The position numbers and the translations under genes are program-made. The notes beneath the pieces are model-generated. The model had not been told where the DNA came from and ran no database searches. It saw only the letters and a list, made by a program, of their open reading frames with translations. A DNA stretch of 64,000 nt, taken from positions 1 to 64,000 of the forward strand of contig PHBY01000020.1 of assembly GCA_002840735.1 (NCBI GenBank). Reading direction: 5' to 3'. The stretch comes from Chloroflexi bacterium HGW-Chloroflexi-2 (GTDB lineage Bacteria > Chloroflexota > Anaerolineae > Anaerolineales > Anaerolineaceae). Shown in pieces: positions 1 to 64,000 of the stretch (the stretch's first letter is position 1; every line of letters begins with the position of its first letter).

Positions 1-50
1 GAATACGGAATTGCTCCTCCGGCAAAACTTCAGTTTTTTCTATTTAATCT

Positions 51-140
51 AGTATCATTTCAATTAATCGTGGTAAGCGGGTGTTTTTGGCGTGCACCTG
101 CACGCCAAAAACACCCTACCGCTAATTATTGAGATGATAT
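51..140. repeat. Nested palindromic element, copy 1
   Basis: An inner perfect hairpin has 18-nt arms at 79-96 and 99-116, starting GGGTGTTTTT and ending in GGCGTGCA, with a 2-nt loop. It sits inside an imperfect outer inverted repeat, 51-78 against 117-140, whose outer end reads ATCATTTCAA on the left. The same outer sequence and the GGGTGTTT base of the inner stem recur at about 27.7 kb with a different inner stem. The function is unknown; it could be a MITE-like or REP-like element. Confidence 0.7.
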
Positions 141-236
141 CCTTTGAAGCCGAAATATTTCCAGATACAAGACCGGGTTCAATATTCTTTGAAGCATTTA
201 GTGTAAACTTAATCATAGGACAATCAGGAGGTGCAC

Positions 237-1670
237 ATGACCAAATCTGCTCAAAAAATTCTGCAAATAAAAATATCGCTCCGAGAGATTAAACCACCTA
301 TCTGGCGCAGGGTGTTGGTAACCGATCATATGACATTATGGGATCTGCACGAAGTTATTCAAGCAGTCTTTGGGTGGGCTGGATACCATTTACATGAATT
401 CAAAATAGGGAATGTGATTTACGGTGACCCGGAAGATTCTGAATTGATGGACTTTGTGAAAGAAAACGAAGAACTTTATAAGTTAAGTGACTTTAATTTT
501 AACAAAGGCTCACAATTCACCTATCTTTATGATTTTGGAGATAGCTGGAAACACACTGTTTTGATTGAAAAAGTGTTGCCGTATGATAAAAACACCAGGT
601 TGCCGCAATTTTTGGAAGGAAAACGAGCCACTCCACCAGAAGATGTGGGTGGGGAGTATGGATATAGTCAATTTTTGGAAGTGATTAAGGATCTGAAAGA
701 TCCGGACCATGAGAGTTACCTGATCTGGGCGGGTGGATCATTTGATCCTGAATTAGTAGATGTTAAAAAGATAAATTACAGAATTGACCTGGTTGCCCAA
801 CAATCGAATGATTGGAATGTACGCTTCAACGTGAGGATCGTCGATCCTGAGGACTGGGTTGATCCGAATGTTGCTCTCAAAAACTGGTTAAAAACCCTCC
901 AAAAAATAGATTTGGAGAAAATACAATCTTTACCGCTTTTAACCAACATGCGCTCTTTGTTGACTTATTTACAGGATAATAAAGTTTCCGGAACATCCTC
1001 AACTGGCAATTTTTCACAAAAGGCAGTCAAAGATTTAGTAGAAAAGATTGGATATTCCCACCCTCTCCTCGACAAAGATGAATTTTCCAGAATGTTCAGA
1101 AATGAGGATGATGTTTGGGCTGTTTATTTTATCCATTTGATGGCATATTGGGCGGAACTAATCACAGGTGGCAAAGGGAAATTATGGAAATTAACCCCCA
1201 AAGGAGAAACTTTCTTAGAATCTCCCCCGGCAGAACAACTGCACCATTTGTTTATGGGCTGGTGGTTTCGTGGTAACTGGTTGGTGACCCGGAATTCATA
1301 TAACAGACTTGAATATTTACATTACACTTTTCCCCGGTTCATTCACAAATTATTAACTTCAAGCCTCGCTTCCCAATCGATGGATTTTGTTAAATTTAGT
1401 AAACGAATTTTAGACGCCATGGGTTTTTATGAAGATCCAGTGCCTGAAAATAATCAATTTCAAAGATTGATGGATGATATCGAAGAAACTATTATAAAGC
1501 CCATGGAGGCATTGGGTTTTATCATTGGTAAGCGAGAAGAGAAATTATTATATGGGTCGATTAAATCAGAGATGTTAGTAAGTTTTAAATTGAGTGATTT
1601 TGGTCGAGAAGCACTCAGAACCATGATTGATGCTTCCCTCTATCGCGAGCTCAAAGCAAAGCTGAATTAA
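237..1670 (+). CDS. pRiA4b ORF-3-like protein
   Basis: The 477-residue product begins with a plasmid pRiA4b ORF-3-like domain of about 180 residues. Visible signatures are IKPPIWRRVLV, WDLHEVIQAVFGWAGYHLHEF, a TYLYDFGDSWKH stretch and an EDVGGEYGY stretch. This family is common in mobile elements and genomes, and its biochemical role is not established. The C-terminal 280 residues look like a helical, winged-helix-like region and are unassigned. AGGAGG at 226-231 lies 5 nt before ATG 237, so this start is better than the in-frame GTG at 231. The gene stands alone, just downstream of nested palindrome copy 1. Confidence 0.8.
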   Translation: MTKSAQKILQIKISLREIKPPIWRRVLVTDHMTLWDLHEVIQAVFGWAGYHLHEFKIGNVIYGDPEDSELMDFVKENEELYKLSDFNFNKGSQFTYLYDFGDSWKHTVLIEKVLPYDKNTRLPQFLEGKRATPPEDVGGEYGYSQFLEVIKDLKDPDHESYLIWAGGSFDPELVDVKKINYRIDLVAQQSNDWNVRFNVRIVDPEDWVDPNVALKNWLKTLQKIDLEKIQSLPLLTNMRSLLTYLQDNKVSGTSSTGNFSQKAVKDLVEKIGYSHPLLDKDEFSRMFRNEDDVWAVYFIHLMAYWAELITGGKGKLWKLTPKGETFLESPPAEQLHHLFMGWWFRGNWLVTRNSYNRLEYLHYTFPRFIHKLLTSSLASQSMDFVKFSKRILDAMGFYEDPVPENNQFQRLMDDIEETIIKPMEALGFIIGKREEKLLYGSIKSEMLVSFKLSDFGREALRTMIDASLYRELKAKLN

Positions 1671-1838
1671 AAAATCGAGAAATTACTGTAAAGAAATTAT
1701 AAATCGCTGTTCACGATAATTATCTAACACAAAACATCCCTTTGAGATAAGTTGCACTTCTGGTAGAGACAATTGAATTCACAATCAGGGCTACAATTGA
1801 ATTAACGCCATTCGTATTGTAAATTCAAGGAGTCCATA

Positions 1839-1985
1839 ATGAATGACTCAGCTTCCATTGTTGTCCAGAATCCGGATAAATTCTTTGGCAAACAAAAGGT
1901 CCTGAAAAATGTGGATCTGTCCATAGATCAGGGATCGATTTATGGTATGATTGTGGTAGGCATGGCTACCATTTCCTTGCGGTAG
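1839..1985 (+). pseudogene. Truncated ABC transporter ATPase fragment
   Basis: This 48-codon reading frame has a good ribosome binding site (AAGGAG). It encodes the first strand of an ABC ATPase: IVVQNPDKFFGKQKVLKNV, then LSIDQGSIYGMI. The sequence stops matching exactly where Walker A (GxNGxGKT) should begin, then reads VVGMATISLR and a TAG. It is the start of a nucleotide-binding domain cut off before any catalytic motif, so it cannot hydrolyse ATP. A complete ABC ATPase follows 100 bp downstream, so this may be a remnant of a duplicated or replaced transporter. Confidence 0.65.
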
Positions 1986-2093
1986 AAGGATTAATTCTGC
2001 AACCAGGCAGGAATTTTAAAGAACTTCGGATTTGGTAGAATTAAGACCCGACCTTTCCATGGAAGAAAGTTCTGAATGTGAATGCAGGAGGAA

Positions 2094-2744
2094 ATGTTGC
2101 CATCTCATCTGGTTGTGCAGGAACTCAGTAAAAAGTATGATTCGTTTGTAGCATTAGCCCCGACGAATTTTGAATTAATGGGGGGAGAAATCAGCATTCT
2201 TTCGGGTCCGAATGGTTCGGGCAAGACCACGCTGCTTTCCTGCCTTACAGGCCTGGTGCCCCTTTCCAGCGGTAGCGTGCAGGTGATGGGTTATGATCTC
2301 TACAGAGACGAAGTGGAAGTACGCCACCGCATGATCTATGTCCCGGATGTACCTCGTTTTTATCTGGAATTGACAGCCTGGGAACATTTGCGCTTTATTG
2401 CGCTGGCTAACGGGGTTGAGAAAGACTTCGAACAAAAGGCTGAGAGGCTCATGAAGAAATATGGTATCTGGGAGGCCAAGGATCTGTTTCCGCACCATTA
2501 TTCACGTGGAATGCGCTTGAAATTGGGACTGGCACTGGCATTGATCCGTCCCTTTGATGTGCTGTTGCTGGATGAACCTACCTCAGCTCTGGATGAAGAA
2601 GGGGTCCGCATGCTGGTTGAAGAACTAAGAGGGTTGCGGAATGCAGGGGCGGCGATTTTGTTAACCACGCATGATCCTGGATTAATCGATCAATTAGCAG
2701 ATCGACGGTTGTTGATTCGTAATGGTGAGATCAGACCAGTCTAA
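2094..2744 (+). CDS. ABC transporter ATP-binding protein
   Basis: This is a complete nucleotide-binding subunit of about 216 residues. It has Walker A GPNGSGKTT, a degenerate signature HYSRGMRLKLGLA, Walker [14 protein letters not shown] and an H-loop TTHD. The overall form resembles CcmA/NatA-type exporters. An AGGAGG at 2086-2091 precedes ATG 2094 (spacing only 2 nt) and TTG 2097; ATG 2082 is an upstream alternative. The stop codon abuts the ATG of the next gene, so the two are translationally coupled and probably form one exporter. The substrate is unknown. Confidence 0.85.
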   Translation: MLPSHLVVQELSKKYDSFVALAPTNFELMGGEISILSGPNGSGKTTLLSCLTGLVPLSSGSVQVMGYDLYRDEVEVRHRMIYVPDVPRFYLELTAWEHLRFIALANGVEKDFEQKAERLMKKYGIWEAKDLFPHHYSRGMRLKLGLALALIRPFDVLLLDEPTSALDEEGVRMLVEELRGLRNAGAAILLTTHDPGLIDQLADRRLLIRNGEIRPV

Positions 2745-4349
2745 ATGAAGGCAATCCATTGGTTACGTTCGCGACAGGAAGAACGCGAGACCGCCTACTG
2801 GCTCTCATTTGTTGCCTATGAGAAGAGCGACCATTCGTTCAATAATCGCATTTACCTGCTGTATTTGATTTTGTTCTTTGGGGTGTGGGTTTTTGTCACT
2901 CTGACGTTTTTTGCCGGCGGTGGCGCAATTTTGTTTGAGATGCTTTCGCCTGAGAATCCTGTGCGGGTAGCTCTGCTGGTGCAAATGGTATTGCTGGCGG
3001 TGTGGAGTCTTTTTTCTGCCTGGAAAGCAATCCGGCGTTGTCCGGTACTATTTTCGGAGGAGGATGGATTGTTGATCAGTCAGACACCGCTTCCACGAGG
3101 CAGGATCATCCTGCGCTGGTTGTGGATGCCCTGGCTGAAGAGTGCCATTCCCTTCTGGATTATGGCGGTGATATTCGGTTTTTCGCTAGCAGAGGTGACT
3201 ATTCCGGGAGCAATGGGTGCCAATCGGATATTTGAATATATGGGCTTTGGGTTACGCGCCTGGTTGGCCATTCTTCCTATTCATCTGATGTTATTTGGAC
3301 TGCATTGGTTATTGGGGGTGGTCCGTTTGTCCACCAGGGGGAATAGCAATCGTTGGTTAAGGATAGCAGTACCTGTTCTGGCTTTGTTCTATGGGATTTT
3401 GATCTTATCTATCGGTGGAAATGTTATCCCATCCGTCTTACAGATTGTTGATTTAATTTTGATCCCTTTGCGCATTGGGTATGCTGGTGTATTTAACTGG
3501 CTGGTCTGGGTGACGACCTGGATCCTGGCTTTCCTGGTGTTGGTAATTTTGTTTCAGTCTGCGAAAAATTTTAGCCTCAGCCGTGCTGTTCAGGAAACAG
3601 GAAAGCTGGAACTGATCAGCACTGCGAAACAGTATGGATTTACCAGTCTGGTGGAGCAAGAGAAAATGCAACAGCGCCTCGGGGTGGAACGGAAACCAAC
3701 CCAACTGCCCGCTATAGCGGGGCCTGGTGTGCTGATCTGGAAGGATGTTCTGCAAACAAAACGCACATTCCGCTTGACTGGATTGCTGACCTGGCTGCAA
3801 ATTTTTGGCTTTTTATTTGTATTGCCCGTTTTACCCGATATGGGTAGTCGCGGAATTGTGATCATCCTGTGGATTATCCAGCTTGCCCAAATCTCTGTTA
3901 AACGAATCCGCAGTGATCTGGCTGTATGGCCATTGATTCGGCAGTTGCCCATCTCCCATAAAAAATTTCTGAGAAATGATCTGGGATTCACCTATCTTCT
4001 GGCAGTGTTGATCAGCCTGACAGGATTTCTTCTGGGATGCGTAGTCTTTGGGATGCAAATACCCGGGTTGGCATGGCTGGTACCCGGTATGGTGGCAGCC
4101 ATCAGTTTTGCTGCTGTGTTTGATGTGATCCGGCGTTCCAGGTCTGGCCTGTTATTGAATGGATCAGTTCCTGAATTAAGCGCTGGAGGAATTTTATTGG
4201 GCATCTTGTTTGCCGGGATTCCGCTGATGACCTATTTACTTGTGTCCGGTATCCTGGGGATGCTACTGGCCATCATTCTCAGTTGGGGGATGGGATATCT
4301 GGCGTTTGAATTGGTGGCATATGCATATCGGAATATTGATCACGCGTGA
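2745..4349 (+). CDS. ABC exporter permease-like membrane protein
   Basis: This is a 534-residue integral membrane protein with roughly ten to twelve hydrophobic segments. A soluble stretch at about residues 285-330 separates two membrane halves. It starts directly after the stop of the preceding ATPase gene and is its likely partner in an ABC export complex. No substrate signature is visible. Its size and two-part layout are typical of poorly characterised ABC-2-type permeases. The gene ends near 4349, immediately before a 38-bp perfect palindrome. Confidence 0.7.
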   Translation: MKAIHWLRSRQEERETAYWLSFVAYEKSDHSFNNRIYLLYLILFFGVWVFVTLTFFAGGGAILFEMLSPENPVRVALLVQMVLLAVWSLFSAWKAIRRCPVLFSEEDGLLISQTPLPRGRIILRWLWMPWLKSAIPFWIMAVIFGFSLAEVTIPGAMGANRIFEYMGFGLRAWLAILPIHLMLFGLHWLLGVVRLSTRGNSNRWLRIAVPVLALFYGILILSIGGNVIPSVLQIVDLILIPLRIGYAGVFNWLVWVTTWILAFLVLVILFQSAKNFSLSRAVQETGKLELISTAKQYGFTSLVEQEKMQQRLGVERKPTQLPAIAGPGVLIWKDVLQTKRTFRLTGLLTWLQIFGFLFVLPVLPDMGSRGIVIILWIIQLAQISVKRIRSDLAVWPLIRQLPISHKKFLRNDLGFTYLLAVLISLTGFLLGCVVFGMQIPGLAWLVPGMVAAISFAAVFDVIRRSRSGLLLNGSVPELSAGGILLGILFAGIPLMTYLLVSGILGMLLAIILSWGMGYLAFELVAYAYRNIDHA

Positions 4350-4361
4350 GTGAGTTTAACC

Positions 4362-4399
4362 AAAACATGGTTTTTAATACGTATTAAAAACCATGTTTT
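4362..4399. repeat. 38-bp perfect palindrome
   Basis: The arms 4362-4380 and 4381-4399 are exact reverse complements with no spacer; the left arm is AAAACATGGTTTTTAATAC. It lies 12 bp after the permease stop codon. There is no U-run, so it is not a classical intrinsic terminator. It may be a processing or 3'-stabilising hairpin, or a protein-binding palindrome. Confidence 0.75.
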
Positions 4400-4435
4400 G
4401 ATTAAAAATCAAAATGATTCTTTCTGGTATATTGA

Positions 4436-4546
4436 TTACATCTCAGCTTTTCGAAATCTCCAGACAGCCAGCATAAAGAATCCCAGCGCATACGCCAGTA
4501 AAATGGCTACCGGTTCCCAAGGCGCAGACCGGAACGCGTAATCCAT
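4436..4546 (-). pseudogene. C-terminal fragment of an ABC-2-type permease
   Basis: The minus-strand frame ends in a membrane helix followed by a basic tail, AYALGFFMLAVWRFRKAEM then stop. This is the usual ending of ABC-2 family permeases (LAVWRFRKAE type). Only about 37 codons survive. The remnant abuts, head to head at 4546-4549, another short membrane-protein frame on the plus strand, so a recombination junction is likely here. With the ATPase stub at 1839 it indicates a broken second exporter in this patch. Confidence 0.5.
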
Positions 4547-4548
4547 GG

Positions 4549-4764
4549 ATGTACATGATCCCGGTGGCCGCTGGTGTGATCTTCATCCTTCTGACTGAAT
4601 TTCTGCGTGCCTTCTTTTATGATGTGAATGTTGTTCGTCAATTTCTGGATGGTTCGGCGCAGATGGTGCCTAATGTGGTCATCCTGATGATTTACCTGCT
4701 TTCTGTACCCTTGTTCTTGTTTCTGAAGCAGATTTCGAGGAAGAGAATGCTTGGAGGAACGTAA
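4549..4764 (+). CDS. Small hypothetical membrane protein, possibly a gene remnant
   Basis: This 71-codon frame contains two hydrophobic segments, VAAGVIFILLTEFL and VVILMIYLLSVPLFLFLK, and a basic C-terminus KQISRKR. No family is recognised. There is no Shine-Dalgarno sequence before ATG 4549, and its 5' edge coincides with the end of a permease fragment on the other strand. It may therefore be the C-terminal part of a longer lost gene. A strong terminator follows directly, consistent with a genuine 3' end. Confidence 0.35.
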   Translation: MYMIPVAAGVIFILLTEFLRAFFYDVNVVRQFLDGSAQMVPNVVILMIYLLSVPLFLFLKQISRKRMLGGT

Positions 4765-4769
4765 TTGAA

Positions 4770-4809
4770 AACAACATCCCGTCTTTTGAAAGAGGGGCGG
4801 GATGTTGTT
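4770..4809 (+). terminator. Intrinsic-terminator-like hairpin
   Basis: A 12-bp perfect stem, AACAACATCCCG at 4770-4781 and its complement at 4798-4809, is followed shortly by TTTT. It lies 6 bp after the small membrane-protein frame. Confidence 0.6.
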
Positions 4810-4886
4810 CGCTTTTGGAGGATGAAAGTTGGTCTGATGTTACTTATTTGACCGATTCATTGTCTAAATTTTTCTTCAAGTTGATT

Positions 4887-5093
4887 TTAATAATCCTGCA
4901 CAGACAAATTTTGAGGTAGCGATCCGCTTAGTCTCATTACAATAGGGGTAATTTCTAAAGGAAATTGAGATGAGATATTCTTTAGAAAAGACTCTAGCAG
5001 TTCAGTTAAAGTTGTGTGGTTTTTTTCGGCATAAACTCTTGCATTTTCCAAAAGCTCCCGAGAAACTCTGACAGTTAATTTTGTGTCTTTCAT
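4887..5093 (-). CDS. Antitoxin-like ribbon-helix-helix protein (orphan)
   Basis: This 68-residue protein has an N-terminal beta strand with basic residues (KDTKLTVRVSRELLENARVYA) followed by two helices (TLTELLESFLK). That is the layout of small RHH antitoxins such as the DUF6364 type. Such proteins normally bind DNA and neutralise a PIN-domain toxin encoded next to them. No toxin frame is visible on either side, so the protein is orphaned or has another role. It is transcribed away from the glucan locus. Confidence 0.55.
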   Translation of the reverse strand: MKDTKLTVRVSRELLENARVYAEKNHTTLTELLESFLKNISSQFPLEITPIVMRLSGSLPQNLSVQDY

Positions 5094-5267
5094 TAGATTC
5101 CTTCCATGAATGATATTGGAATATTATACTTTTTTTAAGATTTTGTGATTTTTTTCTTCTCTTTATAAATGGGAGAATGCGTCCAAACTAAAGTAATATC
5201 CAGAAGTCTTGTTTTGTTCGTTTTGAGCAGATTGTATATTTTGAGCATTATCATGGGAATTTCCCTA

Positions 5268-5295
5268 TTGACATTGTTGATTTTGTTTGTATAAT
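5268..5295 (+). promoter_or_regulatory. Sigma-70-type promoter of the ROK regulator gene
   Basis: TTGACA at 5268-5273 and TATAAT at 5290-5295 are separated by 16 bp. The -10 box ends 34 bp before the ATG at 5330. Confidence 0.7.
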
Positions 5296-5329
5296 AAAAA
5301 CATACTTAGTTTATTCACGGAATAAAGTA

Positions 5330-6532
5330 ATGAACAATTCATCCCCCCTTGGTAACCGAGATCTTATACGCGCGATTAATCGCTCCATCATCCTGAACAC
5401 TATTAAAACCTATGGTCCAATTGATCGCGCTCAGGTTGCCCGGGTGACCGGATTATCTCCTGCCACTGTAACTGGCATAACCTCCGAATTAATTGAAACT
5501 GGCTTAATTTTTGAAAAAGCGCCAGGTGATTCTCGCGGTGGTCGCCCACCAATTTTGTTAGCCATTAATCCCAAAGGGGGTTATGTAATTGGCATTAAAT
5601 TAATGGAGGATCATGCCCTGGGCGCTCTAACGGATCTGGAAGCAACCGTCATCGCAAAGGACCAGGTTCTATTACCTGATCAATCAGCGACAAGTGTCAT
5701 TCGTATGTTGGCACGTCTGGTGGAAAAATTAATCAGCAAGGCTGGCATTGGAAAGAAGAAATTGATCGGTGTTGGCATTGGTCTGGCAGGAATTGTGGAT
5801 TTTGAGCGAGGATTATTACGCCAATCTCCCTTTTTTGGCTGGCGGGATCTTCCCATTAGCGAATTATTACAACCGCATGTAAAAGTACCAATATACCTTG
5901 ACAATGATGTCAACACACTTTCCATGGCGGAACAATGGTTTGGCGCTGCGCAGGGAATTGAAGACTTTCTCACGCTCACAGTTGGGCGTGGAATAGGGCT
6001 GGGTATTGTCGCCAATGGCCGCTTTTACCGTGGTACCGGTGGGGGTGCAGGTGAATTTGGTCATACGTTGGTGGACCCGGATGGCCCGATTTGCGATTGT
6101 GGAAAACGGGGTTGTCTGGAAACATATGTTGCTTACCCAGGATTGTTACGTGAAGCTCAGCTATTCAATCCAAATATCAAAACAATCGATGAATTACTGG
6201 ATTTAAATGAAAAAATGGATCCAGATATCAAATCGGTTTTGGGAAAAGCTGGTGATCTGTTAGGAAGATCGGTAGCAAATTTGATTAATTTACTTAACCC
6301 GAAATTAATCATCGTTGGTGGGGAAGGCGTGCGTTTGGGTAAGAATTTCTTCAATCCCATGCAATCTGCCATTCAAAAATATTCTGTTCCCGAAATGTTC
6401 AGCGATTGTCAGATTCGAATTGAACCCTGGGGTGACGATGCCTGGGCGCGTGGAGCAGCCAGCCTGGTCTTACGCCAATTGTTTGAAAACCCTGTTCATC
6501 AGAGTGAATTTAATTTCTTTCAGGGAAGTTAA
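5330..6532 (+). CDS. ROK-family transcriptional regulator (NagC/Mlc/XylR type)
   Basis: The 400-residue protein has an N-terminal winged helix-turn-helix (about residues 18-75, with GPIDRAQVARVTGLSPATVT) and a sugar-kinase-like ROK domain. The zinc site CDCGKRGC starts at residue 255 and is followed by LETY. The glycine-rich VGRGIGLGIV segment and a DNDVNTLSMAEQWFG segment are present. In this family sugar binding releases DNA. It lies directly upstream of a sugar ABC transporter and two glucan-degrading enzymes in the same direction, so it is the likely local regulator (inference). An imperfect hairpin at 6630-6653 could be its operator. Confidence 0.9.
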   Translation: MNNSSPLGNRDLIRAINRSIILNTIKTYGPIDRAQVARVTGLSPATVTGITSELIETGLIFEKAPGDSRGGRPPILLAINPKGGYVIGIKLMEDHALGALTDLEATVIAKDQVLLPDQSATSVIRMLARLVEKLISKAGIGKKKLIGVGIGLAGIVDFERGLLRQSPFFGWRDLPISELLQPHVKVPIYLDNDVNTLSMAEQWFGAAQGIEDFLTLTVGRGIGLGIVANGRFYRGTGGGAGEFGHTLVDPDGPICDCGKRGCLETYVAYPGLLREAQLFNPNIKTIDELLDLNEKMDPDIKSVLGKAGDLLGRSVANLINLLNPKLIIVGGEGVRLGKNFFNPMQSAIQKYSVPEMFSDCQIRIEPWGDDAWARGAASLVLRQLFENPVHQSEFNFFQGS

Positions 6533-6629
6533 AAAATTTTCTATCAACTTTGTTCAATCACAAAATTAACCAATCAGGAGGAAGATAAAACCCAATCATA
6601 ATTTTTTATAAATTTCGAAACTTTTAAAA

Positions 6630-6653
6630 TCCAAACGAATTTTTCGTTTTGGA
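6630..6653. promoter_or_regulatory. Inverted repeat upstream of the sugar-binding protein gene
   Basis: TCCAAACGAA at 6630-6639 pairs with TTCGTTTTGGA at 6643-6653, with one bulge. It lies about 50 bp before the ATG of the sugar-binding protein, where an operator for the neighbouring ROK regulator would be expected. That function is inferred from position only. Confidence 0.35.
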
Positions 6654-6700
6654 ATAATCATCTAAGTCCAATTTTTAGTTCCATTTATGAGGAGAAACCA

Positions 6701-8032
6701 ATGAAAAAAAGATCGTATTTATTTGTTGCCCTGAGTGCTATCATTGCCCTCAGTATGTTGTTGGCAGCCTGTTCACCAACAGCACCCAGTGTCTCTGAGC
6801 AGGAACCTCAACAACCCACTCAATCCAATGATTCATCTTTAAGCTCTGTTGAAGAAGCAGAAACCCCGGTGACGATTTCATTCTGGCACGCATATAACGC
6901 AGATGTAGAAGCGGTTTATCTGGAAGAAACTTTGATTCCTGAGTTTGAAGCAGCCAACCCGGATGTGAAAGTAGAATCTGTGCTGGTTCCTTATGACCAA
7001 TTCCGCCGCAAACTATTAATAGCGCTATCTGGTGGAACTGCTCCAGACCTGGCGCGTGTTGATATCATCTGGGTACCTGAATTGGCAGATCAGGGTGCAT
7101 TAGCTAATCTGGAAGAAGTGATTCCTGATTTTGCCACCTATTCCGAACAATTCTTGCCTGGACCACTCTCTACCAATCTTTACAATGGTAAGCATTATGG
7201 TCTACCACTGGATACCAATACTCGGGTCATGGTTTATAACAAAGACATGTTCGCAGCAGCTGGGATTGAGAAAGCTCCAGAAACAATGGCAGAATTTTTA
7301 AATGCCTGTGAAAAAATTAAAACTTTGGGTGATGACAAGTATTGTTTTGCTGATGGTGGAACCTATGCCTGGGCAGTAAACCCCTGGATCTGGTCATTTG
7401 GTGGTGATGTAACCGATGAGTCTATCTCTACTTCCTCTGGTGTTTTCAATGGAGCCAACACAGTCGCAGCCTATCAATTCTTAAAAGACAACATTGACAA
7501 TGGATATATGCATCCCGGAATGCTTGGAGGTGGTGTTGATTCATGGGGTGGATTTGGAACAGATCAAATAGCCATGCTATTAGAAGGTCCGTGGTTCCCA
7601 CCATTGTTTGGTGGACAATTTCCTGACAAAGAATATGGGATGGCTTTGATGCCAGCAGGTGATGGCAGTTCCGTATCGGTTGTTGGTGGTGAAGATATCG
7701 TCATGTTCCAGCAGAGTGATAAAAAAGATGCTGCCACAAAATTCATGAAATACTTGCTCTCTGAAGAAACTCAGCTCAAACTTGTGTCAGTAGGCCAAAT
7801 GCCTGTCTTGAAGAGTGCAGTCGAATCAGATACAATCAAAAATCATGAGTTCTTTGGAATTTTTCTGGAACAACTGACTACAGCGAAGGCACGTACACCA
7901 CATCCACGCTGGAGTAAGATTGAAGAAATCATGACCAATACTGGTTCAGCAATCCTGAACGGTGAGGTCAGTGTTAAAGCTGGTTTGGATGATGCTGTTT
8001 CACAAATTGATCCTTTGCTTCCATTAGAGTAA
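6701..8032 (+). CDS. Sugar ABC transporter substrate-binding lipoprotein
   Basis: The 443-residue protein has a signal peptide ending in the lipobox LLAAC (Cys24), then an acidic/serine-rich linker. The rest is a family 1 extracellular solute-binding fold, with TISFWHAYN near the start of the mature protein, GGTAPDLARVDIIW, YGLPLDTNTRVMVYNKDMF and AWAVNPWIWSFGG. It should be tethered outside the membrane and deliver an oligosaccharide to the two permeases encoded next. A GC-rich hairpin after its stop could keep its transcript level above that of the permeases. The neighbouring GH66 and GH15 enzymes suggest an alpha-glucan fragment as substrate (inference). Confidence 0.93.
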   Translation: MKKRSYLFVALSAIIALSMLLAACSPTAPSVSEQEPQQPTQSNDSSLSSVEEAETPVTISFWHAYNADVEAVYLEETLIPEFEAANPDVKVESVLVPYDQFRRKLLIALSGGTAPDLARVDIIWVPELADQGALANLEEVIPDFATYSEQFLPGPLSTNLYNGKHYGLPLDTNTRVMVYNKDMFAAAGIEKAPETMAEFLNACEKIKTLGDDKYCFADGGTYAWAVNPWIWSFGGDVTDESISTSSGVFNGANTVAAYQFLKDNIDNGYMHPGMLGGGVDSWGGFGTDQIAMLLEGPWFPPLFGGQFPDKEYGMALMPAGDGSSVSVVGGEDIVMFQQSDKKDAATKFMKYLLSEETQLKLVSVGQMPVLKSAVESDTIKNHEFFGIFLEQLTTAKARTPHPRWSKIEEIMTNTGSAILNGEVSVKAGLDDAVSQIDPLLPLE

Positions 8033-8045
8033 ACTAAATTAAATA

Positions 8046-8075
8046 GGGGAGGGAGGGATCAAATAAACCCTCCCC
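8046..8075 (+). terminator. GC-rich hairpin between binding protein and permeases
   Basis: GGGGAGGG at 8046-8053 pairs with CCCTCCCC at 8068-8075. It sits between a solute-binding protein gene and its permeases, where partial termination or 3'-end protection commonly sets the protein ratio. Confidence 0.6.
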
Positions 8076-8120
8076 TTCATCATTCCACTTACTAAAATTT
8101 GTATCATCTGGAGATATTCC

Positions 8121-9017
8121 ATGCACCTCAGTCTTAAGACCCAAAAGAAGCTGATGCCATTACTTTTTCTGATCCCTGGCTTATTATTCTTCGCTATTTT
8201 CCAGATTTATCCTTTATTAAAAGGGTTTCAGATGAGTTTTCTGGATTGGCAAATCATGCCTGGCAGGGTCTCAGAGTTTATTGGACTCGATAATTACACC
8301 AGAGCATTTAAAGATGTGGTTTTTGGGCGGGCATTCAAGAACACGTTGATTTATACATTGGTGACAGTGCCTGGACAGATGATGATAGCTATGGTTGTGG
8401 CAATTCTAATCAATTCACTACCAAAGGGTAAAACTTTTTTTCGTGCTTTATATTATATTCCGGTGATTACTTCGTGGGTTATCGTATCGCTTTTAATTCG
8501 TTATTTTTTTCAATCGCCTAATGGAATCGTAAATTATTTTTTAGTTGAAATTTTTCATTTAGCTGCCAGTCCCTTACCCTGGTTGCGAGATCCAACGCTT
8601 GCATTTGTACCTATTCTGGTCCTGGGAATCTGGAAAGGAATTGGATGGTCGATGGTGATCTATCTGGCAGCATTGGCTGGAGTACCCAAGGAATTGGACG
8701 AAGCCAGCGCTATTGACGGAGCCAACGGCTGGCAGAATTTTTGGCATATTACTATGCCTTTAATCAGCCCAACCATTGTTTTTACCATGGTGATGTTGTT
8801 GATTGGCGGGTTTAATGTATTCATTTCCGTTTACTTAATAACAGGGGGCGGACCTCGTCAGATGACGGAAGTCATGCTCAGCTATGCCTATCATCAAGCA
8901 TTTGATTTTCTGGATTTTGGTTATGGAGCAGCGTTGTCTTACTTGATGGCTGCATTAATCATCACACTCAGTTTCCTGCAGATAAAATTATTACGCAAAC
9001 CTCAGGAAATCTATTAG
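8121..9017 (+). CDS. Sugar ABC transporter permease, MalF/UgpA type
   Basis: This 298-residue inner-membrane protein has six hydrophobic segments. The permease EAA loop appears as ELDEASAIDGANGWQNFWHITMP, ending with the ITMPLISP stretch. It starts with a hydrophobic N-terminus (LLFLIPGLLFFAIFQIYPLL) typical of MalF-like subunits. It pairs with the next gene to form the channel. No ATPase is encoded in the cluster, so a shared MsmX-type ATPase elsewhere is presumably used. Confidence 0.93.
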   Translation: MHLSLKTQKKLMPLLFLIPGLLFFAIFQIYPLLKGFQMSFLDWQIMPGRVSEFIGLDNYTRAFKDVVFGRAFKNTLIYTLVTVPGQMMIAMVVAILINSLPKGKTFFRALYYIPVITSWVIVSLLIRYFFQSPNGIVNYFLVEIFHLAASPLPWLRDPTLAFVPILVLGIWKGIGWSMVIYLAALAGVPKELDEASAIDGANGWQNFWHITMPLISPTIVFTMVMLLIGGFNVFISVYLITGGGPRQMTEVMLSYAYHQAFDFLDFGYGAALSYLMAALIITLSFLQIKLLRKPQEIY

Positions 9018-9027
9018 GAGAAACAGT

Positions 9028-9864
9028 ATGTATCGCAGAAAGAAGAACTTCAATACGATCATTCGATATCTGCTGGCTACCGCTGGTGCTGTGTTGATGA
9101 TATTCCCCTTTTTGTTCATGGTTTCGAATGCCTTTAAAGCCAATGTATACGTGATTGAGTATCCTCCAAAACTGATTCCTGATAATCCTTCCATTGAAAA
9201 TTTTATATCTGCCTGGACTTCAAATAATTTTCAACTTTACTTTCTCAATAGTGCTTTGGTTGCATTGGTTGCCACCGTCGGAACCGTTTTATTTGCCGCC
9301 TTTACAGCCTATGCATTTGCCCGCTTTGAATTTAAAGGTAAGGAAATTCTTTTTGGGTTGATGTTGATAGTATTAATGATCCCGGATATGATTTCTATCA
9401 TCCCACGGTTCTATTTGGCACGATCGTTGGATCTGCGAAATAGTCTTTGGGGGTTAATCCTGTTCTACATTGCATCCGGGATTACCGGTAATACTTTTTT
9501 CCTGCGGGGATTCTTTGAATCGTTACCCAAAGAACTGGAAGAAGCCATGACTATTGACGGTGCAAACCCATTTGAGATTTTTTTCCGCCTGGCTATCCCA
9601 TTATCAAAACCGGCGTTGGCTACAGTTGGAATATTTTCCTTTTTAGGAAACTGGGATGAATATGTATGGGCTTTGACAATCATTGATAAACCTGCTAAAC
9701 GCACCTTACCTATCGCCATTTATTCTTTCCAGGGTCAGCACGGTACCGAGTGGGGACTGGTGTTTGCGGCCATGATTATTGCTTTAATCCCTGTCTTGAT
9801 CATATTTATCAGTTTACAACGCTATTTTGCCGGGGGAATCACGAGTGGTGCGTTTAAGGGTTAA
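9028..9864 (+). CDS. Sugar ABC transporter permease, MalG/UgpE type
   Basis: This 278-residue permease has six membrane segments and the EAA motif ELEEAMTIDGANPFEIF, followed by RLAIPLSKPAL. The C-terminal YFAGGITSGAFKG is the usual ending of MalG-type subunits. It begins 10 bp after the previous permease with the ribosome binding site AGGAG. Its 3' end overlaps the likely start of the GH66 gene, so the permease and the secreted glucanase are probably co-translated. Confidence 0.93.
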   Translation: MYRRKKNFNTIIRYLLATAGAVLMIFPFLFMVSNAFKANVYVIEYPPKLIPDNPSIENFISAWTSNNFQLYFLNSALVALVATVGTVLFAAFTAYAFARFEFKGKEILFGLMLIVLMIPDMISIIPRFYLARSLDLRNSLWGLILFYIASGITGNTFFLRGFFESLPKELEEAMTIDGANPFEIFFRLAIPLSKPALATVGIFSFLGNWDEYVWALTIIDKPAKRTLPIAIYSFQGQHGTEWGLVFAAMIIALIPVLIIFISLQRYFAGGITSGAFKG

Positions 9865-11605
9865 TTCAGAATATTTGAAAATAATTAAAGTTTTCATTAT
9901 TTTGCTTGTTATTATGAGTTCCTGTAATGATAAGAGTCAGATTTTGGAGAATGAAGAGATGCAAAATTCAGTGAATATCGATGAGGTAATTTTCAAGAAA
10001 TCATTTTTTTGCCCGGGTGAAATGGCGAGTTGGCAGGTGACAGTAAATGCCGAAAAAGAGGAAACCCTTCTCCTGGTGAACAAAATTACACATCTTGATC
10101 AAATCCTGGATGTACAAAAGCAGAAAATTCGAGTTACCCCGGATGTCACACAATATGATTTCGAGTGGCAACCCCCAAAGGATTCTCCTATGGGGTATGG
10201 CCTTGATATTTGGGTGGAAAATGACCAGGGAGATGTATTGGCTTTTGTTTCAACGGCATTTGATGTGCTTGAAAAATGGACACAACATCCACGTTATGGA
10301 TTCATGGTTGATTTTTCACCTGGACGTACTGATGGCGATCAAACACTGGATCAATTATTACCATTCCGAATCAACGCCTTGCAATTTTACGATTGGATGT
10401 ATCGACATGACACCTATTTGCCACCACAGGATCCATTTATTGACCCTTTAAGAAGGCATTTATCGCTCGAAACGACACAGAGATTGATTGACACTGCGCA
10501 TGAAAGAAACATGGCAGCCATGCCCTATACTGCGGTTTATGCAGCTTCCATCTCTTTTTATGAACAACATCCTGATTGGGCTTTATTGGAGAAAAATGGG
10601 AAACCATCATTTTTTGGTGAGAATTTTTTGGTGATCATGGATCCGAGACCAGATTCACCCTGGACAAAGCATCTATTAAGCCAGTTTTCTGATATTCTCA
10701 CGAATACCCAATTCGATGGCATCCACCTTGATCAATACGGTGCGCCAAAAGTTGGATATGATCAGGAAGGGAATTCGTACGATCTGGCTCAACCACTGGC
10801 AGCATTAATTGATTCAACCCGTCAGGTTGTTGAAGAGTCACGGCGGCAAAGTGGTGCGGTGGTGTTTAACGCAGTCACCAACTGGCCCATTGAAGCTGTC
10901 GCACCAGCTGACCAGGACATCGTCTATATTGAAGTCTGGCCACCATATACTCACTTTACTGATCTTGGATTGTTAATTCAGCAAGCACAAACCTTGGGTG
11001 ATGGAAAACCGGTTGTGATTGCAGCCTACATTCATCCTGCATATGAGACCAATGCATTGCTCAATGACGCGATTATTTTTGCCAATGGTGCCGGGCATAT
11101 TGAGCTGGGAGAAGGTGGTGGTTACCTGGCAGATCCTTATTTTCCAAAATATGAAGTTCCTTCCGCTAACTTGCGGGAAAAACTGGAACGATATTATCAA
11201 TTTTCCATTCGTTATCAAAATTGGTTAGGACCAACTACTCAAGCTGTTAATCAGCAGATGGTAAGAATCCAGGGTTATGAAACGGACGCTGGGATCACAA
11301 AAAATAAAATCATGCCTGTGGTACGTGAAAGTGATGGAACTACCGTAATCAGCTTGATCAATTTAATGGGCTTGAAACATGGTGAATGGGAGAAGGAATT
11401 GAAATCTGCTCCCCCATTACTCTCAAATTTGACTGTAGAGATAGGATCAAATGGAAAAGAAGTAGAAAAAATCTGGTTTACGTCGCCAGATTTAGGGGAC
11501 ATTACCCTGAAGCCTTTATCCTTTACACAAGAAGGGCAAACTGTAAACATAACCATCCCTACTTTAAATGTATGGAGTCTGGCAATTATAGAATGGAAAA
11601 ATTAG
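9845..11605 (+). CDS. GH66-family dextranase / cyclodextran-forming enzyme-like lipoprotein
   Basis: This protein of about 586 residues has a signal peptide ending in the lipobox VIMSSC, an N-terminal beta domain, and a GH66 (beta/alpha)8 barrel. The barrel shows YGFMVDFSPGR, LQFYDWMYRHDTYLPP, FDGIHLDQYG and VYIEVWPPYTHF. The likely nucleophile is the Asp codon at 10730 and the acid/base the Glu codon at 10931. GH66 enzymes cleave alpha-1,6-glucan or cyclise isomalto-oligosaccharides. The cyclase group usually carries a CBM35 insertion, which is not obvious here. GTG 9845 or 9848 has a GGGGGA upstream; TTG 9875 is an alternative start. The enzyme is probably anchored outside the cell next to the transporter. 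Confidence 0.82.
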   Translation: MVRLRVNSEYLKIIKVFIILLVIMSSCNDKSQILENEEMQNSVNIDEVIFKKSFFCPGEMASWQVTVNAEKEETLLLVNKITHLDQILDVQKQKIRVTPDVTQYDFEWQPPKDSPMGYGLDIWVENDQGDVLAFVSTAFDVLEKWTQHPRYGFMVDFSPGRTDGDQTLDQLLPFRINALQFYDWMYRHDTYLPPQDPFIDPLRRHLSLETTQRLIDTAHERNMAAMPYTAVYAASISFYEQHPDWALLEKNGKPSFFGENFLVIMDPRPDSPWTKHLLSQFSDILTNTQFDGIHLDQYGAPKVGYDQEGNSYDLAQPLAALIDSTRQVVEESRRQSGAVVFNAVTNWPIEAVAPADQDIVYIEVWPPYTHFTDLGLLIQQAQTLGDGKPVVIAAYIHPAYETNALLNDAIIFANGAGHIELGEGGGYLADPYFPKYEVPSANLREKLERYYQFSIRYQNWLGPTTQAVNQQMVRIQGYETDAGITKNKIMPVVRESDGTTVISLINLMGLKHGEWEKELKSAPPLLSNLTVEIGSNGKEVEKIWFTSPDLGDITLKPLSFTQEGQTVNITIPTLNVWSLAIIEWKN

Positions 11606-12672
11606 TGATGGTAAATCTTGTTGAGACCTCTATCATTATTATTCAAAAATTTCAATCGGAGAGTGGTGCATATGTAGCCAGTCCAAATTTCCCTACATAC
11701 AACTATTGTTGGTTCCGGGATGGTGCTTTTACTGCTTATGCAATGGATTTATACGGACAAACTGAGAGTTCACGGCGTTTTCACTTATGGGCATCAAAGG
11801 TGATTTTGGATCGCAAAGAAATGATTTTAATAGCCATTGAGAAAGCCCGAAAAGGTCTCCCCATCACCATTCAAAAGCAATTGCATACGCGTTATACCCT
11901 GGAAGGTGAGGATGGTACCAAAGATGAATGGCCCAATTTTCAACTGGATGGGTTGGGGACATGGTTATGGTCTTTACAGCAACATAAGGCTAATTCAAAT
12001 CTTGAGATCCCTGAAGATTGCCTCGAGGCAGCGAAACTGGTGGCTGATTATCTTTCTGTTTTATGGCATCAGCCCTGTTATGATTGTTGGGAAGAATTTC
12101 CCGATGACATTCATACGCACACCCTGGCAGCCATCTATGGTGGTTTAAATGCATTATCGATTATGGATGGAAAAGATCGGTCGGGTACTTTAAAAGAAAT
12201 TCAAAAATTTGTTAACGAGCAACTGGTTTACGACGGATTTTTTGTCAAGAAGACCCACTCTTTTACTGTGGATGCCAGTTTATTAGGTCTGGTCGTCCCT
12301 TATGGGTTGGTCGCTATTGATGATCAGCGATTTGATGCTACATTGGAACGCATAGAAAATTCACTTCGAAAAGGTGGTGGATTACATAGATACCCAACAG
12401 ATACCTACTATGGTGGTGGAGAATGGATCCTATTAACTGCCTGGCTGGGCTGGGTGTACGCCTCGAGAGATGATATGGAAAAAGCCGGCGAATTACTTTC
12501 ATGGATTGAGAAACAGGCTGACACGAATGGAAACCTGCCGGAACAAATTCCAGCCACCCTGAATGATCCTAATTATTATCAGCCCTGGTTACGACAATGG
12601 GGAGAGATTGCTAAACCATTGTTATGGTCACATGCGCAATATTTAATCCTTAAAAAACAGTTTCAAAACTGA
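11593..12672 (+). CDS. Glycoside hydrolase family 15 (glucoamylase/glucodextranase-like)
   Basis: This 359-residue protein is a compact GH15 (alpha/alpha)6 catalytic domain. It has YNYCWFRDGAF, KDEWPNFQLDGLGTWLW, a CWEEFPDDIHTHTLAAIYGGL segment and NLPEQIPA. By family comparison the general acid is the first Glu of WEE (codon at 12091) and the base the Glu of LPEQ (codon at 12541). No signal peptide is present, so it should be cytosolic and release glucose from imported alpha-glucan fragments. The chosen ATG overlaps the GH66 stop codon, which implies coupling; ATG 11563 or 11608 are alternatives. The frame is open further upstream, but that part overlaps GH66. Confidence 0.85.
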   Translation: MEKLVMVNLVETSIIIIQKFQSESGAYVASPNFPTYNYCWFRDGAFTAYAMDLYGQTESSRRFHLWASKVILDRKEMILIAIEKARKGLPITIQKQLHTRYTLEGEDGTKDEWPNFQLDGLGTWLWSLQQHKANSNLEIPEDCLEAAKLVADYLSVLWHQPCYDCWEEFPDDIHTHTLAAIYGGLNALSIMDGKDRSGTLKEIQKFVNEQLVYDGFFVKKTHSFTVDASLLGLVVPYGLVAIDDQRFDATLERIENSLRKGGGLHRYPTDTYYGGGEWILLTAWLGWVYASRDDMEKAGELLSWIEKQADTNGNLPEQIPATLNDPNYYQPWLRQWGEIAKPLLWSHAQYLILKKQFQN

Positions 12673-12774
12673 TTGGTTATAAAGTTTTATGGAATGGATC
12701 ATGAAACAAATCAAGATTTCGTGTTAGAAATTTTGAATGATGTTCAAGGCAAATTTCCAATTTTTCCAAATTAC

Positions 12775-12803
12775 TTGACAGATCATTCTAAAAAGTGTAT
12801 AAA
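12775..12803 (+). promoter_or_regulatory. Strong sigma-70-type promoter ahead of the amino-acid transporter
   Basis: A consensus TTGACA at 12775-12780 and TATAAA at 12798-12803 are separated by 17 bp. Transcription should start near 12810, only a few bases before a short reading frame at 12813. Confidence 0.75.
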
Positions 12804-12812
12804 AGGCAAACT

Positions 12813-12893
12813 ATGAAAATTCACTTGATTGTAAACAAGGCTAAGCATCATCATCCGAACTTCTTCCAGAAGGAGCGGCTAGTTTGCGTTTAG
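12813..12893 (+). CDS. Possible 26-residue leader peptide containing three consecutive His codons
   Basis: ATG 12813 opens 26 codons reading MKIHLIVNKAKHHHPNFF and onward to TAG at 12891-12893. Three CAT codons lie at 12846-12854. The ATG is within about 5 nt of the predicted transcription start, so translation would be leaderless. A terminator hairpin follows at 12930-12957, and an amino-acid ABC transporter lies downstream. CCAGAAGGA at 12866-12874, inside the frame, is exactly complementary to 12938-12946 in the terminator, so a competing structure is possible. The attenuation role is an inference; the frame could be fortuitous. Confidence 0.35.
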   Translation: MKIHLIVNKAKHHHPNFFQKERLVCV

Positions 12894-12929
12894 CAGAATA
12901 AGAATTATTCCAAAAACGTACAAGATAAC

Positions 12930-12957
12930 AAAAGCCTTCCTTCTGGGGAAGGCTTTT
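12930..12957 (+). terminator. Intrinsic terminator, possible attenuator
   Basis: An 11-bp stem, AAAAGCCTTCC at 12930-12940 with its complement at 12947-12957, closes a 6-nt loop and runs into TTTTGTTGTTT. It lies between a strong promoter and the amino-acid binding-protein gene. Confidence 0.7.
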
Positions 12958-13179
12958 GTTGTTTAATTCCCGGTGAAATTGTCAAAGGACTGTGAAAAGA
13001 ATTTATTGTAGGAGCGAGATGGAGGTGCAACGAAAAAATCATTTTAGAATCACTCAAAAACTGATTGTCTGAAACCAGATTATCAGGGCTCGCTCCCATG
13101 CGAGTTTGTATCGTCCAAACGGTAATTGCCAAAGGATCCGTTTATTAGATATAGAAAATCAAATTTAGGAGAAAAAGTG

Positions 13180-14103
13180 ATGAGAAGGAACGTTTTAATA
13201 GTCAACTTTGTATTGATCGCAACTTTATTGTTGTCCGCCTGTGCCAGTAGTGCCACACCAGCTGCACCGGCCTTTGAAGAACCACAATCAGAAGCGCCTG
13301 TAGCTGAAGCCCCTGCTGCTGAAGAACCTGTGGCTGCTGATCCGGAAGGATGTTTGGGAAGTGCGGATACAGCTGTCGTTGACCTGAATTGCCGGGAGAT
13401 AACCATTGCAGTGGAGAATGCTTACCTGCCATTCAACTATATATCCATTGAGACCGGAGACCCCGGGGGTTGGGATTATGATGCCTGGGAAGAAATCTGC
13501 ACACGCCTGCACTGTACACCAGTATTTGTAGAAGCTTCCTGGGATGGCATGATTCAGGCAGTATCCGATGGTCAGTTTGATGCTGCTGGTGATGGTATCA
13601 CCATTACCGAATCCAGAGCTGAAGTTGTAGATTTCTCAATTGGTTACATTAATATTCAACAACGTTTGTTGGTTCGGTTAGGTGAGGATCGTTTTACCTC
13701 AATTGAAGAATTTGCAGAAACAGATTTCCAACTTGGTACTCAATCCAACACCACAAACTATGAAACCGCAGTTGAATATTTACCAGAAGAACGCATCAGC
13801 GCTTTTGAACAATTCCCCTTTGCCGTTCAGGCATTGCTATCAGGTGATGTTGATGCCGTCATCATTGATGAGGTGGTTGGCATGGGCTACATGGGTGAAA
13901 ATACGGATTCATTAGAGTTAATTGGCCCTGCAATTAGCAGTGATGAACTTGGTTTTGCCTTCCCCCTCGGAAGTGATCTGGTTGATCCGATTAATCAGGC
14001 AATTCAGTCTATGATGGCTGATGGAGCATTGGCAGAGTTGAATGTCCGTTATTTTGGACCTGCATTTGATATCACGTATGATGATATTCTTTTAGAAGAT
14101 TAG
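13180..14103 (+). CDS. Polar amino-acid ABC transporter substrate-binding lipoprotein
   Basis: The 307-residue protein has a signal peptide with lipobox LLSAC and an Ala/Pro/Glu-rich linker. It then has a family 3 bacterial solute-binding domain, with ITIAVENAYLPFNYI near the start, GGWDYDAWEEICTRL, AAGDGITITESRAEVVDFS and DAVIIDEVVGMGYM. It should bind a polar amino acid outside the membrane for the permease and ATPase encoded next. AGGAG at 13168-13172 supports ATG 13180. The exact amino acid cannot be read from the sequence. A 5' leader with a terminator may regulate it. Confidence 0.92.
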   Translation: MRRNVLIVNFVLIATLLLSACASSATPAAPAFEEPQSEAPVAEAPAAEEPVAADPEGCLGSADTAVVDLNCREITIAVENAYLPFNYISIETGDPGGWDYDAWEEICTRLHCTPVFVEASWDGMIQAVSDGQFDAAGDGITITESRAEVVDFSIGYINIQQRLLVRLGEDRFTSIEEFAETDFQLGTQSNTTNYETAVEYLPEERISAFEQFPFAVQALLSGDVDAVIIDEVVGMGYMGENTDSLELIGPAISSDELGFAFPLGSDLVDPINQAIQSMMADGALAELNVRYFGPAFDITYDDILLED

Positions 14104-14115
14104 TTTACTTACGAA

Positions 14116-14145
14116 AGCAGAAAGGGTGTCCACACCCTTCCTGCT
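14116..14145 (+). terminator. Hairpin between amino-acid binding protein and permease
   Basis: AAGGGTGT at 14122-14129 pairs with ACACCCTT around a 2-nt loop. The stem extends outward through AGCAG/CTGCT with one mismatch. The position matches a partial terminator that limits permease expression. Confidence 0.55.
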
Positions 14146-14213
14146 CATTTTCATGTAAGGAAGAAGAGAAGAACTTAATTTGAAGCAATTTAAATGCTGG
14201 AATAGGACAAGAA

Positions 14214-15089
14214 ATGAACCAAAGCACATCCATTGAAATGAATCCTACGCCAATTGGTTTGGGAAAACCCACACTAAAGGAACGGTTAGCTCAATTCCCC
14301 TGGTGGTTTGTTGCATTGATCCTGATTTTGATCGTTACCTATGTATTAATCGCTATCAATCCATCTTATTCGGAAGCCTTCAACTTTATAAAAGTAGGGT
14401 TGTCCATTACGATAAAAACAACATTAATCGGGTTCATCATTGCTCTATTTTTAGGTTTGATCACCGGGCTAGGAAGATTATCCAATAATGTGTTCTTTCG
14501 CAATTTAGCAACCCTGTATGTTGAATTCATACGTGGGGTTCCTATGTTGGTATTGATGTTCTTCATCGCATATGTGGCTGTGCCAGCAACAGTAAATGGG
14601 ATGAACGCCATTGGTCATTGGCTGCAATCAATCGGATGGAGCTGGTTGGCTAACCCTTTGTTGGCTCTGGAAAACAAAGCCATTGAAATGAATGTGCGTG
14701 CGATTGTAGCGCTCTCTGTTACGTATGGTGCGTTTTTGGCGGAGATTTTTCGGGCTGGTGTTCAATCTGTCAGTAAAGGGCAAATGGAAGCAGCCCGCTC
14801 ACAAGGAATGAGCGCATCGCAAGCTATGTTTTATATTATCCTTCCACAAGCGATTCGTAACGTGTTGCCTGCTTTAGGGAATGACTTTGTGGCGATGTTG
14901 AAAGATTCGTCACTTATTTCGGTATTGGCGGTACGTGATATCACGCAGGTTGCTCGTTTATATGGAGGTCGCTCATTTCGATATGATGAAGCTTACATGA
15001 CTTTGGTGATTTTGTACCTTAGCATGACCATCGTTTTATCGCTGGTAGTCAAATATATAGAGCGGAGGGTTCGCCAGGATGAGCGCTAG
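14214..15089 (+). CDS. Polar amino-acid ABC transporter permease (GlnP/HisM type)
   Basis: This 291-residue inner-membrane protein has a long N-terminal stretch and about five to six membrane segments. Signature segments are [13 protein letters not shown], a [22 protein letters not shown] loop and the EAA-like [41 protein letters not shown] is also typical. It probably works as a homodimer with the adjacent ATPase. Its last codons overlap the next gene by 11 bp. Confidence 0.93.
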
Positions 15090-15822
15090 CCCCATGATTG
15101 AAGTAAAAGATGTATACAAAGTGTTTGGAAAAGTTGTTGCCCTGAATGGGGTCAGTTTGAATGTTTTTCCTGGAAAAGTGGTGGTAATTATTGGGCCGAG
15201 TGGCTCCGGAAAATCTACGTTGTTACGGTGCATGAACCATATGGAAGTAGAAAGTCAAGGTGAAATATGGGTAGATGGTGAACATTTGAATGGGGATCAG
15301 AAACGCTTAAATCGCATTCGTTCCGAAATTGGTATGGTTTTTCAATCTTTCAATCTTTATCCACACCTGAGTGTAATGGAAAATGTAACTTTAGCGCAAC
15401 GAATTGTGAGAAAAACTGACAAACAAACTGCCCGTGAAATCGCCATGCGCCAACTGGAGAAAGTGGGCATTGTGGAGAAAGCCAATGCCTTCCCGACACA
15501 GTTATCAGGTGGCCAGCAACAGCGGGTGGCGATTGCCCGTGCTCTGGCCATGAAACCCAAAATCATGCTCTTTGACGAACCCACCAGCGCACTGGATCCG
15601 GAGATGATCAAAGAAGTACTGGATGTGATGCTTCTGCTGGCTCGTGAAGGGATTACAATGGTGGTGGTAACGCATGAGATGGGATTTGCCCGTGCCGCAG
15701 CGGATGAGGTGGTCTTCATGGATCAGGGTCAAATTGTGGAGCATGAAACGCCCAGTCAGTTGTTTGATCACCCAGTCCATCCACGCACACAATTATTCTT
15801 ATCGCAGATACTGGCACATTAA
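15079..15822 (+). CDS. Polar amino-acid ABC transporter ATP-binding protein (GlnQ type)
   Basis: This 247-residue ATPase has Walker [15 protein letters not shown]-loop [12 protein letters not shown], signature [16 protein letters not shown], Walker [15 protein letters not shown] and H-loop VVTHEMGFA. It is a full-length GlnQ/HisP-like subunit that powers the transporter encoded by the two preceding genes. It overlaps the permease gene by 11 bp. Confidence 0.95.
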
Positions 15823-16082
15823 TGATCGGTTTTCATTAGCAGAAGCAGTAATAAAAATAACCAAAGCCTTATTGGGGAAATTTGATTTTCTTGATATGTG
15901 TCCTTATTGTTTACATTTTTGTTAGGGTGCAGTTATCATTAATTCAAGTGTGTACAATTGATATAATCAACCATTATCCTTTGATACATATGGGATAACA
16001 AATCTATGCATTTCTTTCATTGATTCACTGCGCCGTCATTTTGCATAGTTTTTATTGCTAAGATAATTGAAGCGGCTTTTTT

Positions 16083-19000
16083 ATGGATTCGAGATCTGAT
16101 ACCAAAAAATCGCGATTGATTTATCTACTTATCACCTCCGTGGTTATTTTTGTTGTCCTGGTGGCAGGCAGACAACTTTGGAGACAGGTCCATAATAACC
16201 TGCAGGATGAGCTTCTGTATCGCTCTGAAAGTTTTTCCAAAACGATAAACCTGATGGAATTAAATAAACTTTCTGGAACAATCGCAGATATCGATCTCCC
16301 GGAATATCAAAGACTCAAACACCAATTGATATTGTCTCGTCAATTGATCCCCAACAATTGCTCCATCTATCTGATGGGAAAAAATATGAATGGGTCGGTG
16401 TTCTTTTATGTGGATTCGGAAACACCAGGTTCAAAAAACGAATCACACCCCGGACAAACCTATGATGATGATTACGGCACAGTCAAGAATGTTTTTTCCA
16501 AAGGATTATCTGAAATCTCAAAACCGGTAATAGACGATAGGGGCACCTGTGTTAGTGCACTCGTGCCCTTATATGATCCAAATTCAGGCGAGGTTTTGGC
16601 ATTATTCGGTGTGGATATTGATGCCAAACAATGGAATCAGAATATTCTAAATATCCTGCTTTTGCCTTACGGTTTCTTAGTTCTCCTATTTTTATTTGTC
16701 CAGGTTTCGATTTTATTCTTCAGTTTTAGAAAGAATTTACCACCACGAGTGCAAAAATCCTGGATTAATACCCATGCTGAATTTTTCTCCTTATTTATTT
16801 TTGGGTTGCTGGTTACATCTATATTAACCTGGCAAGAGATTGACACGAAGGAAAACAACAGAAAAACTACATTTGAAAATCTGGCCGCTTCACAAGCCGG
16901 TTATGTTCTGAGTTATTTTCAAGACATTGAAAAATTTCATCTGGCTGGATTGGCTAATTTCTTTGAATCCAGCCAATATGTTGATCGCGATGAATTTAGT
17001 CGGTACACCGCTGCGTTGGCGATTGATCCTAAAACTATGGCATTGGAGTGGATTCCCGAAGTGCCTGCCAGTGAATTAAAGATGTTCGAGGAGCAAGCCA
17101 GTATAGAAACCGGATCAGATTTTAAAGTCTGGGAATTATCGGAAGACAGGCAACGCATCCCGGTACTGGAACGAGAATTTTATTACCCGGTTTACTATGT
17201 CAACCCAAGGATCGAAAATGAATACGCTTTGGGATTTGATATGGGCTCGGAGACCAATCGAAAAGCGATGTTAGATACCGCTTTCAATACCGGGTTGATA
17301 ACAGCATCCGACCCAATTATTCTGGTTAATGATTTGAGACCGCAGATTGGGATTCTGGTTACAAGATCAATTATTGACAGAGAAAAAGCATCGAATCAGA
17401 ACGGATTTATTCTGGTTGTATTACGCATGGAGAATTTACTTGAGAGTGTTTTGAGTGTGTATGGAAACCAGGATCCATTTTTGTACATCGATTTATTGCA
17501 ATTAAATTCAGATTTATTTCCAACATACTTAGCGGGAAATTCTCCTGAAGAAATTTCCCTGGCGCATATTCGAAATGAACATCATGATCACCTTTACTCT
17601 GATCTGACATTTTACCAGCCTATATTTGCATTTGGAAAAGCATATGAATTGATTATTCATCCAAGTGGATCGTTTATGAGTACCTACCCTATTCGAGCTG
17701 GTTGGATTACTGCTGTTATAGGCACTTTATTTTCGTTATTAATTGCAGGTGTGTTTTATCTATTTCTTTCCAGAGGTCGTCATCTGGAATCGATGGTTGC
17801 CGATCGAACCTCTGACCTTGCTTTGAGTGAACAAAAATATCGCAACCTGGCTGAATCAACCAGTGCTGTGTTATGGGAATATGACATTAAAAATGACAGA
17901 TGGTCATATGTTGCACCCCAGATCATGAATATGACGGGTTGGCATCCAGATGATTTTACAAATTTACAATTCTGGACTGAGCATCTCTATCACGATGATC
18001 AAAAGTGGGCACCGGCCTTTCGAGCAGATTTTTTGGATCGAGGGGACGACTTCGAGTTTGAGTATCGCTTCTTGAAACCAGATGGCAGTTATCTGTGGAT
18101 CCGAGATGTAGTAAGCGTAGAAATCAAAGAAGGCATACCGATATTTTTACGTGGTTATATGCTGGATATCACAAAAAAGAAGGAATCAGAAAACCAACTG
18201 CGAATGCAAAGCTTGGCACTATTTACCTCGGCGAATGCGATCATAATTACTGATAAACAGGGTGTCATCGAGTGGTCAAACCCTGCTTTTTCTGAACTTA
18301 CCGGGTACACTCTGGAGGAATCAATTGGGAAAAAACCACGAGAATTATTATTTTCCGACATTCAAAAACCGGAGTTTTATGAAATCATGTGGAAAACCAT
18401 TCTGTCCGGTAACCCATGGCGGGGAGAGATCGTCAATCGAAAAAAGAATGGCAATTTGTACAGCGAAGAAATGACCATTACACCATTAAAAGATGAGAAC
18501 GGGCTGATTACCCACTTTATCGCGATCAAACAGGATATCAGTGAACGCAAGCAACATGAATTAGAAATGCAAGCCATTGCAACGATCAGTTCGGTACTGA
18601 GGACAGCTGAAACCAGGGCAGAAATGAATCCAATTGTTTTGGAAAAATTAGGTGAGATTTTTAAAGCTGATGGCGCTTCATTGGTAATTCGAGATAAGGT
18701 GACGAATGAAACTGTGCTGGAGGCTGCCATTGGCGTTTATGAGAGCACATTAGTTGAGCGTTTACCACCAGGTATCAGTGTTTCAGGAAAAGTGATCCAG
18801 AGTGGTGATGTTTTTATCACCGATGATATTTCCCAAGAAAAGGATATTGTCTGGTCGGATGCTTTTGATATTACCAGCGCGATTGTATGTGTACCATTAA
18901 TGATTGATGGTACTCCTATCGGCACTTTGACGATAGGCCGCGTTTACCCATTTCAAACGATGGAAGTGCGATTATTAACTTCTATTGCGGATATTGTCGC

Positions 19001-20153
19001 TAATGCCATCCATCGTGAATCCTTACGTGTAGAAATGATTGATCAATTGGAAAGATTATCAACTTTGCGATCCATTGACCAGGTTTTGACCAGTATTGTG
19101 GATTTGCGCGTGATTCTGAATTATATTCTGGAACAAATAACATTACGATTGAAAATCGATGCAGCCGCCATTCATCTTTATAATCCCGTAACCCATAAAT
19201 TACAATTTGCAGATGGTCGTGGTTTTAGAACCAATGAAATTGAAAAAACCAATATTTCTTTCGGTGAACACTATCTGGGAAAGGTTGCTCAGGAGAAGAA
19301 AACGCTCTGTTTACCTGACATAACAGCCGATCAATTTCCGTGTAATAAGCTGGTTCCATTAGAGAATTTTGTGTCCTATATTGCCACACCCATTTATGCC
19401 AAAGGACAGATCAAAGGAGTAATTGAGGTATTTAATCGAACACAATTCAATCCCGATGAAAAATGGATTAATTATTTTGAAATTTTAGCCGGGCAGACAG
19501 CAATTGCAATCGATAACAGCCAACTTTTTGAAGGATTACAACGATCGAACTTTGATTTATCAATGGCTTATGATGCCACTATTGAAGGTTGGTCGAGGGC
19601 GATGGATTTGCGGGATCGTGAAACCGAAGGTCATACGATTCGTGTTACGGAATTAACTGTGCAATTAGCAGGCATGGCTGGATTTTCTGACGAAGACATC
19701 ATCCATATTCGCAGAGGAGCACTATTGCATGATATGGGTAAACTTGGTATTCCGGACAGCATTTTACACAAACCTGGTCCATTAACCGATGATGAGTGGA
19801 CGTTAATGAAAAAACATCCAGTATTTGCCCACGAAATGCTTTCACCTATCGGCTATTTAAAACCTGCCATGGACATTCCATATTGTCACCATGAAAAATG
19901 GGATGGAAGTGGGTACCCACGCGGGTTAACCGGAGAAGAAATTCCAATGGCTGCCCGGATCTTTTCGGTGGTTGATGTATATGATGCGCTTACGTCCGAT
20001 CGACCTTATCGTTCTGCCTGGACTCAGGAAAAAGCGTTGAATTATATATCGAGTTGCAGCGGTACCCATTTCGACCCTAAGGTTGTTAACTTGTTCTTCA
20101 AATTAGTTGACTCAGAACCGGAATGGCTTTCATCAGATCAACCTGGTCAATAA
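16083..20153 (+). CDS. Multidomain sensor with CHASE, PAS, GAF and HD-GYP domains (c-di-GMP phosphodiesterase)
   Basis: The 1356-residue protein begins with a membrane helix, a Cache-like extracytoplasmic segment and a second pair of helices around residues 190-260. Next come a CHASE-like sensor (about 270-520), another helix (about 540-565) and two PAS/PAC units (about 585-830). Two GAF domains (about 840-980 and 1000-1160) lead to an HD-GYP domain. The catalytic motifs HDMGKLGIP and HHEKWDGSGYPRGL are intact, so c-di-GMP hydrolysis is expected. The start has no clear Shine-Dalgarno sequence. The gene is alone; a diguanylate cyclase lies elsewhere in the window at 59.1 kb. Domain borders are approximate. 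Confidence 0.9.
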   Translation: MDSRSDTKKSRLIYLLITSVVIFVVLVAGRQLWRQVHNNLQDELLYRSESFSKTINLMELNKLSGTIADIDLPEYQRLKHQLILSRQLIPNNCSIYLMGKNMNGSVFFYVDSETPGSKNESHPGQTYDDDYGTVKNVFSKGLSEISKPVIDDRGTCVSALVPLYDPNSGEVLALFGVDIDAKQWNQNILNILLLPYGFLVLLFLFVQVSILFFSFRKNLPPRVQKSWINTHAEFFSLFIFGLLVTSILTWQEIDTKENNRKTTFENLAASQAGYVLSYFQDIEKFHLAGLANFFESSQYVDRDEFSRYTAALAIDPKTMALEWIPEVPASELKMFEEQASIETGSDFKVWELSEDRQRIPVLEREFYYPVYYVNPRIENEYALGFDMGSETNRKAMLDTAFNTGLITASDPIILVNDLRPQIGILVTRSIIDREKASNQNGFILVVLRMENLLESVLSVYGNQDPFLYIDLLQLNSDLFPTYLAGNSPEEISLAHIRNEHHDHLYSDLTFYQPIFAFGKAYELIIHPSGSFMSTYPIRAGWITAVIGTLFSLLIAGVFYLFLSRGRHLESMVADRTSDLALSEQKYRNLAESTSAVLWEYDIKNDRWSYVAPQIMNMTGWHPDDFTNLQFWTEHLYHDDQKWAPAFRADFLDRGDDFEFEYRFLKPDGSYLWIRDVVSVEIKEGIPIFLRGYMLDITKKKESENQLRMQSLALFTSANAIIITDKQGVIEWSNPAFSELTGYTLEESIGKKPRELLFSDIQKPEFYEIMWKTILSGNPWRGEIVNRKKNGNLYSEEMTITPLKDENGLITHFIAIKQDISERKQHELEMQAIATISSVLRTAETRAEMNPIVLEKLGEIFKADGASLVIRDKVTNETVLEAAIGVYESTLVERLPPGISVSGKVIQSGDVFITDDISQEKDIVWSDAFDITSAIVCVPLMIDGTPIGTLTIGRVYPFQTMEVRLLTSIADIVANAIHRESLRVEMIDQLERLSTLRSIDQVLTSIVDLRVILNYILEQITLRLKIDAAAIHLYNPVTHKLQFADGRGFRTNEIEKTNISFGEHYLGKVAQEKKTLCLPDITADQFPCNKLVPLENFVSYIATPIYAKGQIKGVIEVFNRTQFNPDEKWINYFEILAGQTAIAIDNSQLFEGLQRSNFDLSMAYDATIEGWSRAMDLRDRETEGHTIRVTELTVQLAGMAGFSDEDIIHIRRGALLHDMGKLGIPDSILHKPGPLTDDEWTLMKKHPVFAHEMLSPIGYLKPAMDIPYCHHEKWDGSGYPRGLTGEEIPMAARIFSVVDVYDALTSDRPYRSAWTQEKALNYISSCSGTHFDPKVVNLFFKLVDSEPEWLSSDQPGQ

Positions 20154-20185
20154 TATTTGACCTGGTGACCCGTTGTAAAAAAGAA

Positions 20186-20800
20186 TTATCGTATAGGTTC
20201 GTGTGTGTCAGGCACATAAAATTCAATCGAGTCAATCTTATCAAGTGCCATTGTTGATTGTGGTTTGGTAAATAACCAGAGGACCACAAAGATGTCTCCA
20301 ACTGCACCAGATGTGTTCATCACCAAAGCCACCAACACAAGATATATTAAAGCGACCGGTAAAGTTGCCAGGAGGATAATCCCTAGAAAAGTGATGATCA
20401 CCAGAGGTGCTATACCAATTAAGAGGTATTGATTGCGAGGAAAGTACCATCCGGGCATGGCTGCATAGGCGTAAAAGCCTTTAAAACCCACCAGGGGTTT
20501 GTGTCGACTGAAGACCCAGAAATATATTGCGTGAATGGCTTCGTGCAGAACCAAAACCAAAAATATAACCAGGATTAATTTTCCGACGGAAAATAAGCTT
20601 GAGGAAATGGATGAGAACTCGAATGAAAATGAAATGGCCGAAGTGCCACGCATCCGTATGGCGAGCCAGCCAAAAAACCAGATTGAGAGGATCAGTAAAA
20701 CGAAACCCGCCAGATTCATACTGATGACTTGCCTGGCGTTTTTTAAGTCGAATTTTCCGGAAAGATGATAATTGGGTGGAAGAACCTGAGTCGCTTTCAT
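20186..20800 (-). CDS. DUF3267-like membrane zinc metalloprotease
   Basis: This 204-residue protein has four or five hydrophobic segments. A zincin motif HEAIH (His86, Glu87, His90) lies in the second segment, and a later NTSGAVGDIFVV segment resembles the third-ligand region of site-2-protease-like DUF3267 proteins. The probable role is intramembrane or membrane-associated proteolysis, substrate unknown. AAGGA precedes the ATG at 20800. It converges with the HD-GYP gene and diverges from the lyase gene. Confidence 0.75.
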   Translation of the reverse strand: MKATQVLPPNYHLSGKFDLKNARQVISMNLAGFVLLILSIWFFGWLAIRMRGTSAISFSFEFSSISSSLFSVGKLILVIFLVLVLHEAIHAIYFWVFSRHKPLVGFKGFYAYAAMPGWYFPRNQYLLIGIAPLVIITFLGIILLATLPVALIYLVLVALVMNTSGAVGDIFVVLWLFTKPQSTMALDKIDSIEFYVPDTHEPIR

Positions 20801-20896
20801 AAACGATCCTTAGTGTTGTATTTTTCTTCAGATGTGGACTGGACATAGACCTGCTATTGAACGGAGATGATATAATTTTTTCATCAGGAGGAGCCT

Positions 20897-21772
20897 ATGC
20901 GAGCACGTCGAGCTTTATTATACATGCCCGGAGACGATGAATACAAAATCAAAAAAGCAGCCGAATTGGCGGTTGATTCTGTTGTTCTCGATCTGGAAGA
21001 CTCCGTTTCAATGTCCTGTAAAAATACAGCACGTGATATGGTCGCCAAATCTCTGGCTGAACTGGATTTTATGGGATCGGAACGGTTGGTTCGTATCAAT
21101 CCCTTCTCGTCCGGGTTGGCAGAAGGAGATCTGGAAATGGTGTTACCCTCGCAGCCGGATGGCATCCTCTTATCAAAAACGAAAACAGCAGAGGATGTGC
21201 AGAAACTGAGCAAGATCCTGGCTGATTTTGAAAAAGAACACGGCTGGGAAAACAATTCCATCTCAATTCTGGCAATTATTGAAAATGCAATGGGCATTAT
21301 TAATTTAAAGGAAATCGCACAGGCTGACTCCCGGCTGCATGCATTGATTTGCGGGGGTGAAGACCTGGCGACGGATATCAATGCTGTTCGCACCCGCGCT
21401 GGTTGGGAATTATTCTATGCCCGTAGCGCGGTGGTGCTGTATGCTGGCGCTTTCAATTTACAGGCAATTGATATGGTTACTACAGATTTTTCTGATGCGC
21501 ACGCATTGGAGGAAGAAGCTTTACAAAGCTTGAAGATGGGATTTTCAGGAAAGCAGATCATTCATCCCAACCAGATTGAACCCGTTCAACGTGCTTTCAC
21601 CCCGGATGATGAAGAAATAGCTTACGCATTACAATTGATTGAAAAATTTGAAGAAAGTGACAAAAATGGGCAGGCAGCCTTCGCGCTGGATGGGGTCATG
21701 GTCGATTTACCGGTGATCATCCGGGCACAACGATTGTTGAAACGTGCCAGAGCTGCCGGGAAATTATTGTAG
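20897..21772 (+). CDS. HpcH/HpaI-family CitE-like acyl-CoA lyase
   Basis: The 291-residue protein matches the citrate lyase beta/malyl-CoA lyase family. It has RRALLYMPGDDEYKIKKA, VVLDLEDSVS, RINPFSSG, AIIENAMGIINLKEIA and CGGEDLATDI. These supply the Mg2+ and acyl-CoA carbonyl binding residues of a TIM barrel that cleaves beta-hydroxyacyl-CoA compounds such as malyl- or citramalyl-CoA. No other citrate lyase subunits are nearby, so it is probably a stand-alone malyl/citramalyl-CoA lyase. AGGAGG lies shortly before the ATG. A thioesterase-like gene follows closely. Confidence 0.85.
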   Translation: MRARRALLYMPGDDEYKIKKAAELAVDSVVLDLEDSVSMSCKNTARDMVAKSLAELDFMGSERLVRINPFSSGLAEGDLEMVLPSQPDGILLSKTKTAEDVQKLSKILADFEKEHGWENNSISILAIIENAMGIINLKEIAQADSRLHALICGGEDLATDINAVRTRAGWELFYARSAVVLYAGAFNLQAIDMVTTDFSDAHALEEEALQSLKMGFSGKQIIHPNQIEPVQRAFTPDDEEIAYALQLIEKFEESDKNGQAAFALDGVMVDLPVIIRAQRLLKRARAAGKLL

Positions 21773-21790
21773 TTGATTCTTGAGGTTGAT

Positions 21791-22207
21791 ATGGCAATTG
21801 AATCTGGATTGATCCATGAAATGACAATAGTCGTTGAAGAAAAACATACGGCTGCAGCAATTACGGAGGATTCTGGAATTGGCCAACTTGCGCCGGTTTT
21901 GAGCACCCCCTATCTGGTGAATTTGATGGAAACCACAGCGCATGCTGCTGTTATGCCTTTTCTGGAATCAGGACAGAGTGGTGTAGGCGCGATGGTACAC
22001 ATTCGCCATATGGCAGCGACGCCAGCAGGTATGCAGGTTAGAATTCGAGCTGAATTGCTGGAAGTGCAGGGTCGCAAGTTGTTGTTTAAAGTGGAAGCCT
22101 GGGATGAGGTTGAAAAAATTGCTGAAGGGGAACACGAACGCTTCATTATTAATTGGGAGCGGTTTATGGAAAGTGTTGAGAAGAAGCAGGGTAAAATTAA
22201 GAAATAA
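21791..22207 (+). CDS. FlK-like acyl-CoA thioesterase (hotdog fold)
   Basis: The 138-residue protein resembles the fluoroacetyl-CoA thioesterase FlK group. It has STPYLVNLMETTAHAAV, with the Thr/Glu region of the active site, and GVGAMVHIRHMAATPAGM with a conserved His. It should hydrolyse a small acyl-CoA. ATG 21791 follows a GAGG site 18 bp after the lyase stop, so the two are probably co-transcribed. A lyase plus thioesterase can together convert a hydroxyacyl-CoA to free acids; that pathway reading is inferred. In-frame TTG 21773 is a less likely start. Confidence 0.75.
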   Translation: MAIESGLIHEMTIVVEEKHTAAAITEDSGIGQLAPVLSTPYLVNLMETTAHAAVMPFLESGQSGVGAMVHIRHMAATPAGMQVRIRAELLEVQGRKLLFKVEAWDEVEKIAEGEHERFIINWERFMESVEKKQGKIKK

Positions 22208-22303
22208 AAAGTTATTTTCGGTGACATTTCTTACCTTTTTATAATGGTATAATTCCGCCCATAAGGATAAACATTACAAAAGTGGTAAACAGAATAAGGA
22301 TTG

Positions 22304-23212
22304 ATGAGCATTATTGATATCATTTTAAGACCAAAGAGCATATTGCAAATCATGATGAGGGTACTCATCATTTTTGTGTTTTTTGTAAGTATTCTGCCCT
22401 TTGACAAACCTGATGTCATTGCCCAGGAACCGGATAAACCGCACACTGTTTATCTTCCAGTCGTTTCAAAGAACTATGAAGAGTGGTTGGATTTATTTAA
22501 TCAATATAGGGTTGCAGCAGGATTGAATCCAGTAACTTCAAATGCTGATTACAATTACGGATTGAGATTACATACAACTTATATGTTACTCAATCCACTT
22601 TCTGACATGCATGTTGAGGATCCTAATAAACCAGGATATACATTATTAGGTGCAGAAGCTGGAAGACAAAGCAACATGATCAGTCTACTAGGTGCAACAT
22701 ATTTGACCACAAAACAATCTATTGATCTGTGGATGGCAACACCAAAGCATCGTTATAACATGTTGCACCCAGATATAACAGAAAGTGGTTTCAGTCTCTC
22801 TTGCGATTCTACTAATTGTTTTTCTGGTTTGAATGTTTTAGGGAGTTTACCATTATCGTATCAGTACAGTAACAAGAATGTTATTTATCCAGCTGAGAAT
22901 CAAACGGGAATTCCACCAACAAAATATCCAATTACCTGGAGTTTTTACATGGCCTGGACTTCAAAATCACAAGACTCGAATGAAGTTCAATTAATAGAAA
23001 ATTTAACACAAATAATTGATAGCAATAAAAAATCTGTACCATTTGATTTTTTTGAACCTGACAACTCAAATGGGAGTTATGATACATACAATCAAGTAGT
23101 GATAATACCGAAAGAAAATCTTCTTCCCAACCATCAATATAAAGTTGAAATGACGACCTCCATAAATCAAGAGGTGCTTACGAGAATATGGTATTTTACA
23201 ACTAGCCCATAA
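22304..23212 (+). CDS. Secreted CAP/SCP-domain protein
   Basis: This protein of about 302 residues has a signal sequence followed by the linker YLPVVSKNY, a form often seen in Chloroflexota exported proteins. The next part resembles a CAP (SCP/PR-1) domain: WLDLFNQYRVAAGLNPVTSN, LRLHTTYMLLNP and LWMATPKHRYNMLHPDITESGF. The C-terminal 100 residues look like a beta-rich domain. CAP proteins are extracellular, and their activity in bacteria is mostly unknown. TAAGGA precedes ATG 22304. A promoter and hairpin array follow. Confidence 0.7.
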   Translation: MSIIDIILRPKSILQIMMRVLIIFVFFVSILPFDKPDVIAQEPDKPHTVYLPVVSKNYEEWLDLFNQYRVAAGLNPVTSNADYNYGLRLHTTYMLLNPLSDMHVEDPNKPGYTLLGAEAGRQSNMISLLGATYLTTKQSIDLWMATPKHRYNMLHPDITESGFSLSCDSTNCFSGLNVLGSLPLSYQYSNKNVIYPAENQTGIPPTKYPITWSFYMAWTSKSQDSNEVQLIENLTQIIDSNKKSVPFDFFEPDNSNGSYDTYNQVVIIPKENLLPNHQYKVEMTTSINQEVLTRIWYFTTSP

Positions 23213-23246
23213 TCTAAAAATTGGATAATTCAGTCAGATTTCACAC

Positions 23247-23273
23247 TTGATTCTTTTCTGAAAATGGTATAAT
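23247..23273 (+). promoter_or_regulatory. Promoter ahead of the hairpin array
   Basis: TATAAT at 23268-23273 has TTGATT at 23247-23252 upstream. The 15-bp spacer is short; shifting the -35 box by one base gives 16. The predicted start near 23280 is immediately followed by a strong hairpin and no reading frame. Confidence 0.5.
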
Positions 23274-23283
23274 ATAAACAAGT

Positions 23284-23318
23284 TGAGTACCTGGGTGCCC
23301 CCCTCACCCCGGTACTCA
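23284..23318 (+). ncRNA. Strong 5' hairpin at a predicted transcript start
   Basis: TGAGTACC at 23284-23291 pairs with GGTACTCA at 23311-23318. Inside it GGGTG pairs with CACCC, leaving a C-rich loop. It begins about 4 nt after the predicted transcription start. It is either the head of a structured leader or a small RNA. Confidence 0.4.
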
Positions 23319-23379
23319 GCGTTTTAAAGCGGTAGATTTTATACAAGTTGATTTGAAAAATATCCTTATTACAAGATAT

Positions 23380-23845
23380 CTGAACTATGATTATGGGGGA
23401 TGGCTATGATGGACTATGATGAGAAAATCATATCTATCTTCAAATCATTAAAATCCCAGTTCAGATGTTGGGGGATGATCATGATGGTCTAATGTGTGAA
23501 CTATGATTATGGGGCATTAAAATCCCAGTTCAGATGTTGGGGGATGATCATGATGGTCTAATGTGTGAACTATGATTATGGGGGATGACTATGATGGACT
23601 ATGATGGAAAAATCAAAACCCATCTTGAAATCATTTAAATCCCAGTTTAGACAATGGGGGATGATCATGATGGACTGTGATGAAGAAATCATTCCATCAT
23701 GAAATCAAATAAATCATAGTTCAGTCGAAGGGGATGACTGTAATGGGAAAAGATTTGATCAATGATTACGGGGGATGATCATGAAAGATTATGATGAGAA
23801 AATTATTACATCATAAAATCATATAAATAAAAGTTCAGACAATTG
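23380..23845 (+). repeat. Tandem array of about 70-nt hairpin units
   Basis: Six or seven diverged units begin GGGGGATGATCATGATGG and end near AAATCCCAGTTCAGAC. Two adjacent copies at 23446-23514 and 23515-23583 are identical over 69 bp. In the unit at about 23655-23728, CATGATGG pairs with CCATCATG around an inner TGAT/ATCA stem. No reading frame spans the array. It lies between a promoter-like site and a radical SAM gene, so it may be transcribed as a structured leader or RNA. It is not a CRISPR: repeats and spacers are not separable. Confidence 0.65.
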
Positions 23846-23870
23846 CAGTACAATCTAATCAGGTGACTCC

Positions 23871-24761
23871 ATGACCGGATACAGTTCCTTACACCACTAC
23901 CCCTATCTTTTCTACCATTATGTTCTCCACAGGGATAAGCCCCTACTTGCGAGCTTCAAGTTAACTTATCGCTGTAACCTGACCTGCCAGCAATGCCCAT
24001 TTTATTGCATGCAGGCGGAGGAGTTGCGATATGAGCAGGTCTTGGATATTCTGGAACGTCTCTATCAGCGTGGGAGCCGATTGGTGGTTCTGGAAGGTGG
24101 AGAGCCAATGCTGTGGAAGGATGGAACCTATTCCATTCATGATGTGGTGGCAGCTGCTCGTAAAAAATTCTTCAGTTTGGGTATGACAACCAATGGCACT
24201 CTGCCCCTGGATGTGGCTGTGGACACCTTGTGGGTGAGTATTGATGGGTTGGAAGCCACTCACAATGCCTTGCGTGGTGCCCCGATCTTTTCGAAGATCA
24301 TGGATAATATCAATAGAAGCCAGCATCCACGTTTATTTGCCCACATTACGATTAATGCGGTCAATGCAACTGAGATTCCGGAGCTGATTCGGTTTTTGCA
24401 ACACAAAGTGTGGGGTATGACGGTGCAATTCTACTATCCGTACAACCATAAAGATGAGTTGTTTTTAGGTTTTGATAAACGGGAGAAGTTGCTGGAGGAG
24501 ATTATTCAACTCAAACGTGCGGGATTTCCGGTACTTAATTCTATAGCAGCATTGCAGGCGTTGAAACGCAATACCTGGAAGTGCGATGATCGTCTGATCG
24601 ATAATGCAAACCCGGATGGGAGCATCACGCAGGGGTGTTACCTCAAGAATCGTGCGGATATCGATTGCTCAAAATGTGGATTTTCCCCTTATACAGAGAT
24701 ATCTCTGGCTTGCCAGATGAATCTGCAAAGCATTCTGGCCGGGCAGAAGATCTTTTTATAG
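23871..24761 (+). CDS. Radical SAM protein
   Basis: The 296-residue protein has the cluster motif CNLTCQQC (Cys35, Cys39, Cys42), a GGEP motif (LEGGEPMLW), TTNGTLPL, and LWVSIDGLEATHNALRG. These are typical of SPASM-like radical SAM enzymes. A Cys-containing C-terminal region, DIDCSKCGFSPY, may hold an auxiliary cluster. It is similar in style to HpnH-type or peptide/lipid-modifying radical SAM proteins, but the substrate is unknown. No partner peptide gene is apparent. The gene is preceded by the hairpin array. Confidence 0.82.
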   Translation: MTGYSSLHHYPYLFYHYVLHRDKPLLASFKLTYRCNLTCQQCPFYCMQAEELRYEQVLDILERLYQRGSRLVVLEGGEPMLWKDGTYSIHDVVAAARKKFFSLGMTTNGTLPLDVAVDTLWVSIDGLEATHNALRGAPIFSKIMDNINRSQHPRLFAHITINAVNATEIPELIRFLQHKVWGMTVQFYYPYNHKDELFLGFDKREKLLEEIIQLKRAGFPVLNSIAALQALKRNTWKCDDRLIDNANPDGSITQGCYLKNRADIDCSKCGFSPYTEISLACQMNLQSILAGQKIFL

Positions 24762-24861
24762 CTGTTGTTTGTCACGATTCATCACGAATATCCTCAAGTA
24801 TTCTCTGAAATGAAAAAAATCCATTTATAATGGAAGTCATTACTGATTAAAAAGGTGAATA

Positions 24862-25746
24862 ATGGTTTATTTATTGGTTGTCTCCATCATCTGGGCTTTT
24901 TCATTTGGATTGATCAAGAATGCATTGGCGGGATTGGATGCTAATTTTATCGCTGCCGCCAGAATTCTGGTAGCATTGCTGGTGTTCTTACCTTTCATTC
25001 GCATCAAAGGCTTATCCCGGCGGCAAATTGGTTCTTTGATCCTGGTTGGTGCCATTCAGTATGGCGTGATGTATATTGCCTATAATTATTCCTTCCAATA
25101 CCTGAAGGCATATGAGGTGGCACTCTTCACCATCTTCACGCCAATTTACGTTACCCTGATCAATGATGCCTTCCGCAGACGGATGCATTGGATCAGCCTG
25201 CTGGCAACGGTTCTGACCGTGATTGGCACAGCGATCGTGCGCAGGGGTGGGATGATCCAATCGGACATACTAACAGGATTTCTGATTGTCCAGATCTCTA
25301 ACCTGGGTTTTGCGTTTGGTCAGGTCTACTACCGGGAAGTGATGGCAACCTTGCCTGCCGGTAAATTTGATAACCTGAAGGTGTTTGGGTTGCTTTATCT
25401 GGGTGGCTTTTTGACAGCTGGTATCTCTGCAGCCGTATTTACCCCCTGGGAAACCTTTACGATCAGCAATCAGCAAATCATGGTTCTATTGTACCTGGGT
25501 GCCATTGCTTCGGGCTTGAGCTTCTTCCTGTGGAATGTAGGTGCTCGTAAGGTCAATGCAGGAACTCTGGCAATTTTTAATGATCTGAAGATCCCGTTGG
25601 CGGTAATCGTCTCAATCCTTTTCTTTGGTGAGCAAGCCAACTGGTTAAATCTGTTGATTGGTGGGGGAATTGCTGTAGCAGCTCTATACCTGAACGAGTG
25701 GTATGTGAAAAAACCGAGGAAAACGAAGCTTGTAGCAATATCCTGA
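24862..25746 (+). CDS. EamA/DMT-family transporter
   Basis: This 294-residue protein has ten membrane segments in two EamA repeats. The second half has LYLGAIASGLSFFLWNVGARKV and NDLKIPLAVIVSILFFGE, a common DMT pattern. Members export amino acids, nucleosides or other metabolites; the substrate is not readable. It begins about 100 bp after the radical SAM gene, with only a weak ribosome binding site (AAGGTGAAT). Confidence 0.88.
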   Translation: MVYLLVVSIIWAFSFGLIKNALAGLDANFIAAARILVALLVFLPFIRIKGLSRRQIGSLILVGAIQYGVMYIAYNYSFQYLKAYEVALFTIFTPIYVTLINDAFRRRMHWISLLATVLTVIGTAIVRRGGMIQSDILTGFLIVQISNLGFAFGQVYYREVMATLPAGKFDNLKVFGLLYLGGFLTAGISAAVFTPWETFTISNQQIMVLLYLGAIASGLSFFLWNVGARKVNAGTLAIFNDLKIPLAVIVSILFFGEQANWLNLLIGGGIAVAALYLNEWYVKKPRKTKLVAIS

Positions 25747-25797
25747 GACTGTTAAAGGAGAAAACAGGGGGAGGTTCCACAAAACGAATAACCAAAT

Positions 25798-27579
25798 TCA
25801 TTTGATTTGAAGACCGTATCCATCGTAGAATCCATCAGTTATTTCTTCTCCATACATACGTACAGTGTCATTCCCCCAAGCATGACATGGAAATGGATAG
25901 TACCCACATTCCCCATAAAGATCGGCGCATAAAATCGTTACCTTTCCTCCATCGATGGTACAAGGTGAAGTAGGAAGCCGGTCGTAATCTTGAGGTAAGA
26001 AATACCTTGTTTTAAAATCTTTTGAATTAAAAGAGTGGGAAAATAAAAATATAAGAACAAGAGCTAGTCCAAACACACCGCCGGCTTTCTGAATCTTATT
26101 TGAAAAATTAAATAAAGAAAGGACCCAATTTAATCCTGACGCTAAACAAATTCCAAATAAAAATAAAAGATAAACGTAACCAAAACGCATGTTCGGTGAG
26201 ACGAAAATCCAGAAAATGAAACCCACAAAAAAACCAACAATTGTTATTAAAATTCCTGTTGAAAATTTCAATTTATTCTTAAGGAAAGAAATCAAAAATA
26301 TAAACGTTAGAATAATTGGAGAAAAAAATGATGTAACAACCATCATTTTCTGATTCAAGGTAAGGTTGAAAAACCAAAATTTGATACGTTCAAAAAACGG
26401 TTTTTCCATCACTTCATCTGCTGACCCTCTTTCATAAAAACCCCATGCTCTTATTCCAAATTCATCATCTATTACAAGACTCTCAGGCATTCTCCAATCA
26501 ACAGGTACTGCTGTTACTGCGGAAGGGTAAATGGCATAACCAGAAATAATCACATTTCTAATCATCCAAGGTGCTAGAATCAGGCTACCCCAAATGAATA
26601 ACTTAACCAAATTATTTAACTTGATGGTTTTTTTGTTAAAAACAATCAATAATAGAGGAATTAAGAAAATCGGAGCAATGGATATCTTTATTGTGAAGGC
26701 AAAAGCAATCAACCCAGTAATGATAAAAATCGTTGAGAAAAGATTATTCTGCTGGTTCTGACGCATGGCTAAATAGCCTGCAATCCAGATTAAGTAAGCT
26801 ACAGGCATATCTGTGGATGGAGCAGAGGCTTGCGTTCCAATACTAATGATACCTAGTGGAATAATCAGCATCCCCCAAATTTGGGGCAATTCGATTTGAT
26901 TTTTATTGGAAGCTTGAATAAATTCAAGGATGAAAAACATAGAAACCGAAAAAACCAAAAGACCATTCAGAACATGAAATGATCTTCCTCCGAGAAAGGA
27001 GAAACTAAAAAGTGCATTTTGAATGAACCATCCAGAATTATAAGCAAGGCGATTAAAGAAATTTCCTAAACCTTTGACGACAGGATAACTTTCAATCCAA
27101 CGGATAGATTGTGCATGGTATATGTACGAATCAGAGTTATTTATAGGTCCTGAGGTCAACCATAGGGAAAATAATAATAAAGCGATTGATGCTGAGAAGA
27201 AGACGTAAGGGTTTATTAAACTTGTTATTAATTTAAATGTGGTTAGCAGATACTTTAATAATGAATTTTTTATTACAATTAATAAAGCTGGTACAAAAAT
27301 TATAATGAATGCGATCCAGCCAATCGGTATAAATAAACTAAATATACTTGCAATAAAATAACAAAAGACAAACCCAGTTAGGAAATAAATAATTGTTTCA
27401 GATGGGCTATTAATTTCATGTTGATTTTCTTTTGGGATGATAAACAAATGCAGGATAAAGAAGCCATACGAAAAACAAAGTAAAAATACAATACACCAAA
27501 TTACAAATGTAATAACCATTATTAATTCTTTCAAAAATATCAGGATTAATTTTTGTTTTTTCTTGTTGCATCCATACAC
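25798..27579 (-). CDS. Large integral membrane protein, GT-C/LIC_10190-like
   Basis: This 593-residue protein has about twelve membrane segments. The extracytoplasmic loop INNSDSYIYHAQSIRWIE, followed by GLGNFFNRLAYNSGWF, resembles the LIC_10190 family and GT-C-type lipid-linked sugar transferases. Catalytic activity is not established. An internal start at MVITFVIW, about 19 residues in, is possible. It is transcribed away from the PMT-like gene at 27858, with nested palindrome copy 2 between them. The gene is AT-rich, like its neighbour. Confidence 0.65.
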   Translation of the reverse strand: MYGCNKKKQKLILIFLKELIMVITFVIWCIVFLLCFSYGFFILHLFIIPKENQHEINSPSETIIYFLTGFVFCYFIASIFSLFIPIGWIAFIIIFVPALLIVIKNSLLKYLLTTFKLITSLINPYVFFSASIALLLFSLWLTSGPINNSDSYIYHAQSIRWIESYPVVKGLGNFFNRLAYNSGWFIQNALFSFSFLGGRSFHVLNGLLVFSVSMFFILEFIQASNKNQIELPQIWGMLIIPLGIISIGTQASAPSTDMPVAYLIWIAGYLAMRQNQQNNLFSTIFIITGLIAFAFTIKISIAPIFLIPLLLIVFNKKTIKLNNLVKLFIWGSLILAPWMIRNVIISGYAIYPSAVTAVPVDWRMPESLVIDDEFGIRAWGFYERGSADEVMEKPFFERIKFWFFNLTLNQKMMVVTSFFSPIILTFIFLISFLKNKLKFSTGILITIVGFFVGFIFWIFVSPNMRFGYVYLLFLFGICLASGLNWVLSLFNFSNKIQKAGGVFGLALVLIFLFSHSFNSKDFKTRYFLPQDYDRLPTSPCTIDGGKVTILCADLYGECGYYPFPCHAWGNDTVRMYGEEITDGFYDGYGLQIK

Positions 27580-27662
27580 GTGAACAACCGTAAATAATAA
27601 TTTTTAAATTATACAGCGGTAATAGTTAAGAGAACGATTTTGAAGAAATGATTTTACTAATT

Positions 27663-27758
27663 TAGTATCCTTTCAATAATTAGCGGTCAGGGTGTTTTTG
27701 TGCGAGCGGATGCTCGCACAAAAACACCCGATTACCCCGTTTTATTGAGATGATACCT
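27663..27758. repeat. Nested palindromic element, copy 2
   Basis: An inner perfect hairpin has 18-nt arms at 27690-27707 and 27712-27729 (GGGTGTTTTTGTGCGAGC on the left). It is enclosed by an imperfect outer repeat, 27663-27689 against 27730-27758. The outer arms match copy 1 near position 100, while the inner half of the stem differs and is still fully paired. It lies between two divergent membrane-protein genes. Confidence 0.75.
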
Positions 27759-27857
27759 AATTTATTATGAATTGGAGATCAAAAAATTTTTGGGGAGTCG
27801 ATTCTAAAAATTCTGTTTGTGGCCGTGTATAATAATTCATAAGTCAGGGAGTAATTA

Positions 27858-29504
27858 ATGTATTCATCAATATTAAAACTTTCTAAAAAAATAAAAATTG
27901 AATATGTCATGTTGGCAGTAATTATCCTAGCTTTTTTTCTCAGCACAACGCTTACCTTGAAAAATTATGGACTTTCTTGGGATGAAGGTCTAGGAAATTT
28001 ATTTTTTGGGGAAAGATATGTTTATTATTTTTTAAACTTCCAGGAAAAATATATAGACTTTAAGGCCAACTTATTTCAAGACACAAAAATTTTCAACCTT
28101 TATCCTTCTCCTTTTCGAGAACTTCCACACGAATTTCCACCTTTCGCAGATACCATTTCAGCCGGTTTTATGCTTTTTCTAGCTGAGGTAATTCAAATAA
28201 TGGATCCTGTTGATGCCTTCCATTTTGCAAAGATTTTTATGGCGGTCGTGTTTTTATTTATATTTTTCTTGGTGATTAGAAAATACTTTTGCTGGCAAAT
28301 TGCAATTTTCTCAGTTTTTTTTCTGGCCTTTTACCCACGATTTTGGGGCGATGTTCATTTTAACCCGAAAGATATTCCTTTGCTTATCTTTTTCTCGTTG
28401 ACTATTTTTGCATATGACAGATGGTTGAGAAATAAAAGGTGGATCAATGTAGTTTACATTGGATTACTAGGTGGGGCGACAATAGCAATAAAAGCTAATG
28501 CTGTTTTTATTCCGATTATTCTGATTCTGGGACTGTGGGAAGTCGATTTAAAGGCAGGTGATTATAAAGAAAAGGTTCTTCAATTATCGAAGGATTTTTT
28601 TCAACATTCAATTATGTTGGTAATAGCTCTTTTCACATATATTGGTTCATGGCCATATTTATATGTTCAAAACAGCCCTATTCGGGGAATTCAGAAATAT
28701 TTTGAATTTATCATTTCACAAGGTGGAAGAAAAGGTCCAATGGAATTTCAAATTGCCCCATTGGTTCAGGTGATAACGTCGATGCCAGAAATTATGATAG
28801 TATTTCTCATAATTGGTATTGCCTATTCTATATATCAAACCATTCAGAAGCCGAATTCTATATACAGGTTATTTATTATTTGGTTAATTGTCCCTATTGT
28901 TCGAATTAGTATGCCAGGTATGGTTAATTTTGATGGTATAAGACATTTCTTAGAATTCTTACCCGCAGCTTGTGTATTAGCTAGTATAGGTTTATGGCAA
29001 ATTGGGGTTTGGCTCAAGAAAAAAACACCTTCCTACGAAAAAATATTTTTTGCTGGATTCACCTTGATCACAGTATTAAATTTTTCTTATGCATTAATTT
29101 CTACGAATCCACATCAATATATTTACTATAACAGCTTGGTTGGTGGGATTTCTGGCGCAAGAGAAAAATTTGGAGCGAATGAAGTTACTGATTATTGGGC
29201 AATCAGTTACAGAAAAGGGATTAATTGGATAAATGAATATGGAGAAAACCAAGCAAAGGTTGTTGTACCAATTGCTGGATGGCTGGTGGAATTAACTGAA
29301 CCAATTTGGCTTCGGGATGACATGGATTATCTGGAAGTTGAGACGATTAGTGAGTTAGAACATATTACAGAAACAATATATGTTATAGTTTTGGAACGGC
29401 CTGGATTTTTTGATGAGGTTGCAGAATATGTGGTTGAAAATTACAATGTAGTGTATGCTGAATCAATCCAAGGGGTGAAATTAATGACGATTTATCAAAA
29501 ATGA
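27858..29504 (+). CDS. PMT/ArnT-like GT-C membrane glycosyltransferase
   Basis: This 548-residue protein has about eleven to twelve membrane segments. A DE-type motif lies in the first extracytoplasmic loop (NYGLSWDEGLGN), and GDVHFNPKDIPLL lies further in, as in dolichyl-phosphate-mannose mannosyltransferase-like PMT_2 enzymes. These transfer sugars from polyprenyl-phosphate donors on the outer face of the membrane. The acceptor is unknown. Its stop is one base from the stop of the convergent arsM-like gene. Confidence 0.72.
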   Translation: MYSSILKLSKKIKIEYVMLAVIILAFFLSTTLTLKNYGLSWDEGLGNLFFGERYVYYFLNFQEKYIDFKANLFQDTKIFNLYPSPFRELPHEFPPFADTISAGFMLFLAEVIQIMDPVDAFHFAKIFMAVVFLFIFFLVIRKYFCWQIAIFSVFFLAFYPRFWGDVHFNPKDIPLLIFFSLTIFAYDRWLRNKRWINVVYIGLLGGATIAIKANAVFIPIILILGLWEVDLKAGDYKEKVLQLSKDFFQHSIMLVIALFTYIGSWPYLYVQNSPIRGIQKYFEFIISQGGRKGPMEFQIAPLVQVITSMPEIMIVFLIIGIAYSIYQTIQKPNSIYRLFIIWLIVPIVRISMPGMVNFDGIRHFLEFLPAACVLASIGLWQIGVWLKKKTPSYEKIFFAGFTLITVLNFSYALISTNPHQYIYYNSLVGGISGAREKFGANEVTDYWAISYRKGINWINEYGENQAKVVVPIAGWLVELTEPIWLRDDMDYLEVETISELEHITETIYVIVLERPGFFDEVAEYVVENYNVVYAESIQGVKLMTIYQK

Positions 29505-29505
29505 G

Positions 29506-30936
29506 TCAACAATAGTATTGAACTGGTTTGCCATTGATATCTGGCTTTCTGGCTGAGACAACTAATGAATAGGTTGCTTCCGAATTATTGGTATATTGAT
29601 TTTCGCGGTTGGTATGGAGATTCTGGAAGCCTGCATAGGTGATCAGATCCAGGTATTCTTTTTCCGGTAGTGCGCCAGACACACAGGCTGCCCATTGGTT
29701 GGGATTCTGGTGTACCTCCAGCGGCAGGCTGTGTGCGGCAACCACATCGCTGATCTCCAGGTGTCCTCCAGGTTTGAGCACCCGATAGATTTCCTGGAAT
29801 GCCTGTGTTTTATCCTCAGTCAGGTTGATCACACAGTTGGAAATGACCACATCTACGCTATTGTCCTCCACCGGTAAATTTTCGGCATCTCCCTGGCGAA
29901 ATTCTACCTGAAGATAGCCATGTTTTGCAGCTGATTCGCGAGATCGCTTCAACATCCCCGGTGTCATATCCACGCCAATCACATGTCCTGTAGGTCCAAC
30001 GCGATTGGCGGCCAGGAATACATCGATGCCACCACCCGATCCAATATCAAGGACTGTTTCGCCGGGCTTGAGACTGGCCATCGCCAGTGGATTGCCACAA
30101 CCGAGCGAGATATCGCCAGCCTCCTCGGGGATGACTTTTAATTCATCTAAATGATATAGGCTGTTTTCAGAAGCTTGTGGAGAACAACAGGATTGCTCCA
30201 CGATTCGATAGCCATCAGAAGGTTGGGCAGGGCTGCAGCCACATCCACATCCGCTTTCAGCGATAACGCCATATGATTGCTGCACATCTGCTTTGCGACT
30301 GATGCGCTTGGATCCAACGGCGATGAAAATGCTGATCTCGGCGGCACGTGATGCATCTGTCTGACTGGTTCCACAACAATTAGAATTACTGCAAGTGATG
30401 TAGGTATTGACCAACCCCGCTGTTCTGAACCATTCCATTACCTGATCTCTTTCGAAACCTGGCCACTCATCCGCCATTTCTTCCTGTAGCCAGGTATGAG
30501 GATGCAGATCCAGATCGCTGATCAGCAAGCGTCCACCCGGTTTGAGCAGACGAGCCATTTCCTGTATGGCAGCGAATGGGTCTGGCGCATGGTGTAGATA
30601 CATGTTGGCAAAAACCGCATCCTGGCTTGCATCGGTAAGGGGAATCGTTCTGCCTTCAGCTAATTGATAAACTATGTTGGAGTGGCTGGAGAGGTTCTTT
30701 TTTGCCTGTGATAACATCTCTTCGGATGCATCTACCAGGTGAACCATTCTGACACGATCCACCAGAATACTGCTTAAAAATCCGCTACCTGCGCCGATAT
30801 CCGCAATCTCCATTTCTGGTAGCAGATAAGCTTTGGCGATGACTTCGTCTCGTAATGAATCAGGGAAAAAGCCCTTGCGCAGGTCATCCCATTGTTCAGC
30901 AACTTGTTTGAAATAAGTGTTTGATGTTATTTGCAT
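29506..30936 (-). CDS. arsM: Arsenite methyltransferase ArsM fused to an N-terminal methyltransferase domain
   Basis: The 476-residue protein contains two SAM-binding domains. The first (about 1-180) has DIGAGSG at 46-52. The second (about 255-476) is ArsM-like: DIGSGGG at 297-303 and conserved cysteines in LGCGNP (Cys280), SNCVINL (Cys368) and ACVSGAL (Cys418), the positions that bind As(III). The linker holds Cys pairs and a CGCGC run (182-251). ArsM adds methyl groups to arsenite, giving methylated and volatile arsenicals. ArsM alone is usually about 260-280 residues, so the N-terminal domain is extra. An ArsR-like gene and a matching operator lie just upstream. Confidence 0.88.
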   Translation of the reverse strand: MQITSNTYFKQVAEQWDDLRKGFFPDSLRDEVIAKAYLLPEMEIADIGAGSGFLSSILVDRVRMVHLVDASEEMLSQAKKNLSSHSNIVYQLAEGRTIPLTDASQDAVFANMYLHHAPDPFAAIQEMARLLKPGGRLLISDLDLHPHTWLQEEMADEWPGFERDQVMEWFRTAGLVNTYITCSNSNCCGTSQTDASRAAEISIFIAVGSKRISRKADVQQSYGVIAESGCGCGCSPAQPSDGYRIVEQSCCSPQASENSLYHLDELKVIPEEAGDISLGCGNPLAMASLKPGETVLDIGSGGGIDVFLAANRVGPTGHVIGVDMTPGMLKRSRESAAKHGYLQVEFRQGDAENLPVEDNSVDVVISNCVINLTEDKTQAFQEIYRVLKPGGHLEISDVVAAHSLPLEVHQNPNQWAACVSGALPEKEYLDLITYAGFQNLHTNRENQYTNNSEATYSLVVSARKPDINGKPVQYYC

Positions 30937-30951
30937 TGCGATAAACCTTTC

Positions 30952-30973
30952 TTTATCGTATATTTACGATAAA
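30952..30973. promoter_or_regulatory. ArsR-type operator upstream of arsM
   Basis: TTTATCGTA and TACGATAAA form a perfect 9-bp inverted repeat with a 4-bp spacer. The same TATCGT-N6-ACGATA geometry occurs at the arsR promoter, which supports one regulator controlling both genes. Confidence 0.75.
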
Positions 30974-31003
30974 TTAGAATAAAAAAATATAAATTTGATA
31001 ATT

Positions 31004-31360
31004 CTATCCAGAAAATCCATGTTTGTGATTGACAACAAAACGTCTGTGCTCGGGGGTTGGACAACATTCCGGCAACCAGCTATCGATTTTTGATTTCATC
31101 CAGCGAATACCAGCGTCATTCAGGCAGTAACAGGTGGCTGGACCTTCAATTTCACCGCTGATTAAACCCGCTTCACGCAACACTTTAAGATGTTGGCTGA
31201 CAGTGGATTGCGCCAGACCGGTCAATTCGACAATATCACCGGTGATGCACTGTTTTTTTTCGGCCAGAATGTGCATGATTCGAAAGCGGATCGGATTCCC
31301 GAGGGCTTTGAGCATGGCAGCCAGTCGTTGATCGTCAGAAGAGAGGGGGTAATTTTCCAT
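31004..31360 (-). CDS. arsR: ArsR-family metalloregulatory repressor
   Basis: The 118-residue winged-helix protein has LKALGNPIRFRIMHIL, CITGDIVELTGLAQSTVSQHLKVLREAG and a GEIEGPATCYCLN wing, all ArsR-typical. Candidate thiolate ligands are Cys in KQCITGD, CYC in the wing and the C-terminal ECCPTPEH pair. In this family arsenite binding releases DNA. An operator covers its own -10 box and another precedes arsM, so it is predicted to repress itself and arsM. It lies 68 bp upstream of arsM on the same strand. Confidence 0.88.
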   Translation of the reverse strand: MENYPLSSDDQRLAAMLKALGNPIRFRIMHILAEKKQCITGDIVELTGLAQSTVSQHLKVLREAGLISGEIEGPATCYCLNDAGIRWMKSKIDSWLPECCPTPEHRRFVVNHKHGFSG

Positions 31361-31373
31361 TTTGGAGATTCCT

Positions 31374-31411
31374 TATATCGTTATTTTACGATAAAGCAGG
31401 AGGAAAGTCAA
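31374..31411 (-). promoter_or_regulatory. arsR promoter with overlapping operator
   Basis: On the minus strand TTGACT (31411-31406) and TAAAAT (31388-31383) are 17 bp apart. The operator TATCGT-N6-ACGATA at 31376-31393 covers the -10 box, so bound ArsR should block polymerase. Confidence 0.75.
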
Positions 31412-31414
31412 TAT

Positions 31415-31682
31415 GCCATCCACGAATAATAACCACGAATACACGAATAGTGTACGATGACGAATACACGATTGGCTGAATAGGTTAATAGAAGATCGCT
31501 ATGGGTATTTCGAATTGAATTATTTTTAGGTTCCTCCATGCTTGTATTATTATTTTGTTCCGAATTAGTATACATTATGAATGATTTTCTGATGCTCAGT
31601 AGAATCATTTGTTTTTTATGATCAATAACTGTCGATTATTGGGATTTGCTATTCGAGTATTCGTGTAATATTCGTGGATGGC
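31415..31682. mobile_element. MITE-like element with about 35-bp imperfect terminal inverted repeats
   Basis: GCCATCCACGAATA at 31415 onward is mirrored by TATTCGTGGATGGC ending at 31682. Similarity extends inward through CACGAATACACGAATAG on the left and CTATTCGAGTATTCGTG on the right. The 190-bp AT-rich interior has no convincing gene. The structure fits a non-autonomous element; no target-site duplication was established. Confidence 0.5.
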
Positions 31683-31727
31683 AGGGGATTTGTAAATCCA
31701 CCATTCATCCGAAATATATTATTAAAT

Positions 31728-32491
31728 TCACTTCTCCCCGCCCTTCCTTTTAATCCACTCCTCCAGAATGCGGATCAAATCCCGGGCAGTGTTTTCGATG
31801 CTTTGTAATGTAGAGAGCCAGCGGTCGGTGGCGTGGAAAACGTCTTCATCCGGGCGGGGGGTGTCGAGGGCGTGTTTGATGTCGGTGGAACTGTCAGCGT
31901 CCAACTGGTTGAGCATGAGGTAGATGGCCATCAGGCTGTAATCTGCGTTACGCAGCACCCGGATGACGCGGGCACGCGCCAGGTCGGGGGCGCCATAGAG
32001 ACGTTAGTTGTTGTGGGGGTCTTTGGGGACATCCAATAAACCGTTTCGTTCCAAGTTACGTAGCTGATCGCTGGTGACATGCAGGTGCAGGGCAGCTTCC
32101 CGAATGTGTAAGTTGTGGTGGGTGGCATCGGCTGGAAAACCCTGAGCCCAGCGAGATACCAGCTCGGCAGCCATCTCGGCCTGGTTGCGTTCTGATTGCA
32201 CCAGCACCAGATAGAGATAAGCATTCTCGAGTGCACCACCCAAATCACGACGAGCTGCCTGATGAATTAATTCAAAGGCAGCCTTGCGAATTGTCTTGCC
32301 TGGCCAGGCGGTGTTCAGGGCGGTGCGTGCCAGGCGCATTTGGCAAAAGTGATCCTGGGTGCAGAGACGGTAGCCGTTGGCAGCTCATGGGACGGGTGGC
32401 AGCATTCCCAGGTTTCGTACATACCTACGGTATTGGTATGACAGCCAACGATTCTGACGATTTTACTGGTGCTCCGGCGGTTGTAGGGCAT
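31728..32491 (-). pseudogene. Decayed regulator with two MerR-type DNA-binding domains
   Basis: Reading from ATG 32491, the frame gives MPYNRRSTSKIVRIV, then TVGMYETW, a MerR-type N-terminus. A one-base loss near 32405 shifts the frame. In the corrected frame ANGYRL is preceded by a TGA that replaces an Arg codon. The body (32339-32007) ends with a second MerR-like helix region, LERNGLLDVPKDPHNN. A TAA at 32004-32006 then interrupts what should be the Tyr of a YRLYG motif, after which GAPDLARARVIRVLRNADYSL continues in frame. The gene therefore has at least three disabling changes, and the intact ancestor had two MerR domains. Confidence 0.75.
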
Positions 32492-32561
32492 GCTGTGGTC
32501 TCCGGATAAAGGGGGTGGGATGGCAAGGAAAAGCTCTGATTATAAACAATTATTATTGGTC

Positions 32562-33458
32562 TCATCCCGATTTCTGGGCAGTGATAAGGACATGTTCAGG
32601 TGGGAAGTCCACACCCGGGGTGAGAATGCTGACCTCCTGTAGCCAGTGGTCGTAATCCACACTCAGAAGGCGGAATTCCTTAATGTCAAACCCATTCTGG
32701 GTGAGCATCCCGCGCATTTCACTTTCGTTGAAGTACTGGTAGCTTTCCTGGCGTTCACGTTCCCAGAGCGGCTTGCCCAGGAAGATGATTTTGGTGGCAT
32801 AACGGGTGAAATCGCGTGAGGAGAGGGTTATTATCCTTTCGGACTCCTGCTGATATTGGATGCGAAAAGGTAGGTACTCCCGGGCAAAGGTCTGGAATTT
32901 TTCCATCGCTTCAGGCGTTTGAAATTGAATTTGAATCGGTGTGTCAGGTGACGCGTTCACTTCGAGACCATCGAAAAGGATCACGTAACCACCTGGCTTA
33001 ACCGTCTGTGAAAGGTTGGTAAAACTGGTGAGTAAATTAGCTTTTCCTTTTGGCACATCAATCTCCCCCTGCGAGAGATCATAGACATCTGAGAAGACGT
33101 GGTGTAGGGCGTTGACCAGCAACAACAGATCGAATTGTCCTAATGATTGGAGCAAATCTGTGTCGGTGAAATCACCTGCGAGAAAACGGATGGATGGGTA
33201 GTTTTTCCCGGCATTAGCCAGGGCGGTCAGATCGCGATCAATCCCAATGCTGGCCTGTTCGCCACCCGGGCTGCCGTGCGCTTCCACCAGGGAACCGATG
33301 ATCTGCCCTTCGCCACAGCCAGCTTCGAGGATGCGGAACGGTTGATTGGCCGTACGGATCAATTGCGATGCCTTTTCGATCACTTCGCCCTTGCCCTGCC
33401 CTTGCAGGTATTGTAAGCGGGTTTCCCAGTAGAAATCCCAGAATGAATCGTTGTTCAT
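32562..33458 (-). CDS. SAM-dependent methyltransferase
   Basis: The 298-residue protein has a class I methyltransferase fold: ILEAGCGEGQIIGSL as motif I, GIDRDLTAL as motif II, FDLLLLVNALHH and VKPGGYVILFDGLEV. The C-terminal half contains a long helical insertion. The substrate is unknown. It is not obviously linked to the arsenic module 1.2 kb away, because a dead regulator gene separates them. Heptamer repeats lie 20 bp upstream of its start, where no good ribosome binding site is seen. Confidence 0.75.
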   Translation of the reverse strand: MNNDSFWDFYWETRLQYLQGQGKGEVIEKASQLIRTANQPFRILEAGCGEGQIIGSLVEAHGSPGGEQASIGIDRDLTALANAGKNYPSIRFLAGDFTDTDLLQSLGQFDLLLLVNALHHVFSDVYDLSQGEIDVPKGKANLLTSFTNLSQTVKPGGYVILFDGLEVNASPDTPIQIQFQTPEAMEKFQTFAREYLPFRIQYQQESERIITLSSRDFTRYATKIIFLGKPLWERERQESYQYFNESEMRGMLTQNGFDIKEFRLLSVDYDHWLQEVSILTPGVDFPPEHVLITAQKSG

Positions 33459-33477
33459 GGGTTTATTTTACAGGAAA

Positions 33478-33554
33478 GCTGAAAGCGCAAGGCTCAAAGC
33501 TGATAGGAAAAAGCAAAAAGCTCAAAGCTCAAAGCTCAAAGCTAAAAGAAAAAA
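33478..33554. repeat. Degenerate heptamer repeat tract (11 units)
   Basis: The tract divides exactly into 7-mers such as GCTGAAA, GCGCAAG, GCTCAAA, GCTGATA and GGAAAAA, with GCTCAAA three times in a row. Confidence 0.8.
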
Positions 33555-33613
33555 GAATGTACGAAGATTTTACAATCCTTAGTTGAGAACTAGCGTATGA
33601 GTGAATATGAATA

Positions 33614-34080
33614 GTGAAAAGGAAGCAAAGTAAGAAGATTTTTACGAATACATTTTGGGTGAAAGCACCCATCCAGGCAGTCGCTGAATTTCATAACAGT
33701 ACCACTGTCCTCAAACGACTGACGCCCTTCCCGATATTTGTTCAGATTCATAATCTGGAGCCCCTGGTGAAGGGTCGATTGCTGAATTCACGATGTGGTT
33801 TGGACCCTTTCCGGTGCGTTGGACAGCCCGGCATGTGAATGTGGATCATTTGCGTGGGTTTACCGACATCCAGGAAAAAGGACCGATGTCCCATTGGCAG
33901 CACACGCATACTTTCACAGCGATCTCAGAAGAGGTCACTGAAGTGCAGGATCGAATTGAGTACGAATATCCACAAGGCTGGCAGGGACTTTGGACCCGAC
34001 TCTTATATGCACCAATCATGCTGCGATTTTTGTTTCTGTATCGCTCCTGGGTGACGAAAAAAGCAACGCTGGGAAAATAA
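33614..34080 (+). pseudogene. Frameshifted SRPBCC-fold protein
   Basis: The first frame reads WVKAPIQAVAEFHNSTTVLKR and LTPFPIFVQIHNLEPLVKG. The second frame continues SIAEFTMWFGPFPVRWTARH, then HVNVDHLRGFTDIQEKGPMSHW and ends LGK. Together they form one START/polyketide-cyclase-like (SRPBCC) domain of about 155 residues. A one-base deletion at about 33773-33777 separates the halves. A sequencing error cannot be excluded. Confidence 0.65.
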
Positions 34081-34177
34081 TAATTTTTAAATTTCTCACG
34101 CTAACAACTTATCTGTATAATAAATAAAAGAGTTCTCGTTGAGCCATCCTTTTCACCGTCTAGCATGGAGGGGGAAA

Positions 34178-36178
34178 ATGAATAAAAATTTTAAACTCAT
34201 CAAACTTTCTATTCTTTGTATCCTGTTACTGAGTGTCACCTTTGGGTGCAACTTACCAACCAGAACAGAATCGTCTGAAAATGTAGCATCCTCCTCACCA
34301 ATGAAATTGGGAGAGATGAAAGAGGTATTGGGTGGTGTCCTCGTTGCTGGTGAAGCGATAACCGTGGATAGTCCGGGCGATCCACTGGATGGAATGCGTA
34401 TATTTGCGCCAGAGAATGCGCTCACTGAACCGGTGGACATTAACATCAGTTATCAGGAAGTGAAAAGTCATTCATATGGTGAACATTTTGAACCGATAAC
34501 CCCGTTAATCGATATTGATCTTCAGACTGTCAGTCCGGAGGATTTCTTAGAAATCACAGTTCCTCTGAAAGTACCAGACGGTTATTTCGCCTTGCCATTT
34601 CATATTGATCCTGAAACGAATCAGTTGGAAGGACTCCCTGTTGTTGGTGAAAGTGCTGATTCGCTTACTTTTGTGTCAAAAAGATTTTCAAAATTTATCT
34701 TCGCGATGGTCAGGGAAATAGCGCTTTATGAGGATATTGATACATCCTTTGTGTTTGGAAAGAGTAATTTTAAGTTTCCCAACATGGGTTCCTGGTTTAC
34801 TCCGAATGGTCATTGCGCTGGACAATCCCTGGCAAATCTTTATTACCATGAAAAATACAAAGATAAATCGTTGTTTGTTGCCTATGATGGATACGATACT
34901 GCTTTTTTTGAAACACCTGATTTGTGGGAAGATGATGTTATGGTGTACAAACTAAGCAGTATCGTTCAAAGTTATGCCTGGATCGCAGGTAACCCGGATG
35001 TGATTTATTGGACAAATTTTGAAATAAGCGATCCATTGAGGACTTATTTCACTGTTGCTTACCTGATGTTAGTAACAGGAAAACCTCAATTAATTGTCTT
35101 AGATGCTGTAGATGGTGGCGGAGGACATGCCATCATTGCCTATCAAAAAACAGGCAGTATTTTTAATATCTATGATCCTAATTTTCCAAAAGATAGCACC
35201 AGGACAGTGGCATTTGATTTGGACGGATCCTTATTTCAAGATTACCATTCAGGTTTAGAAGCAGATGGTGCACCAATCACTTTCAACCAGTTTTACTTTA
35301 TTCCACCCAAAGATATTGTGAATTGGGAATTGATCGGTGATTTGTGGTCTCAGGTGGATAATGGTTCTCTTACGTCAGATCCATTTCCTCATTTTCGTAT
35401 TAATATCGTTGATCGGGACAGCTCATTTCAGCAGCTGCCTGCGATTGCTGTTGAAAGGGAATATGAAACGAATAATGCAGTCGTAGATGTGTTTGTGGAT
35501 CAGATCAATATCCCAGTTGAAGTGACGATCTGGCAAACAGCCTCGGATTATCAAACACCTACCCAGATTGCCACAACAAACATTGGTGAAACAACGTATC
35601 TTAATTTGAACCAGGGAGAGAATTATTTTGGTTTCAATATAAAAACAAGATCAGAGAAAGGATCTCTGAATTGGGCGGGGTTTAAGTGGATAAAGATAAC
35701 CTTATCCGAATCGGATGATGAACAGGAAGATAAAAAAGAAGATCAGGCAAATCTCAGTCTGGAAGAATGTGATATGACCCATTATCTGACGGTTGAAATG
35801 GAAGGGGCTAAAACACTTGATTTTCCCGATACCTCCCCCTGCAGTCATGATTGTTCTGGCAAGGTAAAAATCACCAATGATTCCAGTGAATTAGTAAATA
35901 TCTATTATTTACAATATTCATATGCCAGGGATGCAGGAATGAGTTGGACGGGCGAACGCTGGAATGGCTTTGGAGCTGTTGAGCCGGGCGATGTGAAAGA
36001 GTATAGCGTTATGAGACGTTACGAAGCCAGTGGTGAATGTCAATGGGTTAATCATGGGATTTCAAAAGTAGGCGCCATCCGCAGTGATCAGCGTTGTACC
36101 TGGTTGGCGGATCAATACAACAACAATTTTGATGGATCAGGTATCGAATGGATTGAAGTAGTAAGTCCCTGTCCGTGA
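34178..36178 (+). CDS. Lipoprotein with papain-fold cysteine peptidase-like region
   Basis: This 666-residue exported protein has lipobox VTFGC (signal peptide of about 23 residues); GGAGGGGG precedes ATG 34178. An N-terminal beta region contains SPGDPLDGMRIFAPENAL. The middle part has NGHCAGQSLANLYYH, GGGGHAIIAYQ and IYDPNFPKD, which give a Cys-His-Asp arrangement like papain/C39-type peptidases (inference). The C-terminus is a Cys-containing beta domain with CSHDCSGKVKI. It probably acts on the cell surface, substrate unknown. It is a single gene. Confidence 0.6.
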   Translation: MNKNFKLIKLSILCILLLSVTFGCNLPTRTESSENVASSSPMKLGEMKEVLGGVLVAGEAITVDSPGDPLDGMRIFAPENALTEPVDINISYQEVKSHSYGEHFEPITPLIDIDLQTVSPEDFLEITVPLKVPDGYFALPFHIDPETNQLEGLPVVGESADSLTFVSKRFSKFIFAMVREIALYEDIDTSFVFGKSNFKFPNMGSWFTPNGHCAGQSLANLYYHEKYKDKSLFVAYDGYDTAFFETPDLWEDDVMVYKLSSIVQSYAWIAGNPDVIYWTNFEISDPLRTYFTVAYLMLVTGKPQLIVLDAVDGGGGHAIIAYQKTGSIFNIYDPNFPKDSTRTVAFDLDGSLFQDYHSGLEADGAPITFNQFYFIPPKDIVNWELIGDLWSQVDNGSLTSDPFPHFRINIVDRDSSFQQLPAIAVEREYETNNAVVDVFVDQINIPVEVTIWQTASDYQTPTQIATTNIGETTYLNLNQGENYFGFNIKTRSEKGSLNWAGFKWIKITLSESDDEQEDKKEDQANLSLEECDMTHYLTVEMEGAKTLDFPDTSPCSHDCSGKVKITNDSSELVNIYYLQYSYARDAGMSWTGERWNGFGAVEPGDVKEYSVMRRYEASGECQWVNHGISKVGAIRSDQRCTWLADQYNNNFDGSGIEWIEVVSPCP

Positions 36179-36267
36179 GCTAGAGGAAAAGATTCTGATC
36201 ACTTAATAGGTAAATCAGAATCTTTAGAGTAAAAATTGGACGAATGAGCTAATGGCTTGTTATCATT

Positions 36268-37356
36268 CTATTTCTGTAGAATGGCAGGACGTTGAAATTT
36301 GACACCACCTGCAGAAACATCGATTGTCGGCCAGTCATCTATTTTTGTGATCATTTCGTTTTCCGTTTCGCCAACAAAAATGGTATCTTCTGATTTTACG
36401 CCGCTGATGGATGGGTTCCAGGCGTAGAATTGCCCTGCTTGAATGATTTGTTTGGATTGAGGGCCAGCGACGGATTCGCGTGGCTCATAACCAGTCATGC
36501 CGCCCTGGTGATGAAGTTGCCACTCATTAGGGTAACCTTCACTTTGATATGCCAGCACGGCCTGTGAAAACACTTCTCCGATTGATTTTCCAGGTCTGGT
36601 GTTCCTGATCAATTCTGTATCTATTTTTGCCACAGACGTTAATTTATTTTGGATTTCAACAGGAATATTTCCAAAATGCACCAGTCTGGTGAGGGAACAA
36701 ACCAAGCCCCATTTTCTTCCGCACAGTACCACCATGGCATATTTCTGCAGTTGTTTTTCTGTAGGAAGCGGATGACGATACTTAAAGATCCTTTCATCCG
36801 TTGCAACCAGATTGACAATGGCTTTTATTCCCTGCTTTTCTGTTTCGAAAGACAAAATCGAAGCGATCTCAAATTCGGTCATACCTGGTTCAATGGCATG
36901 TATGGTCTTTGCCATGGCTGCTGCGCACTGACCACCCAGTCCTTTAAAGCGGGTCTGTTCCGCTGGTAATAAATTTGACCGCAGTTGGGATATTTCGGCA
37001 GTCAGGTCGATGGCACCAGGATGGGAAAAATCTGCGCCTAAAGGACCTTCACCGACAATCTCTCTGAGATCAAAATCCGGTTCATACCAGGGGGTGACAA
37101 TAAATTCCCAACCCTGTGTTTTTAACTGGCCTTCCTGTTCCAGTCGCGGGGCTTCGATATTTTTTGTTATCAGATAAACCTTATCTTTGGTGATGAATAA
37201 TCTGACAGGCCCATTTGTAGTTGCGGTGTTGACGGCACTATTCACGCCACAGGTTGCCCAGGAAATACTTGACACCCGGTTGAGAAGCAAGCCATTGAGC
37301 TTATATCGCTCAAGAAGCGCTTTTAGCTGATTTTGTTTATAGGTGTATTCCTGCAT
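36268..37356 (-). CDS. M24-family (creatinase/aminopeptidase P-like) protein, probably metal-free
   Basis: The 362-residue protein has an N-terminal creatinase-type domain (LLLNRVSSISWATCGVNS) and a pita-bread C-terminal domain. The usual metal-binding DLG/SDITRT segment is replaced by VLCGRKWGLVCSLTRLV, so both Asp ligands are missing. HHQGGMTGYEPRE and a late KSEDTIFVGE Glu remain. Classical aminopeptidase activity is therefore unlikely. Creatinase is a known metal-free relative, so another hydrolytic reaction is possible. It ends beside the lipoprotein gene, convergently. Confidence 0.75.
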   Translation of the reverse strand: MQEYTYKQNQLKALLERYKLNGLLLNRVSSISWATCGVNSAVNTATTNGPVRLFITKDKVYLITKNIEAPRLEQEGQLKTQGWEFIVTPWYEPDFDLREIVGEGPLGADFSHPGAIDLTAEISQLRSNLLPAEQTRFKGLGGQCAAAMAKTIHAIEPGMTEFEIASILSFETEKQGIKAIVNLVATDERIFKYRHPLPTEKQLQKYAMVVLCGRKWGLVCSLTRLVHFGNIPVEIQNKLTSVAKIDTELIRNTRPGKSIGEVFSQAVLAYQSEGYPNEWQLHHQGGMTGYEPRESVAGPQSKQIIQAGQFYAWNPSISGVKSEDTIFVGETENEMITKIDDWPTIDVSAGGVKFQRPAILQK

Positions 37357-37526
37357 ATTTATCTCGATTCGAAACGATTGGGATTTCTCAATTATAAACG
37401 GACATCTCGTTTCACCTGCAAAATCCAGGTAATGAGTGTGGGTTAAGTTGTTTAATAGTGTGGTTCGTTTTGTCCACCAGGGATACTGTGAAAATTCTCA
37501 GAACCATCTGTGCCTGATTGAAAAAA

Positions 37527-37571
37527 TGATCCTTTCTTGCTCCAGATGGTACTCGAGATAAGAAAGGATCA
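37527..37571 (-). terminator. Intrinsic terminator of the pyrophosphatase gene
   Basis: TGATCCTTTCTT at 37527-37538 and AAGAAAGGATCA at 37560-37571 form a 12-bp stem. Read on the minus strand it ends in TTTTTT, 38 bp after the hppA stop codon. Confidence 0.75.
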
Positions 37572-37608
37572 AAAAATTATTGTTGTAAAAGTTGGGTGTG
37601 CTAAGGTA

Positions 37609-39915
37609 CTAATGCAAGAGCATAAAGATCAAACCCTGGCCATTTCCAAAAGCAACCACCAGACCGGCGAAGACGACCGAGACCATGGTCATCAGTTTGA
37701 TCAGGATATTCAGCGAAGGACCGGCGGTGTCTTTGAAGGGATCTCCGACAGTATCACCAATGACGGCGGCTTTGTGGGCAGGGGAGCCTTTACCACCAAA
37801 CTTGCCAACCTCAATATACTTCTTGGCATTATCCCAGGCACCACCTGCATTGGACATGGTGATAGCCAACGAGAGACCGGTAATGAGGGTGCCTGCCAGT
37901 AATCCAAGCACACCGGCGATCCCGAACACTATGCCGACCAAAACCGGGATGATGATGGCCACCAAAGATGGAGCGATCATCTCACGTTGGGCAGCAGCGG
38001 TGCTGATGGCAACACAACGGGCATAATCCGGGCGGCCAGTACCTTCGAGAATACCTTCGATCTCACGGAACTGACGGCGTACCTCTGCCACCATGCCGGT
38101 GGCAGCCCGGCCAACTGCGCGCATCGTCATGGCGGAGAAAAAGAAGGCGGTGGCGGCACCGGTAAAGAGACCTGCTAGAACAGCCGGATTTAATAGCGTA
38201 ACATTATAAAAATCCATGAAGTTCTCCATGGTCATTTGCATGACAGGGATCAATTCGCCACGCACCAAAAGCGCGTCGACATGGCGTAACTCGGTTAGTA
38301 CCAGGCGAATTTCTTCCAGGTAGGCAGCCAATAGTGCCATGGAGGTGAGTGCAGCGGAACCAATCGCAAAGCCTTTGCCGATGGCAGCCGTGGTGTTACC
38401 AACAGCATCGAGCTCATCGGTGCGAATACGCACACTGCGATCCAGACCCGACATTTCGGCATTACCGCCGGCGTTGTCCGCGATGGGACCGTAGGCATCA
38501 GTGGCCAGGGTGAAACCCAGGGTGGAGAGCATACCCACGGCAGCAATACCAACCCCGAAGAGACCCATGAGCAGGTTTTCGACCCCGCCAGCTACATAAT
38601 AACTGACCATGATGCCAGTCACAACCGCTGCGACCGGGATGCCTCCCGATTCCATACCGACAGCCATGCCTTCGATGAGGGCGGTGGCAGAGCTGGTATC
38701 TGCCTGTTCGGCAATATCCCGGGTGGGTTTGAAGGCGTGCGACGTGTAATATTCGGTGGATTTGCCGATGATCAGTCCCACAGCCAGACCAGCCAGGACG
38801 CAGATCCAAACCGCAAGAAAGTTGGGTAATCCCAAAAGGTATAGTAAGGGCAAAGAAAACACGGCAATCCCGATGGAGCTGAGGTTTAATCCGCGGCTGA
38901 GAGATGCAATTAGTTGACTCTGGTCGGCATCGTCTCGGGTGCGTACCAGATAAATGGCAATAATGGATAGGATGATGCCCAGCGCTGCCAGCACAATTGG
39001 CGCAGTGATGTACATCAGACCGGTCTCCAGGGGAGATTTACCCGGTACTAAACCACTACCAGCCAGCGTGACCGCAGCCACACCTAAGGCAGAGGTTGCC
39101 AGGATAGAACCCGCGTATGATTCATACAGGTCAGCACCCATGCCTGCCACGTCACCAACATTGTCACCGACGTTATCAGCGATGGTGGCCGGGTTGCGGG
39201 GATCATCCTCGGGAATATTGGCTTCGATTTTACCCACCAGATCGGCACCCACATCAGCGGCTTTGGTGTAGATGCCACCCCCCACACGGGCGAAAAGGGC
39301 CTGCGTGGAAGCGCCCATCCCAAAGCTGAGCATAATGGCGGTAATCTGAGGTAAGGGGTTCTCGGTCACGCTGATGAAATTCGTGGGGAAGAGCACCGGG
39401 AATCCAAAGTAGAGCAGGAGGAACCACAGGGTGATATCGAGCAAGGCAAAACCCACCACGACCAGACCCATGACAGCGCCAGCCCTTAAGGCAACCTGTA
39501 AGCCTGAATTCAGACTCTGGCTGGCAGCATGGGCAGCGCGGGCAGAGGCATTGGTGGCGGTTTTCATACCAAAGAAGCCACACAGACCGGAGAACAATCC
39601 GCCGGTGAGGAAAGCAAACGGTACGATGGGGTTCTGGAGTTTGAAAAACGATAGCACCAGGAAGATGACGAATAAAATGGCAAACACAATCCCGACCACG
39701 CGGTATTGACGGGAGAGGTATGCCATAGCGCCTTCACGTACCGCCTGGGCGATGAACTTCATCTTGTCGGTGCCTTCCGACTTTTGCATCATCTGTTTGT
39801 AAAACAGAACGGCGAATAAAAGTGCCACAATAGCGGTGATAGGTCCCAACCACCATAAAAGTGGCAAGGCTGCTCGATCAGCACCTGTTTCCGTTAGTAC
39901 TGTAAGGGCAGTCAT
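37609..39915 (-). CDS. hppA: Membrane-bound ion-translocating pyrophosphatase, K+-dependent type
   Basis: The 768-residue protein has sixteen or so membrane helices. The pyrophosphate-binding signature [19 protein letters not shown] and the later DNAGGNAEM and [17 protein letters not shown] motifs are intact. It couples pyrophosphate hydrolysis to H+ or Na+ export. The determinant segment reads [14 protein letters not shown]; Ala at this position marks the K+-dependent subclass, where the K+-independent one has Lys. Whether H+ or Na+ is moved cannot be decided here. GGAGGG precedes ATG 39915; an upstream in-frame ATG also exists at 39927. A terminator follows. Confidence 0.95.
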
Positions 39916-39961
39916 TGTTCCCTCCATAAGTTGAATTTCCTCCATTTATTTTTCTTTGATT

Positions 39962-40066
39962 ACTACTTAAATCCAAAGTGTGGGAGAAGGGTGTTTGAAT
40001 GATTTGGGTTGCTCTGCAACCCAAATCATTCAAACACCCGGGTTTAATCGCTTGATTTAAGTAGAA
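39962..40066. repeat. Nested palindromic element, copy 3 (variant)
   Basis: A 24-bp perfect inner stem at 39989-40012 and 40016-40039 starts GGGTGTTT like the other two copies but continues GAATGATTTGGGTTGC. It is enclosed by an imperfect outer repeat ending in CTACTTAAATC at both sides. It lies upstream of hppA and next to the left edge of the phage-derived cassette. Confidence 0.7.
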
Positions 40067-40203
40067 CCTATTCAATTGTTAATTGTCTGGCAAGGACAAT
40101 AATTATATCGGATTTTTGAGAAGATAGGAATGTTGTCACAGGTTTTTTGGGAGGGAAATGATTTGAAAAATCATGCAATTTTTCGGACAAAATCTATCCA
40201 ATA

Positions 40204-40230
40204 TGCCAAAAACCTGCCAAAATATGCCAA
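40204..40230. promoter_or_regulatory. Three helically phased TGCCAA repeats
   Basis: TGCCAA begins at 40204, 40215 and 40225, spaced by 11 and 10 bp, about one helical turn. They lie about 110 bp upstream of the first cassette gene and could be a regulator-binding array (inference). Confidence 0.35.
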
Positions 40231-40335
40231 TTTTGCTTAAAAACATGCACATTTAGGCAGGTTGTCAGAACTAATTTTTTCCGTCATACTTTGATCAAAA
40301 TTAGAACAATATTTCTAATTCCAGAAAGGATATGT

Positions 40336-40710
40336 ATGGCGAAAAGATCAGTAGCACGACCAATCCCAAATGAGCCCATTGTAGAGATGGATGCCAATCC
40401 CATAATTGCGGATGAAGACCTTCCGACGACCGAATCAGATCTGGATGAAATCATCGCCCTTTTACGCCAGGCTATCTGGAAATATCACGAACTGGTTGAA
40501 AAAGGAGAACCTGAACTGGATCAGTATGGCAATTCGCTAGAGATTATCGGAAAAGCCGGCGCACGTTTGGGGCGTTTGATTGAGATCCGTAAAAAATGGA
40601 GCGGAGCAGAAGATGGCAAGGATAAATTCCGTAAGGAAGTATTGCAATTGATTCATGAACTTGATCAAACCATGCCGGTCCGGGAAAAAAACGATGCTGA
40701 CAGCAATTGA
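40336..40710 (+). CDS. Small acidic/helical protein, possible small terminase subunit
   Basis: The 124-residue protein has an unstructured N-terminus and a helical body, DLDEIIALLRQAIWKYHELV, then LGRLIEIRKKW and LIHELDQTM. It has no recognisable family. Its gene overlaps the start of the large-terminase gene by 17 bp, the usual place for a small terminase subunit; that role is inferred from position only. AAAGGA stands 5 nt before ATG 40336. Confidence 0.5.
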   Translation: MAKRSVARPIPNEPIVEMDANPIIADEDLPTTESDLDEIIALLRQAIWKYHELVEKGEPELDQYGNSLEIIGKAGARLGRLIEIRKKWSGAEDGKDKFRKEVLQLIHELDQTMPVREKNDADSN

Positions 40711-42226
40711 CAAGAAAGTCATGATTAACACGCTGACCGATCCCTGCCGCTTTGCTGCCCTGGGAGGGATTGTGTTGCGAGAATACCAGCAGGCTGTTGC
40801 CTATGCCATCAGTATATCTGTGTTGGGTGATTGTGGTCATTCCTTTGTGGTCATGTTTCCCCGCCAGAGTGGTAAGAACGAACTGCAGGCCCAGTTAGAA
40901 GCCTTTTTCTTGATGCGATTCATCCACACTGGCGGGGAACTGGTCAAAATCTCACCGACCTGGAAACCACAGAGCCAGAACGCCATGCGACGTTTGCAAC
41001 GTGTGCTCAGCCGGCACCCCTTATTACAGGAGGATTGGCAGAAAGATTCGGGTTATCGCTTCAGTGTGGGAAAGGCGAGTATCACCTTCCTATCCGGTTC
41101 ACCCGAAACCAATATTGTCGGAGCGACCGCCTCAACGCTGTTGCAGGTGGACGAAGCCCAGGACATCTCGCTGGAGAAGTACGACAAGGAGATTGCTCCT
41201 ATGGCTGCCAGCACCAACGCCACGCGCGTCTTCTGGGGTACGGCCTGGACGGAGGACACCCTGTTGGCCAGGGAGTTGAGACTGGCGCAGAAAATCGAAA
41301 CCTATGATGGTACTCGCCGGGCATTTGTATTGACGGCTGATGAGGTTGCCCGCGAAGTGCCAGCTTATGGCAAGTTTGTGCAAAAACAGATCGCCATGCT
41401 CGGAAGGGATCATCCGCTGGTGCGTACCCAGTTCTTCTCGGAGCTGCTGGAGAATGGCGGCAGGCTCTTCCATGATGGACGATTGGCAATGCTGCGGGGG
41501 GAACACGCACTGCAAACCACCCCACAAGCGGGGCAGATCTATGCCTTTTGTCTGGATGTAGCCGGGGAAGATCAGGGTTTGAGTAGCTCCGGGGTGATGA
41601 GCAACCCCCAGCGGGATTTCAGCGCTTTGACGATTGTCTCTATCTTTAGCCGGCCAACCGCCTGGGGCTTGCACCAGAATCATTACCGGATCGTCCATCG
41701 CAAAGCCTGGCAGGGGATTGCGCAAAGCAGCCTGTTTGAGCAATTGCTGGCGCTGACCAGGTTCTGGAACCCAAGACAATTCGTGGTGGATGCCAGTGGG
41801 GTGGGTGCCGGGATCGCTTCCTTCCTACAGCGTGCTTTACCTGGGCGGGTGATCCCATTTCAATTCACGGCCGCCAGCAAGAGCCGCCTGGGCTGGGATT
41901 TTCTGGGACTGATCGACAGTGGTCGCATCCAGGATCACCGCGATGTATCGGAGGAGCAAAGTCAGTTCCTGGCGCAAGCCCGTGCCTGCAAATCCAGTAT
42001 TTCATTGGGACCGGAACGGCTGTTACGCTGGCAGGTACCGGCTGGCACCTGCGATCAGCAGGGACGCGAAGTGCACGACGATTGGTTGATCTCAGCAGCC
42101 CTGTGCGCTGTGCTGGAATCGCATAGCATACAGGCGGGTCAACCCACCTCCATCATCTCTGCTGCAGACCCCCTGCAGGAGATGGATTTCAAATTCAGCA
42201 ACAAACGAAGCCGAAAAGGCTACTAA
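40694..42226 (+). CDS. Phage-type terminase large subunit
   Basis: The protein of about 510 residues has a packaging-ATPase half: Walker A-like FPRQSGKNE (Lys61), an Arg/Gln-rich region and Walker B LLQVDEAQDI. It is followed by FWGTAWTEDTLLARE. The nuclease half has FCLDVAGEDQ and FVVDASGVGAGIA, which provide acidic metal ligands of an RNase H-like fold. It would translocate and cut DNA at the portal encoded next. It overlaps the preceding gene. The sequence is intact, with no frameshift. Confidence 0.85.
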   Translation: MLTAIDKKVMINTLTDPCRFAALGGIVLREYQQAVAYAISISVLGDCGHSFVVMFPRQSGKNELQAQLEAFFLMRFIHTGGELVKISPTWKPQSQNAMRRLQRVLSRHPLLQEDWQKDSGYRFSVGKASITFLSGSPETNIVGATASTLLQVDEAQDISLEKYDKEIAPMAASTNATRVFWGTAWTEDTLLARELRLAQKIETYDGTRRAFVLTADEVAREVPAYGKFVQKQIAMLGRDHPLVRTQFFSELLENGGRLFHDGRLAMLRGEHALQTTPQAGQIYAFCLDVAGEDQGLSSSGVMSNPQRDFSALTIVSIFSRPTAWGLHQNHYRIVHRKAWQGIAQSSLFEQLLALTRFWNPRQFVVDASGVGAGIASFLQRALPGRVIPFQFTAASKSRLGWDFLGLIDSGRIQDHRDVSEEQSQFLAQARACKSSISLGPERLLRWQVPAGTCDQQGREVHDDWLISAALCAVLESHSIQAGQPTSIISAADPLQEMDFKFSNKRSRKGY

Positions 42227-42260
42227 ATTTCAGTATCAGAAAGCATGACGAGGAGAAAAT

Positions 42261-43625
42261 ATGAATTGGATTGAACGATTACGACAATTTTTTACCTGGC
42301 AACACCGCCAACGGCTGGAGACCATCCCGGCTTTGCCCTTCAACCTGCTGCCGTATGAATCGCGCGACCGGCTGCCATACGACCAGCAGACCATTTTGCA
42401 AGAATCCCTGGAAGCCTGGCGCAGCAACCCGCTGGCACGCCGGATTGTGGGACTGACCAGCCAATACGTGGTCGGGGGTGGGGTGCGCATCACCTGCAAC
42501 CACCCGGGCAGCGAGCAATTTCTGAAGAACTGGTGGGAGCACGAACTCAACCAGTGTGCCTTGCGCATCTATGAATGGTGCGATGAGTTGACCCGAGCTG
42601 GAGAGCTGTTCTTTTTACTCTCCACCGATGCTGCCGGGATGACCTACATTCGTGCGGTACCGGCAGCCCAGATCAGTGCGATTGAGACAGCTGAGAACGA
42701 TTTGCAACAGGAGCTAGCTTACCACCAGCAATTGGACGGGTTGGGTGAGGAACACACCTGGGCAGCTTATGACAGTCGCAGCGATTCCCCAGACCAGGCG
42801 GTGATGCTGCATTTCGCCATCAACCGCCCTCCCGGCGCGGTACGTGGGGAGAGTGACCTGGCACCCTTGCTGGTGTGGTTGAACCGCTACGCCATATGGC
42901 TGGAGGACAGGGCACGCCTGAACCGCTATCGCAACGCCTTTTACTTCGTGGTCAAGTCGCGCTTTTTGAGTGAAGCTGAACGTGCGGCCCGGCAGTCTGT
43001 CCTGAACGCCGTTCCACCCACGCCAGGCTCAATCCTGGTGACGGATGAATCGGAGCAGTGGGAGGTGATCCACCCACGTCTGGAGAGTCACGAAGCCAGC
43101 ACAGACGGTCTGAGCATCAAGAAGATGATCGCCGCCGGTGCCGGGGTACCACTACACTTCCTGGCGGAACCGGAATCCTCCACGCGCAGTACAGCCGAAG
43201 CTGCCGGTGGACCAACCTTTCGGCATTTTGAGCAAAGGCAGCTGTTCTTCAGTGAGATATTGCGCCAGCTGGCTGTGGTCGCCGTGCGCCGTAGAGCCAT
43301 GCTGGACAGGCGGGTGGATCCCGAAGCCAGCATTCAGGTGCAGGTAGCCGATTTGAGTGCCCGTGATAACGCCGCCCTGGCCATCGCCACGCAGGCTGCC
43401 AGCCGCACTTTCTTCGATCTCTTCGACCGTGGCTTGATCAACCGCGAAGAACTGCTGCGCATGGTCTACCGTTTTGCCGGGGAGGTGCAGTCGCAGGAAG
43501 CCCCGGCCATCGATCTGGATGATCCGGCGCGCCAGGCAGTCGGTAGTGGCGGAGGGGGACAACAGCGCTCCAGCAAGGTGATTGACCCCGAACAGGCAGA
43601 ACCACGTGGGGTGGCCAGTTTGTAA
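42261..43625 (+). CDS. Phage portal protein
   Basis: This 454-residue protein resembles portal proteins of tailed phages. It has NPLARRIVGLTSQYVVGGG, ELTRAGELFFLLSTDAAG, VMLHFAINRPPGAVRGESD, LVWLNRYAIWLEDRARLNR and STRSTAEAAGGPTFRHFEQRQ. Portals are dodecameric rings at the capsid vertex through which DNA is packaged. It directly follows the terminase gene with ribosome binding site GAGGAG. The Gly-rich C-terminus is probably flexible. Confidence 0.85.
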   Translation: MNWIERLRQFFTWQHRQRLETIPALPFNLLPYESRDRLPYDQQTILQESLEAWRSNPLARRIVGLTSQYVVGGGVRITCNHPGSEQFLKNWWEHELNQCALRIYEWCDELTRAGELFFLLSTDAAGMTYIRAVPAAQISAIETAENDLQQELAYHQQLDGLGEEHTWAAYDSRSDSPDQAVMLHFAINRPPGAVRGESDLAPLLVWLNRYAIWLEDRARLNRYRNAFYFVVKSRFLSEAERAARQSVLNAVPPTPGSILVTDESEQWEVIHPRLESHEASTDGLSIKKMIAAGAGVPLHFLAEPESSTRSTAEAAGGPTFRHFEQRQLFFSEILRQLAVVAVRRRAMLDRRVDPEASIQVQVADLSARDNAALAIATQAASRTFFDLFDRGLINREELLRMVYRFAGEVQSQEAPAIDLDDPARQAVGSGGGGQQRSSKVIDPEQAEPRGVASL

Positions 43626-43686
43626 ACAGGAAAGGAGGTTTCAGCACATCAACCGATATGACCCTATTAAAAGGAAAGGAGAAGCA

Positions 43687-45594
43687 ATGACAGAAGAAGT
43701 AGAACAATTTCGAACGCGGGTACAGCTACAGGACTGGAACCCGGCAACGACAGACAACGAAGAACACAACACACAAACAGCAGTTTTTGAGGTGACCGCC
43801 ATCACGGCCGGCATTGGCAATGGCTGGAACTTCACCCAGGAAGCCTTGCGCGCCTCGCTGGGGTTGTGGGAAGGGGTGGAGGTCTTCATTGACCACCAGC
43901 AGCCACAGACCCACCGCAGCCTGCGCGATCTGGCAGGGGTGGCGTATGCCGCTCGTTATGACGAAAGCTGCCAGGGGGTGGTATTGAAGCTCAAGCCGTC
44001 CGGTCCCAGCGCGGAATTGCTGGAGCAGGTTGGAGCAGAATGGCTGGGAAGTCCATCGCCACGCCCCCGGGTGGGGTTCAGTGCCGATATCGTCTTCAGC
44101 GCCAGCGGCAAGATCGTCAAACAAATTATCAAAGTCATCAGTCTGGATCTGGTCTATCGCCCGGCAAGAGGTGGGGCGTTCAACCGGGTCTTACAACAAC
44201 AAATTCAACCAATGGAGGAAAAAATGCAAAACGAAACAACGCAATTAAGTGAATCAACCGCAAGCAGCACAGTGGAAAACCAACTCTCGCTGGAGGTGCA
44301 ACAAATTAAGAGTAATCTTCTGGAACTGAAATTAAAGGAAAGCAACCTGCCTGAACCGGCGCAGAGCCAGGTGCGTAAACAATTCGAAAGCCGCCAGTTC
44401 GCTCTGGAAGAACTGGATCAGACCATTCAATCCCAGCGCGAACTCGTGGCAGCTTTGCAGGGACGCAGCGGTATACATGGTGCTGGCAGAATCGAGGAAA
44501 TGCGCTCGGAGCGCGACCAGTTGCAGGCAGCGGCCGATGATTTACTGGGTGCCCCACGTGAAGCCAGCATGGAGAACACCCGGGTAGCACGCCTTTCCGG
44601 CATTCGCGAATTGTATCTGCGCATGACCGGGGATGTGGACTTCCATGGCAGAATGTCCGCTGAGCGTGCCCAGCTGGCAGATAGTGACAGCCTTTCGAAC
44701 GTGCTCAAAAACAGCTTCAACAAGATCATGCTGCAGCAGTGGGAACAGCTGGGTAAAGCCGGCTATCGCTGGTGGGAGAAGGTGGTCAAAGTAGAGCACA
44801 TGGGCTCGTTGCAGACCGTCAGCGGTATTCTGCTGGGTGAGGTCAGTGCTCTGGGTGTAATCTCGGAAGGCGCTGCGTATGGAGAGCTAGAGATCAGTGA
44901 CAGTGGCGAGAGCAACACTTTCCGTAAGTATGGCGGCCTGTTGCCGATTACCCTGGAGATGATTGACAAGGACGAGACACACAAACTGCGCCAATTGCCA
45001 CAAAAGCTGGCATCCAGCGCTATCCGTAATATCTCCAGTCTGGTGGCAGGATTGTTCAGCAGCAGCAGTGGCACCGGACCCATCATGGCGGATGGCGCGC
45101 ACGTCTTTGATGCCATTGTGCATAACAACCTGGGTACTACCGCATTGAGCACAACCAGTTTTGAAGCTGCCAGCCAGGCTATCTACCAGCAGAGCATGAT
45201 CTCGAACGACACCACCAAACCGATGCTGGCAGTGGATGCCCGTTATTTACTGGTGCCACGGGCTTTGCGCCTGACCGCACGCCAGATCCTGTACCCGACC
45301 TTTGAACGCGAGAGCAATATCTTCTCGGAGAATATGCTGCGCGGAGAACTGGGCGATGTGATCACCGTACCGGATTGGACCGACGCCAACGATTGGGCTG
45401 CCATGGCCGACCCGAACCTGGTGCCTGGCATCATCATCGCCGAGCGTTTTGGCTTGATGCCGGAAATCTTTGTGGCCGATCAGGAAGTGGGCTTTGATAT
45501 GCTGCACAATGACACGATCAATTTGAAGGTGCGGCATTTCCTGAGCGTGTTCGTGGCGGATTACCGGCCGTTGTATAAGGCCAATGTAGCCTAA
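43687..45594 (+). CDS. Fused prohead protease and major capsid protein
   Basis: The protein of about 635 residues combines three parts. Residues 1-165 resemble a capsid maturation protease: VFEVTAITAGIGNGWNFTQ, a candidate catalytic His in EVFIDHQQPQTHR and Ser in PRVGFSADIVF. Residues about 170-300 are a Glu/Gln-rich coiled coil like a scaffolding delta domain. Residues about 310-635 resemble a Mu gpT-like major capsid protein, with MLAVDARYLLVPRALR and VPDWTDANDWAAMADPNL. These activities are usually in two or three genes. AAAGGAGAAGC supports ATG 43687. The single gene is unbroken, and cleavage between the parts is likely. Confidence 0.75.
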   Translation: MTEEVEQFRTRVQLQDWNPATTDNEEHNTQTAVFEVTAITAGIGNGWNFTQEALRASLGLWEGVEVFIDHQQPQTHRSLRDLAGVAYAARYDESCQGVVLKLKPSGPSAELLEQVGAEWLGSPSPRPRVGFSADIVFSASGKIVKQIIKVISLDLVYRPARGGAFNRVLQQQIQPMEEKMQNETTQLSESTASSTVENQLSLEVQQIKSNLLELKLKESNLPEPAQSQVRKQFESRQFALEELDQTIQSQRELVAALQGRSGIHGAGRIEEMRSERDQLQAAADDLLGAPREASMENTRVARLSGIRELYLRMTGDVDFHGRMSAERAQLADSDSLSNVLKNSFNKIMLQQWEQLGKAGYRWWEKVVKVEHMGSLQTVSGILLGEVSALGVISEGAAYGELEISDSGESNTFRKYGGLLPITLEMIDKDETHKLRQLPQKLASSAIRNISSLVAGLFSSSSGTGPIMADGAHVFDAIVHNNLGTTALSTTSFEAASQAIYQQSMISNDTTKPMLAVDARYLLVPRALRLTARQILYPTFERESNIFSENMLRGELGDVITVPDWTDANDWAAMADPNLVPGIIIAERFGLMPEIFVADQEVGFDMLHNDTINLKVRHFLSVFVADYRPLYKANVA

Positions 45595-45601
45595 AGGCAG
45601 G

Positions 45602-45678
45602 GGTTTGGGATTAGGGGTTAGGTGTTAGGGATTTGGATTCAGGATTCAGATTTGAGGATTGAGTTTTGAGTGTTGAGG
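45602..45678. repeat. Degenerate heptamer repeat tract (11 units)
   Basis: The tract divides exactly into 7-mers such as GGTTTGG, GATTAGG, GGTTAGG, ATTCAGG, TTTGAGT and GTTGAGG. It starts 7 bp after the capsid gene stop codon. Confidence 0.8.
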
Positions 45679-45737
45679 TTTTTTTCGTAGGGGCGTGTTC
45701 TGAACCCGCCCGTACGGGGAACGCATTGGATGGACGC

Positions 45738-45797
45738 GTAGGGGCGTTCGGTTGTAGGGGCGTTCGGTTGTAGGGGCGTTCGGCCGAACGCCCCTAC
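45738..45797. repeat. GTAGGGGCGTTCGG palindrome with two extra half units
   Basis: Two 16-bp copies (45738 and 45754) of GTAGGGGCGTTCGGTT precede a complete 28-bp perfect palindrome at 45770-45797. The same palindrome recurs at 50643, 54017 and 56517. It lies between the capsid and holin genes. Confidence 0.85.
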
Positions 45798-45826
45798 CGG
45801 GTGACATTTACGAAAGGAGAAAAAAC

Positions 45827-46018
45827 ATGCAGAAATGGAAATTGTTATTGGGGTCTCGGAAATTTTGGGCGGCGGTGATCGGGTTGGCCTTTTTGGTGAT
45901 CCGGCATTTTGACCCGGCCTTTGAAGTGCCCGAGAATGAGACGATTGCGGTTGTGTCGGTGTTGGCAGCCTATATTCTGGGTGTGGCTGTCGAGGATGGG
46001 TTGAGAGCTGACCGCTGA
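45827..46018 (+). CDS. Holin-like small membrane protein
   Basis: This 63-residue protein has two hydrophobic stretches (KFWAAVIGLAFLVI and IAVVSVLAAYILGVAVE) and charged ends. It lies just before a lysozyme gene, so a holin role is likely. AAAGGAG precedes the ATG. Its last codons, from 46000, consist of the first units of a heptamer repeat tract, and the stop codon lies inside that tract. Confidence 0.6.
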   Translation: MQKWKLLLGSRKFWAAVIGLAFLVIRHFDPAFEVPENETIAVVSVLAAYILGVAVEDGLRADR

Positions 46019-46111
46019 CGGCTCATAGCTCATGGCTGATGGCTGAAAGCTGACGGCTGACAGTTGAAAGTTGAAAGGCAAAAGGCTAAAGGAAAAAGGC
46101 TAAAGGCTATT
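46000..46111. repeat. Degenerate heptamer repeat tract (16 units), entering a coding end
   Basis: Sixteen exact 7-mers run from GTTGAGA through GCTGACC, GCTCATA, GCTGAAA and GTTGAAA to GGCTATT. The first three include the holin gene stop codon at 46016-46018. Confidence 0.85.
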
Positions 46112-46131
46112 GAGAAAAAAGTGATTATCGG

Positions 46132-46166
46132 GATTTTTGGGTGGATGGTTTTTCCATCCAAAAATC
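46132..46166. terminator. Hairpin between holin and lysozyme genes
   Basis: GGATTTTTGGGTGGATGG pairs with CCATCCAAAAATCC, with a small bulge, around a T-rich loop. It ends about 8 bp before the lysozyme ribosome binding site. Confidence 0.45.
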
Positions 46167-46182
46167 CTATAAAGGAGATTCT

Positions 46183-46992
46183 ATGTTTGATCGATATTGT
46201 CTGGGGGTGGATGTGTCGTCCTGGCAGGCCACCGTCCATTGGGAAAAGTTGTATGAAAATGGGGTGCGCTTCGCGATCATCAAAGCGTCGCAGGGCAGCT
46301 ACCGGCAGGACCCGCTCTGTCCTTCGCATCTGAAAGCAGCCCAGGCAGCCGGGATGCTGTGTGGCGTCTATCACTGGATGGACCCCGGCTGCGCCGTGAA
46401 TGCCCAGATCAGCAACCTGGAACACCGCCTGAAGGGGCTGGATTACGCCTTTCTGGCGCTGGATGTGGAGCAATACTGGTCGGATTGGGGTGAATGGCAG
46501 AAGGGCTCGATCAGCAAGCGCTATCCCGGCAAGCTGATCAGCGACTGCGCGCAAGCCTGCGCCGATGCCATGCAGGCGAAGTTCCAAAAACCGGTGCTGA
46601 TCTACACACGCGCCAGTTTCGTCAAAGAATATGCCCCGCAGATGGCGGAATGGTTGCCGAACTGGGATTTGTGGCTGGCGCATTACCCCTACCGCCCTGG
46701 CAGGATTCACCTGAGCTGGGAGCAGTTGAAAAAGCACTACGTACCAGGCATCCCGGCACCCGCGGTACCGGAGGGCAGCAAAAACTGGCGCTTCTGGCAA
46801 TTCTCGGGGGACAAGTTCATCCTGCCGGGGGAACAATCTGCGCTGGATTTGAACTTCTATCATGGCAGCCTGCAGGATCTGCAAGCCTGGCTGGGGCAAC
46901 CTCAAACTCCGCGCAGTCTGAGCCTGGAGGAGAAACTGGATGCCCTCTGGCAGGCGCATCCCGAGATTTGGCAGGAGGTGGAAAATGTCTAG
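46183..46992 (+). CDS. GH25-family lysozyme (endolysin)
   Basis: The 269-residue protein has the GH25 pattern: YCLGVDVSSWQATVHW, FAIIKASQG, GVYHWMDPG and FLALDVEQYW, in which acidic residues cleave the N-acetylmuramyl bond. NWRFWQFSGDKFILPG is near the end of the barrel. It has no signal peptide and follows a holin-like gene, so it fits a phage endolysin released by a holin. AAAGGAG precedes ATG 46183. It overlaps the next gene by 8 bp. Confidence 0.85.
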   Translation: MFDRYCLGVDVSSWQATVHWEKLYENGVRFAIIKASQGSYRQDPLCPSHLKAAQAAGMLCGVYHWMDPGCAVNAQISNLEHRLKGLDYAFLALDVEQYWSDWGEWQKGSISKRYPGKLISDCAQACADAMQAKFQKPVLIYTRASFVKEYAPQMAEWLPNWDLWLAHYPYRPGRIHLSWEQLKKHYVPGIPAPAVPEGSKNWRFWQFSGDKFILPGEQSALDLNFYHGSLQDLQAWLGQPQTPRSLSLEEKLDALWQAHPEIWQEVENV

Positions 46993-47290
46993 AGCAACCC
47001 GCAAGAGTAAAGTACCGCTAAGTCCGAAACCCGTGAAGAAAATCAGCGCATTGCCCGTTGTGGTTGCCAACCTGGCAGCTGAATACGGGATTGATCCGGC
47101 AACCCTGCTGGATTGGAAGGTATACCCGAGCGGCAAAGTGGTGCTGATTGCCCCGAATGGTATGAAGCTGGTGCGCGAGATGGATGCGCCTGCGTCTCTC
47201 CATCCCACCGCAGAAGACAACCAGGTTGTACCCACGGAAACGAGTTTTGCGGCCGACGCTGCAGGGATTGGAGGTGCGCATGAGCGTTAA
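46985..47290 (+). CDS. Small hypothetical cassette protein
   Basis: This 101-residue basic-to-neutral protein has a Lys/Arg/Pro-rich N-terminus and a central LAAEYGIDPATLLDWKVYPSG region, possibly a small helix-turn-beta fold. No family is recognised. It overlaps the lysozyme gene by 8 bp and the connector-like gene by 11 bp. Such packing is typical of phage operons and supports that it is expressed. Confidence 0.5.
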   Translation: MSRATRKSKVPLSPKPVKKISALPVVVANLAAEYGIDPATLLDWKVYPSGKVVLIAPNGMKLVREMDAPASLHPTAEDNQVVPTETSFAADAAGIGGAHER

Positions 47291-47684
47291 TCTGACGTCT
47301 TTGACAGCGCGCTTGCAGGTGCTGCTGGATGATCCCGACGAGGCCATCTGGTCGGGTACGTTGCTGGAGGAGTGCATCCGGCTGGCAGTTGCGGAGGTGC
47401 AGCGCGTCTGCCCGTATGCGCTGACGATTGCCGGGTTGGATGATGCTATGGAGAGCAATCTGGACCAGGACCTGCGCCTGAGCCCGTTGGTGCTACAGCT
47501 GGCCCAGCGACAGGCATTGCGTCAACGCCAGGTGCAGCGTAGCGAACGCTTTCATCCCGACCCCCAGCGCTTGCGCCAGGAACTGCTGTCTCCTGTATCG
47601 GATGAAGGGTTTCAGTCGGTTCTGGATCAGGTGCGACGCTATTTTTTGCAACGCAGCAGCACCAGCCCAATTGATTTTTACTAG
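47280..47684 (+). CDS. Head-tail connector-like small protein
   Basis: The 134-residue mostly helical protein reads VNLTSLTARLQVLLDDPDEA, then LLEECIRLAVAEVQRVCPY and LSPLVLQLAQRQALRQRQVQ. The pattern of a short helical protein following head genes resembles head-tail connector/adaptor proteins. Identity is tentative. GGAGG lies just before ATG 47280. A 16-bp perfect hairpin follows the stop codon. Confidence 0.5.
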   Translation: MSVNLTSLTARLQVLLDDPDEAIWSGTLLEECIRLAVAEVQRVCPYALTIAGLDDAMESNLDQDLRLSPLVLQLAQRQALRQRQVQRSERFHPDPQRLRQELLSPVSDEGFQSVLDQVRRYFLQRSSTSPIDFY

Positions 47685-47691
47685 AAAATCA

Positions 47692-47727
47692 TTGTTATTC
47701 GCAGGATGCAAATCCTGCGAATAACAA
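47692..47727 (+). terminator. Strong hairpin inside the phage-like cassette
   Basis: TTGTTATTCGCAGGAT at 47692-47707 pairs perfectly with 47712-47727 around a 4-nt loop. There is no clear U-run. It separates the connector-like gene from the tail-like genes and may process or attenuate the transcript. Confidence 0.55.
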
Positions 47728-47748
47728 AGAAACATTTTTGGAGGTTCA

Positions 47749-49062
47749 ATGAAACGACTTGCTATAATAATTAACCAGGACGAGTTTGTGCTGCATGGCT
47801 CGGGTAGCGCGCTGGCTTTGCGGGGTTGCCAGCGCCACCCATCGCAACGCTTACCCTCCGGGCTGAGCCTGGAGAAACTCGATCTGATCGTGCAGGGCAC
47901 TGCTACGCAAACACGCGCTCTGATCTCGCAGTTACAGATGCTGGTGGAACGTATGCGCCTGGGTCATAGCGCCTGGCTGGCATTGCAACCGGACGACAGC
48001 GCGGCGGTGTACCACAGCCGCTTGTATGCTGCGGATTTCAACTGGATTCTGGGTAGTGTGCAGGCTAAGGGGATCGGCATCCGCCTGGAATTGCAGCGCC
48101 AGGACTTCTGGCAGCTACCCTGGCAACCGCTGGCGCTGAATAACAGCCACGGCAGCGCGGTGACGGACGGTTTGCAAATCGATAACCGCGCTGACGGAAA
48201 CGGGCAGAACTGGTGCTGGATCGCCGGGGAGGGGCTGCTGGGGGATTTACCGGCTCTGGTGCGCCTGCAGTTGCAGCATGACCTTAACCCGGTTGAGAGC
48301 CTGAATCAGATCCTGGTGGGTTGGGGCAGCGCAGTCGCCACACCGTTGGCTGTACTGGAAGGGGAAAGCGCGGATAGCCTGCTTAACTTTGGGGTGGTGA
48401 TGAACAGCAGCTGTCATGCCGGTGCCTATGGGCTGGTGCAGTGGGACAATCCTGATGCCATACGGGTGCTCTCGTGGGTGTTGCCGGGATCGGCGTTCGC
48501 CGGTATAGCTGGCCGGCAGGTGCGCCCGTTGGTGCGGCTGGTCAACCCGGTGGGTTTGCGCCCTGAAACCTGGCTGAGCTGGAAGCTGTATCATGGCAGC
48601 CTGGTCTTTCAGAGTGGCACCCAGCTGCTTTCCCTGGAGCGTGAACTGCAACTCCTGCCGATGATCTGCCTGCCAACACTATCCAACGCAGATGTGCCCT
48701 GGAGTGACTTGCGTCTGGATCTGTATGCCCACAATCGCAACGCGGGTACGACCCATCTGGCACTGGATGCGGTCTTCCTGTTCTACACAGATGGCTGGCG
48801 GCAATTCGCAGCCCTGCCGGATGGTGAACTGGCTTTCGGGCAGACGTTGATCGATGCCGTTGATCAGCAGCAGCCATATATCCATCTGGCCCAAACCCAG
48901 AAAAACCAGCACGCCTACCAGGGGATTGGGAATGGACTGTGGCTGCTACCCGGGCAGGATCATGTGCTGCAGATGCTGGTGGATGTCGGTATCAGTATGC
49001 CGCTGGGCATGAACTATCACATTCAGCTGGAATACCAGCCACGCCGCAGGATGTTGCCATGA
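47749..49062 (+). CDS. Tail-like structural protein
   Basis: This 437-residue protein has an N-terminal region with LRGCQRHPSQRLPSGLSLEK and several beta-rich segments, and no membrane helix. The size, position and beta-rich composition suggest a distal tail or baseplate protein, but no catalytic motif is seen and the family is not recognised. GGAGG precedes the ATG. Its stop codon overlaps the ATG of the next gene (ATGA). Confidence 0.55.
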   Translation: MKRLAIIINQDEFVLHGSGSALALRGCQRHPSQRLPSGLSLEKLDLIVQGTATQTRALISQLQMLVERMRLGHSAWLALQPDDSAAVYHSRLYAADFNWILGSVQAKGIGIRLELQRQDFWQLPWQPLALNNSHGSAVTDGLQIDNRADGNGQNWCWIAGEGLLGDLPALVRLQLQHDLNPVESLNQILVGWGSAVATPLAVLEGESADSLLNFGVVMNSSCHAGAYGLVQWDNPDAIRVLSWVLPGSAFAGIAGRQVRPLVRLVNPVGLRPETWLSWKLYHGSLVFQSGTQLLSLERELQLLPMICLPTLSNADVPWSDLRLDLYAHNRNAGTTHLALDAVFLFYTDGWRQFAALPDGELAFGQTLIDAVDQQQPYIHLAQTQKNQHAYQGIGNGLWLLPGQDHVLQMLVDVGISMPLGMNYHIQLEYQPRRRMLP

Positions 49063-50543
49063 AACCACAGGTTGTTTTTTCAGGTAATCATCGGCAAGGA
49101 ATGTTGCAATCGGGGGCTGATTGGCAGGTGCAATCCATGGATTGGCGCATACCGGGTGGCTCGAACGCAGCCGTCATCTCTGCCCCGGTTCAGGATCCGA
49201 ATGCGATCAGCCTGCGTCTGATCCGCTCCTGGCTGGGGCAGGCAGTCAGCATTCACAACCCGGCCGGGGAGATCATCTGGCGTGGCTGGATCGAAGAGAT
49301 CCACCTGGATGTGCAGCGCCTGCGTTTTGGCTGGTCCACCCAGAAACTGCTCAGCCGGGTGATCGCGCGCTACCCGCAGGCCAGCCCGTTGCTGGATCCC
49401 TTGAGCAGCTGGCAATATACGGATTGGGTCGAGCATCCCGAACGCCTGGAACATCTGGGTGCCAAAGAAGCCCTGCTCAGCCTGCGCGAGGTGGATCCCA
49501 ATAAAGCCCGGCATGCGGCTGTCATGCATCTCTTCCAACAGGGACTGGACGACAGCCAGGCGTTGGTGTTGTTGCCGGAGAAACGAGCTCCCCACCTGAC
49601 CATGCGCCTGAAGGGCTACTGGTACAGGCTGGACTGGACGCTGGATGGCGAAGAGAGCGGTCTGATTGCGCATCTGCACGGCGGCAAGAGCCAGCAATCC
49701 TTTGGGCTGAGTGGTAGTGAACGCCTGGCGCAGAGTTTTACCACCGGGGCGGAGGCCTTTCCGCTGGGGCAGATAGGCCTGCGCATCGCCATGCTGGGGG
49801 CGGCCAGCGATGACCTGCGCCTGAAGATCTGCGCGGATAACGTGGGTGTCCCGGGCACGGAACTGGCCAGCAGCCTGCTACCGAATGCCTATCTGCAGGG
49901 TGGTTGGAAGTGGCAGGCATGGATATTGGATGCTCCGCTGGCATTGAACGCCAACACGCGTTACTGGCTGGTGCTGGAGCGCAGCGGCGCCCTGGATAGT
50001 AGCCAGTATTATGAAGTCGAGACGGATGATGGCCGCGGTTACCCGGACGGTGAATGCAAGCGCTGGAACGGCAGCAACTGGATCTTGCTCAACCAGGATC
50101 TGCGCTTCTGCCTGCTGGCGATGACGGAGACGACCGAATTGATGCTCGAGGTGGGGGAACGGGCTGTGCTGGGTGGCGTGCTGCAGGGGGTGCAGATCTG
50201 GCAGGAGAGTGATGTCTGGATGCCACGCTGGCGTGAGATCGAAAAGACCCGCAAGGAAGCATTGGAGGGTTGGCTGGCGCTGGGTTGCGCGGATGAGAGC
50301 TCGTTGAGCGCGCTGGTGAATGCGGATGGCGTGCTGGAGGTGTTTAGATTGCCCAGGGAGATGGAACCGCTGTTGCAATTGGATGCAGAGGGGAGATTGC
50401 GTTTACCGTACGGGAATGCGGACGCACATCCATTGGATTTGCTGGGCAGAAGGATGCAATTGCCGTTGATGGAAGCGGAGCAAACGCAGGTGGTAAGGGG
50501 GTTGCGCTGGACGCAGGAGGGGTTGGAAATCGTTGACAGTTGA
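49059..50543 (+). CDS. Tail/adsorption-like protein with a jelly-roll-like domain
   Basis: The 494-residue protein has an N-terminal baseplate-like part (IIWRGWIEEIHLDVQRLRFG). A central region (about residues 215-360) reads QSFTTGAEAFPLGQIGLRI, then NVGVPGTELASSLL and LNANTRYWLVLERSG. The central part resembles choice-of-anchor/CBM-like jelly rolls found in surface-binding proteins. A role in contact with a cell surface is inferred. It overlaps the previous gene by 4 bp, and its final codons run into heptamer-type repeats. Confidence 0.55.
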   Translation: MKPQVVFSGNHRQGMLQSGADWQVQSMDWRIPGGSNAAVISAPVQDPNAISLRLIRSWLGQAVSIHNPAGEIIWRGWIEEIHLDVQRLRFGWSTQKLLSRVIARYPQASPLLDPLSSWQYTDWVEHPERLEHLGAKEALLSLREVDPNKARHAAVMHLFQQGLDDSQALVLLPEKRAPHLTMRLKGYWYRLDWTLDGEESGLIAHLHGGKSQQSFGLSGSERLAQSFTTGAEAFPLGQIGLRIAMLGAASDDLRLKICADNVGVPGTELASSLLPNAYLQGGWKWQAWILDAPLALNANTRYWLVLERSGALDSSQYYEVETDDGRGYPDGECKRWNGSNWILLNQDLRFCLLAMTETTELMLEVGERAVLGGVLQGVQIWQESDVWMPRWREIEKTRKEALEGWLALGCADESSLSALVNADGVLEVFRLPREMEPLLQLDAEGRLRLPYGNADAHPLDLLGRRMQLPLMEAEQTQVVRGLRWTQEGLEIVDS

Positions 50544-50631
50544 AAGTGGACCACCCAAAGGGTGTGATAAGTTGGCAGGAAAAGACACAATACGAAGGGT
50601 TCAAATGCAAGGGTGTTCGGTCATGTAGGGG

Positions 50632-50681
50632 CATTCGGTCATGTAGGGGCGTTCGGCCGAACGCCCCTACATGACCGAATG
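50632..50681. repeat. 50-bp perfect palindrome extending the 28-bp family
   Basis: The 28-bp core at 50643-50670 (arm GTAGGGGCGTTCGG) is extended by CATTCGGTCAT at 50632-50642 and its reverse complement at 50671-50681. It lies after the last cassette gene. Confidence 0.85.
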
Positions 50682-50719
50682 TCCACGCGGAATAGTACCA
50701 TCGGTGGGTTGGGCGTACG

Positions 50720-50738
50720 GGTGGGTTCCGAACCCACC
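50720..50738. repeat. Short palindrome of the GGGTGGGTTC type
   Basis: GGTGGGTTC and GAACCCACC flank one base, inside a CGTACGGG context. The related longer palindrome at 53971-54001 shares CGTACGGG and the GGGT(C/T)CCGAACCC centre. Between 50739 and 50936 I see nothing else. Confidence 0.6.
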
Positions 50739-50936
50739 TGTTCCCATGTTGGCGATATACCCCGAAATCCACCAATCACCGCATCCGATTCTGGTTTGAA
50801 CTGGGTTGTGTTACATCCAAATGCATATACAATTATTAAGAAATCACCATCCGGATTATGAGAGCGGACGATGAAAGTGAATAAACCACATCATCAAAAA
50901 TCATTTCCATGATGGAGGATTTGGTTGATTGGGCTC

Positions 50937-51008
50937 GTAGGGGTGAAGGATCGGAGAACGCATCCCGGGGTGGAAAATGGTGTTTATTCTCCGATCCTTC
51001 ACCCCTAC
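50937..51008. repeat. Long hairpin with 22-nt perfect arms
   Basis: The left arm 50937-50958 starts GTAGGGGTGAAGGATCGG, and its exact reverse complement is 50987-51008. A second, degenerate copy of the right half (ATTCTCCAATCCTTCACCCC) ends at about 51066, after a CACCC/GGGTG hairpin. The downstream part runs to heptamer repeats at 51113. Confidence 0.8.
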
Positions 51009-51112
51009 AAATGCGATAACACACCCTTGGGTGGAAAAGGGTGTCAATTCTCCAATCCTTCACCCCGTCAACCTCCATTTACATCGCTCCAAAATTACGC
51101 TTGGTTTTCCCC

Positions 51113-51168
51113 TTTCGCCTTCAGCCTTTTATCTTTCCCTTTCAACTGTTTCCTGTCAACTGTCGACC
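51113..51168. repeat. Heptamer repeat tract (8 units, minus sense)
   Basis: Plus-strand 7-mers TTTCGCC, TTCAGCC, TTTTATC, TTTCCCT, TTCAACT, GTTTCCT, GTCAACT and GTCGACC are reverse complements of the GTTGAAA/GGCTGAA class. They end 4 bp beyond the 3' end of the glycosidase gene. Confidence 0.7.
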
Positions 51169-51172
51169 AGAG

Positions 51173-53875
51173 TTACACCGTACGAATATCCAAAAATCCC
51201 GATCCGGTCAGGGGGATTTCAAGGACGCCAGGATAGCGCAGGTAGGGTTGGATAGGGTTGCCTTTCCAGTGGACGCTGTAGGTGTGATCCGGATGCATCA
51301 CTGCGATCGCCAACCAGGGGTGGTCTGCGGTGGGATGTTCCAGGGTTGCCTGCAGGGAGGTGTGGTCTGCAGCAACGGTCAGGGATTCAATCCAGGTGTC
51401 GAAGCCGCAGGTGAGCGTGCCGGGTTGATGGTAAGCCTGGTACCAGGCCAGCACCGGGGTGGAAAGTCCGCCGAAGTGGTGCCATCCCGACCCACGTCCG
51501 GAAGCCACGATGAAGTGCTCGAAGCAGTGGTAGCTCTCCTCGACCTCGCTTTTCCACAGTTCCAGCGCGGTGTACGCGATTCGAAAAGCCAGGTCAGCAT
51601 GCCCCAGGTCGAGCAGGGCTTTCCACAGGAACCATTGGTAGGGGAACCAGACCGTACCGTTCCAGTAGCCGTCTTCACGGTAATATGGCGCGCTCTGATC
51701 GACTGACACCAGACCGATCGGGCTCCACATGTGCCGTGGGGAGAACATGCGCTCCAGGATGCGCTGGTCCTGCTGTGGGGTGCAGATGTCGGCGAACAAC
51801 GGGCTGATGCCGTCCAGACCCAGGTTGAAGTTTTCCCCGCTGGCATCCCGCAGGATTTGTTTGGGCTGCCCGTTCTCATCGTGGAGGACGTAACTGAAGA
51901 CCCCGGCGACTGCGTCCCAGGCGTGCTGCTGCAGCGCATCCGTGAAAGCATCGATATCGGCCTGATAGTCGCTGACATCCTCCGGCAGGTACAAGGCTCG
52001 GGCGGCTTGCTGCAAGATTTTGGCAGTGCGGATGGCATGCGCAGTTGTGACCACCGGCGTAGCGCAGCTTTCCAGTTGCTGCTGGTGGACATGCACCTGC
52101 GCGGGGTAATCATCCCAACCGGCGGAGTTGTAGAAATAATCCCAGGTCTTGAGCAGGTTGGATTTCAGGCTGCGGGTGGTGGAGCTGCCCAATCGTCCAG
52201 CCAGGAACAGGTACATCTGGCGCAGACGCGGATAGAAGTACTCCAGCAGCTCGTGGGATTGGGTGCGGTTCCACAGTTCCTGAAGAGCATAAATTTGCAC
52301 CGGGACCGGGCTGCCATGATGGATGAAAGCAGCCTGTGGGTCACTGGGCGGGGTGGTGTAAGCATGTAAGCAGTCGATGGCGTGCGTCAGGTCGATGGAC
52401 TGCAAACCCAGGCTGATGAAGCCGGAGTCCCAGGTGTACAGGCAGTCCCAGCGCTTGCCGGGGGTGAAGTGGTGGATATAGCGGCGGCGGGTGTAAACCG
52501 GGTAGATGACGTTGGTAAGCAGAGTGGCTGCCATGCGTTCCAGGCTGAATTGGTAGGTTTGCCCGGCGGGATTGCTTACGAAGGACACTACCTTTTCACG
52601 TGCGCTTTGATAGGCGTTTTTCAGTTCGGGGTCGGCGGGGTTAAAGTATTGGAGGAGATCGCGCACACCGGCTTCCTCTCCCTGACAAACCAACCCGTAG
52701 ATCACCAGCGTGGAACGTGGCGGTAGGATCACTGGGCGGATGAAAATATTGGTAAAATGCCCGGCACCATCGGTCGTGATCTCCTTTTTCACGTGGTCGG
52801 TCACATAATAAGGCAGGCTGCGATCGATTTCAGAGGAGAAGAATTGGCGCACCTCGGAATGTTTCCCGCCCCAGGCCAGACCGTAGGTGGTGGGAGCGTC
52901 GTCGTACTGTAATAACAGGGTGTTCTCTTTGGGTCCGGTTTGTAAGACCGGCAGCGGGTTCCAATGGTGAGGGGAGAATCGCACCTCAGCCTGCCTGGAG
53001 GATTCCAGTAGCACAAACCCATCCAGTTCGAGGGCTGCGCCACCCTGTGAGACCAAATCGAAGGTCAGTTTGCCAGCGGGTACAACACCCAGCTTGATGG
53101 GCAAAAGGGAAAAGTCCCCTGATTGCGGGAATACAACCTGCTCGCCGGGCAAGTCGTGAGCGCTGAAGGTCACCTGTCCTTCTGTTGCCCGGTAACGCAC
53201 CAGCAACACTCCATCCATCAGCGCATCTGGCAGACTGAGCGTATAACAGACTCGATCACCTGCATCGGCTCCAAATCCTGTACCAATCCCACTGCCATTC
53301 ACAAAACCATGCTCCCGCACCTCACCGCGGGTCCAGCCGTCATACACCAGGGTATCGCTCGGGCGCGGGATGGCGTATTGCAGGTCGCAGTAATCGAGCG
53401 CATCAAGCCAGAGCGCGCCGGGTGGCAAGTGCACATCGCAGTGAATGAGGGACTCTTCCGAATAGGCTTGCAAGGGTGGAAAATTCAGGTAGGCCATGTA
53501 GTGCAATACCGTATGCTGTGGGTGGGAGGTGTTGTTGACGAACTCGCAGCGCACCACCCGGGTATTGAGTTCCTCCCCGGGGTAGGGAAAGAAAGCCACG
53601 TCACAATAGACCTGGTCCTTCCATTCAAGTTCGTAGCGATAGGAAAAATAGTCCAGACCGGGCGCGGCTTCCCAGGGGTGGTAACCGGACTCCCACTGTG
53701 TGTGCGGGACTGTGACACGGTGGCGGTAATAACCCGGGAAAACGCTCAGGTCGAAACGGATGCCTTTTGTAGTGTCGGGAATATGCGAGATGCCGTTGTA
53801 CTTCTTGCTGTAGGGTCCCCAGGCAGGGAGGCGTAGGTCATGAGAGAAAGGATGGGGAAGATCATTGTTGGTCAT
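51173..53875 (-). CDS. Large GH63/MGH1-like glycoside hydrolase
   Basis: The 900-residue protein has an N-terminal beta-sandwich half and a C-terminal (alpha/alpha)6 barrel beginning at about residue 450. Barrel motifs are WDCLYTWDSGFISLG, GWDDYP, YYREDGYWNGTVWFPYQWFL and SYHCFEHFI. These resemble the MGH1-like/GH63 clan, where Asp and Glu act as acid and base. It probably removes alpha-linked glucose or related sugars. No signal peptide is visible, so it is likely cytosolic. It is GC-rich like the phage cassette that precedes it, and heptamers lie just beyond its 3' end. Confidence 0.75.
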   Translation of the reverse strand: MTNNDLPHPFSHDLRLPAWGPYSKKYNGISHIPDTTKGIRFDLSVFPGYYRHRVTVPHTQWESGYHPWEAAPGLDYFSYRYELEWKDQVYCDVAFFPYPGEELNTRVVRCEFVNNTSHPQHTVLHYMAYLNFPPLQAYSEESLIHCDVHLPPGALWLDALDYCDLQYAIPRPSDTLVYDGWTRGEVREHGFVNGSGIGTGFGADAGDRVCYTLSLPDALMDGVLLVRYRATEGQVTFSAHDLPGEQVVFPQSGDFSLLPIKLGVVPAGKLTFDLVSQGGAALELDGFVLLESSRQAEVRFSPHHWNPLPVLQTGPKENTLLLQYDDAPTTYGLAWGGKHSEVRQFFSSEIDRSLPYYVTDHVKKEITTDGAGHFTNIFIRPVILPPRSTLVIYGLVCQGEEAGVRDLLQYFNPADPELKNAYQSAREKVVSFVSNPAGQTYQFSLERMAATLLTNVIYPVYTRRRYIHHFTPGKRWDCLYTWDSGFISLGLQSIDLTHAIDCLHAYTTPPSDPQAAFIHHGSPVPVQIYALQELWNRTQSHELLEYFYPRLRQMYLFLAGRLGSSTTRSLKSNLLKTWDYFYNSAGWDDYPAQVHVHQQQLESCATPVVTTAHAIRTAKILQQAARALYLPEDVSDYQADIDAFTDALQQHAWDAVAGVFSYVLHDENGQPKQILRDASGENFNLGLDGISPLFADICTPQQDQRILERMFSPRHMWSPIGLVSVDQSAPYYREDGYWNGTVWFPYQWFLWKALLDLGHADLAFRIAYTALELWKSEVEESYHCFEHFIVASGRGSGWHHFGGLSTPVLAWYQAYHQPGTLTCGFDTWIESLTVAADHTSLQATLEHPTADHPWLAIAVMHPDHTYSVHWKGNPIQPYLRYPGVLEIPLTGSGFLDIRTV

Positions 53876-53970
53876 GGTGAAATACTCCTATTCGTCAGAG
53901 AAAAACCGCAGGCAACATTGGCACACAGCCGGGTTTATTTGATTATAAGGGAAAATGACGTGGGATGTGG

Positions 53971-54001
53971 CGTACGGGTGGGTCCCGAACCCGCCCGTAC
54001 G
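53971..54001. repeat. Palindrome of the CGTACGGG type
   Basis: The left part CGTACGGGTGGG is mirrored by CCCGCCCGTACG around TCCCGAA, with small mismatches. It stands 15 bp before a 28-bp GTAGGGGCGTTCGG palindrome. Confidence 0.75.
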
Positions 54002-54016
54002 TGATGGTTGATAATT

Positions 54017-54044
54017 GTAGGGGCGTTCGGCCGAACGCCCCTAC
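54017..54044. repeat. 28-bp perfect palindrome, third copy
   Basis: Arm GTAGGGGCGTTCGG and its complement are exact. Codons of a truncated DsrE-like gene start within 3 bp of its right edge. Confidence 0.9.
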
Positions 54045-54059
54045 AATAACATTGAACGC

Positions 54060-54224
54060 ATGCTGGGCTCTGTGATCCGCAAAGGTGGGCTGGTGAAAGC
54101 CTGTGGAACCTGTATGGATGCCCGTGGCTTGAAGGACGTAACATTAATTGAGGGTGTGGAATACAGTACGATGTCGCAATTGACTGCCTGGACGGTTGAG
54201 TCGGATAAGGTATTAACGTTTTAA
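54060..54224 (+). pseudogene. C-terminal fragment of a DsrE-family protein
   Basis: The frame reads NIERMLGSVIRKGGLVKAC (from 54046), then GTCMDARGLKDVTLIEGVEY and STMSQLTAWTVESDKVLTF to a TAA. This is the typical DsrE/F-like C-terminus with the ACGTCMDARG cysteine motif. The N-terminal half of the usual 115 residues is absent. Coding begins right after a 28-bp palindrome, so repeat insertion or recombination probably removed the start. Confidence 0.7.
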
Positions 54225-54306
54225 AAGAGTTTTTTGGGAAGGGTTGCTCATGCGCTAGAAGGAGTTGGAAATACGCTCGAAATCCTACCATTTTTGAATG
54301 TCAGGG

Positions 54307-54334
54307 TTGACAGTCATGCAGGATTGATTATAAT
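54307..54334 (+). promoter_or_regulatory. tRNA-Asn promoter
   Basis: TTGACA at 54307-54312 and consensus TATAAT at 54329-54334 are separated by 16 bp and end 10 bp before the tRNA. Confidence 0.8.
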
Positions 54335-54344
54335 AATCAAGCCT

Positions 54345-54417
54345 TCCTCGATAGCTCAATCGGCAGAGCGGGCGGCTGTTAACCGCTAGGTTGTAGGTTC
54401 GAGTCCTACTCGAGGAG
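54345..54417 (+). tRNA. tRNA-Asn (GTT)
   Basis: The 73-nt cloverleaf has acceptor stem TCCTCGA/TCGAGGA and discriminator G. The anticodon loop is CTGTTAA, giving anticodon GTT, and the T-arm holds GGTTCGAGTCC. The CCA end is not encoded. A T-rich tract (CTTTTTTTATTT) follows and probably terminates transcription. It is the only tRNA I found. Confidence 0.97.
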
Positions 54418-54431
54418 CTTTTTTTATTTAA

Positions 54432-54466
54432 GCTGATGGCTGAAAGCTTAATGCTCAAAGCTGAAG
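54432..54466. repeat. Heptamer repeat tract (5 units)
   Basis: GCTGATG, GCTGAAA, GCTTAAT, GCTCAAA and GCTGAAG follow one another with period 7, starting 14 bp after the tRNA. Confidence 0.75.
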
Positions 54467-54637
54467 GCCGGAAAATGGAAATGGGGGATAAGAAAGCCTG
54501 TGAGATTAAGAGCTGTTGGAAATTCTTTCTCAATATTCTGTATTGTTATTTTTGTAAAATAATCTCAATTGTCCTGGTGGGTTCGAAAATGGTATGATGA
54601 AATTTGTCCATTCACCTTTTTGAATTGGGAGGTAACA

Positions 54638-54950
54638 ATGAGAAGCGCAAACTTCTGGAATGTTACGATACCACGCATATTGACCATTTATTCCTTTGCG
54701 GTTTTTTGTGTTCTTATGGATTGGTTTTGCGATTGCTTTGATGACCAATATAGTACTGTTAGATCAGTTGTGGAACTGGGTGCGCGCCTTGCACCTCTAT
54801 TGCAGGAGATCATCCCCTGGGTGCTTTTTCTGCCCATTATGGTTGGTTGTGGATCTGGGAATCATCCTGACCAATGATTTTCCGCTGGTTGGCAACAGCC
54901 GAGTTGGTGGGCTGGAAGCTATTGCCAGTGTCCAATTTGATCAAAGGGAA
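54638..54950 (+). pseudogene. Frameshifted small membrane protein
   Basis: GGGAGG precedes ATG 54638, which reads MRSANFWNVTIPRILTIYSF. Other frames then supply FLWIGFAIALMTNIVLLDQL, PLLQEIIPWVLFLPIMVG and LVVDLGIILTNDFPLVGNS in order. At least two frameshifts separate these hydrophobic segments. No family is recognised. Its 3' end is followed directly by a 19-bp tandem repeat. Confidence 0.55.
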
Positions 54951-55109
54951 GTAGGGGCGTTCAGCCGAACGCCCGTACACCGGCCGAATGCACGTACAAT
55001 ACCGAACGCCCGTACACCAGCCGAACGCCCGTACACCAGCCGAACGCCCGTACACCAGCCGAACGCCCGTACACCAGCCGAACGCCCGTACACCAGCCGA
55101 ACGCCCGTA
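54951..55109. repeat. 19-bp tandem repeat array derived from the palindrome family
   Basis: Five identical copies of CCGAACGCCCGTACACCAG run from 55002 to 55096, followed by a 13-bp partial copy. Degenerate copies lie at 54964-55000, and the array opens with GTAGGGGCGTTCAG, a half of the 28-bp palindrome. There are no unique spacers, so it is not a CRISPR. Confidence 0.9.
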
Positions 55110-55238
55110 AGAATGACGGATGTTGTGCGAAATCCAGGGTGATGGATAGAGTACCACCGGTTAGGAGAATTTGCAGAAATAATACATCAATCAACCCATT
55201 CGAAATTATAATAAAATCAAACCATTCAAAGGACAGCC

Positions 55239-55874
55239 ATGGATATCCTCATCAGACCAGAAACCGAAAACGATTATTTTGAAAACGAGCACGTTACCCG
55301 GGAAGCATTCTGGAATTTATATGTGCCGGGATGCAATGAACATTACCTGGTGCATGTCCTGCGGAAACATGCCGATTACTTGCCGGAGTTCAGTTTTGTG
55401 GCTGAGTATCAAAACAAGATCATTGGTAACATTTTCTATGCCCGTTCACATGTGATCAATGAAGACAGTGACAGGCTCGACACCTTGACCTTTGGTCCGG
55501 TGTGTGTCTTGCCCGAATACCAGCGCAAAGAGGTGGGATCCGCTCTGATTCAGCATACTGTAGCCATCGCCAGGCAGAAAAATTATCCGGCGATCATTAT
55601 TTATGGTTCCCCGAGTAATTATTGCAAACATGGCTTTAAGAATGCGAAGGATTATCTAATCAGCACGGTAGATGGTCGCTATCCTTATAGTATGTTGGTG
55701 CTGGAATTGCAGAAGGATGTATTTCAGAACCACTCCTGGAAATATTATGATAGCCCGGTGTATGATATTCAAGATGCCGAGGTAGAGGAATACGACAAAC
55801 GATTTCCGCCTAAGACAAAAGAATATCGTTATACCCAGGAAGAATTTGCCATTGCAATACGGGCAGCTTTGTGA
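55239..55874 (+). CDS. GNAT-family N-acetyltransferase
   Basis: The 211-residue protein has an N-terminal IRPETENDYFENEHVTREAF, then FVAEYQNKIIGNIFYARS, LTFGPVCVLPEYQRKEVGSAL and IIIYGSPSNYCKHGF. The Q-R-x-x-x-G-S acetyl-CoA loop is a slightly altered RxxGxG motif. It resembles YhbS-like acetyltransferases; the acceptor is unknown. It is a single gene after the repeat array. The C-terminal 60 residues extend beyond the minimal fold. Confidence 0.85.
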   Translation: MDILIRPETENDYFENEHVTREAFWNLYVPGCNEHYLVHVLRKHADYLPEFSFVAEYQNKIIGNIFYARSHVINEDSDRLDTLTFGPVCVLPEYQRKEVGSALIQHTVAIARQKNYPAIIIYGSPSNYCKHGFKNAKDYLISTVDGRYPYSMLVLELQKDVFQNHSWKYYDSPVYDIQDAEVEEYDKRFPPKTKEYRYTQEEFAIAIRAAL

Positions 55875-55985
55875 GCAAAGGGTGCGTCAGCGATGGCACC
55901 CTACAAGGAAGTATAATTGTCGTCCGTTCTCAGAATTCAGGTACAACTCACCATTTTCCGGTTGGGGAGAATCATTCTGAAGTGA

Positions 55986-56384
55986 ATGAAGAAAAATTTG
56001 GAGAAAAGCATGCTAACTTGTACAAATAAAACTGCACATAAACTCGCCATAGGAGGTTCGCTTGTGGCTACCTTGATGCTCATCTGGTTGAGCCTGGGGG
56101 TCGGTATTATTGGCGAGGATGGTGATCCTGCCAATCGGATGTATTTTATGGTAGTCGCCATCGGCATTATTGGCGCCATCATCACACGTCTGAGATCCTC
56201 TGGCATGGCACGCGTATTATTGGCGATGGCGTTCGTCCAGGCTTTGATCGCAGCCATTGCGATGTTCGCCAAGATGGGATTGCCTTATAGTGGACCGCTG
56301 GAGATCCTGTTGCTGAATGGTTTCTTTGTGGTTGCGTTTGTTGGGGCGGCTTGGCTGTTTCGTAGGGCAGCAAGCGTAGGGTGA
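55986..56384 (+). CDS. Small four-helix hypothetical membrane protein
   Basis: The protein of up to 132 residues has four hydrophobic segments, among them GGSLVATLMLIWLSLGVGII, MVVAIGIIGAIIT, AFVQALIAAIAMFA and LLLNGFFVVAFVGAAWLF. Similar small four-helix membrane proteins are common and uncharacterised. Its start could also be the ATG of MLTCTNK at 56010. Confidence 0.55.
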   Translation: MKKNLEKSMLTCTNKTAHKLAIGGSLVATLMLIWLSLGVGIIGEDGDPANRMYFMVVAIGIIGAIITRLRSSGMARVLLAMAFVQALIAAIAMFAKMGLPYSGPLEILLLNGFFVVAFVGAAWLFRRAASVG

Positions 56385-56516
56385 TAGCCAAAGGTCAATA
56401 AGCGAAGCGATGGCAAAGGGTAAGCCGTCAACGAATTTTTAACGATGGCTAAGGGCACGATGTAAACCAATGACATAATTGATCATTCCGGCGATGGTGG
56501 AATAGGTCGATGATGT

Positions 56517-56544
56517 GTAGGGGCGTTCGGCCGAACGCCCCTAC
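56517..56544. repeat. 28-bp perfect palindrome, fourth copy
   Basis: Exact copy with arm GTAGGGGCGTTCGG, between a small membrane-protein gene and the SRPBCC gene. Confidence 0.9.
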
Positions 56545-56702
56545 ACATGCATTGCCACCACAAAACACTGAATGCGATTTTTGTTTGAATTTATATTTGG
56601 GTGTTGCACCGATGGTGGTGATGGTGGTCGAATGCGTCAAAGTATGTACATGGTGTTTTCAAGGTTTAACTGCTCGGTATAATTTTTTCAGGAGAAAAAA
56701 TT

Positions 56703-57113
56703 ATGAAAATAACAGTTGAAAGTACAGTTGACGCACCTCTCTCAGAGGTTTGGCGTGCTTATAATACCCCTGAGAATATTAAACAATGGAATTTCGCTTC
56801 TGATGATTGGTATTGCCCCAACTCAACAGTGGATCTTCAGGTGGGTGGCGCATTCTGCTCGCGGATGGAAGCCAAAGATGGCAGCACAGGATTTGATTTT
56901 GAAGGTGTGTATACAAAGATTATTCCGCTGGAACTGATCGAATACCAGTTTGGTGACCGGATGGCAGAGATCACATTCGAGCAGAAACCTGAGGGGGTTG
57001 AAGTGCGGGTTAAATTTGACCCCGAGAATGAATTTCCCGTTGAGTATCAACAGGCAGGCTGGCAAAGTATTCTGGATAATTTTAAGCGGCATGTTGAGGG
57101 ATTGGACAGATAG
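56703..57113 (+). CDS. SRPBCC-domain protein (AHSA1-like)
   Basis: This 136-residue protein starts ITVESTVDAPLSEVWRAYN. It has WNFASDDWYCPN, a LQVGGAFCSRMEAKDGS strand pair, and a C-terminal helix YQQAGWQSILDNFKRHVE, the AHSA1/START-like SRPBCC pattern. Such proteins form a ligand cavity or act as co-chaperone-like domains; the role is unknown. AGGAG precedes the ATG. A YdeI-type gene follows 21 bp later and is probably co-transcribed. Confidence 0.85.
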   Translation: MKITVESTVDAPLSEVWRAYNTPENIKQWNFASDDWYCPNSTVDLQVGGAFCSRMEAKDGSTGFDFEGVYTKIIPLELIEYQFGDRMAEITFEQKPEGVEVRVKFDPENEFPVEYQQAGWQSILDNFKRHVEGLDR

Positions 57114-57134
57114 TCAGGCAGAAGGTCAGAAAAA

Positions 57135-57599
57135 ATGAGCGAAACGAAGCAAATTTCCTTTGATGCAGTGGTTGAAAGTGAAGGGAAATTTACTTTTGTG
57201 GCCATTCCATTTTCACCGCGCGAAGTTTGGGGAGCAAAACCACGTTTTTCTGTCTGCGGCACCATAAACGAAAAAGCTGTTCGCGGCACATTGGGTGCGT
57301 TAGGACAGGATTATTTTTTACGATTAGGTGCAACCTGGCTGAGAGACAATGGAATTAATCCTGGTGACCAGGTGAATGTAATGCTAGCGTTGGAAGGACC
57401 ACAAGAGGAAAACCTGGCAGAGGAGATTAAACTGGCCTTGATAGCCAATGAAAAAGCAAAAACCTTTTTTGATGGCTTGCCAACTTTTTATCGCAAGAAT
57501 TTTATCCGCTGGATAGAGAGCGCTAAACGGGGAGAAACACGTACCAAGCGAATTAAGGAAATGTTAATTCTTTTGGAAGAGGGTAAACGAGAAAAATAA
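57135..57599 (+). CDS. DUF1905 / YdeI-like protein
   Basis: The 154-residue protein has an N-terminal DUF1905 barrel (KFTFVAIPFSPREVWGAK, then GTINEKAVRGTLGALGQDY). It continues into a YdeI/OmpD-associated C-terminal helix domain (FFDGLPTFYRKNFIRWIESA and KRGETRTKRIKEMLILL). These domains are often linked to SRPBCC proteins, as here, where it follows 21 bp after an AHSA1-like gene. The biochemical role is unknown. Confidence 0.85.
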   Translation: MSETKQISFDAVVESEGKFTFVAIPFSPREVWGAKPRFSVCGTINEKAVRGTLGALGQDYFLRLGATWLRDNGINPGDQVNVMLALEGPQEENLAEEIKLALIANEKAKTFFDGLPTFYRKNFIRWIESAKRGETRTKRIKEMLILLEEGKREK

Positions 57600-57901
57600 T
57601 TATTGGGATTTGGGGACCATTGTCGTTAGACAATTGCAATCTTTATTCGATTTGATATAGGTCTACAATTTATTCATTTTGTTCAATATTATGTTTACTG
57701 AAAAAAGGTGGATTTTTTTTGTTTCTTTTTTCGATATCCAATACTATACTGAACAGATTCAAGAATCGCCGTCACTGACGAACCCATCCAGCGTTCGATC
57801 AGCTTACCAGATAAATAAACAGTAATCCTGATATTATGGGGTCAAGTCGCTCCGGATGGCATTTTTGAACAGAATCCTTTCAGCATATCAAAGAGGTTCC
57901 C
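57600..57901. other. Intergenic stretch without identified features
   Basis: About 300 bp of AT-rich sequence with a poly-T run near 57710. I see no gene, RNA or clear repeat here. Confidence 0.5.
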
Positions 57902-58341
57902 ATGACAAATATAGCTCCACACCCGGCAAAATCAACACTACAGGTAGGTTTCTTTTCAGCCATCTTCATGGCACTTATGACCATAATAACCTTTGGGTTT
58001 GCAATCACGGCCATCCCCATCTCCGGTGCCAATTGTATGGAAAATTGCATTGAGTACCCGTATCTGAACACCATTAGTCAATTTCCAAAGGATTTTCAAT
58101 GGATGATCCCGGCCATTGTGATGATGCTGGTTTATCTGGTATTTATGGTGTCCATTCATCTTATGCTGCTCCAGAATAAAAGATATTTGGTCAAATTGGA
58201 CTGGCTTTTGCGGTGATCATCACCATGTTGTTGGTGGCGGATGACTTTATCCAATTTTCCGTGGTTCCGGTCAGACGCAATGAATTGATTTGTCATTTTG
58301 ACAGATTTCTGCACATTCAAGACAGATTTTCCGGTTTATAA
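57902..58341 (+). pseudogene. Frameshifted small membrane protein
   Basis: The first frame gives VGFFSAIFMALMTIITFGF and MIPAIVMMLVYLVFMVSIHL, then ends LVKLDWLLR. A second frame from about 58189 restores the hydrophobic GQIGLAFAVIITMLLVADDF followed by IQFSVVPV. Together they resemble a four-helix uncharacterised membrane protein split by a one-base change near 58185. The tail after IQFSVVPV looks degenerate. Confidence 0.55.
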
Positions 58342-58388
58342 TAGAACATATATTCAATATTCTATTAATGATTTGGAGGATTATAAAT

Positions 58389-58922
58389 ATGGAACAGGAG
58401 ACTTTAAACCTCATTATTGGCGGCGGAATCGGCTTCCTGGCATCCTTCCTGGTGACGGTTGCGACCTTTATCTTCCAGAATTATCAGAGTAACAAGAAGC
58501 ACACATGGGAGGTGGAGGATAAGCGTGATCGCAATCGTCTGGGCGTCATCAGCCGGCGGTTAGACCAGATCGAGCAGGAAGCCGCCAATATCATCGAATG
58601 GGCGAATACGATCTATCTACAATATCCATTGTATGCCAAAGAAGGTGTTTCAGAGGAAAAACTGAATGAATTAACCTCCGGGTATCTAAAAAATACCAAT
58701 TTGATTCCGAATGCATTCATGCTGGAGGATAGGGAACTGGAGAAATCTGTCAAGACCTTTGGTACCAACAGTTTGGATTTGTATAACAGGGTTTCAGAGG
58801 GTTCAATGCCAGGTGAAAAACGAAACTGGCAGGAAATTGCAGATATCTATGACCAATTGAGGCTGGATTATGCGTATGTGTTGAAATGTCTGGACGGGTA
58901 TCGGGTTAAGAACAGTTCATAA
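58389..58922 (+). CDS. Hypothetical membrane-anchored helical protein
   Basis: The 177-residue protein has one N-terminal membrane helix, IIGGGIGFLASFLVTVATFIF. A charged soluble domain of helices follows (RLGVISRRLDQIEQEAANII and so on), with the C-terminal part reading IYDQLRLDYAYVLKCLDGY. No family is recognised. GGAGGA 8 nt before ATG 58389 fixes the start. It may be a signalling or scaffold protein, but no motif supports that. Confidence 0.65.
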   Translation: MEQETLNLIIGGGIGFLASFLVTVATFIFQNYQSNKKHTWEVEDKRDRNRLGVISRRLDQIEQEAANIIEWANTIYLQYPLYAKEGVSEEKLNELTSGYLKNTNLIPNAFMLEDRELEKSVKTFGTNSLDLYNRVSEGSMPGEKRNWQEIADIYDQLRLDYAYVLKCLDGYRVKNSS

Positions 58923-58931
58923 GCTGTTGAG

Positions 58932-59090
58932 ATGTTGAGAATTTTTGTGATTTTTTTGTGTTGGTGTTGCCTTTTTTGCCACTATTGATTTCGGGTCAAT
59001 GGAATTGGTGGGAAGGTTGGTCATATGGTGTATTGGGGTTTGTAAGTTTTGTCATTTTGGTCAGGTCTTTGGTTTATGATACAATTAAAA
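58932..59090 (+). pseudogene. N-terminal remnant of an isoprenylcysteine-methyltransferase-like protein
   Basis: MLRIFVIF, followed after a shift in a T-run by VLVLPFLPLLISGQWNWWEG and WSYGVLGFVSFVILVRSL, resembles the first two helices of ICMT/PEMT-type membrane methyltransferases. The methyltransferase core is absent. The promoter of the next gene lies inside the remnant. Confidence 0.4.
59057..59085 (+). promoter_or_regulatory. Promoter of the diguanylate cyclase gene
   Basis: TTGGTC at 59057-59062 and TACAAT at 59080-59085 are 17 bp apart, 32 bp before ATG 59118. Confidence 0.6.
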
Positions 59091-59117
59091 ATCAGCCCCC
59101 ACTCCAAACAAAGAATC

Positions 59118-60587
59118 ATGCACACAAGACTCAAAAGCTTTCTTTTCAATAAATACCGCCTGATCGGCATCCTGACCGTGGTGTTGGTTTTCTCGTTCAC
59201 TTTCACCAGTCTGGTCAGTTATAACGTCACTCGCACTTCAATCGACAGTGATGCAAAAACCAAAATCCTGCCACTGATCAGTGATAATATCTACTCCGAG
59301 ATTCAGAAAGAGCTACTGCAGCCAATTTACAATTCATCGATCATGGCAAATGACGAATTCCTGGTCGAATGGGTACTGGCAGGTGAGCAGGATACAGAAG
59401 AGATCGTGCGGTATCTTCAGCGCATCAAAGAACGCTATGGCTATTTCAGTGCTTTTTATATTTCAGCCCGAACCAACAATTACTATTATTATGAAGGCAT
59501 CCTCAAACAAATCAGACCTGAAGATGAACATGACATCTGGTATTACGACTTTGTCCGCTCAGGCCGACATTATGATCTGGATGTAGACAATGATGAAGCC
59601 ACCTCTGGTACCCTGACCATTTTCATCAACCACCGATTGGAAGACAATCAGGGCAATTTCCTGGGTGTTACCGGGGTAGGACTGAAAATGAGTGAGGTGG
59701 GTGAGACGCTGGAATCATACCGAAAGCGCTTCGGGCATCTGATCTATTTGATTGATTCAGAGGGGCTGATCCAGATCCATCCAGACCAGGATCTGGTGGA
59801 GAACACCAATATCCGCGAGTTGGAAGGGTTGCAAGATATCGGTGATAATATCCTTAGGAACGATGATGTTACCCATTATTATGAATTCCGAACAAAAAAT
59901 GGAGAACAAACTCTCTCTGCGCGTTATTTGCCAGATTTAGATTGGTACTTGATTGTTGAACAGGATCAAACGCAGGCGTTAGAAGCAGCCCGACTGGGAT
60001 TGTTTGGCAATATTGGTATTGGGGTTGTAGTAACGATTTTAGTGATTGGACTGGTAGTAATTGTTGTCAACCTGTATATATCCAAACTGGAAGAAACTGC
60101 CAATCGTGATGAGCTGACGGGGCTGTATAACCGACGCAAAATGGATGAAATATTGTCTCGCGAGATTGCTTTTTCCAAACGCTATGGTGAACCATTGAGT
60201 TTGATGATGATGGACATTGATTATTTCAAGTCGGTTAACGATAGCTATGGTCACCACGCTGGAGATCATTATCTGGTCGAGTTTGCGAAGGTACTCCGGG
60301 AAGAAGTGCGTCTGGTGGATTATGTTGGGCGCTGGGGGGGCGAGGAGTTTATTATCCTGTTGCCCAAGACCAATGTTGAACAAGCCAAAGGTCTGGCGGA
60401 ACGCTTGCGGTATGCTGTAGAAGTGATGCAGATTGAGAGTGGTCGCGGTTTGATCTCGCGCACGGTCAGCATTGGGATCGCCAGTGCCCAATCAGGTAAA
60501 ATGGATGTGGATGAGATCATTCGTCACGCAGATGAAGCCATGTATCGCGCTAAGCAACAAAGTGGTAATTGTGTAGTTGTCTGGTGA
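59118..60587 (+). CDS. Membrane diguanylate cyclase with dCache sensor
   Basis: The 489-residue protein has a membrane helix near residue 20, then an extracytoplasmic Cache-type sensor (about 45-290) with FLGVTGVGLKMSEVGETLE and LIYLIDSEGLIQIHPDQDL. A second helix follows, then a GGDEF domain. The active site reads GGEEF, preceded by RLVD five residues earlier, the I-site for product inhibition. It should make c-di-GMP in response to an external ligand. It is functionally opposite to the HD-GYP enzyme at 16 kb. A longer frame upstream lacks support; the promoter at 59057 favours ATG 59118. Confidence 0.9.
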   Translation: MHTRLKSFLFNKYRLIGILTVVLVFSFTFTSLVSYNVTRTSIDSDAKTKILPLISDNIYSEIQKELLQPIYNSSIMANDEFLVEWVLAGEQDTEEIVRYLQRIKERYGYFSAFYISARTNNYYYYEGILKQIRPEDEHDIWYYDFVRSGRHYDLDVDNDEATSGTLTIFINHRLEDNQGNFLGVTGVGLKMSEVGETLESYRKRFGHLIYLIDSEGLIQIHPDQDLVENTNIRELEGLQDIGDNILRNDDVTHYYEFRTKNGEQTLSARYLPDLDWYLIVEQDQTQALEAARLGLFGNIGIGVVVTILVIGLVVIVVNLYISKLEETANRDELTGLYNRRKMDEILSREIAFSKRYGEPLSLMMMDIDYFKSVNDSYGHHAGDHYLVEFAKVLREEVRLVDYVGRWGGEEFIILLPKTNVEQAKGLAERLRYAVEVMQIESGRGLISRTVSIGIASAQSGKMDVDEIIRHADEAMYRAKQQSGNCVVVW

Positions 60588-60610
60588 TAACAGAATCAAC
60601 ACAAAAAGAA

Positions 60611-60635
60611 AAAGGCACCCACCTGGATGCCCTTT
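60611..60635. terminator. Convergent terminator hairpin
   Basis: GGCAcCCA pairs with TGGaTGCC with one mismatch, flanked by an A-run on the left and CTTTC on the right. It lies between the convergent cyclase gene and the lipoprotein gene at 60657. Confidence 0.5.
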
Positions 60636-60656
60636 CTATCAACTATTGTGTTTCGA

Positions 60657-62042
60657 CTAATAACTGGTCAAACTGACAAATGCTTCAATCCGGTCAGGTA
60701 GCCCGGATGTGGCATTCGTAACATAGACATCATATGTCAGTGTGCCATTAGCAGGTACCGGGTCTGGGTAGGTATAACCACCACCAATGATCTCATCAGC
60801 AGCGTCGTAGAGTATAACTGTCACGTATGGATTATTGATTTCCTGATTGTGATCATTCGCAATGGTGACGGAAACGAATGGATATAGATTATCATCGATA
60901 AAGGTTGAACTTTGGATGGAGAGGGGATTTGAGGAAAACTCCTGATTAGCCGGGTCTCCTGCCATGACATTTACTTTAAAATCAACTGGAGCAGCGCCTT
61001 CAGAAAGAGTAACGGCACCAGGCGATACACCGATTGTTTGCCCCGGCCAGATCAAACTGATAATACCACTGGCAATCTGTGCAACGGATCCATCATCTTC
61101 AAAAATAGTGAGATGGTATTCAGCACCTCTCATAACTTCGTTGGTGGTATTTTGCACCAGGAAGCCACCACCCAGATTCGTCTCATCGTAATAGAATCCG
61201 GTTTTGAGGATGGAGAGATCCGTAAATAGATTGGCGTCATTGGTTTCATTTGAGAGGATATTGAGCTTGGGGAAGAACTCATAGGTAACTGGATCATCGG
61301 AAACAAAACCATTTATGCTGAGCCCGACACTTGAATTTCCTGGTAAGAAATTTAGTGTGGTGTATCCTCCACCAACCACTAAACCAGCTGCATCATAGGC
61401 CAGCATGTCCACACGCACATAGGTGTAGGTGGTGGCACTGTTGTTGGTCATCACCGTTGTGAAGCGGTCCCAGTAAGGGTCGAAATAATAGCGGGAATTC
61501 GAAAAGCTGAAAGGATTGACTTCTGAACCGACAGCATCCATGTAATATGTCCATTCGATGTTGACATTATCAGCCAGCATGCCTTCATCCAGGAACATCT
61601 GGCTGGCAACCCCGGTCTTTCCTCCGGCAGCGATGAAGTCGATGTATCCATTTTCTGTTTTCAGTGTCGTTCCGGCAGCGTCGGTAACCGTGATGGTGTA
61701 CTCAATATCTTCAACCCCGTCGGAATCCAGATTTTCAAAAAGAAAGACGGTGATCAGGTTGCGTTCATCCTGGATATAGATAGGTTCTTTCATGACCAGC
61801 ACAGAGTCGGACATGCTATCCGAAGATGATGAGGAGGAAGCGATTGCTGGAAGTGAGGTAGGTTCTGCGCCGGGTTCGGAGGTGGGAATGGTGCGCACAG
61901 TGCCGGAAGTTTCCGATGTAGGCAAGGTGGAGGAGTTGGATTCATCGTCGGAATCCGATCCACCTGGAGAAAAATTACAGGCGAGAGATACCAATAATGG
62001 GAGAATGAGGGCAACTAATGGAAGTTTGGAGCTACGAGTCAT
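60657..62042 (-). CDS. Lipoprotein with repeated FxLYD-like domains
   Basis: The 461-residue protein has a lipobox (VSLAC, Cys22) and a Ser/Asp/Pro-rich low-complexity linker to about residue 75. Three or four beta domains with alternating polar residues follow. Repeats of the pattern YxYVRVDMLAYDAAGLVVGGGY and YVTVILYDAADEIIGGGY resemble FxLYD domains. It is exported and anchored outside the membrane, role unknown. It is transcribed convergently with the cyclase gene. Confidence 0.7.
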   Translation of the reverse strand: MTRSSKLPLVALILPLLVSLACNFSPGGSDSDDESNSSTLPTSETSGTVRTIPTSEPGAEPTSLPAIASSSSSSDSMSDSVLVMKEPIYIQDERNLITVFLFENLDSDGVEDIEYTITVTDAAGTTLKTENGYIDFIAAGGKTGVASQMFLDEGMLADNVNIEWTYYMDAVGSEVNPFSFSNSRYYFDPYWDRFTTVMTNNSATTYTYVRVDMLAYDAAGLVVGGGYTTLNFLPGNSSVGLSINGFVSDDPVTYEFFPKLNILSNETNDANLFTDLSILKTGFYYDETNLGGGFLVQNTTNEVMRGAEYHLTIFEDDGSVAQIASGIISLIWPGQTIGVSPGAVTLSEGAAPVDFKVNVMAGDPANQEFSSNPLSIQSSTFIDDNLYPFVSVTIANDHNQEINNPYVTVILYDAADEIIGGGYTYPDPVPANGTLTYDVYVTNATSGLPDRIEAFVSLTSY

Positions 62043-62167
62043 TTTATACTCCTTGATTTAGAAAAGTAGAAAACGAATGGAATACAGAAGAGTATAGCTA
62101 ATATGATAAAAAAGATCAATATTATGTAATATATTATGTAATATAATGTAGGGTCTTTTGTCCAAAT

Positions 62168-62190
62168 ACGGGGTTTTTACCAAAAACCCC
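62168..62190. repeat. Small hairpin GGGGTTTTT / AAAAACCCC
   Basis: Nine-base perfect arms around a short centre, followed by CTAC; it resembles the GTAGGGG palindromes in style. It lies between the two lipoprotein genes. Confidence 0.6.
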
Positions 62191-62206
62191 TACTACACAC
62201 AAATAA

Positions 62207-62241
62207 AAAAAGGCGGCTGTGTAACTGCAGGACGCCTTTTT
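62207..62241 (-). terminator. Intrinsic terminator of the META-domain lipoprotein gene
   Basis: On the minus strand AAAAAGGCG (62241-62233) pairs with CGCCTTTTT (62215-62207), and a further T-run follows. It lies 22 bp after the stop codon at 62263. Confidence 0.7.
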
Positions 62242-62262
62242 ACGGGTGGATGGATATTGGAA

Positions 62263-63036
62263 TTAATCAACAAGAGAGAATGAGATTAGTGTGGTGTCAT
62301 CTGCCGCAAAGATTTGTAACGAATCACCGCTGATGCGATAGCTGGCTGCTTTATCCAGAGCTACCAGAAAGGCAGTTTCTTCTGCCATTAAGCCATCTCC
62401 ACAGAACATCTTTGTGGAACCAATAGCACTGATGGAGAGATCTTTGTCCTTTACTTCGTAATTGGCGAAGTAATCATTGCAACCAGCATTCCCGCTGATT
62501 TTACCATCTTTATCAAAGGAAAGCGTTTGCTGGGCAGCCTGAATCGAGGATGAGGAGACAACACCATCCGAAGATTCGGTGTTTACATAGGTCGCCAGCC
62601 AGCTGGTGCCCGCCAATTCCTGGCTCTGCGCTTCAAAAATAGCCAGAGTGTTCCCATTTTCATCCAGCAGATGTAAACGAGTATCTGTGATGTTGTATTT
62701 GCTGGCTTTGCGTAATGCGCTGGTATAGTCACTGGACTGGGTCATGATGGTTTCCTCGCAAGCCATCAGGGTACCCATCAGGTCTTCTCCGATAGAGAAG
62801 GAATCACCTTTGCTGGTGTAAGATCCACCATAATGATTACAGCCATCGTTTCCGGTGAGTGTGTCACCGTTTAAGTTTAGGGTGATGGTGGTTTCAGAAA
62901 GCGCTGGTTTTCCATTCAATTCCACCAGAATCCAGCTGGTGCCTTCCAGTGAGGTAGAAGCCTTTGGCTGGCAGGCAGCTAAGGCGAAAGTGGCGATCAT
63001 CATCAATATTATTAAGTTTTTAACAGTTGTTTTCAT
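62263..63036 (-). CDS. Lipoprotein with two META domains (HslJ-like)
   Basis: The 257-residue lipoprotein (lipobox ALAAC) carries two META domains. Each starts with a LxGTSW box (SLEGTSWILVELNG and LAGTSWLATYVNTES) and has a GNDGCNHYGGSY or GNAGCNDYFANY motif. Two conserved Cys pairs (GTLMACEE and TKMFCGDG) probably form disulfides outside the cell. META-domain proteins such as HslJ are linked to envelope stress or small-molecule binding; function is unproven. Its start is 340 bp from the divergent atpD gene. Confidence 0.85.
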   Translation of the reverse strand: MKTTVKNLIILMMIATFALAACQPKASTSLEGTSWILVELNGKPALSETTITLNLNGDTLTGNDGCNHYGGSYTSKGDSFSIGEDLMGTLMACEETIMTQSSDYTSALRKASKYNITDTRLHLLDENGNTLAIFEAQSQELAGTSWLATYVNTESSDGVVSSSSIQAAQQTLSFDKDGKISGNAGCNDYFANYEVKDKDLSISAIGSTKMFCGDGLMAEETAFLVALDKAASYRISGDSLQIFAADDTTLISFSLVD

Positions 63037-63175
63037 TCATTTCCTCCATCTTTTCTAACAATAAATTATCTCAATAATAGGACGAACCATGTTTGCAAAA
63101 GGTTCCCCGGGCAACTGGTTACAATCGAGGGCAAGTTGTTTCTAATACGATTCTTATAATTCGGAAAATCTATTC

Positions 63176-63184
63176 TGTTATAAT
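63176..63184 (+). promoter_or_regulatory. Extended -10 promoter candidate for atpD
   Basis: TGTTATAAT matches the extended -10 form TGnTATAAT. No clear -35 box is seen. It lies about 195 bp upstream of the atpD start; the rest of the 63037-63379 spacer shows nothing distinct. Confidence 0.4.
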
Positions 63185-63277
63185 TAATTTCACAATCACG
63201 CTTGCATTACAGCTCCAACCTTAACAAATGTACTGAAAACCAATACCCCTCATTAATCTGATGGGGATCAATTTTGA

Positions 63278-64000
<723 letters not shown>

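Follow-up and report, generated by a model that had tools for sequence, protein, structure and literature searches.

Gene transfer agents (GTAs) are defined by particles whose cargo is for the most part random host DNA, which have no room for their full gene set and which deliver the DNA to recipients. A TerS (small terminase) in which no DNA-binding domain is detectable has been noted for known GTAs. Characterised GTAs have tails, and a tail tube is common to them, while lying outside the strict definition of the group; they are well known from a few lineages only. The alphaproteobacterial type I GTAs (RcGTA and the Rhodogtaviriformidae) are encoded by a compact head cluster comprising the terminase large subunit (TerL), portal, prohead protease and HK97-type capsid, and are marked by host-tracking vertical inheritance, elevated GC content and the lack of integrase or replication genes. 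BaGTA (Bartonella), BhGTA (Brachyspira) and Dd1 (Desulfovibrio), the last with short-tailed particles, are independently domesticated DNA-packaging particles. BaGTA requires a larger gene set, of 29 genes, and some Bartonella particles have been described as tailless or short-tailed (PMC9662315). GTAs look like broken prophages, their genes can be scattered in the genome, and their true spread is considered an open question (PMC11841831). For the Chloroflexota, Chloroflexi or Anaerolinea, we found no relevant title or abstract on a GTA-like element in the open-access literature.

Here we analyse a phage-derived cassette in a 64,000-nucleotide stretch of DNA (hereafter the window) from Chloroflexi bacterium HGW-Chloroflexi-2, a member of the Anaerolineaceae. 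We regard it as probable that the cassette is a vertically inherited, domesticated phage derivative of this family, most likely a GTA-like viriform, tube-less, that would package and deliver host DNA. If true, the phylum, for which our literature search gave no such description, would hold an independently domesticated and old element for packaging DNA; the cassette is present in most of the sampled genera of this abundant anaerobic family, among them that of a cultured host, Anaerolinea thermolimosa.

Gene content of the cassette and its phage relatives

A sequence-only reading of the window had listed terminase, portal, protease-capsid, holin and GH25 lysozyme genes, unbroken and on one strand, and had recorded that integrase, repressor, replication, tail-tube and tape-measure genes were missing. 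The open reading frames, taken from a simple ORF picker, and the family matches agree with that list: all are intact, closely packed and on the plus strand at the coordinates originally reported, and none of the missing gene classes was recognised in the cassette. The features are as follows.

40336–40710, plus strand: gene a, small terminase-like (TerS-like) protein of 124 aa, placed before TerL; the TerS role is presumed
40655–42226, plus strand: gene b, terminase large subunit (TerL); PHROG 5909, E 3e-8
42261–43625, plus strand: gene c, portal protein; PHROG 10963, E 1.8e-27
43687–45594, plus strand: gene d, prohead protease fused to HK97-type major capsid protein
45738–45797, no strand: dispersed palindromic repeat (GTAGGGGCGTTCGG...), outside the particle gene set
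45827–46018, plus strand: gene e, holin; PHROG 9987/297, E 1e-4 / 3e-4
46141–46992, plus strand: gene f, GH25 lysozyme (endolysin); PHROG 291, E 3.6e-30; Pfam PF01183, 4e-28
46940–47290, plus strand: gene g, small conserved protein, role unassigned; motif LLDWKVYPSGKVVLIAPNGMK
47274–47684, plus strand: gene h, head-tail adaptor-like, by position and homologs in 64 loci
47749–49062, plus strand: gene i, predicted distal tail protein (Dit) fold with an inserted carbohydrate-binding-like beta-sandwich (about 198–347)
49059–50543, plus strand: gene j, predicted tail hub of the gp27/VgrG/Tal type with an inserted carbohydrate-binding-like domain (201–357)
45770–45797, 50643–50670, 54017–54044, 54951–54978 and 56517–56544: window sites of a 28-bp palindrome, five within 11 kb

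Gene f could start at 46183 instead of 46141, and the start of gene g is probably 46985. The upstream neighbour is a divergent gene for a proton-pumping pyrophosphatase (HppA, named from its sequence) and the downstream neighbour a convergent MGH1/GH63-like glycoside hydrolase gene (51173–53875). In the related locus L032 only a fragment of this hydrolase gene is seen (16819–17226).

Family searches against Pfam and PHROGs back genes b to f, including gene d (PHROG 133, E 4e-33; PF25209, Phage_capsid_4, E 2e-29), and gave no significant match for a, g, h, i and j. The protein of gene a is short and has no recognisable DNA-binding domain, and its homologs occupy the same position in nearly all family loci. 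Packaging residues are conserved across more than 40 genomes: the TerL Walker A motif (P69–N75), the Walker B residues D166–E167 and the putative nuclease residues D301/D379/D475-476 are kept in at least 93% of 42 sequences; for H70 and S132 of the protease and for the GH25 acids the share of aligned sequences is likewise 93% or more. The lysozyme gene varies in position by genus, lying ahead of the portal gene or behind that of the holin or h, and is usually retained; it was not found in the cassette of some genera (e.g., g5 in part). Gene h, with no match to a PDB sequence either, may encode the head-tail adaptor. Homologs of g in the distant class relatives L048, L054 and L055 bear an extra N-terminal C2H2-like zinc motif, and in distant class relatives the g homolog sits between portal and capsid.

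The nearest true-phage relatives found, Microcystis phage Mae-JY22 and the IMG/VR contigs L109 and L111, show 24–32% identity in portal and capsid and differ from the cassette in being genomes or contigs of 41–56 kb. Mae-JY22 and L109 differ further in having a recognisable tape measure after the capsid, and L109 also a major tail protein. Since both of these retain tail genes at that position, the cassette most simply arose from one in which the middle part of the tail was deleted, and we consider such a loss plausible.

As expected of a GTA, the cassette retains intact phage structural and packaging genes, and no replication or integration genes of its own were recognised in it. It shares the compact head cluster of RcGTA, and is unlike RcGTA in its fused protease-capsid, its internal lysis genes, its lack of tube and tape measure, its presence in another phylum and, apparently, its descent from another phage ancestor. 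BaGTA, BhGTA and Dd1 would be comparable as independent domestications.

The missing tail parts could also be encoded elsewhere in the genome, in which case a GTA-like element would receive tube and tape measure in trans and build an ordinary long tail. Scattered genes have precedent among GTAs, as noted above, and in genus g4 the cassette itself is dispersed, split over 25 kb. We nevertheless think this explanation quite improbable, given that the two Pfam models used to seek tail genes elsewhere, PhageMin_Tail and Phage_sheath, whose coverage of tape measures and tubes is incomplete, had no match in the whole host genome, and that a PhageMin_Tail gene, by a model that misses some tape measures, is absent from six of the eight genomes of the genus.

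Conservation, selection and descent within the Anaerolineaceae

Homologs of the portal are present in 102 of 147 genomes of the Anaerolineaceae, in 52 of the 64 near-complete ones and in 29 of 40 genera, nearly always as a single copy per carrier genome, so that the cassette is not absent from relatives. The cassette is carried by the cultured Anaerolinea thermolimosa (L039), and of 298 genomes taken from the class, 57 have the capsid. Across about 40 loci of the family, each of some 8–11 kb, the order a, b, c, d, e, h followed by a two-gene end module is mostly kept, and no long tail module was seen in the cassettes inspected. The host genome has a second complete copy spread over two contig ends, with a–e on C27 (L041) and f–j on C34 (L134); this second lineage is also present in two other genomes of the genus and branches with the first copy inside the genus, within which the cassette occupies at least two different sites.

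Comparison of the window with L032 (ratios from NG86 values) yielded dN/dS of 0.08–0.25 for nine of the ten genes, indicating purifying selection: about 0.25 for a, 0.12 for b, 0.09 for c, 0.08 for d, 0.15 for e, about 0.08 for f, 0.13 for h, 0.12 for i and 0.22 for j, with 0.37 for g and, outside the cassette, 0.03 for HppA. Together with the conserved active sites, these ratios indicate that the cassette has been selectively maintained. Stops within the portal match are found in about 10 of the 102 genomes. In L033 (10001–11893), the capsid frame of the first of two cassette copies is interrupted by a stop at residue 68, and the second copy is open.

Descent was assessed against rpoB, a single marker, as the species reference. 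All nine multi-member genera are monophyletic both in the rpoB tree and in the tree of TerL, portal and capsid; 21 of 37 splits are common to the two (mean 0.23, maximum 3 in 500 random relabellings), and the Mantel r is 0.61, as opposed to a maximum of 0.31 in 5000 permutations. With one sequence per genus, r is 0.22, a value reached by 708 of 5000 permutations and not significant, in line with the poorly supported backbone of the rpoB tree. Because this comparison is not significant, the case for deep vertical descent rests on the flanks that genera have in common. A divergent TadG-TadE pair lies upstream of the cassette in g2, g194, g204, g206 and g207, a GH1 gene flanks it in g3, g209 and g204, and a common secreted-type protein does so in g2, g5, g204 and g207; the HppA flank is common to the window, L032 and L033. 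Congruence with rpoB within genera and common flanks between them point to vertical transmission in the host genome. TadE/TadG-like pilus or surface genes adjoin the cassette, in two arrangements, in L034–L036, L038, L042, L138, L144–L146 and L149, and a functional link to it, as receptor or in DNA uptake, is possible.

These observations bear on the alternatives offered by the sequence-only reading, which had proposed either a defective prophage or a co-opted particle. That the cassette is a recent and inert defective prophage we consider extremely improbable: tail and lysogeny genes are indeed missing, and a few copies in relatives are decayed, yet the patchy occurrence and decay expected of such a remnant are not what we observe, since the cassette is found across the family, is intact in most cases, evolves under purifying selection and agrees with rpoB within genera. 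The proposal of a co-opted particle, in the form of a GTA-like one, is on the same grounds and those of the flanks between genera the part that we retain.

A mobile satellite, or a minimal phage, relying on a helper for its tail would account for the small size, the duplicated copy, the use of different sites within the genus and the matches in the IMG/VR viral collection. Against it, no integrase was recognised, the tree is host-like and the flanks are common to several genera. In the capsid tree, the family forms a group separate from the phage contigs with tail genes, and none of the IMG/VR contigs placed within the family clade exceeds 18 kb; the longest of these, L098, holds the whole cassette between flanks unlike phage structural or replication genes. 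We therefore judge a satellite very unlikely.

Predicted tail-tip proteins and the layout of the particle

Models of proteins i and j built with AlphaFold (AF2) from 25 family sequences had pLDDT values of 90.9 and 88.2, respectively. By structural alignment, the model of i matches solved Dit proteins with Z of 10.4–11.9 over 215–248 residues, the alignments spanning residues 1–437 and taking in an N-terminal tube-like domain and a beta-sandwich; the highest value was obtained with SPP1 Dit (Z 11.9, 215 residues), followed by tip proteins of p2, Douge and monocin (Z 11.2–11.3, 225–248 residues). The model of j matches hubs of contractile injection systems, VgrG, diffocin and phages (Z 13.5–16.0 over 219–232 residues, spanning 1–494), and both tube-like hub domains are present. 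The models thus bear out the two tail-like genes of the earlier reading, i having a predicted Dit fold and j a predicted hub fold of the gp27/VgrG/Tal type, and because of these folds the cassette would end in a tail tip, not in a tube. The insert of i, taken alone, has matches to carbohydrate-binding modules (CBM) that score as high as its Dit matches, and the best match of the j insert is a phi812 baseplate protein (Z 19.0). Matches of i and j to Cry-toxin and viral-capsid folds were set aside, as they concern these carbohydrate-binding-like inserts. At the level of sequence, PDB searches with h, i, j, the portal and the k170 protein (see below) gave nothing usable; an alignment-based pattern scan for phage relatives of i and j found none, no stretch being conserved enough, and searching with j alone yielded just one phage match, a weak one.

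The end module differs between genera. The i-j pair is found in g1, g2, g3, g5, g208 and g209, while g4, g190, g194, g204, g206, g207, g211, g215, g219, g220 and g222 have two proteins unrelated to it, k170 and k430, in its place or, in rearranged loci, elsewhere nearby. Both kinds of module occupy the same site beside divergent TadG-TadE (i-j in L042; k170-k430 in L138, L144–L146 and L149), which indicates that the end module was exchanged with the head genes in place. In more than half of the genera, the k170 and k430 families (L129, L138, L139, L146, L149) take the place of Dit and hub; no relative of either family was found in this analysis.

The predicted folds of i and j are like those of SPP1 and p2 Dit and of the T4 gp27, VgrG and Tal hubs, which cap a tail tube in their own systems, whereas the cassette has no tube gene. 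We know of no precedent for a Dit and hub stacked on an adaptor without a tube. We tentatively suggest, at somewhat less than even likelihood, a family-wide GTA of the Chloroflexota without tail tube and tape measure, its baseplate docked straight on the head. That baseplate would, with the same reserve, be formed by Dit and hub or, in sister genera, by the unrelated two-protein module at the same locus, and the result might perhaps be described as a long-tailed phage turned into a short-tailed machine by loss of its middle part. In the particle of our main reading, TerL would load DNA through the portal into an HK97-type head, and the adaptor-like h would cap and close the portal; the Dit ring and hub, both built on tube-like folds, would stack directly on h as a stub tail, and the carbohydrate-binding-like domains of i and j may recognise glycans of the cell surface and attach the particle there. 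Holin and GH25 lysozyme would release the particles. The packaged DNA would be that of the host, delivered to kin, given the vertical inheritance, the retained packaging motor and the lack of replication genes, which is the standard argument for GTAs. A tube-less layout, if true, would bear on how little tail DNA delivery needs.

A domesticated particle could also do another job without gene transfer, such as lysis, the release of protected DNA for a biofilm matrix, or the killing of neighbours. The evidence of conservation applies to such a particle just as to a GTA-like one, and the lack of a delivery tube, the retained lysis genes and the carbohydrate-binding-like tip domains would suit it. 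We hold it unlikely all the same, as the conserved portal and the conserved ATPase and nuclease residues of TerL would be needless in a mere lysis or killing device, and as the Pfam and PHROG family searches revealed neither a toxin nor an effector gene in the cassette. For a GTA-like element without integrase, replication or regulatory genes and with no sign of self-spread, packaging and delivery of host DNA would be the most likely use.

GC content and dispersed repeats

The GC-rich island reported for the window holds on measurement: GC content is 0.567 in the cassette and 0.457 in the window as a whole, and among 44 related loci there are 43 in which the cassette is richer in GC than the flanks. 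The high GC of RcGTA-like clusters stems from positions 1 and 2 of the codons and from low-carbon residues (PMC7360931). Unlike in the Rhodogtaviriformidae, the excess in the cassette is present at all codon positions, is largest at position 3 and is not tied to low-carbon residues; the low-carbon amino-acid signature of RcGTA was not seen, and the carbon content of the capsid is not clearly lowered. The explanation given for RcGTA does not carry over.

The repeats between capsid and holin genes had been proposed to mark where head-tail genes were lost. They contain the palindrome GTAGGGGCGTTCGGCCGAACGCCCCTAC, and this 28-bp element occurs in perfect or near-perfect form (exact or with two mismatches) at 12 sites of the genome, five of which are in the window. 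As REP-like palindromes dispersed through the genome, the repeats were rejected as scars of lost genes, and any loss of the tail middle is not marked by them. A perfect 24-bp inverted repeat with a 3-bp loop lies between HppA and the cassette, at 39989–40039.
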